Source: Lepisosteus oculatus
Lineage: Eukaryota > Chordata > Actinopteri > Semionotiformes > Lepisosteidae
Reading direction: 5' to 3'
NCBI RefSeq assembly: GCF_040954835.1
Contig: NC_090698.1
Location: 51,346,284 to 51,410,283, forward strand
Length of the DNA stretch: 64,000 nucleotides
Below are positions 1 through 64,000 of the stretch, in pieces. Every line of letters starts with the position of its first letter. Position 1 is the first letter of the stretch. Under the pieces are notes generated by a model that was given only the letters and a program-made list of their open reading frames with translations, ran no database searches and was not told where the DNA came from. The translations under genes and the position numbers were made by a program.

Positions 1-1255
1 GAGAAAGAGGAATAACAACTACAGTAAGTCAAGCACACAAAAAGGCAGTGCTGTAGAGGAATGCAAAGAGATGAGGCTATAGTGTTTGACGTTATCATTC
101 TTAGTTGCGCAGAGTTCTAGTAAGCTTTTAGATGAGGCAGATGGCATGGCAGTAGACGTTAGCAAGTCAAACAAGTGGAAAACAATTATCTAGGACTTTT
201 TATTTTCATCAATCTTGGAAAAATAATTGGATCTAGCAATTGCTATAGTAACACTAGATCGAATCTTGTTCTATGAATGGAAAGGGGCACCCAAACCAGA
301 AAATTCCTGTTTTGTTAGCAGATTTGTTTTGTTTGGTTAGGTCTATATAGGAGGTGTTAACAAGGTATTAAGTATCTATATATACAATATTAGGGACATA
401 TTTAGTACAGAGTCTTGCAAACGTTTTCCATCAATTCAAATGATTTCCCATTTTGTTTATGTTACGCACCAACAGCTCAGAGCTCCCATCCCTGAGTCTC
501 CACAGACAGTGATCACATTCACATGAGGTGCTCGACACCACCAGCGCCACCCGGACCCTTTATGTCAGGCTCTCTCAGTCACCTGTCAACAGTTAGTTAG
601 CAATCAACCTGATATTTAACCCCCCCACTTGGCACTGCTATGGTGTTCTGTTATCAAGCTCCTCTTGATTGGGTGTTGCTCTCCACAAGAAGAGTTCCTG
701 TTCTGCATACGAAACAAAGTTTTACTTCCCCGTCTAGACTAGCCAGTACCTGTTACTGCCCAGGCTGTTCCAGTTCGTGGCTATCCCTTGTTATCCTGAT
801 CCTGCCATTCTTGTTTCTGCACTGGGAAGGTGGCAATCCTGTTGACCGAATCTGATCTCCGTCAGCCCTTGCCTGCACGGCCTCGACTTTCTCCATCAGC
901 CTTGGCCTCTACAAGCTTTGGCTTTACTCACTTGCCTCGATAAAGTCCTTCGTCATCCAGTCAGCCTTTCCATCTTTTACACTGACGCAAATGGATTCCT
1001 TTATTCCTCAGCCAGTCACAAGTGTTTCTAAACCAAACTGTGGTACGACAATCAAATTACAAATTCTGTGTACACATTTTAAAGTAAATGTGTGAAGAGT
1101 ATTCCTGACTAATACTAAACAAAGCTAACAAAATAATGCTTGAACAGCAAACCAATCTCAAATCCCAATTGACGTTTGTGACAAAGCATTCAAGTGATAC
1201 TACAAACATGTGGCAAAAGATTTTGTGGTCAGAAAAAGACAATATTAACAATATA

Positions 1256-1333
1256 CCCGAAGAAGGCTCCACAGCCGAAATGTTGTGTTTCTTTTCTTCT
1301 CTTTTCAGCATGGAATAAACCTTTACTTGTTCC
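1256..1333 (+). repeat. Dispersed repeat with GGCT/AGCC hairpin and GAAATGTTG (family R, partial copy)
   Basis: This copy has GAAGAAGGCTCCACAGCC then GAAATGTTG, a pyrimidine-rich stretch, AGCATGGAATAAAC and ACTTGTTCC. The same blocks recur near 26.5, 27.7 and 52.9 kb. It lacks the GCAGCCTACGCATGCTGACGCAGC-type end seen (reverse strand) in the 52.9 kb copy. The element class is uncertain; a Penelope-like or other retroelement terminal region is possible. Confidence 0.6.
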
Positions 1334-1689
1334 AAGACAAAATTCTAACTTTTTGATCTAAATGCAAAGCATTTCATCACTGAGTGCAAACCCTTAATAT
1401 ACATTCAAGTAATTATGGTTTAAGAATTCTGAATTCTCTTACATGTAAGGTTAGGAAAAAAGAAAGGTCACCTATTTAGAAATAATATTATTGGGACAAG
1501 TCAGCATGTTAGAATCACATTTTTTAGTGTTCTCTAAACAAGCAACAACAGTAATGGACATACACAGGACAGAAGACATGGTGTATTTAGATTTTCAGAT
1601 GGATTTTTTCTGTTTCAGTTTTTCCTAAATGATTAATTCGCAAACTGCATGCAGTAGGCAGTTAGGGAAATGTGTGTATTTAAAAATTG

Positions 1690-1990
1690 GCAAATTCTCC
1701 AATTGGGATGATGTATTTAGTGGAATACCACAGGGATCTGCACTAGGACCACTACTTCTTCATTTAGATTAGTGATCTAAAAATATCTGGTATCATTTTT
1801 TAAAGTAGTCAAGATTGCAGATGATACAATATAGGACAGTTAACAAACTCCGTAGAAGTATAAGTCAAGATAGTGCAAATGAAGGTTAATGTGGACAAGT
1901 GTAAGTTATTGCATACGGGTAGTAAAAGCTATGAATACAAAATGTATTTACTGTATACGGAGCAAGAAGAGGCTATATGTGAAAATATTG
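1690..1990 (+). pseudogene. Decayed non-LTR retrotransposon reverse transcriptase fragment
   Basis: From 1722 the frame reads GIPQGSALGPLLL, the classic RT motif of CR1/L2/Rex-type LINEs. At 1811-1828 a frame reads KIADDT, the catalytic ADD box region, and about 1885-1935 reads VDKCKLLHTGSKSYEY, which resembles the segment downstream of the catalytic site in these LINEs. Stops and frameshifts separate the blocks, so it is dead. The clade was not resolved. Confidence 0.7.
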
Positions 1991-2120
1991 ACACGTCATT
2001 TAAATCTTGACACTCAGGAAAACAGTAAAAAGGTAAAAAGGGCAAATATAATGCTGGCATATGTAGTTAGAATCTCATAATTTCTATTAAAGTATGTTGT
2101 GTTCAAATAATTCAAATAGT

Positions 2121-2336
2121 GGGTGGCACGGTGGTTCAGTAGTAAGCACTACTGCTTTGCAGTGCTGTGGACCTGGGTTCAATTCTTGGGGTTTTATCTG
2201 CATTGAGATTGTATGTTCTCCCCATGTTTTGTATGTGTGGGTTTCCAGTGGGATTCCCACAGTCCAAAGACATACTGGTAGGATAATTGGTCTCTGGGAA
2301 AAACTGGATAAAACAGTTAAAAAATGGATGGATGGG
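2121..2336 (+). repeat. tRNA-derived SINE with LINE-like tail (copy 1, internally deleted)
   Basis: It begins GGGTGGCACGGTGG, with an A-box-like TGGTTCAGTAGT and a B-box-like GGTTCAATTC. It continues through TTCTCCCCATG and CAGTCCAAAGACAT and ends AAAATGGATGGATGG. The central block present in other copies (GATGGACTGG...) is missing. Related copies lie at 9.9, 43.1, 53.4, 54.0, 55.7 and 63.5 kb. Confidence 0.8.
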
Positions 2337-5300
2337 TATGATAATGAAAGGTTAGATAGATGAGTTGTTACTTACTATTTTGTTGTCTGAGGAGATAATT
2401 AAAACTGTGATATCCCTCATGGGAAAGCTGAAAAAGAACAGGAAGAAGCTATTCTTTACACGCCTTACTGTTAAAAGGAAAAAACATAACTTTGATGTTG
2501 CAACATCTGTAGGGCATTTTCTCAGTGTCTCAATATTTCAAAAGACTTGGATGTGAGCAAACCATAATTGTCATTTGAATATTCAAAACATTTGACTTTA
2601 GTTTATCAGGAACGGTGTGATTTTAAACACAAAGCTGTGTGCAAGATATGACCGTCTTATTAAGCACTCATCATTTTGAGGAAAAAGTCGGACTGGAAAG
2701 TGGTTGTGACAGACACATTTTCTGACTTTCCTTGTATATAATATTCCTATAAACAAACCATGGCATACAAGAGCCTGCATGTATGGAAATAGTTTAACCC
2801 AAACATCCTCTTTGTAAATTTTTCTTGTCCAGCATTACCTTTTAGCAGCTGCTCAACTGTTTAAATACAAGCAAGTACAGAATGGATATATTGTGAAAAA
2901 AAAAATAGCAATATTGTGCTTTGGAGACTGCCGATAATCCAGGGCATTCACTGAGGCAATCTGAGTGAAGAGGAAAATGCCAGCGTCCCACCCAGGATAC
3001 CACTCAGCTCCCTAACCACAATTCCAGCTTTCTGTTATAGGGTGGAATAATTCACTGTCTTGTGAAATTGTTTTCATTTCTCGCAGCCTATTTTATTGCA
3101 ACTTCCCTTTATTTCTCAAGACCGAAAGCTCTGTTTAGCATGATTTGACTTGGCTGCAATCATCACTAACACCAAGGAAATTCAGTAGTGATGTGGTATC
3201 GTATGTCCTGTTGGTCGATGATAAAATTCTCTCAAAACTAAAGAGGTTTTACAGAAAAAAAATGAAAATATTCCCTATTATATAATATTCAATATAATAT
3301 TCTTGCCTACCCTAAATACAGTATTTCATTTCACTCAAATATTCATTTTTTTTGGATAAATCTGAATTTACCACAAGAGACTTAATCACAAGAGAACTGT
3401 AATGCTATTTTGTGTTTAGGTATTTAATCAAAGAGTCAGATATGCAGATATGATATGTTCATCCAACACAGTACAAACTGTGGACAGGTATTTTACAATT
3501 TTAGACTTATTGATAGGAAACAAATAGATCAAATGTATCAAGACAAACATTGAACAGCTTTCCTGATTGTATAAAGTATTTTGCTGGTGAAACCATACTG
3601 ATCTGGCATATACTGTATGGCTACATTTGCTTTTAATTAATTAATTATCTTTTCTGAAAATTAATTTTGAGTAAATCACCAGATCATTAAAAATGAGGTT
3701 TTTATATTACCAACAGAACAAGCAAGATAACTTTAATTGCATCTTAGTATTTTTTTTAATTTTTCAGCAATTAAGTTTCTATAAAAAATCAATAAACTTG
3801 GTCATTTTATATTTAATTGGCCAGTAGTGCAATCAAGTTTCTGTGTTTCTTTCTAACATCAGATATTCTGGAAGCTCCAAAATTGATGGATTTTGGAGAT
3901 CCAAAACAGGTGTTTTCCTATGAGTAAAGTAGATAATGAAAACATAAGTAAAGTTTTAACTTTGATTTTGTTAAGCTATCTGTGAACATCCTTAAATGGT
4001 AACAGTATATGCTATTATCAAAACAGTAAACTGCATCTACTGTACATGCTTTTACCTTGAGTTAAAAGGATTATGTGGTGAACAGTGTTTTCCTACAAAG
4101 AAATGTTACCACAGGAAACAGCTGTTTTAGGATTGATATTTAAAAATATTGTTAAGATGCAAATAATGTAGCCACAATCTACTATTGATTTAAATGTCTG
4201 TTGTTGCTGGAAAGTGAGTTTTTACATTAAGGCTGTTTAAGCAAAGATGGATTTATCCACTGTACCTATAATTTGATATGCAATGTTATTTGTTTAGAAC
4301 ATTGTCACAATTGTAATATTCTACTGTAGGTTAAAACGTTCAAAAGATCGAATCTCCAACTACTTATGCATGAGATAAATCATATATCTAATTAACTTAA
4401 GGAAAGAGTGACTTTCTGTTCTTTTTCTGTGTAAGTACCAGGCCATGATATCCAGTTTTGCATAGAAATATACCCCTAAAATGTGTGATGTAAATATTGT
4501 AAAAACTTTTGAAATGGACTGTGTTTTTTAGTGTACATAATATTAGACATTTGTTCCCCAAATCACTTCTTATTTATGTCAAAGTAGCTGTGATAGAGCT
4601 CAGTTACTAAATACTTTCTCTGCTACAATGAATACTGTGTCCGCGTCATGTTGAAATACAGAAAAGATTCCGAATTCATGGCCCAGTCACAACCATTTTT
4701 AAAGGGTTAATTGGGTTCTCGAGGGAATACATGAATTTCTTATGGGAACGGAGCCATAAATCTATAAGAAACTAAAATCAATCTTTCTGCTTTCTCCGTG
4801 TACTTTATTTTTCATTACAATGGATTCATTCTCATCCAAATGTTGCCTTCAGTCCTTTCGCTGTTATGTAGGGCCCTTCTGTTTGAGCATTACATTAATA
4901 AGCACCCGTTTTCTGCATTGTCATACTTTACAAGTCACAGCATCATAGCTTTTTACCTTCAAGTTGTTTTTCTGAAGCAAGCTGTTGTTTGTGAGTGAAT
5001 TGTTCTGTATGAATGTTTTAATGTTTGTTTTTTTACAAAGGCTGAACTTTCACTTTGTTTAATAATACAACATGAAGGAAGTAACCTTTGCATTTATAGT
5101 CTGACAAACCAGATATTAAATGTTATAAGCCAGATAACATTTGAACAGAGGAAAAGGCTTACCAGATTTGAATTATTTTAAATGTATTCATAATTTAACA
5201 ATAAGGTGTAGATTTGTTATTTTAAAAAAATATCCCTAATCTAGTTACAGTCCACTGGAATTCATAGTGACCACAAATTAGCAGTTGTTAATCTTGATTG

Positions 5301-5582
5301 TGTATTTATTAACGGAGAATACTGTAGTTAAAATGTGAAAGATTGTATATACAGTAATTCAAACTAATTTGTTACCATCATACCAACAATGACCAACAGT
5401 GCAGAGGTAAAACCTACAAATTACGACAGCAGCTAGAACTAACTACTGCTCTGTACCAGGACATTTGAATATCTCTGCTCTTTTCTAGGGCATTCCAGGT
5501 TGTTTTGTACAGTATACTGCTGTTTCATCCTTAAATATCCAGTGTATAATTATATATGTTACATCTTCATGTGTCTTCTCAG

Positions 5583-5639
5583 ATGGGAAATGCTATATGA
5601 ATGTGTAAGGCTTCAGCGGAGTAATTGCTGTCTGCTGCC
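5583..5639 (+). promoter_or_regulatory. MARCHF3 5'UTR segment with overlapping upstream ORFs
   Basis: The exon seems to begin at 5583, after a TCTTCTCAG acceptor. In the 57 nt before the main ATG there are three short uORFs: ATG 5583 to TGA 5600 (5 codons), ATG 5597 to TAA 5608 (3 codons) and ATG 5601 to TAA 5624 (7 codons). They overlap one another and all end before the main start, which suggests translation of MARCHF3 could be damped or depend on reinitiation. The acceptor position is inferred from the motif only. Confidence 0.5.
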
Positions 5640-8600
5640 ATGACAACCAGCCGCTGCAGTCATCTGCCTGAGGTACTGCCAGACTGCACAGACTCAGTCC
5701 CTCCAGGAAAGGCAGTGGAAGACTCCAACAGCCTAGCGAATGGACAGCCGCATTATGTCATGCAAGTTTCGGCAAAGGACGGGCAGCTGCTGTCAACAGT
5801 AGTCAGGACTCTCGCAACCCAGAGGTAGGAATGTGGTTGGGGGATTTTAACAGTTATAAGGGATCACCAAAGTGTGCCGCTTGTTCTTAGCCGTAAGTGC
5901 TGTCTTCATACTGTACATACTGGAGGCCTGATGTGACTGAAAAAGGAGGGAGAGAACTAGCCTTATCTTCTATTCTGACAGAATTCAAGTGCGCCAACAC
6001 ATTCGTCATCCGTCCGGCACAGAGATTTCACCTATCACTAACAGTAAAACCTGTGTAAGGAAAAAATGAGCGAGTAATAATCTTACTCTCTGGGCAAATT
6101 TGACTTATTATCTATTAGTATTTTTTGTCAATTTGGATTTTGATTTGGATTAAAAAGTTTAAAAAGTGATGTCACTCACACTTGAAAGAATATCATTTTA
6201 CTTTCACAGGAATGAAGGAATGTCTCTAATCATCCTTAAACTATACTAAAGAATATGCTTTTTTAGCCCAACAATGAAGACTGACAGAGTATTGTGCATG
6301 TAAAGAATATAAAAATATTATTTGCGGGTAACCATTTTTAGGTACAATAGGTAAACAGACAGAAAATAAAATTCAACAAAACGTTCATGCATTAAACTGC
6401 AGGAGTCACGTGAACATCTGGCTTTTTAATAGAGGAGCAAAGGTTGTGTATGTTAGTCCAGGACTGTTGTTAAGCTGCAGAAACAGAACAAATTAAGTTC
6501 CTGCAGAGCAAGTCTTCATATTTTCTCTCCTCTGGAACAAAACACATACAGGTTTTTGTTCCAGCATAGCCTTAAGTTACTAATTTCACCTTTAATCAAA
6601 TTAATAATGTGCTTAATTGGTAGAACCTTTCTGAGGTTTTCATCTGCTCACAAATTACAACATGGGATTGTTAAAAGAAGCTCTCCGGGACTTGACAGTT
6701 GGAAACAGTGAAAGAGTTCAAATTAATCACAGTATTCATTCTATAAAGGGTTTAATTATCTAACTGACAGCTCAGCTGGAGCAAAACCCAACAGATGTGG
6801 GGGTCGCAAGAATCAGAACTGGAAAACCTCTGATTTAGGGAGATATAGAACCTATCAGTATTTGGTATAATTGCATAAATTATACTTTATTCTCATGGCT
6901 CAGCAACAGATACTCTAGGGTTTAGTGTAATCTTGAAGGCAAGGTGGTTAACATTAAACTCATTTATTAAAACAACTGTGCAACAAATTGGGCTTCATTT
7001 TTATCTAATGAATTTTGACCTCAATACATTCATATTTTTCATAAAGATGATACAAAGTGTTTTCTGGGGGTGATATTAAAACAGGAGAGAGAAGTAGGTA
7101 GCCTAATATTACTCGGGTTTCTCTGAAATTAAGAAGGACTTATTCATTGCAAAGGAATTTCACCCATTCCTCTGGCCCACAAACTAGGTTATTTGCTAAT
7201 GATTTGGATCTAGGCAGGTAAAAGGCTCAAACAATGGTCTGAAGAGTGAAATTTGCCAGGGTGAAGACTGTTGCATAAGGGATGAGAAGCTTACTGAATT
7301 GAATCCATGAAGTAACGGCTAAATTTAGCTATTTAATTAATATGCATGAGGGGAGCTTTTGTAACTGACAAGGTTATTTTGGAGATCAAAGTGTAAGCCC
7401 TCTCCGCCTCCCAAGCAGCACTGACAAAAGGGGGCTTTAGAAATAACAGCTGCCTGCAGCTGCTTAGCAGGCCCAGACTGTCACTGCCTTTCTCCTGTGG
7501 GCTGGCTGTGTAGCTGTCAGAAGTTATCATTGCTTCTGCTGATATAGCCTGTCCAGGGCTGTCATTACTAGTTTCTCTGTGCTGGTGTTAAGGATCAGTA
7601 GGAGGGGAGAGCATGGAGTTAAGTCAACTTACAGATCTTCAGTGAGTGGGTCATTTTGAGTCATCTGTTTGGCTCCTAACCTGCGAACAGCTGCAAGTGA
7701 AAGGTTTTCTTCCTTCTAAAAAAAACCCTGATGCAAGGTGGAGGACTGCACTTCATGTGACTTCACTAATTATGACCTACTACTGCTGACTGTCTTGCCT
7801 ATTTTGCCTTAAAATGTGATTGCATGGCATTAAAGTGAGCCTGTTCTTTATATTAAAATAAGTGCTATCTCATAAAATATATGGTTTTCAGGATTCCCCA
7901 AGCAGTGGCACACAATTTACAGACTACCAGGGTTATGAGGGTGTTAGTTGGCCAGGGTCCTCTCAGATTTCAGTTCAACAGGATCTCTTGTAAATTGCTG
8001 GGTGCCTGTAGGCTTTGAAGAGACATTGATGAGTCTCCTCCAATTGGTGTTAACTCTCCTGTCAGGCTCTGTTGCAACATGTCCAAAGATGAATGGCCCA
8101 GACAAGCGGGCATTTTGGAAGGGCATGATGTCAGCTGGCCTTCAATCTCTCCATGCAACACAGCAGGAACCTCAGAACACTGAGTCTTAATTCATTGCAC
8201 ATCGGAACGTACATAAACCTGAATTTAGGGATATTTCTTGGAAGCAAAAACCACGGTTGTGTTATTGCTGATATCCGTTTTGTTCTTTTTTCTATAATGA
8301 ATCAGTCTGTGCTTATCACACTATGCACCAGTTGAGGCTGTTCTGAGTAATAAATGGATGTTCACCAGGTGAGGTGGGGTGTAGATCTTCTAGCCTCTGT
8401 GTCTTTGGGTTCACTAATACCATTCATCATTCTTAGTGAGGATCTTACCAGACAGGTAAAGGGTAAAGCAGGCTTGTATGCAGTTCTTTCAGACACTTTT
8501 CATTGAGTACTGTATTAACGTGTGTAACCAAGTAGTTAGGTGAAAAGTTTCAATAAACCAAACAGCAATCCTGGGAATTTATAGTGTATCTCAGCAGTGT

Positions 8601-11600
8601 TGTAAGTGTAGATATCTATTAGGATAAAAAAATCCAGATGACAGCATTTTTTGCGATTATAGTTAAATATGAGAAGCACTGTTGAATTCCAGGGGGTCAA
8701 CCTTTCTGAATGAGAAATTCTACAAATATAGCATGCTTTTCCCTTTTACACTTAATGTAGAATAATTATTTTATAGCAAATTATTTTAGTGATTAATCTA
8801 AAATAAAAGTAAGATGATTTTATTTTTACATTATTTTTATCATCAAACTCTATCAAGCTGATATGTGCTATATCAGCTTCTCTGCTTGTGGTATAACTTT
8901 TGTCAGATTGCATATGTGCACATGTGTCATGCTGTGCTTCTTGATTCATATTTTCTTAAACACAAAAAGAATGTTGTTTGTTGTTTTCTGCTAAATACAA
9001 ATGTTTGTGTTGTCGTTTTCTATAGAGATCAATGAAAAAGAAATCCATTACTCACAGTTATACATTACAATAACAGCTATGCAAACTCTCAGACATTTTC
9101 ATTATTAAAATGAGTTTAACACCAACATTCTTGTAAGGTACAAAATGTGTAAATGCCCTTTTTAGCTCGTGATGTGGGAAAGATGATCATGGAAGCTTGT
9201 GATGTGTATTTTCATTTGTGCTTACAAGTGTGGAAGTGAGACCTTCCTCACTTTCAGATGTAATGAATCCCCAGTAGTGCAAGCTGTCCAAAACCAGCTG
9301 CAATCTAACTTACAGCTGTCACACCTTGAGTTTTCACTGTAATACTATAGTTATAGTCAGTCCTTCCTCAGCTGTGTGTGCTGTCTATGAAAGCAGTCAA
9401 TGATGCCTTGAGTAGCACAGCACAGAGCAGGATGTCTCCGCCAAAAATGTCAATTGCTCTTCAGTAATGGAATTGCAATGTAAGTAGAGGTACAATTACA
9501 CTGAACTACTGTGTTCGTCTGATGGACATTTCATTAGTCCTGTCTTCTTGAGCGGGAGTTTCAAATTATACTTTCATTTTTTTTTGCCAAAGTTTACTCC
9601 TTCTTTAAATGCACGGTTGTTTTAATTTCGATAGTAGAAGTCAGTTGCATCACTGTCTAAAGCACATCCAAGAGAACTGGTTTGTATGCTGCATATACTG
9701 TAGATTTTGTGGTTCTGGATAGCCCTATGTAATGTATTAATGTGATTTGGAAATTCAAAAGTGGGTATTTTGTGTAGAGAAAGTTATTTGAAGTGATGCT
9801 TTTAATAAAATCCCCGCTTTGCATCTCATGTGAAGTGTGGATTGAAATCAAAAGGAAAAATTGTGTTATACAGTATGTGAACAGTGCATTAATCCATTTT
9901 TTAACCTCTTCATCCAATAGGGAAGCAACAAGCACAAAGCAGGATGCACCCTGAACAGGCCTCCAGTCCATCACACACAGACACACACTCACACTAGGGC
10001 TAATTTTTCCCAGATGCCAATTAACCTATCAATACTGTATGTCTCTGGACTGTGGGCAGAACTGGAATGCCCAGATGAAACCCATGCAAACACAGGGAGA
10101 ACATACAAACTCCAAGCAGACAACACACAAAGTCCAGAACTGAACCCTGAGCCCTAGCACTGCAAGGCAGTAATGCTACCATTTCTCTACCATGACTCCC
10201 ACTTTATATTAATTTATTATCTCCCTCTGATGAAAAATGTCAAGTTTAATCTATACATTCAGTTTCGGCTTCTTAGTGACCTGCATTATATACACAGAAC
10301 ATTTGTATCCACATTATTAATTCAAGTGCAGGAGACTTGTTACAGAATGATGAATAATTTGTAGTTTTAAAATAATTTTAATACTTTTAATAAACTTATT
10401 ATTACATTTACATTTGCCAGAGAATTAAAAGATAATTTCAGAAATTATTTTTTTATTTTTTAATCCCAAAAGCCTGTTTATACTATCATAGTGAAATTTG
10501 TCCTCCCTTTATATCCTTTGATTAACCCCTGTAACCTTTAACCTATTATCATTAACAACCTTTGTATTATTGTTGTTTAAGAGCAAACACTCTATTAAAC
10601 ACTTAAAGGAGTTTAGGTAATGTGCTGTGTGTCCATCAACCTCCTTATTGTGATGTGCCTGTTTCCTTGTTGTTGACTCAGCCCCTTCAATGACCGGCCC
10701 ATGTGCAGGATCTGCCATGAAGGCAATGGGCAGGAGGACCTGCTTTCGCCCTGCGAGTGTACAGGAACCCTGGGCACCATCCACCGCAGCTGCCTGGAGC
10801 ACTGGCTGTCCGCCTCCAATACGAGTTTCTGTGAGCTCTGCCACTTCAAATTCAATGTGGAGCGCAAAGCCAGGCCACTCCTTGAGGTAAGGAGCACGGC
10901 CCAGCCCTCGTCCCAGACGTGTGCAGCTTGTTTGCAGTTTTGCGGGGAAGCTGCCAGTTACTGACCGGTTGAGCCATTGAATGCAATTTGTTTGACTTTA
11001 GAAGCAAGGGTGAATCTTCCACTGCTTGAGGCTGCTTGAGGCTTTACACAGGCTTTACACAAGCTGCTTAACTTAAAGATGGATTATAAATGGAATGCTC
11101 GTTTTTCCTCGGTTGATATATTTTTAAATAACATTTTACCTGCAGCTGCCTTTGTGGTGTTTCTAGATGTGAACCCAAATGTACATATCATAACTCAAAT
11201 CGGATATTAACAGCTCCAAAAATGTTAGCTACTAATTCAAGTAGATGAGCCTGAAAAATGGTGTTTGTTTTGTTGGTCCAATAATGTTTTGTTTTTAATG
11301 TGCCATTCAAAGAATTTGCTGCCTGCAACACAATGTTTTTTTTGTATTATCCGCTATGACTTAATTGCGGTGATTAATAGGCTGTTCATACGAAAAATTG
11401 GTTTTCTATTGTGATGGAGCAGCACTTAATTCCCTGCTGCTGATGTTTCTTGAAACATGCCCAGAGAAACTTTAAGAGAAAAGTAATCCATGAACTGATA
11501 CAAGTTTTTACAAGGCGAATATAAATGTGCACTATCAGCAAGCAGGCTGAAGCTGCCAGTAATATATTAAGTTGTAAGTTGCAGAATTAACAAACTAATA

Positions 11601-14600
11601 CTGTACATGTTGATGGAAAACTAAAAAAAAAAATTATCTTGAAAGCAGTTCACAAAAATTCTACAGTATATGCTCCACGGTCTTGCTTAATAATAATAAT
11701 AATAAAAATGAAATATGCTGTGGAACCAAAAATAGAGTCAGAAACATGAAGCAGGTGAAGCTGTCCCCGTTGTTCTGATCTGTTTTGACATCAGTTGAGC
11801 AGTTTTGATTTTGTGATGAGAAATGACATTAAGATCACCACGTGCCAAAGGCTAAGGATAAAGCAGGTGGAGTGAGCAAAGGGCTTGCAGGACATAGCCG
11901 TTCTTTGCACAAATGGAATGTGGCATTTGTTTTGGAAGCTAATCATAATTGGGCAAGTTAAAAGTAACCGCCTTCCTGCCTGGAGTGAATCAGTTTGATC
12001 GAAGAGTAGAATGGCTGTTTGATCAGTGCACTGTCTGCGATATTGTTTGTTTGTTTTTCATTTTGTCTTGAGGGTAAGATGAAACTTGGAGAAAACACCT
12101 AAAGCAAAATTGAACTTAAGATCCAACAGCAGAATGAACCCTTTTGCAAAGTTCTCTCGTTTCATTTTTTTCTTTAGTCTCTCTACTAACAGTAACTCAT
12201 GCAGTAATCCATTTGATTGTAGGGTGACAGGTTATTGCAACCAACCCACGTATTAATTAAAAGATCAGTCTCAATCCCTCTCTGACTCAAGATGAGGCAA
12301 TAGTATGATTTGGAGTGTATAGAGAGTTTGAAATGAATATGCTGTGTATAAAATAACATGTAATTTAAATTTAGAGCTGGGGACGTCAAAGGGCTGTGCT
12401 GTAACATGTACCTAATCATTTACATGTCTAATCTTTAATGGTGGTTGGCTGTTCTTGGCAAAGTGTTATGGGTGCACTTAGAAATCACCTTTGCCAGCAA
12501 TGATAATATCCTGTATTTACAGAACTATTGGCCATGATTGAAGGCCTCTTGACAGAAGCATCTCAAATTACATTGTACAACCCCTGCGATCTGTTCATTC
12601 TCATTGTGTCTAAATATAACAATATAATAGAACATTCTAAAGTACTCAAAAACAGTAACTGCTAATTTTCTATTAATTTAATATTTTATTGAATAATTGC
12701 TGCCAAAAATACTCAATAAACCCTCTCGCTATTGTGTTCTGTAATCTGGCTCAGTGTGGCATATTTGTTACTGTATATTTCATAGTGCATTAAGCATGTC
12801 TATGGACTTGTTCAGTCATTTTCTCTTATATGCCAACATTAAGTATATGTATTGTTAATATATGTATTGTTACTTTACTTATACTTTACTGTAACTATAC
12901 TGTAACTGGGAATGCAGTGTGTTTTTGATTTTCAATTGTTCAAGACAAAGAAAAATGTCTTTAAAAAAAACAAACATCTTTATTAAACCTTACAGATGTA
13001 CTAAACATAATTTCAATTCCACCCACAACTAAGCTGTCCAAACTCCTTATGTACTAGCATGAGATTTGTTTTCAGAAACATGGGTATCAGCCTCATTTTA
13101 AATTCTAAGTTCAGTACACATCAGTGATAGAGATGCTGGGTTTCTATAACTAGAAATGAGAAAATGTACTGAAAAATATTTTTGGACATTTTCTGTTCTT
13201 CACTGTATCCAGAAATACAAGAAAGGCTGCTTATGGGGAAGTTCCTCAGTGCATATCTGACAGCACTTGTGTACAGGTCATCATGAAAATAACATTTTTA
13301 AACATTATGCTGGGAAACACCAAATCACAATCTATGTCTTTAAAACAACCATAGTGAAAAGGAAAAAATACAAGCATGCAGGAAGAATGTCTGTCATTCC
13401 CAATAATGCTCTTTTTTATTTCTTAATATAGTATTTGGGTGATTAAAATGTATTTTGTCTGTTCTTCATGGTTTCACTGTTGTTGTCTCTTCATATTTAG
13501 TGCAGTTAGCTTTTGATAACATATATGGGTAGGGTTTTTAAAGCATAAGGAAGGATAGGCAGATTAGTAGATGTATGCTTAAAGTGCAAATTCAGTTTTG
13601 AACCAAATGTATTGAGTGATATGGTTTTTGTATGCAGACTCAATTATGTCTGATGAGTATTCATATACAGTACAGATCTTTTTTTTATTTTTGGTACTTG
13701 GAAAAGATTGGATCCCTGGATGAAAATCACCTGATTTCCAAAAAACATCTTGTGCAAAATCAGCCTTGATCTGTCTGGTGTTCATTTAGATAATGGATTA
13801 AACATCATTAACTTTTGCCCTTTAGTTTAGAATACAGTATTGCAAGAAAACAACTCTAGACTTTCATGGATGGTTTAGAAAGAGGACAAACAAACTGTAT
13901 AAATGTTTTAAAACACAATCCAAAGTTCCTAGCCTGATTCTGTTAACATTTACCTCTTATTATACAAAAGGTTGTTTTCACTCTTTATTGTCTGAAGAAA
14001 TGCCAGTTCACAGATGTCAATACCGTGATGTATCATCCTTATCCTCTGCCAGGAAAGAGCTCAAGGATGTTATTTTATGTTTCTTTAATAACTTGGCTTT
14101 TATTTTTTAATTTGTTTAAATGTGAATTATATATTTATCAGCATAGCTCCTTCTGGCATAGGATCTGTTCTTTTGCCCGTTGGCAGATTAAGTATTCAAC
14201 ATCAATTTTTCAGAAGGCAGCCTTACGGAGCTTCTTTTAATCTTTTACTGAGACCTGATTTCCTTTGGTCAGGAGAAAAGTCATGATCATCCTAAGAGAT
14301 TTCTGAATTATCCTGCACGTGCTATTCTGATGGATGCATCACTTACGGTATAAAAAAATAATACAATAGGATCTTTCTAGTGATTCGTCAAGTGGAAGTG
14401 CTTAATCACAGCATAGGTTAAACCCTGTTGTATGTCGGATATACAGTACAGTCCTTTCATTTCCCAAATTGAGTCTGCTTACACAAACCACATCACTCAA
14501 TACTGTACATATGGCTCAAAACTGAATTTGCCATGTCAAACCTTGCTACTGTATATCCTTATCCTCCCACGCTGGTATGAGTGGTGGTGTTTATACATTT

Positions 14601-17600
14601 ACCCCAGTCTCAGTGATCTCAGTCCCAAATTGTGTGTGAAGGCAGAGCTCAGTAATGCAATGTGCTGTAAAATGAGAAAAACAACACTCCAACATGTGAT
14701 ATCCATTATAATGGACCCCAGGTCTGAATGGGTTTTAAACCCACTAATTCCAAATTGGGGTGATTCTCGTGGTTCCTAATTGAGGTTGGAGACTATGTAC
14801 AATTCCAGATTTAAAAGACTAAAATTCTTTTAATTTTCAGTTTTGAAATTGAAAGCCACATAGTCTGTTGTCTTTCAAATTACTGAGCTTAATGCATTGT
14901 CCAGGATCTGTGTGACTCATTTTGCGATACAAATGGATGAATAAATGCATTATAAGGCGATTATATCTTGACATATGCTGCTGTAGAGAGCAGAGGATGG
15001 AATTATAAAACATGTTGACATTTGTATATACTGGAACAGTGCTTTCAGAATTAATTTTAGCATTTGCCAATCCAGAGATAATTGTAAATGATTCTGTGTT
15101 TCTGTTTATACTGTATGTACAGTATAACATTAAACCACACAGAGTAAGTTTGAAGAGTCCAACTCTGTCTTAGGTGAACAGAGAAAAACAAATTACTTTA
15201 TGTTCTACTTATTTACTATTACATCTGAGATATTAAAGTTGCTTTTTCACTCAACATCATCAACAGAAGATGTTTGTACACACTCAATTTTTTATCATAT
15301 TTAAAACAACATTTTGTCCCAAAAAGTGTCTTCTTCAGATGATGAAAATGCCCCCCTCCCAAATGTTATCACACAATGACATAATTGTCAATTAATCAAT
15401 GAAGCATGTAAATGAAAATTAATCATTGAACAGTGTGTTTACTGTCAGTGCAGCTTTTTTTCTTGCGCCTTTTAGTAGACAAGCTGACTTTGCTATAGAA
15501 TTAAGCACTGTAGGGAAATTTGATCCCAGAGAGAAAAAAAGGTTCCCTTCAATTAAAAAAAAGCACTGAATAAAAAGTTAAGTTGCATAAAGATAAATAT
15601 TGATCTCAGATTGGATAAACTTCACCTGGAAGTATAAAAAAGTACAGAATTTTGAAGGCTGCATAAATCCAAAATCAGAAAAAGATTAGCTGCAGAAGGC
15701 AGGGAACAGTGGGTCTCATGAATTTAGTGGTCATGGAAAGGAAAAAGGCAATTTTCAAAAGTTTATGACCAGGCGCACTTCCAGAGAGAACCATTAGAAA
15801 TTTATTTCCAATTACCGCTGGCAGATGCCACCTGCCCTAAATGACTGCCAATAAATCTGGAGCTTCTAGAACATACAGAGGACAAGAGTCAAAAGTGAGT
15901 CAAATTAGACAGAAACATTAGGACAAACAGAGATATAAAATGAACTTTTGGTTTTTGTAATCTGAACTCAACTCTCCTTAAAAAGTCATTGAAAATGACC
16001 TAATCTTGGCTACTTTGATTTAGCATCCAGTGTAGGAATGGAAATACACTAATGTCTTATGTACAAGCAAAAGTAAAAAAAAAAGATTAACCATTCGGGA
16101 CCTCTTTATTTGGCTAAAGTGGTATAGAATTTGGTCTTCAGTATGAATCCCAATCTCTGCGACACTCCATGGTTCATCTGATTACGTATGCTCTCTGCAT
16201 AGCATGCTGTGTTACTCTGATCCAATTGCAGGCTGGGAAGTTTAGCAGACTCTTGTGGTTAGCCAGATTCAGCCCACCCATGAGATATACCATATCGATG
16301 CATAAAGTCTGTTGAGAAGGTTCTTTTGGTGTACAGGTTCAAGTTATGGACTTAAAATGAATGTACCTTGCTAAAAATAAAAATAATGTAAATTGTTGCT
16401 TGAAGGGGTTAAGGTGTAACATGAATATAGTATGTATGGAAGGAATGCTCATCAGGAAGTGCAAGGGAAATTTATATTTTATACACCTTTTTAGAGCAAT
16501 GTACTTTTAAGGTGTACTATAAGTGGTCACACATGCTTCTTTTCAGCATCCTTGGAAAGTCGCTTTATAAATTAATATCTGATAGCATAGCACACATCCT
16601 TATTGAGGGCTTTCAGTTTCATGAGAACTGCTGTTGGACCAGAATGCCAGTAATAACTATGATATTAAGTCTTACGTATGATATTAAGTCTAACAGTATC
16701 CAGTTCACTGCAAAAAATACAAACGCATCCTGTTTTTTTTCACACTCACCACAGATGTATGATCACATCATCCTAGAATTATACAAAATTCTACAATAAA
16801 ATATGGAATCTATTCATGTGTTTCAACTTGTAATATTTGCATATTGCTAAAGCTGGTTAATACCGTGCACATGTTGGCAGATACCTCTGCCTGCTGTTTC
16901 TACAAAGCTCCTATTGTGTGCAGACCAGTAACACAGATTCAACTTTACTTTTACTTATGACCTGCAGAATCACACATTCTGGGTTTTCTTGACTGTCCTG
17001 GATCCCTACGCTGTGTTTTTCCTGTCCTGCCAGGCTTTTAGGTCATCAGTCTTCTCACATGCAGTTTCTCTTTTGGGTCCTGGACCACTGCCTTCAGGCA
17101 ACTTCACAACTTCAAGGTTATATAAATGAAAACTACTAGACTTGCTGTACTACCAGTGCAGTTTACTCACATAGACCTGTCTGTGTGGTGATAAAATGTT
17201 AACTCTTTTGTACATCAGTATCTAAGGTGTATACATTTATTTGTCTTATAAGAAGCTGGGAGAGCAAAAGGTTCAGAATGGTATAAAGTGAGGAAACATG
17301 TAGGTGAGATAAGATCTTAATTAAAAATCTCTGAATGGATTCGTAAATCACATTATGTTCTGTTGGCCTTATTTTGAAATTTCATTGAAGATTTTTATCT
17401 CTCACTTACGACTAATAATTAATTGCCTAAATCTATATCAGTTGAAGGATTATTTTCTAAAAGAGTATGTGAAATAGATTGTGTCCTTGTTCAGGGTTGT
17501 TAAATTACTTGTTAATACTTCTTAATATTTATTAAATATCTGTCTGCCTTTTCCTACTAGGAAAATCTATTACTAGTTTTATAGATAAATACTCTCCAAA

Positions 17601-20600
17601 AAACATTTTTACCATCCAGGATTACAGCAGTGCTACAGGGAAAGAAGTTTCTAATTGATTTTGTATTATATGATAGGTATAACGTACTGTGCACATTTCA
17701 TTGCTTGAGAGTTTGTTTAATTAAATGTGCACATCGCCTCAAGGATTTGTTTTAAAAACTCAGTTAAGGGGAGTAATTTACAAACATTTCAAACATTTAG
17801 TGTGAAAATAAATGAAAATACCCCGATTATCTATCTTTAACTGTAAAGTCACCAAAAAATATAGCTATATATACTGGCATTCACGTTTTTTATACATTTT
17901 CAACTCCACATCTTCCATTTCAGGTGGATCTGCTTTAAGATTAACTTTAAAAACTTGTAATTCAGTAACCATATGAAGGAGTGGTTTTCAGAGTGAACTG
18001 TTCTCCAATGTATCAGGGTATCATAAGGACATAAAAAGAAATCTCACTCTTTATAAAGAGCAATTTTTCCAGTTTCCATGTTCAGCGACACGGTGTAAAG
18101 TCTTAATGTGGTGAAAATATGTTTTGCTTAGTGGAAGTGGTATTGATTCCAAAAATGATAATGAATGTATCAAGCTTCAGGGAGATCATTTTAGGATCAG
18201 TCTTCTGGCTATGACAGACTGTGTATGTGTACAAAATGTGTATTTCTTCTTATTTATACTGTAGCTTACTTCTCAATCACACATCATATCACAATTCAGA
18301 AGCTGCATAATTATGCTTATGATTTTCAACATGAAACATGTTCATGTATTTTACTTTGAATCAGTTTATTTGCGTTTGCAGACAAACCACCTTGTGCTAA
18401 ACAACAGTATATTTGTGGAGCCATCTTGAATCACCTGAAAAACATTTTGCAGCCAAAATGTTAAATTTTTCCTCTTTCAGTTGCAAATTAAGTTTGTGAG
18501 CCACATTTGTCTTATAGTTTATTTGTGAGTTAGCTGGAATTTGTCTTTCTATAGAGGTATACAATATAGAAAAATTAGACTCGTAGAACAGCAGTGAGCC
18601 CAAGCCAAGGCTACAAATAAATTAGGACAACAGGAGTCAGAAGAACCTAGGGTCTGTGAGAGAATGTTTTAACATGTTTTTGTTTTTCTGTAATTTACTG
18701 TATCCTAAAGATTTTGATCAGTGTTCATCACAGATCACTGCTAATCTATATGAACCCAAAAATGTCTGTATTGCAATACTTCTATATTCCTTTTTAAATA
18801 TTTTACTCTCCTTTTTTTTTACAACAGGTCAATTGATGAAAATGATAAGGCAATTTTGAAAATCTTAAATATATATATATATTTTACTTTTAGACCATAA
18901 TTATAAATCATTCAGGTGAGCATTTCTCTTGTTGAGAACTAATCATTAAAAATAATTAGCACCTTAAAGGAACGTATGGTCTATATATAAACAGAGGTCC
19001 TCTGTCTTTGATGAAGTCAATAACATAATTCTTACTGTGACTATGACCTTGACTGCTTCCTTTTCTAAATTAAATTAAGACAATTAAGGAACTTCCAGGT
19101 GCTACTAATTGTACTAACAGAGCCTACAATGGAACCCAAAGCTGAGTATCTTATTTCTATTACATTAGCGTTCGTCCTAAAAAAAGTGAGATATAATTAA
19201 TTACACAGTCTGATTCTGTTTTTGGAATTTTTTTTCAATTATTGCAGCTATACTGTTTGTATTGACTATCAAAGTGTCTTTATGAAGTTTAAAGACCATT
19301 TTCCCATTTTCCTTCTTGTCAGGGGTCTAGGCTTTGTGTAAAATTTTAGCAGTTTATCTAAGGCAGTACTGCTTGTGGCTCAGTTATGAACAGCTCTTAT
19401 GTCTGGGCTATATGCAATGAAACCTCTTTTTGTAAGTATGTAATGTTTCACCTAAAATATGGAAATGGGACCCAGTGAAAGTCACTTAATTTTAAGTGAT
19501 AATACAACTTTATCATCCAAACATTAATAAACGAGAATTCATACAAGAATATAAGCCTGATGATACGTCTCTAAAATAAGGTTGTTTTGCTGTTGTTAAT
19601 GAGTTTATTAAATAGATTATATGGGGTCATCTGTCTGTTCATTATGCCTGATATAGCCCTTATGTGCAGAGCCATTATAGTGCAAAAGATTATGAGCAGT
19701 CTCACATCAATCAGCACTAATGGGGTCATGTTATGACTAACACTCATCTGTGAAAAATGTACTGTGATTTGGCATGCAGGAAACTGGATAAAAGCATAGA
19801 CTGAGCGACTGTACTATAACCACTACAGCAATGTGGTTGTTTACATACCACATTGCTGCGGTGATAAAACTGTTCTGTGCAAAGTCAATCTAAATCAGAC
19901 AATGTATTTGTTAGCCTCTTTCTTTTACCTTTTTTACTTTTTTTTTACTCTGGTAAAAAGAGTAAAGACTCTTTCAGAAACAAAGGTGAATTTTGAAGGC
20001 AAGATATGTTTTTTTTTTCTTCTCTTAGTGGTTAAGGAACCCTGGCCCACAGCATGAGAAGAGGACATTGTTTGGAGACATGGTGTGCTTCTTCTTCATC
20101 ACCCCCTTGGCCACTATCTCCGGCTGGCTGTGTTTGCGTGGAGCTGTGGACCATCTGCACTTTAGCAGCAGGCTGGAGGCTGTGGGACTAATTGCACTGA
20201 CTGTTGCACTATTTACTATTTACCTCTTTTGGACACTAGTGAGTATGCTACAGCACATTATGAAATATCAGCGATGAACACATATTGATCAGTGTAATGC
20301 ATTTTATGGGTAGCAGCAAAAGGACATCTCTAATAGCACCACAATACGAAACCTTAATACCATTAGACAAAGGTCCCATGAAAAATCAAATTAAATGGGA
20401 TGAAATGGAAATATAGTTTTAAAGAATGTCATGGAAGGATTAGGTAGTGAAAGGTGTTGAAAGTGAGTACAGTAGGTTTGGGGAAAAAGACGGGCTAAGT
20501 TGAAAGGCCCCTGTCTTCCTGTATTCAGTTGCTTGGCAATGTCTCTTACCTAGATTTGATAGATAAAAAGCAGATATTGTAGCATAAGTGCATTTAGAGA

Positions 20601-21288
20601 CCATCAGCCTCCTGATAGCAATCAACTCTAAAATGCTGGGTTGAAGCACTGAGAGGTAATTCAAATGAGAAGGACATTCCAAACAGATATACACATTAAA
20701 ATGTATATATTTAGTTATTCATTGAAGCATGTTAATAGTAGTTTAGTAATCATAAGAATAGTAACAAACAAGAAGAGGTCATTCACTAGCCAATGATTAG
20801 TGGTTGGTTGGTTAATATTGGTAGGTAGGAACTTACTTTACCAAGGATTTTATCCAGCTGTTTCTTGAAAGACACCAAGGTATCAGCTTCAAGAGCATGT
20901 CTGGGTAGTTTGTTTCATACTCCCACAACCCCTTGTGTGCCTCCTCTTCTCAGTTTTAAGTGCAGTTCCGGATCGTTTCCACTAGTGTCCTCCGTTTCAT
21001 AATTTACTCAGAAATGATGTGAATATAGTAAATATCATATCTAAATGTTCTACACCTACAGTAAAGCACATAATGCAAGGCTCTATTTCAACCATGTTTT
21101 TAAAACCTCGTTGTCTTTTTCGTTTACAGGTTTCTTTTAGGTACCACTGTAGACTGTATAACGAGTGGCGTAGGACCAATCAAAGAGTCATACTTCTTCT
21201 CCCAAAGTCCTCTAGTGTTCCTTCAACACAGCAGTCTCTGCTTGGCCTTCCTCCCATCAAACGCAATTCTAAAGAGACAATTGTTTGA
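5640..21288 (+). CDS. MARCHF3: MARCHF3, membrane-associated RING-CH E3 ubiquitin ligase (4 coding exons)
   Basis: Coding exons read as join(5640..5824, 10682..10886, 20029..20238, 21130..21288), giving 252 aa (human about 253). Splice phases join in frame: CAG AG|GTAGGA to CTCAG|C, GAG|GTAAGG to TTAG|TGG, CTA|GTGAGT to ACAG|GTT. Exon 3 carries the RING-CH (C4HC3) zinc site: C70, C73, C86, C88, H96, C99, C112, C115. Exon 4 carries two hydrophobic spans, about residues 143-166 and 179-202, with a short lumenal loop, as usual for the MARCH2/3 type. The C-terminus ends KETIV, a PDZ-ligand-like end (human KETVV). By family knowledge it is an endosomal/Golgi E3 that ubiquitinates membrane cargo. 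The start at 5640 is chosen because [12 protein letters not shown] matches human MARCHF3; the in-frame TTG at 5625 is 5'UTR. The non-coding first exon was not found. The gene is convergent with LMNB1, as in human. Confidence 0.97.
5825..10681 (+). other. MARCHF3 intron between coding exons 1 and 2
   Basis: This intron is flanked by GTAGGA and a CTCAG acceptor. It contains one SINE (9890-10200, reverse). The block about 7320-7600 is less AT-rich and dense in E-box (CAGCTG), TAATTA and ATGCAT-like motifs, so it is a candidate regulatory element. Small ORFs here overlap on both strands and are not convincing genes. Confidence 0.6.
9890..10200 (-). repeat. tRNA-derived SINE (copy 2, reverse strand)
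   Basis: Read on the minus strand it starts GGGAGTCATGGTAG near 10200 and has a B-box-like GGTTCAG. It passes through TGTTCTCCCTGTG, CAGTCCAGAGACAT and GATGGACTGGAGGCC, and ends AAAAATGGATTAAT near 9890. It is almost full length for this family and lies in the MARCHF3 intron. Confidence 0.8.
10887..20028 (+). other. MARCHF3 intron between coding exons 2 and 3
   Basis: The intron is 9.1 kb, with GTAAGG donor and TTAG acceptor. No exon was recognised inside. It holds a short TAA run (about 11690-11706) and an AT run (about 18864-18880). It is notably rich in the word TACTGTA/TACAGTA. Several short ORFs are AT-rich and lack homology that I can recognise. Confidence 0.6.
18864..18880. repeat. 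(AT)n simple repeat
   Basis: A short run of alternating A and T in the MARCHF3 intron, typical microsatellite sequence. Confidence 0.7.
20785..20965. repeat. Dispersed retroelement-like repeat (family shared with 29.7 kb)
   Basis: The block with TTTGTTTCATACTCCCACAAC and CTTGTGTGCCTCC recurs in similar form at about 29750-29800 (CTTGTTCCAGACTCCCACAAC). It lies in the last MARCHF3 intron. It resembles dispersed LINE-derived sequence common in basal ray-finned fish, though I cannot name the element. Confidence 0.5.
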
Positions 21289-21889
21289 GCTGTGTCTCCG
21301 TGCTGGACAAGGGATCATGACTAATTCCATCCAAAGATTTTTGTTCTCAAAATCATGGTTTCTCATTGGATACTATTCTGTTGGAATGGCAAAACGGTCT
21401 TATTTTTACATTTCGCAAAGATTACTATCGACTGATTCTACAAGCAGGATATATGTGTACCGTACAGTTCTTTGTGTACAAAATGACTATTTCTTAACTG
21501 TCTACAGCTCATTACAATGAAGTTAAATTGTCACTTATTTAAAATAATAGTTTTGTCTATGGAGCAAATCAAGACATTGTCTTTCCATGAGCAGATAGAA
21601 TCAGAAATGCAACCCGGAACGTTGCATGTCTGTTGTGAAATACCATTTCACTACACTTGAAAGGATGGTAAAAAAATATTTTTTGCCTTCAAATGCCTTT
21701 TACAGCTTCCTGCATCTTAACAGTGATGTTAAGACTCAGAGGCAGACAAATATTAATTTCATCTTTATTACTAATTTACAATTTTCTTTCCTTGTTGCTG
21801 GGATTTTTATAAACAACTCATTTAAAAGTTTTCTTTTTACTTCATTTAAATGTTTTTTTTAAATACAGCTAATGAATGATGTGAATGTG

Positions 21890-21895
21890 AATAAA
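21890..21895 (+). promoter_or_regulatory. Candidate MARCHF3 polyadenylation signal (AATAAA)
   Basis: First canonical AATAAA well downstream of the MARCHF3 stop (about 600 nt). A further AATAAA at 25338-25343 could serve a longer 3'UTR. Which one is used cannot be told from sequence. Confidence 0.35.
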
Positions 21896-24800
21896 GAATC
21901 ATAACTATTTTTGAGGATTTAACAAGAAATATTTTATTTGCCTTTATATATATATTAGTTGGAGTATTTTATGGGTCCACCTTGTTAAATCTATTATAGA
22001 ATTTCTTTTTTTGCATAAGATATATGGTAATAGTGAAAGTTGGATGCTTTTCAGAGCAACCTTCTATTGTGGATGGTATAAGACAGGCAAACTTGTTGAA
22101 CTGTTAACATTGATTTTCTAACACTGATGGAAAAAATATCTATCTAAATGTATCTAAAAATCTATTACAGTACATTTAAATACTCACCCCTATCTATTGA
22201 TATTCTGAAACAATTTTGAACTTTCCCATTGTATTTGACAGAATTCTGTTTTCGTTTTTACTTTTATTAGCTACAAAAGCCATATTTAAGTTAAAAGGCT
22301 AACTGTTTATTTAATTAGTTTTGGACTTCACGTACAGCCAAATGAAATTCATAATGTCTGCAACTTTTTGTACACTTGGTAAAGAGCTAAAGGGCAGCTG
22401 TAAAATAGTCATTGTTAGTGAAGGCCTTCTGAAAATTAACATGTGCACAATATTTTAATGTTAAACCATTAGACCCTGCCTCGTCCTGGTTATTTATCCC
22501 CTGAAAAATTACAGAATTGTAGTTCATAACTACTGCTTAAGAGTAGAGGGGCCCTGTCCCAGTGTTCTGTTTCTGTGACTAGAGGACAAGCTTGCATCAC
22601 TAAATGTAGGAAGATAATTGGTAGTTCTTTTTGATCTATGATCTGATGTGATACTTTTCAGGATTGTAAAAGTTTATGGTCAAAGGTGACTGTGCAGTGT
22701 GTCTTGTACACTACTATTTTGTGAATAATTCATATTCACGAAACATTAATTATCTTGACTTTGAATAGCATAGCAAGCAAAATATGGTATTATAGCCAGA
22801 TGTTTGGAGTCTTACATACTGCTCAAAATTGTTTACATTGCTTGAACCTTCGTAAAGCATGTGTTTAATTGTGACACTTTTAAAAACCACCCGATTCCTT
22901 ATTTCTTTTTCATCATTATAAGCTGGTGCCCGTCTTAAGTATGGAGTGTAAATATATGTATTGTAAAGGTGAAAAATGACCATAGTTCAAGTTAACTCAA
23001 AAGTCTCTTGTTGATAAGTGGCATGGATGAAAGTTGAGGTATAGTACTTCCTACTTACACTGAAGGTTTTTTGCCTTCTCTATAAAAGATGACCACTGTA
23101 CAGTTAAATAGTTGATCATTGCTAAATGTCTGGAGCTACACCCCAGGGACATGCATGCATTTTTCAGGATGGAAGAAAAGCCTCTGCTTTGAAAATCTCC
23201 TGGAGTTAGGGCTCTTCTGATGTGACAGTTTGGCGTGTTCCTCTGTTTATGTACAATTCAAGATGAAACTCCAAAAGAATTTATCATCACTATGCCACCA
23301 CAAGGGAAACAAATGAACAAAAATCTTGTTTCTGTGCTATGTAAAAGGTTACCAAGATCTATTTATTCCTTAGTATGGAATTATTAAAATGTGCCTCATG
23401 CATTCATCACTGTGAGGTGATATATTGGTGACTGCAGAGATTGTTAGTTTTAGGAACATATGAAAGTTACAGTAGATGTTGTGTTGTCCCCTTTAGAGAT
23501 CAAAATGTAACCCTGTAATCCTACTGCAATTAAGGTTCGCTCTCCTCAAGGAGTAACCGCAAAAGTGCCAGATTTAATTTGTTTATCCACCAAAAAATAA
23601 GTCTATTCAAGCACAGCTGAATAGATATTTTGGTACTGCAAATGTAAATAGAGAGGATTGTATAAAATTACAGAGGGAGACTTAAATGTTATTTTTATTC
23701 AATTAAAAGTATCTGTGAGAACATTCTAGAAATCCAGCACACAAAACTTTTATATCTCCACCCCCTTCTATACCAAGTCAAGACTGCATCATTTTAGTGG
23801 TTTTGGCATTTACACAACCATTTGATTTCAATTTCATTTCAGATGCTGGTATTCTATAAATAGTGTGCATAGCATTTCCTTTTTTGAGGAAAGGGAAGGA
23901 AACTTTCCACTTATTTAAACAAGCTTATAACTTCAGTCAAACCCAACTAGCAATGGGCTTGATGCCCTGTTTTAACCACACCGGTTACAGGCAGTAAGCT
24001 GAAAAAGATGGAAATCATTCATGTAACTCTGCATGTTCTACCGTAGAAGTTTATACCTTAGTTGCAATCAGTATTGGTCTTAAATCCAATATCTGACCTA
24101 TGATAAATGAATGAGCAATTGTAATAGGACAGTGCAATGTAGTTATGATAAAACAGTACATTTCTAGTGAGATATAAATATAGATACATTCAAAAGGAGT
24201 TTTTCAGACTTGGTAAAATCTAATTTTTCAACCCAAACAAGAAAACAATTTGCTTGAGTGTGATAAGCCTGTCTTTTTCATTAAAGGTTAATTTATTTTA
24301 ATAAAATACTGAAGCCATTAAAAGGAAAAACAGCTAGATATGTTTAGAAAGTAAGGTTTCAAAAGGATTTACATGTAATTGGTCTGTTCTAAAATTTTAA
24401 AAGATTTTAGGTGTACCCTAGGAATCTTTGTAATACGTTTGTGAGTACATCAACTTACTGTAAATCATTCTTCTTACAATAAATACAATTCCCTGCTGAG
24501 GACACTCATCTAAAACAAAAGTGCTCTTGTGACCACTATAAAGCCTTCATGTGACTACTTTAGAACTTCTGTAAATATAACACCATCTACTGTACATATG
24601 GCAGATCTCCTCACTCTCACATAGCTAATATAGACAAAATAGAAGACATACCTAGTCTAGAGTAAAACATCAAGTGATTAAAGGATAAATAGTCATCATA
24701 TCCCTAGTTACATTACTGTCATCTATTTTGCTTACCATTGTACAACACATTGACAAGCAGTGGTTCTTGGTTTGTCATCTCCGTTTTTGTCACATTACAG

Positions 24801-26496
24801 GGATAACAGGAAATGTAGTATACTGGGGGCAAGTTTAATATTAATCCAGTGGGCAGAGGACTGGTAGTATAATAAAATTAACAGGACCTAATTGCTAAAT
24901 GCCTTACTAATGTACTAACCCTTTATAAGCTAGTCTGACAGGTAATACATTCCTATTTAAAAATGGTTAATTTGAAAGTAAAACAAAAGTCACATACTAC
25001 TATAGGGTACATATTTGTTGTGCAGCAGCAATGTCTTCTCATGTATTGGACTGTCCATCCCTTTTAAGGCACAAATACAGGAGTTACTTGAAACTGAATA
25101 ACCTTTGAAAAACACTTAAGATTCTAACAGGTTGTAATTGTGACAGTTTGCAATGTGCCATTTTTCATCTGTGTGTAAATTGAATTGCTTGCTATTTTCC
25201 TGTTTGCTGTGTTACACACTGTACCTCTTAAAAGAGAATGACTCAGATTATTGTATCTCAGCATTTGTCTGTATGATACAACCTATTGCAGTTTTTATGC
25301 AATTTTGTAGAATAGTGCAGTGTAAACTTTTAATTACAATAAAATTCCAGTGTTGATCTTTTTAATTATGCCCAAGTTCATGTTTTATGGAGACATTCAA
25401 ACTTTTATTGGGTTCTCAGGATGCATTTGAGTATCAATGCCTCTCAGGGCTTTAGAAACTGACAGAAAACACACGAAAACTGCAGATCAGCAGATGCACA
25501 AAGGGTCAAGGTTCATCCTACAAAAGAGCCCACATAGGGGAAATGGATGAATTATGATGCAAAAGATACCTTCTGGTAGGAGCCAAAAGCAAAAGCTTTT
25601 ACCACAAGAGAAAGTCTTCATCCTGTCCATCTCATTCACTGAATTACATAGTATCAACAGTCTCAATGAAGTTAAGGTTAGCCAACACAACACTTGCCAG
25701 CATACTATTTCTACACTGACAATTTCTTCAACCCTTTCATAATTAAAATACAATGCTCTGCAACCTTAAAAATGACCATAGAATAATAAAAAAAATAAGA
25801 ACCCTGCTTCCAAAGACATAACTCTAAAATTAGCTCCCCCCCCAAACATTCCCTGCTTCATTTTACTTCAAGTACTGCAAGACTAAGTTACTGCAATTGA
25901 TTTAAATCAACACAAAGTTCAAGAGTGTGGCTACTGAAAAGGACAGCAAAGCAATTTTCAGAACTCGTGAACAGACATCTCTTCTATATAAAGTAAGAGC
26001 TGCACCTGAAAAAGGTTATGACAGATTTGATTTCAATATGCATGAAATAAAAACATTCATTTATACTTGATTACATTCAATTTATTGAACAATAAACCTA
26101 AAATAACTGCCATGAGAAAAAGTCACTGACTATAAACTGTATGACTACACTAAATATGAAAATACTGGAAGAAAAGGTGATCCTGAACATCATTTGTATC
26201 TGGTGACATAATTGCCCCTATAACTGCTGAACAAGTTCTGCTTTTAGCATGGAAACTGTAACCTTGATAAGTGAAAATGTGTTTCTTCCGCTATTTCAAT
26301 GATTATCTGGCATAATCTGGTTTAAATTAAGACATTTCAACATTTCTATATATACACACACCTTGTTTAATGCATTTTAGCCTTTCAACTGATCAGCCCC
26401 CTCTTTTTCCCCCCAGAGAGCTTAATGGTCACCAAAGAGGCCTCAATAAAGACAGCCATTTCAGTTTATTCAATAAAAATACACTAGCAATCATTT

Positions 26497-26640
26497 AGGT
26501 AGCTGCGTCAGCATGCATAGGCTGCAAAGGAACAAGTTCAGTAAATGCGTTTTTTTTTCCCCTCTTTCTAGCATGGAATAAACGTTTCAGCTGTGGAGTC
26601 CCTCTTCAGGTGTGACAACTTTACTTGTTCCCTAGCAATC
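26497..26640. repeat. Rearranged family R repeat
   Basis: The copy starts with GTAGCTGCGTCAGCATGC and GGCTGCAAAGGAACAAG (reverse orientation). It then has AGCATGGAATAAACG in forward orientation, followed by TTTCAGCTGTGGAG and CTCTTCAGGTG in reverse orientation, then ACTTGTTCC forward again. The mixed orientation suggests template switching or a collapsed foldback. Confidence 0.6.
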
Positions 26641-27514
26641 AAATGTTTGATTCTAAATCATTTTAAGCTAGTGTGAGTACACATCAAGGTGGGTTTGCTC
26701 TTTGATTGGATTCTAAATTCTACTCCACAGGTAATGGCACACAGCACTTAACTATTAACTTGTTTCATACAAATTCTGGTATAGGCCTACCATCAGTTTG
26801 TATTATAACACATCCTTGGAAGCTATTCTACAAATCAAGCAGCATAACTATATGATGCACACTACCAAAATATTTTATCATTGTATTCAGTTGCCATTGA
26901 TTTGTTTAACCCTTGGTTAAATCCACTGCTATTTTAGTTAACTGCCAGAAGGTGGTACAAGGGATAGCGCTTTTCAAACAAATGCAGGAGCATCAGTTAA
27001 AAACAGGATATACTGGGAGAAGCTTACATTGACGTATAGCAACTTTAAGCCAGTTTTTGTAAAGAACAGGAACCTAAATGTTTTGTACCTTAACACATCT
27101 CTTCATTCCTGAAGTGCAACAATTATATATATATCCCTTGTACACAAAATGCATAGGAATACTGCTTAAAGTTCAGAACTTAATTTTTCCTCATCTATGC
27201 CTTACTGTATAAATGGGATGATTAGACAGGTAGAATTGTTGAATAAGGGCTATGTACAGAAACCAGACAGCAAATCAAAAGCATGTCACTATTCTTCAAA
27301 CTGGGCCCAAATACCTGCTCTCATGGTGGTTTAGAATTACACTCTCTAATACTTCCATTCAGTAAAAGAAAGCATTATTTATTGCCGTTCATCAAGGTGT
27401 CCACTAAAACTGAGGCAATTTCCTTCCAGTTTCTGCAATGTAGCTTGAAATGTTTTTCAATTATATACTGAACTGTTGCATTAGGAAATTTTCTTAAATG
27501 GCTGAAGTAGGTAC

Positions 27515-27560
27515 TGTAGTTGCATCAGCATGCGTAGGCTACAAAGGAACAAGTAAATTC
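27515..27560 (-). repeat. Family R repeat terminal fragment
   Basis: GCATCAGCATGCGTAGGCT then ACAAAGGAACAAGTAA matches the terminal block of the copies at 26499 and 52899. The rest of the element is absent here; the foldback starts 50 nt further on. Confidence 0.55.
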
Positions 27561-27610
27561 TTAGCAATCAACTAGTGATTCAGATGTCTATCTAAGGCAA
27601 TGTGCACACA

Positions 27611-27835
27611 AATGAATTACTGACATGTACAGTAGAACCGTTTAAGAAAATATTTATTACATGGTGAAAAGAAAAACATTTCGGCTGTGAACGCCCAAAG
27701 ATACAAGACCACAAGGAGTCAAGGGGTGTGAACACACACCTCAAAGAAGGCTCCACAGCCGAAACGCATTTCTTTTCTTCTCTTTTCATGGAATAAACGT
27801 TTTCTTAAATGGTTCTACATTTCAGTAATTCATGT
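27611..27835. repeat. Long inverted repeat (foldback) made of family R sequence
   Basis: Left arm 27611-27689 and right arm 27754-27835 are near-perfect reverse complements with a 64-nt spacer. The arms share GAATTACTGA, GGTTC, TTTAAGAAAA, TTTATT, CATG and the TTTCGGCTGTG/CACAGCCGAAA core. It lies 1.05 kb beyond the LMNB1 stop on the gene's transcribed strand. The short minus-strand ORF across it is a by-product of the repeat. Confidence 0.8.
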
Positions 27836-28312
27836 CAGTAAGAAGTTGCCCAAGATAAAGACATCATCTAATTCACCAGTTAATTGCTAAGAATTGCTTT
27901 ATTTTAATAGGTAACCAAAAGATGTCAATTGACATTGGATCAAAAATACAAGAGTAAATTAGTAAATTAATCTGACACTGAGCTGTTGTCAGCTATTACA
28001 TAAGCAGATGCAAAGTTATCTGTTGATTTCTGCCCTTTGCCCAATGTGGCACACAGTGTTGGTCTAGGATTAGTATTTGCACTTAACTGTCCAGGTCACA
28101 TGGACACACATGGATAATCATTGTGACTGAACTCCCATATCCATTCTGACCTCTTGTGGTCTTGCACAGAATCTTCAGACTGACAAACACCACATGAGGA
28201 CATGATCTATCTTCCAAATTCTGAATACCTCAAACTAACTTGTTATAATGGTATAGTTCGAAAGGCATTCCATGAAATCAAATCAAATGACTCTTACCAG
28301 GAAGAAAACCCT

Positions 28313-28318
28313 TTTATT
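28313..28318 (-). promoter_or_regulatory. Candidate LMNB1 polyadenylation signal
   Basis: TTTATT on the plus strand is AATAAA in the LMNB1 sense, about 570 nt downstream of the stop. The human gene also has a 3'UTR below 1 kb as I recall it. Other signals (for example 27898-27903) are possible. Confidence 0.3.
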
Positions 28319-28884
28319 AATTCTATGAAAACAAAGACTTCAAATTTTAAATAGTTTGATTCACAAGTAAATGCCTAATATCTACATTCCAAAAAAGCAA
28401 CTGCTTATCTAACATCTGACTGCTGAAATACCACACTAAAACCAGTTTTAATAACCATCTTCCCCAGACATTTTCAGTAAGGAAGAGCCTTTAAAATATT
28501 TTTAAAAAAATCACAATATACAGTAAAAAAAGTAAATGAAATTGTTTTCACAGCACCTTGACAAAGAGTGACTTGTTTGTATTCTGCAAGCTGCCTAGTC
28601 ATCACAGACCTCAGGTACAATTTGACTAGTCTACAAAAATAGTATTCATCATTTTTTTAAAAAAAGGTTCTTGCTTTTACAAATGTCCAGTTGTGACATT
28701 TAACAAGATTCACATTAAACAGAAAAGAATGTACCAGATGGCTTACCAACACTCCCATATATTGAACTGTAAATAAAATTAAAAAGGGTCTATTAAAAAC
28801 TAAGATACAAAAATAGTTTTCTTCTGTTGAAGGTCTGTTGGCAGCAGAAAAAATAGATTTGATACAGAAATGTTGTGTAGAAGT

Positions 28885-46879
<17,995 letters not shown>

Positions 46880-49800
46880 TGTAACAAAAGAAGCAAATGT
46901 AGGAGACCAAATTGCGAAACAAAGCAGGCCGAAAAAAAACCTATGCAGGACAAAATCCCTAAAAGTACAAAAAAAAAACCAATATGTAGATTTTCCCACA
47001 AAGCCAAGCTATTTATAAAATCAAGGAGCAGAAATCATATATTTATCGTGATTCCCTTCTTTAAAAAAATATTATAAATACAAAAGGGGTATAATGAAGC
47101 CAATAAAAAAGAAAAAAAGCGCAAGCAAAGCAAAAAGGGAAAAGCAAGCTAGGAATTGACCAAAAAAAACCCTACAAACCGCCTCCCTTCACTTTGTCTC
47201 CCAACCGAATGAAAGAAAGGGTTTGACTAATATGGCCGCTCATTAGCATCTAACAGCAACGTGACTGTATGAAACCAATGATATAAAGTAACGAAAGCCG
47301 TCCTTTCAAATTGCGAGTTTGAGACAAAATTCAAAATAAATCCTAAACGCACGTGTGCAGTTTAGCAGCAATTTGTAATGTATGTTGACTATCAAAATAA
47401 ACTTTTCTTTCAGGTTTTAGAAAATAATATATACAGATGGTGTATAATGACTACATGTTTCTGGCGTCATTTTGATGACTTTGATAATTCTTGATTGACT
47501 GTGATAGACTCGATTGATTGTCTAACCGCTGAACCACTTCGTTAGTAAGAGACGTAATCGGGCACCGGTGAAAAAGTGACTACACGAAAGCAAAACACAA
47601 AATAAAACGATTGACCAGTTATTTCACAGGACAACGCCTATTGTTCGTCTGCATCTTTGGATGGAAATCGCCGGTAGTGTAACCAAGATTATGTGGGTAG
47701 TTTACATTGGTGGACATGTAAGTAAGGTGCAAATGTAGAACGATTCGTTTATTGCCGCAGACCAGACGGAGAGGTTTAAATTGCCTTCACAGGAGTATGT
47801 AGTCTCTACAAATCTTCACTATTAAACCAGAGTGTACAGAGCTACATTTACTAAGTCCTGAAATACTGTATCTTCTGCTGCGCTTCCCTGCCGACTCGGG
47901 AAGGTATTGAATAGGACAACACTTGTACTAACGCTGGTCCTGTAACGGCTTTCTTGCGCGATAGAAATGCGACAGCAGTGCAGTGGATGCTATTTGACTT
48001 GAGCCATTTTGAAAAGTTGTCGGATTTATTCTCACGATGTGTGGCATCTAAAGTTTGGAGATCTACTATAAGTAACATAGACTCTATGTGAGGAATGAGT
48101 CAGAATCCCGCAAACAACGCAATCTGAAAGTTTTACAAAGCCCGAGTCGCAGCTCTACAGCTTTTATTGCCTCCAAAAGTTTATAGACCTCTTTGGATAA
48201 CAAATGTTGATCAGCACGATGAGCTGTTGCGATGCTTTTTTAAGTTTTTGATGCTCAATATTATAAGGTTTTGTGGTTTCTGTTTTTGATTGCCTTAATT
48301 AACAAGACTTGATTGTAGTGCCATACTGTAGTTGCATGTATAATGCAAGGATGTTTTTTAGAAATTTTAATTTAATAACCAGTTTTCTTCCAAATATTTT
48401 AAGCATCCATATTTATAGTACTGAATTTACATTCTATACATATTTAATATTCCTAGGAATATACCTTGAATCAGTTCCCATAAATTTCAGAAGAGGTCTG
48501 GAGGCATGCATTACTTTATACTAATTTATGAAACAAACACCCTGGTAATTGTTAATCGTTGGATATAATTTAGATTTAAATCTATCATTTTTTACAGAAT
48601 TTTTTCATTGTTTTTTTTCACACAAAAAGTTGGAATCTTCGTTCAAAAGTTGCTAAAGCAAACAATGGATATGAAGTACTGTAAATTCTATGAACTGTAA
48701 TGATTTGCTTTCTTGATAGAAATGTGAAGAAGAGATATAGGTGCTAGACTTTTCTAACATTTTTTCTTGCTTCTATAGGATAGCCATCAACCAGTAACAG
48801 AGATAAAAAGTGGCCCAAACTTAGGTAACCTTTTGCTTCATTTCTAAACGGTACTGTATGTACAATTATTTTCAACACTGCTGTAAAAATTGTTGCATTT
48901 AACAAATGTAATCCTTATAAATAGCAAAAACTGTTTGAGATATGCATTCTTTTTATTGAAATTGAATGCACTTGAATATTATCCAGTGTGAAAATTATCA
49001 CCAAAGCTTTGTTCTTTACATAACAAAAGTATAGGGCTCTTTACAATTTTATTAAATTTTATTAGCTACTTTGGAAAAATGGTGACACAGAAAAATTGTG
49101 TTTGAAATGGGCAAAGGTTAGCTACCCTTCCTACAACTGTGCTTTAAAGGGTTCAGAGGGACTGAGTGTCTTCATGCCAGTCAGCTCAAAGCCCTTTATT
49201 CTGAATTTGCTCCAGATGGCATAAGAATCAATTCTGAGGAAAATCATTTCATTTTTAACCTTCCACACCTCTCCCAACACAACACCTGAATAGTTTAATA
49301 GATCATCTTTTTAAATAATAAAAATATGATTTATTGGGCCCACTTGATAACTAGTTTGGGAACTGCAATATTTATAATTTTTTAACAATACTAGGGCTAC
49401 TTTCATGAGCTCAACTTAGGGACAGGAGTGGGAGGCCTCCTCATTTGTCATTTGTCTCCTCTTAGCTTTGGCTCCATGGAATCAAAAGTACATTTTTGTT
49501 CATACTCACTTTTTAAAAAAAATCCCACTTGATAATCCCACTAACAATTCAGGAAATATGAAATGTCTCTGCTGTGCCTTTAGCTGTCACATTTTCATAC
49601 CATGATCTCAGAATCCTCTGATAATGAATGGGAATTCAGCAGTATTAACAAATACAATTATATCTTTTACACAACTTTAAAACAAGTCTATATTGTGTAG
49701 TTTAAATGTGAAATTCTGGGAGGTGGTGAGAAGAAATAATCCATATCTTAAATCATACCTTCTTTGAGTATTTAAAATATTTATAATCTCACCACCAGAG

Positions 49801-50855
49801 AGTAATTGATCTGTTGAAAAGCTGTCATGTGTAATTCATAACTAAAGTGACAACTTTTGCTAATGGTTTTATACCTTTAAATAATGTTGTGAACTATCTA
49901 AATCTTTATACAAATATTTTAACTCACACTTTGTGTCCTAATTATTTTAATATAAATCTATTCATATGTATATACTGTAATATGTATTCCCAAATTAACT
50001 AGTTTTCATTTGAAATGAGTCCAAAATTGTTTCGCAAACTTTACTTTATTTCAGATTCTCAATAAAAACTCTATGATTAAGAATTACAAGCTTATTAAAA
50101 CTATATCTCTTGATCTGGAAAGTGTTTCTGTTCTAACTCTTGACTGTGCAAGGCAGAATTCTCTTTTCATAGAAACACTCTGTGCAACACACTTTTTGAA
50201 AATGTTGTCTGAGGTAGTAATTTAGCTATTCAGCTAGATAAAATATTGCTTTCATTCAAAACCACATATCCTAAATGTTATCTGCAGGCAATTTAAATTA
50301 TCATGAAATGTTTCTCAATAGAGAAAGAGAATTTATTTATAACTCCAAAGCATCGACTAATGCAAAACAAGCCTTCTCAATCAAGAAGACTAAGCAGGAC
50401 AAAGCTGTCTCCTTTTAGCAGTTCTAAACAGGGAAAACTATCTTTCTCTATTGAATAAACCACATTTTTTGTTATGGTATACCCCTGGCCAGGCAAGAAT
50501 GCTATATAAAATTAAATCACCCACTTCAGTAACCTAATATTGAAGACTTTCACAATAAAACACAAACTTAAAACAGCTCTGTTTTGTCTTTTAAGAAACA
50601 GGAATACAACAGTAAAGATAAGTAGTTTTTACACCTCTATTATTAATCTGCAGCATATCGCATTTGAAAAAAAAATATCTTTACAGCACTGTAATAAGAA
50701 AAACGATGGGAGCTGGAACTACCTTTTGTCTGAAACCTTCATCTAGTAGGTTTAACATAAACCAAAAAATTCACATTTGGGTGGAAACACAGAGACGAAC
50801 AAATAACAATTTAATTAGGAAAGAACCATCCAGGACCGGAACATCCACAGCTTGC
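46880..50855. other. LMNB1 5' region and JTB-LMNB1 intergenic spacer
   Basis: Both neighbours are on the minus strand, so JTB transcription runs toward the LMNB1 promoter. About 47000-48200 is richer in CpG and likely holds the LMNB1 promoter. A 75-codon minus ORF at 47851-48078 has no recognisable domain. A minus-strand AATAAA at 50332-50337, about 520 nt past the JTB stop, is a possible JTB poly(A) signal. The rest is AT-rich with nothing recognised. Confidence 0.5.
47010..47017 (-). promoter_or_regulatory. Candidate LMNB1 TATA-like element
   Basis: The plus strand TATTTATA reads TATAAATA in the LMNB1 sense, 131 bp upstream of the ATG. CCAAT occurs on the plus strand at 47100-47104 and 47275-47279. 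Lamin B1 promoters in other vertebrates are usually CpG-type, so this is a weak call. Confidence 0.25.
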
Positions 50856-53800
50856 TTATATTCCTTGGATCTGCTGTTGTACTTTATATTCAGCCCGTCT
50901 GTCCAGTGTGCGCTGGCGGAACATCACAAGGACGGCAAACAGGGTGCTGAACGTCAGCATAGCACCTTCGAACTTCCAGAACTTCAGCTCCTCTGCGGCG
51001 GCAGAGCGACAACTAAAATGCAAATAAATCACTTTTTCAGCTAGCAAATCTGTTATTATTGCGCAGTTAATGACAGCCTTTACATCTCTAAAATCTCCTC
51101 TGCTGCGTACAGCAGATGTTTTTACAAATAGCGCAGTCTTACAGCAGAACAGTGTCAGAAAGCCATGAAGGACATTGTCCAATTCAACATCACAACTAAA
51201 GGAATTTAAAAGGTTTGTCCACAGCTGGCTGAGGATCCAAACCAATGGGGAAAAAATGATGATGGTTGATGTAAAATTAAATGTGGCCATTTTACAGTAC
51301 GATATTTTGTAGTTTTAATAAAACAACACAATATAATAAACCATTTTGAAAAGACTGGAAAAATTAATCATTTACAGTAGATATACATAAATTAATTCTA
51401 ACACAAGCTGTAATGAACGATTTTGAAATAATCTCCTTGGGTTAATAAGCCACAACAAAAAGAAGATGAAAGGCCATATTTCAAGAATGATGTAATACAG
51501 CCATACAAATTGTCATAAGATTGTTAATGTGAAAATATGCAAAAATATCAAACAATACTTGTCTTAAGGGCTATTCAAGTATAGAATAAGCTACTATACC
51601 TACTGATGTTGTAGAGGTCAATACCCTGGCCTCTTGCAACTAATTGAGATCCTTGCCTCTACTACCAATTGGGCTAAATGGGCCAAATGGCCTCATTTCA
51701 TTTGTAACCCTCCTAATGTTCTTACCTTCTATGTTCAATGAGGCCTGAGGTGTTGCACTTCAGTTCTTCTACAAAGCCAGAAAAAGTACACTGTGCTTCA
51801 GTTTTCTGTACAAAACAGCAAAGGCGAGCAAGTCAGTCAAATTAATTCATATATCCACACACTGTACAATGATCTCTTGAACATCCTACAGCTCCATTTG
51901 ATTTTGGTGTCTTTTTAAGAATATTGTGTGATCTCAAGTAATTCTATAAAAGGAAGCACTTTTTAACACACTTCTTATAATAAATCAAAGACAATACTAT
52001 GCTCAATGGAATGAACTCTGATACTAACAATAGTAAGTAGTATCAGAAGAAGACCAAGAGGAGCAAATAAAGCATCATTCTAATAAGCTTGATTCTTATT
52101 CTGAAATGTTTTCCTTTATATCCAATGAAGTGTTACCTTTACTGCTTCATCCCTGGGAAGGAAAACCATACAAGACCTTATTATTCTCTAATTATAAACA
52201 CTTCCTTTTCACATTCTGCCTTTCATTCATCCACATCTGGGCACAGACATGAACATATGGATTGATTTACCATCTGATAATCTCTGCACAGAAAGCATGT
52301 GCGCAGCACTGTAAATTCTTCTGTCTCCCAACAATGAAGTGGCTGTGCACTGCTAGCTGAAAAAAAATGAATTAGAGACACATTTAAAATATGTGAATTG
52401 TGCATTCAGCTCATATTTAGTGGTTTTCTTTTAAATGTTCACTATTCATGAGGTTTCATTTGACCAAATCATAATGCAAATACTTACACATTTCATTCTG
52501 TGTTAATGGTGCTCCATCACAGGATCTATAAAATATAAAATTATATAGGATTATTTTTACAGCCTAGAAAATTCTATCAGTGGAGTCTAGCTGACTACAA
52601 AGTGACCTACAATTTTATTCCAAGCTTAATTGCTCTAAAATAATTGATCACATTATTAGTTGACTGGACAAAATTGAATGCTTCTATCAAGAAATAAAAA
52701 GTTTTAGAGTTAATAATTTACTTTATTCTATCATTCGATATTATCCTTGTCCAGTTGACCAATTCAGATAACTGAGAACAAGAACTGGAATGAAGAGCAG
52801 AAGGACTGAAGCCCTCTAGAAGATGGTTTAATATTACTTGTTTATACAAAAAGTGATGGCATAAACAAGACAAACCATATACTAAATATTTCAGGTGGGT
52901 AGCTGCGTCAGCATGCGTAGGCTGCAAAGGAACAAGTAATAGGTTTATTCCATGCTGAAAAAAAGAAGAAAGAGAACACAACGTTTCAGCCGTGGAGCCT
53001 TCTTCAGGTGTCAAAATATACGATATACTAAATATATTACCCCAAAATAAGTTAGCAAGAGATAAGAATAAACCCCATTTCCCTAAGTAAATGATTCCCC
53101 CTGCTGGTACAAATGTGTAAGTGTTAAAACTAAAACTATAATTCACTGGACTGTAACATAACTATAGTATAGCTGAAAACAGTATAAAATGTTTGTTATG
53201 CGAAACACAGATTTTAGATTCGGCTACACCATAAATTTACAAAGTAAAAGAAATCATTTTTAATAAGGCTTTTTTTGTTCATTGTTGACTGTAGAAACCT
53301 AAATGCTAAATTTCCCTTCTAAACAAATTATTTCGGCATTAATTTAGGGGCTTTTCGTGGTTTCGATGATATTATTCATACCCATCCATCCATTTTCTAA
53401 CCGCTTCTTCCAATTCAGGATCACGGTGACTATTCCGGCAAACGGCGAGTGCAAGGCAGAAACCAGAGCACCCAGAGGAAACCCATGCAAATATGGAGAG
53501 AACATACAAACTTCACACAGATAGCATCACAGGTCCAGAACTGAAGCTATGGCGCTAGTGCTGAGAGTTAGCAATGCTAACTACTGTGCTTTCCATTGTT
53601 CATACCATTTCAACAAAATGCCTTTTCTTTGTAATATTTTATTTAAATAAGACATTTCTAAGCACATTTTCTCTATAAGATTTATTTTACCATTTGTTTC
53701 GGGGAAATTGATCTTTATTGTGATGCAAAGCATTACTGTTTTCTCCTCCAGTCTGTTCTGAAGGCTTCTCATACCAGCAATGAAGGATGTTAATGAAATA

Positions 53801-54685
53801 TACACGCGGTTTTCAGTCTTAACAAGAAAGCAGCATGGAGCCTCTTTCAAGTAGCCAGAAACCACTGTTTCATAAAGTTCAGTAGTTTCATAATGTACAG
53901 TAGTTGTTCCTTAAACCAATCAGCAGTGAAAATGAAATAGAATTGATTTGGAGAAGGGCAGCATGGTAGCACAGTGGCTGGCATCCTTGCTTTGCAGTGC
54001 CGTGACCCCGGGTTCAATTCACGAGCTGTTATCTGTTATCTGTGTGTTCGTATGGGTTTCCTCTGGGTACTCTAGTTTCCTCCCTCAGCCCCAACACATA
54101 GTACAGTACATACTGTGCTGATAGGTTAATTGGCTTCGGTGAAAACTGGCCCTTGTATGAGTGTGTTTGTGTCTTTCTGTGTGAGCCCTGAGGTGGACTG
54201 GATTCCTGTACAGGGTGTACCCGGGCCTTGCACCCACTGCTTGCTGGGATAGGTTCCAGCTCCCCTACAACCCCGTATTGGATGAAGCAATTAGAAAATG
54301 GGTGAATGATCTGGACAACAGTTCAATGGTAACCAAACCCGATATCCAATTACATAATGATCCGATTATAAAAAAAACCCATAAAGGTCAAACTCATAAA
54401 TCAGGGACAGAACTGAAATACCATTTTTGCATGCACACATCACTGGTAAAAAAAAGTACTTTATCATCACAGAAGCCACATCATGTTTATAGAATGTTAA
54501 TCAGGAGAGCCTGTGTAAAACATCCCACTGAAAGTAACATACTGGTAGACATACACACACTTGAAAACAAATAAACAAATAAATCAAACAGTTAAGCAAT
54601 CTTAAAACCTTTCTGCTTACCTAATGATTATTAAACTCCAACTCATCCATAAAGAAGACAAAGCACAGAAGCAGCTGAAGTACAT
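50856..54685 (-). CDS. JTB: JTB-family type I membrane protein (5 coding exons)
   Basis: CDS is complement(join(50856..51012, 51726..51805, 52271..52356, 52488..52525, 54621..54685)): 426 nt, 141 aa (human JTB 146). All four introns are GT-AG and the phases match: ATTAG|GTAAGC to ATAG|ATCC; GAAATGT|GTAAGT to TTTCAG|CTAG; CAGATG|GTAAAT to TACAG|AAAA; AGAAG|GTAAGA to TTTAG|TTGT. The signal peptide is residues 1-21, and the ectodomain has Cys 24, 43, 55, 58, 69, 80 and 91 and a sequon at Asn81. FWKFEGAM leads into one membrane span (about 103-121), then a basic tail with RQRTLDRRAE. CRSA...FWKFEGA and RQRxLDR are JTB signatures. The start at 54685 has A at -3 and an in-frame stop upstream. Human JTB is linked to cytokinesis and mitochondria. 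The ectodomain is diverged (TCFLC where human has ECSPC), so it could be a paralogue. Confidence 0.9.
51570..51725 (+). repeat. LINE 3'-end and tail abutting the JTB exon 4 donor
   Basis: AGAATAAGCTACTATACC, TGATGTTGTAGAGG and AATTGAGATCC resemble a LINE protein end (xWNKLPSDVVE). The tail GGGCCAAATGGCCTC, CATTTGTAA and ATGTTCTTA follows, a common 3' end in basal ray-finned fish. The final TGTTCTTAC is, on the minus strand, the start of the JTB intron (GTAAGAACA). Confidence 0.6.
52897..53013 (-). repeat. Family R repeat, most complete copy
   Basis: On the plus strand it reads GGTAGCTGCGTCAGCATGCG, AGGCTGCAAAGGAACAAG, TTTATTCCATGCTGAAAAAAAG, then CAACGTTTCAGCCGTGGAGCC and TTCTTCAGGTGTC. On the minus strand the order is CACCTGAAGAAGGCTCCACGGCTGAAACG, pyrimidine tract, CAGCATGGAATAAAC. 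This serves as a reference for the other copies. Confidence 0.7.
53381..53592 (-). repeat. tRNA-derived SINE (copy 4, reverse strand)
   Basis: On the minus strand the tail is GCGGTTAGAAAATGGATGGATGGG at 53381. The body has TGTTCTCTCCATATTTGCATG and TTTCCTCTGGGTGC. It lacks the central GATGGACTGG block. It is inverted relative to the copy at 53955. Confidence 0.8.
53955..54310 (+). repeat. tRNA-derived SINE (copy 5)
   Basis: It has GGGCAGCATGGTAGCACAGTGG, the B-box-like GGTTCAATTC, TTTCCTCCCTCAG, GTGGACTGGATTCC, CTGGGATAGGTTCCAG and a tail AATTAGAAAATGGGTG. The open frame 54215-54574 is largely this SINE tail plus flank and is not a gene. Confidence 0.85.
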
Positions 54686-55379
54686 CCTTGTGTGCCTGTT
54701 TAGTTTTTATGAGGTCACTTGATCTAATTTGTAAACTGACAAAAATACAGAGGGTTATACAGGAACTACTTGTTTCACATAGGCGAACTATGCCTCAAAA
54801 GGTGATTTCGAAAGACTCACATGTACATGTAACATAATATTACAGAATACCCCTATACTGTACTACTGTAATGAAAAGAATGTAAATGTAATTTCTCATG
54901 TACACGTGTGAAAATGATACTATTATAGAAATGTATTAACTAAAATTAGGTTGATTTTAAAATGAACGCTTCGTAAACTTAAAAAAGACAACAACATTAA
55001 AATAAAGTTTCAAGTAGATAAGCTCAATGGCGGTCAACAACAATCAGACGATTAGTATGAACCATCTTGCTGCTTTGACGTGTGCTGCGATTAGTAAACC
55101 CCAGTACGATGTTTTCCCACTGTATTTCAGTGGAAATTTAAACTATGAAGAAGACCCCATTGCTAGTTTAGACATTATGTCATTAATATGTGGTACTTAC
55201 GTGGTCTGTATCTAAGCAGAAATTTGTACTGCTTAAATTAATTAATATCCTGAGGACGACTGCTATATTACCGATGGTCTTAGAATCCCCATTGTAGAGC
55301 TGAATTGACGACTTCGTAACTTTCTAAAAATATCAATAGTGAACAACAAGAACATCACATACCACGCAACTGTTGATGA

Positions 55380-55480
55380 CAACACCGGGAATCACGTCAT
55401 CTGTAGGAAATGCGTTTGATTGATTAGTTGTGAAACCAATAGGACTCCTGTCCATGAGGGCGCCGCGCAGAGGACCAATT
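55380..55480 (-). promoter_or_regulatory. Candidate JTB promoter
   Basis: It lies about 0.7 kb upstream of the JTB ATG. There is a CRE-like TCACGTCA (55392-55399), CCAAT on the plus strand at 55436-55440 and 55475-55479, and a GC-rich GGGCGCCGCGC. A possible non-coding first exon with donor GCGTG|GTATGT near 55363, spliced to an acceptor near 54735 (TTTTTGTCAG), would connect it. All of this is inferred from motifs. Confidence 0.35.
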
Positions 55481-55689
55481 AGAAACCCTCCTCAGGGAAA
55501 GGGACGTTCGGTTTTCTCCTGTGCTCAGTGGGAATCGAGGAACTGGGAGACGTGGAATTCAGAATCGGACTGGACAAGGCAAAGTGCCATACATGAGAAT
55601 AACAGCAACCCGCAAACAAAAATAAATTTTGGCCACTGTAGTAATATTTTAATAATTCTAATTGATATTTAATTATATTTAATTGATTG

Positions 55690-55990
55690 TTTTGCATCGC
55701 TGCTTCGCAGTTCTGGGTTCAGTCCTTGAACTGGGGTGCTGTCTGCGCGGAGTTTGTACGTTCTCTCCTAGTTCGTGTGGGTTTCCTGGGAGCGCCGGTT
55801 TCCACCCAGAGTCAAAATACACACTGGTAGGATAATTGGCTCATGGAAAAATTGGCCCTGGTTTGAACGTATTTGTGTCTGTCTGCCCTGTGAAGAACTG
55901 GAGTCCCATCCAGTATGTACCCTTCCTTGTGCCCGTTGTTTTCCGTAATAGGCTCCAGGTCCACCGTGACCCTTCATTGAATAAGAAAAC
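55690..55990 (+). repeat. tRNA-derived SINE (copy 6, 5'-truncated)
   Basis: CGCTGCTTCGCAG, GGGTTCAGTCC, CGTTCTCTCC, TTTCCTGGGAGCGCC, GAACTGGAGTCCC and AATAGGCTCCAGGTCC match the family in order. It lies between the JTB and LARP6-family starts. Confidence 0.75.
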
Positions 55991-56556
55991 TGAACTAAAC
56001 ACCAATAACACCAAGGAAACGTATTCAGAATTACCAAATGTATAGTACATCGTAATAGGTCAACCCCCATTTAACGTTTCCTTGAAACAATTGTGGAGAC
56101 CACGAACCTGTCACGGAAGCGTTTTCGTTCATTTCAGGCTATAGGTTTAGGTCATTATTTTCCATATAATCGACAAAGTGCAAACTCATTTAGTGATCAC
56201 TTAACGGTATAATTTCCTAAAACGAAACGGTATATTATTGTATTAAATGTAACCAATTTACTATCCAAAGAATAGTGACATAGAATGTTTATTTAAAAGA
56301 AATACATGTTCTGCATGCATAAGGTAAAACACAACAGGGTGACGAAATGAATTACCATATTTGAAAACGTCACTCAAACAAACGTACTAATAAATCAATC
56401 ACCTATGTATTTAGACTTCAAAACCCTGCCTCTTCGCTCATTAACCCAATGAGTCTCCCTCAGAGTCTTTAAATTTAGCTGTTGAGTTTCTTCTGCGTGA
56501 ACTGTGATAGCAGGCAAAGAGATTGGTAGTTTGGAAAAGTGAGCTGGGGGGGAGAT

Positions 56557-59500
56557 ATGGATCGGTTTTGTTGTCAGGTTTCCCCGCTAGACCCTCTGAG
56601 TCTGACACAGCCACCGTTGTACTATGATATGGAGAACCTGATAGGAAAAATGAGCAAATCTGTCCCTCTGATTATAAACGACAATGTAAACGCGAAATGG
56701 AACAGGTTCCAGGAAACGGCATATAGCGCAGATACTGATAGAGAATCCAGCTTGCGAAACAGACCCACAACAAACTTTTTCTTCGACGAAGGGTAAGGCA
56801 AAAGTGTTTTATTCATGTCTGTAAGAACGTGTTTTATCTGGCATGTGTTGTGAAATATTTGTTTTTTTTGTGTCTTGAAGCAGCAGCACGATCATATTTA
56901 AAGGCACGGGTACACTTTTGTGAAGAATAAATAGCCTATATCGTAATTTGGACAAGAAAGCATAGCATTTGTATTTGTAGAATATGCATACGGTATATCT
57001 AACCCAAGTTCATTTATTCTAACTGTGCCGTAATCGTTTGTATTGCTTTCTGGAGTCCATGGTGTGATGAGTTACGTCTTCAGTACAAGAGGAGACGATT
57101 ATATCTGTATATTGGTACTAATAAGCACGCAGCTCCTTTTAGGTTTATAATGGACATACTGTAAGTCGATATCCTATCCCAGTGTATTCACGTCTTTAGT
57201 ACTATACGGTTTAAAAAGTAGCTAAAATACCATTAAGTATCTGTTGACAAAATGATGTAATTTACCAATCCTGTAACAATTAAAACCTGTTTGAACCAAT
57301 GGGTGATATAATTGCAGTTTACTGCATCTGGAGCGCATAACCCTATTCTTAAATGAAACGATTATGTATTTTGAGCATTTGCTGTGGTTGTAATTACGAG
57401 CTCATGTTCGGTTTTTAGCAATCTGAAACGAGATTGTATGATAAGTACTGCAAAATTTTTAAACGGCTCATCGTCTGGGTTTACCGAACACTTATCCAAT
57501 TGAAGTAGAAATGTTCCACTTAAATGAATTAATTTAAGACAGCTGTTCCAGCTTTGTGGTTATGTATATCAATTTATCCGTCTGCATTATACACGTGTAG
57601 AAGGTCACACTTGTACTCGAATGAACTGCACCTTAAAACTGAGTTCAAGACTTTTTAAGCCTACACTGACGTTCTTAAAACGATTTTTTCACACTCGTTT
57701 TATGTCTAGATAATGTAGCTGTAGTTTCTCGGGAGAAGTGAATGGGTAATGTAAATTTAGGGAATGCACAGATCAGGTTGTAGGTCTGAAAAGCAAACCT
57801 CCAGCATTAATGTCTATAGTTTTTGCTTTTACAACTGTAATGTCTGTGCCCTGATCTCCCCAGATTTTCTGACAATGCCTTTGAGAATGACAATGAGGAT
57901 GATGCTGAACTTGATGAGTGGACCCCTCCAGACTCTGATCTCATCCAAAAGATGGTCTCTCAGATAGAGTATTACCTGTCTGATGAAAACCTGGTCAAGG
58001 ATGCTTTCCTTTTGAAACATGTAAAGAGAAACAAGATGGGTTATGTTAATATAAAACTACTGACTTCTTTTAAAAAGGTAAGAAGGAAATTGTTCCACCA
58101 CAGATGATAGAAAAGCTAGATCATGTAAACAAAAAAGAAAACACATTTACATGGAGAATTGAGTTTAGAAGGACTAAGATACTATTAAGAAACTTAATAG
58201 AAGCCTGTGGTGGTTAGAGCAGTTGTATTGATATTAATGTACATTTTAGTTTCATCACTGCATTTCATTTTTTAAATTTTCCATTCCATTATAACTCCAT
58301 TTTTAAGTATCTGAAATATTTTGAAGTTTTTGCATTTTACAATCAACAGATCTTAATGTTTGTAGTTTCAGTGTCCAGCATTTTCCATTCAATGCTTATA
58401 TGCACAATGGGAATGTATTACACATCTGAAGCCCCATGAGCTTTACATAAGCACACGTTTAGTTACAAATGTCTGGAATATAACTGCAAATTGGGGGGGG
58501 GGGAGTTATTTTGCTTATTTTCTCTTAAATTGTGGCTTGTTATTGTAGATTGTCTGACCTTTTCTTTTAAATCATTCCTGCTATTTTTGTGTTCTGAATT
58601 TTTATAATCTTTTTCAAATGTAAAATTTGATTTGATCATTTTTTCCAAAGTATAATTTTGCCAGGGAGTGCAATGAAGCCATGTTAGAACGTTTTACTGA
58701 AGCCCAGAGTAAACACATGACAGGTAACTGGATTTGGCTTCAAACATTTGCAAAATGAACAGTCCTTTATAGTACAAAATTGCTGTGGAGCACTTTTGCC
58801 TGATAAAATGCTTCCTCCTCATGCTGTTTTGGAGGATAGAGCCAGCCTGAACCTCTTTCTTTTTAAGATGAAGCACTTCACAAAGGACTGGAGGGTTACA
58901 GCCTTTGCTTTGCGCCACTCGGCAAATCTGGAGGTCAATGAGGAAGGAAATAAAGTCCGTCGGAAGGTTCCGGTGCCAGAATCCCTCCTAACCCAGGTGC
59001 CAAGCAGAGTCTTGCTGGTATGGAACCTACCAGATGCTGCCACCGTTGACAATCCCAGTACCCTCAAGACAAACAGCATTGAATCAGCTGTTGTGATACT
59101 TGGGGCTTTTGGTACCATTAGCACACTCCGAATCATTCGACCTGGGAAGGACCTTCCTACAGAGATCAGAAAGTATGCATACAAGTACCCTGAGCTTGGA
59201 TCCAAAGAGTGTGTTCTGGTGGAGTATGAGGATCTGGAGGCAGCAGGAAGAGCCTACCATGAGCTCTCTGGTGCCCACAGCACTATGAAGGTGCTCCTTG
59301 TAGGGAAGGGGTCCAGGAAAAAGGCTTCAGCTGAAGCTAGTGCTATAGAAGACAGGGCCATTGCAAAAGGCACGACTGCACTTGGCAGGAGAATGGAACA
59401 GCTGCAGAATGGAGGTGAAGACTCCTCTGCCTATAGCTCTTCTGAGTCCGAGTGCACTCCCTTATCTCCCATGCCCACACAGCAGCTTTATCAAAGCCAG

Positions 59501-59929
59501 GTCCTCAGCCCTTACAGTAACCTCCTCCTGGGAATGTCCCCAAGGTCAAATCCCAGAAGCAGCCCGTGGAGCAGCCCCCGTTCCAGTCCCAGGATCCTCC
59601 AGCCGGCCCCGGCAGTGCACCGCGTGTCTCCGCTCTTGGCCTCCGAGGTGTGGAAGAGCCCGGAAACCAGTCCGGAGCTGTGTAGGCGGTACCTGGATTA
59701 CTCTTCTGACAGTAGCAGCAACCCTGGAAGCCCCTGGGTGCAGAGGCGCAAGCTGGCAGCAGCAAGGGCCTCTTCTCTGGAGGGCAGCCCAAGGCAGAGC
59801 CCTCTAGTGTTAAAGAGGGTCTTAAACGGGGAATCCCTTCCTCCTGGGGTCATTCGCTTTCCCCATGGGCCTGATGGAACTAAAGGGTTCCACAATAGTA
59901 TTGGGAGAGGGAAACTTATCTTTAAGTAG
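56557..59929 (+). CDS. LARP6-family La-related RNA-binding protein (3 coding exons)
   Basis: CDS join(56557..56792, 57864..58077, 58868..59929): 503 aa (human LARP6 491). Phases: GAAGG|GTAAGG to CCCCAG|A, AAAAAG|GTAAGA to TTTAAG|ATG. Exon 2 ends an acidic linker and holds the La motif (about 101-180, with IEYYLSDENLVKDAFLLKH). Exon 3 completes it (KHFTKDW) and adds an RRM-like domain (about 196-297, with RVLLVWN and FGTISTLRI). A basic hinge follows, then a Ser/Pro-rich region with repeated SSPxSSP, and the C-terminal LSA-like motif LPPGVIRFPHGPDGTKGFH (474-492). LARP6 binds collagen mRNA 5' stem-loops and controls their translation in mammals; zebrafish has larp6a and larp6b. The N-terminus differs from human, so orthology to a or b is left open. 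The start at 56557 follows a non-ATG GTG in the same frame. Confidence 0.93.
58493..58503 (+). repeat. Poly-G run in the LARP6-family intron 2
   Basis: Eleven consecutive G in an otherwise AT-rich intron. Such runs are often miscounted in assemblies. Confidence 0.8.
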
Positions 59930-61100
59930 ATGTACTTCTCCAACAGAGGGCAGTATTAAGATTGTAGACAGTAAGGCACATCTGGATTATGCCCATTCTT
60001 GGCTTAAATTGCAAGTTCCCAGTCACATTTCTCCCAGGACCTAGAACTTGCTACAGAAATTCTATAGCTACCAGGATTTTGTTTTCCAAGGCACTAGGTT
60101 ACCTGCCCAGTAATCTATAAATCGCATTGAGATTGTACCAGCAACTAGGGATACCCGGTATAAGCACCCAGCAACCTACAGGGACAATTTCATTCATAGA
60201 AGGAATGGAAATGGTGCAGTTAAGCACAATAAGCATTTCTTTCTATTGGGTGCTGTTCATTATATGAATTGGGTTTCAGTGGTTGTGGTACTGCCTTCTG
60301 TATTTTTCCCATCTTGAAAATTAAATTCTACACTAGACATTCCTTTGTAGTCATCAAACGCCTTAAGTAAAATTAGCTTTAGTCATGATGGTTAATCAGA
60401 AGGAATACACAATGCAGGGCAGCTTAGCTCCTAAGAGCCATCAGGATATGAGCTCTGAGCTGCATTGTGTAAATGACATTTCAGGGGTATACACTCTTAA
60501 AGATCACGTAGTGTGGGTCAGAGCAGTGTCACAAAGCTACCTACTGAAGTTGTTCAGTATGGATGCTGCTCTGTGAGGAGACACATTCACACATTTTTGA
60601 ATCATTTACATTTTTGCCATTGTCCTCCTTTTTATAGCTCTAAAAGCTGAGTAGGGCTTTGGTAAGCACAGTTTAATTCATATTAACACAAATTATATGG
60701 CTTTGGAATGAAACTTTTCACCCTATTTCTGTGAAAATGTAAAAAGCTATCTTGTTTAGAATATGGGATTTTTGATATGGCTATATTAAGAGGATCAATA
60801 TTTTCACAGACTGGATTTTTTTTTTGTAATACATGTAAAACTTGAAAATGCTCTCTAAATCCTCTAGTATAAAGGAACAATTATGAAACTAGTTACATAG
60901 TTGTTTCCATGACTACTTTTGAAGCAGGATTTATTAACCCCTACTCTTTTGATGACAAGGACCTCATTATGGAATTATTTTCTGATTACAAAAGCTATGT
61001 CATGAAGAAATAATTGTAATTTAAGAGGTGTATATTTTGCTCTCTGCTAATGTGAAACAAATATAATGAAAAGATTATTTGTAATATCTGTGGTACTCAA

Positions 61101-61106
61101 AATAAA
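61101..61106 (+). promoter_or_regulatory. Candidate LARP6-family polyadenylation signal
   Basis: AATAAA followed by a GT-rich stretch (CTGTTGTATGGTGTCC), the usual downstream context. Confidence 0.5.
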
Positions 61107-61312
61107 ATGCAAATGAAGTCTGACTGTTGTATGGTGTCCTTTGATGCAGAGTGCAGAAAACTGTACTGTTGCCTAATGAGAAGGAGCATGAAGTGTCGTG
61201 ATATAAAAATAAAAGGTACATGATAGCCTACTGGACTGGAGCAGGTGCTCCATAGCATTCAGGACAATACATTAATGTATTAATGAAATAAAAATGGATA
61301 CTTCAAGGCATT

Positions 61313-61318
61313 TTTATT
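61313..61318 (-). promoter_or_regulatory. Candidate SPMIP10 polyadenylation signal
   Basis: TTTATT on the plus strand is AATAAA in the SPMIP10 sense, 32 nt after its stop codon. It implies a very short 3'UTR. Confidence 0.45.
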
Positions 61319-61349
61319 GAAAATAATGGATTTCAAATTCCTATTAAAT

Positions 61350-62301
61350 TCAAAGCTGTGCCTTTTCCCACACGCCTCTCCCAGTGATAAATGAGCTCTT
61401 ATATTTAGAGTAATGGGACGTTATTGGGATTTTCCTGTTACTTTGAGAAAAACTGTAGGTAGTGGTGTCTAGGTTGCCTGTCCTCTCCTGCCCATGACAC
61501 AGTCTCTCCTGGTGCTCCCAGTACAGGCTGTCCTCATGTGGTCCATGGGGAATCTTAGCCAGTGCAGCATTCTGCCAAAACCAAAAAGAAGGCAGGTACT
61601 GTATATTGAAAGAAAAAGTAGAAAAAGGGTTTAAACATCTAATCATTTAAAGAAGTCCATGGATGTGATACAAAGAACATTCTGTTCCACAAGATTCATT
61701 AACTGTGGTCACATTTATACATTAATTGTGGGAGATGGGCTCTTCTATTCAAACTGTGTAGAATCACAAGGAAATCTGAATCTAAAACTTACAGCAGACT
61801 GAAGTGGAAATTTGTTTAAAAATCTCTTTGCCCCCTACCTTTAGTATGAGTTCTCGGTTTTTCATATCTTTCTTCCATTGCATTACATAGTGCTTTGGTA
61901 TCATGGGATGTTTAGGTGTAAAGATAGGGAGGTGCAAGTGGACTAACCTGTCAAAGCAGAGATAGGCCTGTATAGAGTGCATCTTTAAAAATATACTTTA
62001 CTACAATAGCTATATTCTTAACAAATATTTATAATATAACTTATTAAATGTATTCATAATGCAGGAAAAAGTACATCTTAAAGGTAGTTGCATTCCTTCA
62101 GGGTTTCTCTTCATTAAAAAAAGATATTTAATATTAATGATGGTGTTAATTAACTGACCATTCATTTCTGTCAAATATTAATTGAGATAACTATTTTAAC
62201 CAAAAAATTACTTATTCAGAAATTCTAAAAAGCTAAATTGTACAAAATGAGTGCGCCTTAGCTTACCCCTTAATATCGGTGTTCGTTGCTACGCTGGCCA
62301 T
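61350..62301 (-). CDS. SPMIP10: SPMIP10 (TEX43), sperm-associated microtubule inner protein (3 coding exons)
   Basis: CDS complement(join(61350..61571, 61839..61947, 62267..62301)): 366 nt, 121 aa (human about 134). Phases: AAGGG|GTAAGC to GACAG|G, and AAAG|GTAGGG to GGCAG|AAT. The N-terminus MASVATNTDIKG begins MAS as in human. Exon 2 has LHLPIFTPKHPMIPKHYVM, matching the human LPRF...MIPRRYVM block. Exon 3 has GPHEDSLYWEHQERLCHG, matching GPLEDSLFLNHSERLCHG, and HYSKYKSSFI, matching SRYQSTVI. Known in mammals as a small filamentous protein inside sperm doublet microtubules. The first coding exon is only 35 nt and is easily missed. Human TEX43 lies next to LMNB1, which supports the call. Confidence 0.88.
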
Positions 62302-64000
62302 GTTTGTTGATTCTGAGCAAATCCTTGGAAACCACACACTGCACCATGGGTAACTTTTAGCAGCACTAAAGCCAGAGGATACCTAAGGCTGCAGGATTGC
62401 AGCACAAATGCACAGAAAGACAGTTACACCCATTAAAGAAAAATGTGATGAAAAATAAGTGGTTTACTTGCATCTTGGATTAAAAAACTACAGAACACTA
62501 CAATTAAACTAAAACAATTTAGGAATCTTTCATTTGTGAGTCCAATTCTATATTTTTTTTTACTGAAAGTGTATTGATATCTGGTTGACCTTGCTAAAAT
62601 ATTTAATATTTTACTTGGAATAGCTAGAGTCCAATTAGAAGATGGGAACACTGCAATATCATGACAATCCAGTCTTATCAAAACACATCACCCACAGGAT
62701 ACATATTAAAGTCTCAGTCATTCCAGATAAATGTAAAAATACTTTTAGACATGAGGCATTGCTGTCAAACCAAGAATGTCAAACTTAGCTTTGACCCTTT
62801 CAGTTAACTAGTTATGTATTGTAGCACTGGAGTCACAAGAACATTCTACTTGTAGCTTGCGCAGTCTTGCCTATCAAAAGTTTACCCTTCATTAAACTGG
62901 TGAAGCTTTGTCCCACCTTTCTACCTGAATATTTGAATATTTTAATAACAATTGGAATACTCACAATGAACACTTTAAATTGTTCAGTTATCTCCAATCC
63001 TATTTCTGTAGAGCCCCATGCAGCAGATCCTATAGGTCATAAATCAATATTTAATCACTTTGAACAATTTCAAAGTGATCAATTCTAGGTGATTTGCTCA
63101 AGTAATTTTGAGATCATTTGAACAAATCTTTACACCACCAGGAGCAGATATTTCGTATCCTTTCAAAGTTTGTGATTTAAAAGACCAGCTTGATGACGCT
63201 TTACCCAAGAAACAATCTGAGGAATTAGAGCAGGGAGCTGTAGGGTGGAACTGGATCATTACTTGCTTAACTGGACAAGTTTAATAGCTTCTTCCAACTC
63301 TTCAGGTGCTGCTGCTTGCAAGACCGAGAACTCCTGCAATCACATCTGCCCTGAAGGACTATAACTTTGTCCGAAAAAGTTGAAATAAAATTAAACAAAC
63401 AGCATTAAGATTTAAATTAAAAGTATTCCTCTTAAAAAGCAAAAGAAAAAAATTGCTTAAATGAATCATATAGGACGGTGTGGTGCTGTAGTGGTTAGCA
63501 ATGCTGCCTCACAGCTCTATGGCCTTGGATTCACCTAGCACCTGTGATAGCAGGTTACTAGCAGATAGCACCTGGATCTTAAGGTGCTATCTGCATGGAG
63601 TTTGTATGTTCTCCCCCTGTTCATCTGGGTTTCTTCAGGTACGCTGATTTCCTCCAACAGGCCAGAGACTTACTGGTTAAATGGGTTAACTCGTTAATTA
63701 GGTTAATGGGCTTCTGGGAAAACTGGCCATGTTGCGAATTTGCATGTGTTTGTTTGTCCTGTGATGGACTGGTATCCCATTCAGGGTGTACCCTGCCTTG
63801 CACACATTGCTTGTCGAGACAGGCTCCGACTCCCCTGTGACCCTGGACCCTATTGGATGAAGTAGTCAGAAAATGGATGAATGGATTAGATATATTCAAA
63901 ACATATAAGTGTAAGTATTGTAAAGTTTCTGATATCATATCTGATATAATTTGTAGTAGCATTTAAACAAAAATGTAAAAGAAAAACACTTAATATACTG
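62302..64000. other. SPMIP10 upstream region and window end
   Basis: No coding exon is recognised. GTTACCCATGG (minus sense, about 62344-62354) lies close upstream of the SPMIP10 ATG. From 62430 to 63470 the sequence is AT-rich with only small unconvincing ORFs. SINE copy 7 fills most of the end. Confidence 0.5.
63471..63886 (+). repeat. tRNA-derived SINE (copy 7, with internal duplication or insertion)
   Basis: GGACGGTGTGGTGCTGTAGTGG opens a near full-length copy, ending GAAAATGGATGAATGG at 63885. Between the B-box-like region and GGAGTTTGTATGTTCTCC there is an extra block, about 63536-63590, with a repeated AGCACCT and an inverted AGGTGCT. The two ORFs over it are repeat shadows. Confidence 0.85.

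What the first reader, a model, noticed from the sequence alone, without database searches (positions are those of the whole stretch)
50856..54685. JTB-family gene beside LMNB1: possible retained ohnologue absent from the human chromosome 5 locus
The five exons give a 141-aa protein with clear JTB signatures. In human, JTB is at 1q21.3, about 2 Mb from LMNA at 1q22, while LMNB1 is at 5q23. LMNA and LMNB1 are genome-duplication paralogues, so a JTB next to LMNB1 is what one would expect of a second JTB copy kept from the same duplication. The ectodomain differs from human JTB (TCFLC instead of ECSPC; little similarity near the N-terminus), fitting a separate paralogue rather than plain JTB moved here.
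Basis: partly seen in the sequence, partly recalled or inferred. Interest (0 to 1): 0.8.

Follow-up and report, generated by a model that had tools for sequence, protein, structure and literature searches.

The report
Second JTB gene beside LMNB1
This vertebrate genome carries two copies of the small membrane-protein gene JTB, and the one beside the nuclear lamin gene LMNB1 looks like a duplicate kept from the genome doublings at the origin of vertebrates, next to a third copy of another gene, LARP6.

Summary
The five-exon JTB gene is real: minus strand, 50856-54685, 4 of 4 introns GT..AG, 141 aa, Pfam JTB E=1.1e-36. Searches of its own genome found one other JTB, on C30, with the same intron phases (2,1,0,2) and equal lengths of exons 3, 4 and 5. 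The C30 copy is closer to human JTB (61 of 99 residues; window copy 46 of 99, human sequence recalled). It has CREB3L4-like and SLC39A1-like genes within 65 kb and an LMNA-like lamin 0.52 Mb away. Chromosomes C3, C5, C30 and C32 each carry a lamin, a tropomyosin and a strong MADS-box row read as MEF2. C3 and C30 thus belong to one four-fold block of the early vertebrate duplications. On its other side the second JTB has a LARP6; the two other LARP6 rows are on C5 and on C32, the latter 33 kb from the C32 lamin. Zebrafish has two larp6 genes (PMC7055395, passages). Not tested: other vertebrates, absence from human chromosome 5, a rooted tree, expression, function.

The parts
54621..54685 (-). 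Second JTB, coding exon 1 (start codon, hydrophobic signal-peptide-like stretch)
   Evidence: GT donor; in-frame stop upstream of the ATG; hydropathy peak at residues 3-21; it matched only itself. The least conserved exon, so the start is the least certain part of the model
52488..52525 (-). Second JTB, coding exon 2
   Evidence: AG/GT sites; intron phases 2 before and 1 after, as in the C30 copy
52271..52356 (-). Second JTB, coding exon 3 (CW motif, TCFLC)
   Evidence: 86 bases, same length as in the C30 copy
51726..51805 (-). Second JTB, coding exon 4 (rest of cysteine-rich ectodomain)
   Evidence: 80 bases, same length as in the C30 copy; junction with exon 5 at Ser|Cys as reported for human
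50856..51012 (-). Second JTB, coding exon 5 (transmembrane-like segment, tail, stop)
   Evidence: 157 bases, same length as in the C30 copy; Pfam JTB row at genome level
46511..47008 (-). Reading frame holding the first coding exon of LMNB1 (lamin head and start of rod)
57864..58077 (+). LARP6 (third copy in this genome), exon with La motif
   Evidence: Pfam La E=3.3e-18; splice sites read by eye
58868..59929 (+). LARP6 (third copy in this genome), last coding exon
   Evidence: (SUZ-C); start of the exon read by eye
54501..58000 (.). CpG-rich interval between the diverging JTB and LARP6 genes, possible shared promoter region
   Evidence: 1-kb windows starting 54501-57001 have CpG o/e 0.66-0.90, window median 0.24

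Best explanation
The gene is an intact second JTB, kept since one of the two whole-genome duplications at the base of vertebrates. The ancestral chromosome carried lamin, JTB and LARP6 close together. After the duplications four descendants existed: here C3, C5, C30 and C32. JTB survives on C30 (the ordinary JTB, near an LMNA-like lamin) and on C3 (this gene, between LMNB1 and LARP6). LARP6 survives on C3, C5 and C32. The product is inferred to be a type I membrane protein with a signal peptide, a six-cysteine midkine-like ectodomain, one transmembrane helix and a short basic cytoplasmic tail. It most likely works as a JTB of altered partner specificity or expression: its ectodomain has changed more than its membrane segment and tail. 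Shown: gene structure, second copy, paralogon membership, conserved cysteines. Inferred: timing at the early vertebrate duplications, ancestral gene block, protein topology and function.
For: One other JTB found in the genome. Same intron phases, equal lengths of exons 3-5, exon 4/5 junction at Ser|Cys as in human: a copy made at DNA level, not a retrocopy. Lamins on C3, C5, C30, C32; tropomyosin rows on the same four, 12 of 13 rows; strong MADS-box rows on the same four, 4 of 6 rows, the other two weak and on C17. C30 lamin is LMNA-like and 0.52 Mb from C30 JTB. LARP6 on C3, C5, C32; on C32 it is 33 kb from the lamin and in the same relative orientation as on C3. The window copy is equally far from C30 JTB (47 of 99) and human JTB (46 of 99), while these two share 61 of 99.
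Against: Order is not conserved on C30: lamin and JTB are 0.52 Mb apart and JTB lies downstream of the lamin, whereas on C3 it lies upstream. On C5 lamin and LARP6 are 13 Mb apart. No JTB trace was found between lamin and LARP6 on C32, where RPL36 and LONP1 lie instead. Three sequences without an outgroup cannot root the tree. The window copy has the longer branch (18 private changes against 3 and 4), so its age rests on synteny more than on sequence. RAB13, RPS27 and HAX1 (recalled queries) gave no match in the 200 kb around C30 JTB. One tropomyosin row lies on C28.
Confidence: 0.92

Rival explanations
1. Lineage-specific duplication: JTB was copied from C30 (as DNA) and inserted beside LMNB1 in this animal's own lineage, then evolved fast.
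For: Only this genome could be examined; the window copy has many private changes.
Against: Landing beside a lamin, when the other JTB is also near a lamin on a sister chromosome of the same paralogon, would be a coincidence. By my arithmetic about 0.35% of a 1.2 Gb genome lies within 0.52 Mb of one of four lamins. The window copy is not clearly closer to the C30 copy than to human JTB (47 against 46 of 99).
Confidence: 0.05
2. Decaying relic: the gene is an ohnologue but no longer works.
For: Lower identity to human JTB than the C30 copy has; no expression data.
Against: Intact frame, GT..AG at 4 of 4 introns, six ectodomain cysteines and the hydrophobic segments kept. First and second codon positions agree more than third ones between the copies (0.646, 0.646, 0.333), as under protein-level constraint, though the two loci also differ in base composition.
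Confidence: 0.05
3. Plain JTB moved here, with no paralogue involved.
For: It belongs to the JTB family.
Against: A JTB that resembles human JTB more is present on C30, near CREB3L4-like and SLC39A1-like genes.
Confidence: 0.01

Closest known systems
Human JTB (UniProt O76095 per PMC12292960; ectodomain structure 2kjx)
   Same: Pfam JTB over residues 33-138, six ectodomain cysteines, exon 4/5 junction at Ser|Cys, membrane segment and tail
   Different: 46 of 99 identical from the CW motif on (human recalled); different N-terminus; next to LMNB1, whereas PMC12562924 names CREB3L4 and RAB13 as flanking human JTB
JTB on C30 of the same genome
   Same: Intron phases 2,1,0,2; exons 3-5 of 86, 80, 157 bases
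   Different: 47 of 99 identical; 157 aa; near an LMNA-like lamin, CREB3L4-like and SLC39A1-like genes
Zebrafish larp6a and larp6b (PMC7055395, passages seen)
   Same: The neighbour at 57.9-59.9 kb is a LARP6 with La motif
   Different: Zebrafish is reported to have two larp6 genes; here 3 LARP6 rows were found. C32 fits larp6b by neighbours that I recall as human 19p13.3 genes, C5 is closest to human LARP6 (219 of 340, human recalled), and the window copy is the third

Membership tests
JTB family (PF05439) | Match to the family profile above its curated cut-off | tested here: met
   125.7 bits against 22.1
JTB family (PF05439) | Six ectodomain cysteines of the midkine-like fold | tested here: met
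   Six of six align with 2kjx; the fold itself was not modelled
JTB family (PF05439) | Signal peptide and single transmembrane segment | tested here: inconclusive
   Hydropathy peaks at residues 3-21 and 103-121; no dedicated predictor run
JTB family (PF05439) | Role in mitosis/cytokinesis as reported for human JTB | not testable with these tools
   Literature only (PMC12292960, PMC10572688, passages seen)
2R ohnologue of JTB | Second copy in the genome with the same intron phases and matching exons | tested here: met
2R ohnologue of JTB | Both copies lie in one four-fold paralogon | tested here: met
   Lamin, tropomyosin and MADS-box (read as MEF2) rows on each of C3, C5, C30, C32
2R ohnologue of JTB | Gene tree with the split before the shark/bony fish divergence | not testable with these tools
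   No other vertebrate genome could be searched; viral contigs and genome-contig scans gave no relative
LARP6 family (neighbour) | La motif followed by a LARP6-type last exon ending in a SUZ-C motif | tested here: met
   Pfam La E=3.3e-18, SUZ-C E=1.2e-4, 22.1 bits against 21.1, 143 of 342 identical to human LARP6 as recalled

The most novel reading that the evidence does not exclude
Vertebrates began with a tight lamin-JTB-LARP6 gene block. Some living lineages keep, beside LMNB1, a second JTB and a third LARP6 that share a divergent CpG-rich promoter and act together, for example in oocytes or early embryos, as a module lost from mammals and zebrafish.
Probability: 0.2. Interest if true: 0.65.

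Novelty: new member of a known kind. Interest (0 to 1): 0.45.

Why it matters
The passages that I saw of three JTB papers (PMC10572688, PMC12292960, PMC12562924) mention no JTB paralogue. A second, anciently separated copy gives a comparison for which ectodomain residues matter, and a marker for the fate of the paralogon that I recall as human 1q21/5q23/15q/19p13. Together with a third LARP6 it suggests that a small pre-duplication block around the lamin gene can still be read in a living genome.

Tried and rejected
Searched the 33 kb between lamin and LARP6 on C32 for a JTB relic with tblastn (best E 0.14, through stops) and a three-sequence profile (best E 0.25): chance level. The weak C17 (E 0.11) and C16 (E 0.89) rows were taken as chance and not looked at further. 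The LTD domain search for lamins gave one row, on C19 below the cut-off, and did not help. tblastx of the window against 200 kb of C30 was dominated by repeats; among the rows printed, 51014-50856 and 52333-52265 were the JTB exon matches (output cut at 3,000 characters). Viral contigs: 2 stretches matched a pattern, none a JTB; genome contigs: 51 stretches, none a JTB. Paper searches: JTB with LMNB1 and synteny (0 papers), full gene name with paralog (3) or zebrafish (0), jtb with spotted gar (13), lamin terms with gar (11), larp6b (5), jtb with ohnolog (17), LARP6 with vertebrate, paralog, genome duplication and fish (1), at least two of full gene name, midkine and extracellular domain (213, of which 20 listed). 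In these listings (titles and starts of abstracts) I saw no report of a second JTB gene. Many 'jtb' hits are probably journal abbreviations; I did not check them paper by paper. LARP6 exon 1 of the window copy was looked for and not found. No tRNA and no Rfam family at gathering score in the window. Structure prediction was not run, because the spliced protein is not contiguous in the DNA.

Full report
The gene. On the minus strand five exons (54621-54685, 52488-52525, 52271-52356, 51726-51805, 50856-51012) join into one frame of 141 codons and a stop, with GT..AG at 4 of 4 introns. The protein matches Pfam JTB with E=1.1e-36 and the human JTB ectodomain 2kjx with E=1.4e-10, six of six cysteines aligned.

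The second copy. The window is C3:51346284-51410283 of a 1.2 Gb assembly of 813 contigs. A search of that assembly with the JTB family gave 3 rows: two exons of the window gene and one exon on C30 at 3.650 Mb. With the C30 protein at E up to 10 there were 6 rows: four on the C30 gene, one on the window gene, one weak row on C17 (E 0.11). With the window protein there were 7 rows: five on the window gene, the weakest being its short exon 2 (E 0.81), one on C30, and one weak row on C16 (E 0.89). The tool scores only its best candidates, so this shows two recognisable JTB genes, not proof that no third exists. I assembled the C30 gene as five exons (3648186-3648295, 3648753-3648793, 3649391-3649476, 3649562-3649641, 3650506-3650662). 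Intron phases are 2,1,0,2 in both genes, and exons 3, 4 and 5 have equal lengths (86, 80, 157). The exon 4/5 junction falls at Ser|Cys in both, where PMC12562924 (section 2.1 read) places it in human.

Which copy is the ordinary JTB. From the CW motif to the end, 99 positions align without gaps. C30 and human share 61, the window copy shares 47 with C30 and 46 with human. At 18 positions C30 and human agree against the window copy, at 3 window and human agree against C30, at 4 window and C30 agree against human. Near C30 JTB lie a CREB3L4-like gene (3.630 Mb) and an SLC39A1-like gene (3.585 Mb) (recalled queries). PMC12562924 names CREB3L4 and RAB13 as flanking human JTB. RAB13, RPS27 and HAX1 gave no match in that 200 kb.

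The paralogon. A lamin first-exon query gave 31 rows. Besides the window gene, the strongest are C30:3.126 Mb (63%), C5:43.006 Mb (56%) and C32:4.785 Mb (59%), with a second C32 row at 4.783 Mb (60%). The other 26 rows, the first on C31 at E 4.4e-12, are taken to be other intermediate-filament genes and were not checked one by one. The C30 lamin begins METPGPKRTP and matches lamin A/C at 171 bits, against 131 bits for the window lamin, so it is read as LMNA; no B-type lamin was among the listed structures. The tropomyosin family gave 13 rows: three on each of C3, C5, C30 and C32, each set within 50 kb, and one on C28 with two internal stops; 3 of the 12 other rows also hold stops, as expected of reads through introns. 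I then predicted that MEF2 genes would lie on the same four chromosomes; the prediction was written in a note sent in the same batch as the search, before its answer was seen. The MADS-box search gave 6 rows: one strong row each on C3 (72.28 Mb), C5 (54.18 Mb), C30 (4.50 Mb) and C32 (6.97 Mb), and two weak rows on C17, probably SRF. The rows were named MEF2 from expectation and strength, not from a closer comparison. By my arithmetic four genes would fall one each on these four chromosomes by chance with probability about 6 in a million, taking C5 at its minimum length of 57.6 Mb.

The neighbour on the other side. The reading frame at 58.7-59.9 kb holds the last exon of a LARP6, and the exon at 57864-58077 carries the La motif (Pfam E=3.3e-18). 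A genome search gave 3 rows: C3 (this one), C5:56.40 Mb (46%) and C32:4.818 Mb (42%). C5 LARP6 is the closest to human LARP6 (219 of 340; window copy 143 of 342; C32 117 of 341, human sequence recalled). An unrooted tree of the four placed the window copy with C32, without support values. C32 LARP6 lies 33 kb from the C32 lamin, with lamin on minus and LARP6 on plus, as on C3. Between them lie RPL36 and LONP1, which I recall as human 19p13.3 genes; on that ground the C32 lamin is read as LMNB2. PMC7055395 (passages seen) reports two zebrafish larp6 genes, larp6b sharing nrtn and ranbp3 with amniotes, which I also recall as 19p13.3 genes. The window LARP6 is therefore most likely a third one, not among the two zebrafish genes. 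No JTB trace was found between lamin and LARP6 on C32. On C5 lamin and LARP6 are 13 Mb apart.

Interpretation. Lamin and LARP6 close together on C3 and C32, JTB between them on C3, and lamin and JTB within 0.52 Mb on C30 are most simply explained by an ancestral lamin-JTB-LARP6 block, duplicated twice, with JTB kept on C3 and C30 and LARP6 kept on C3, C5 and C32. Gene order on C30 has been rearranged: JTB is downstream of the lamin there, upstream of LMNB1 here.

Constraint and function. Codon positions 1, 2 and 3 agree between the two copies at 0.646, 0.646 and 0.333, and 28 of 47 identical residues use different codons; dS could not be estimated. This fits an old split under protein-level constraint, though differing base composition of the two loci adds to the third-position differences. 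Six ectodomain cysteines, a hydrophobic start and a transmembrane-like segment are kept. Identity between the copies is 23 of 54 in the ectodomain part and 24 of 45 in membrane segment and tail. Human JTB is described as a transmembrane protein with an ectodomain related to midkine, interacting with Aurora kinases A and B in mitosis (PMC12292960, passages seen). I infer the same topology and a related role with altered partners or expression. CpG observed/expected is 0.66-0.90 in 1-kb windows from 54.5 to 58.0 kb against a window median of 0.24, so the diverging JTB and LARP6 genes may share a promoter region; this is suggestive only.

What stays open. The repeats look fish-like to me from memory, and the gene counts found here (four lamins, four strong MADS-box rows, four tropomyosin sites) give no sign of an extra, teleost-type duplication; this is inference. 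In the listings of the paper searches I saw no report of a second JTB gene. PMC12292960 uses JTB1 and JTB2 for human protein isoforms, so those names should be avoided here.

Noticed in passing
window 57864-59929 (+): A LARP6 gene beside the second JTB, distinct from the copies on C5 and C32 and probably not among the two reported zebrafish larp6 genes.
   Followed up: partly
G000:C32:4785600-4818600 (L039-L042): An LMNB2-like lamin, RPL36, LONP1 and a LARP6 lie within about 33 kb; lamin and LARP6 have the same relative orientation as on C3.
   Followed up: partly
window 54501-58000: Long interval rich in CpG for its low GC content between diverging JTB and LARP6, like the one over the LMNB1 start at 44.5-48.5 kb.
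   Followed up: partly
window 10677-10964 (+): RING-variant (RINGv) exon, probably MARCHF3, which I recall as the usual LMNB1 neighbour.
   Followed up: no
window 53948-54310, 55768-56070, 63621-63962: Degenerate repeats that resemble, from memory, the tails of fish SINEs; the first lies inside JTB intron 1. Matching pieces recur on C30.
   Followed up: no
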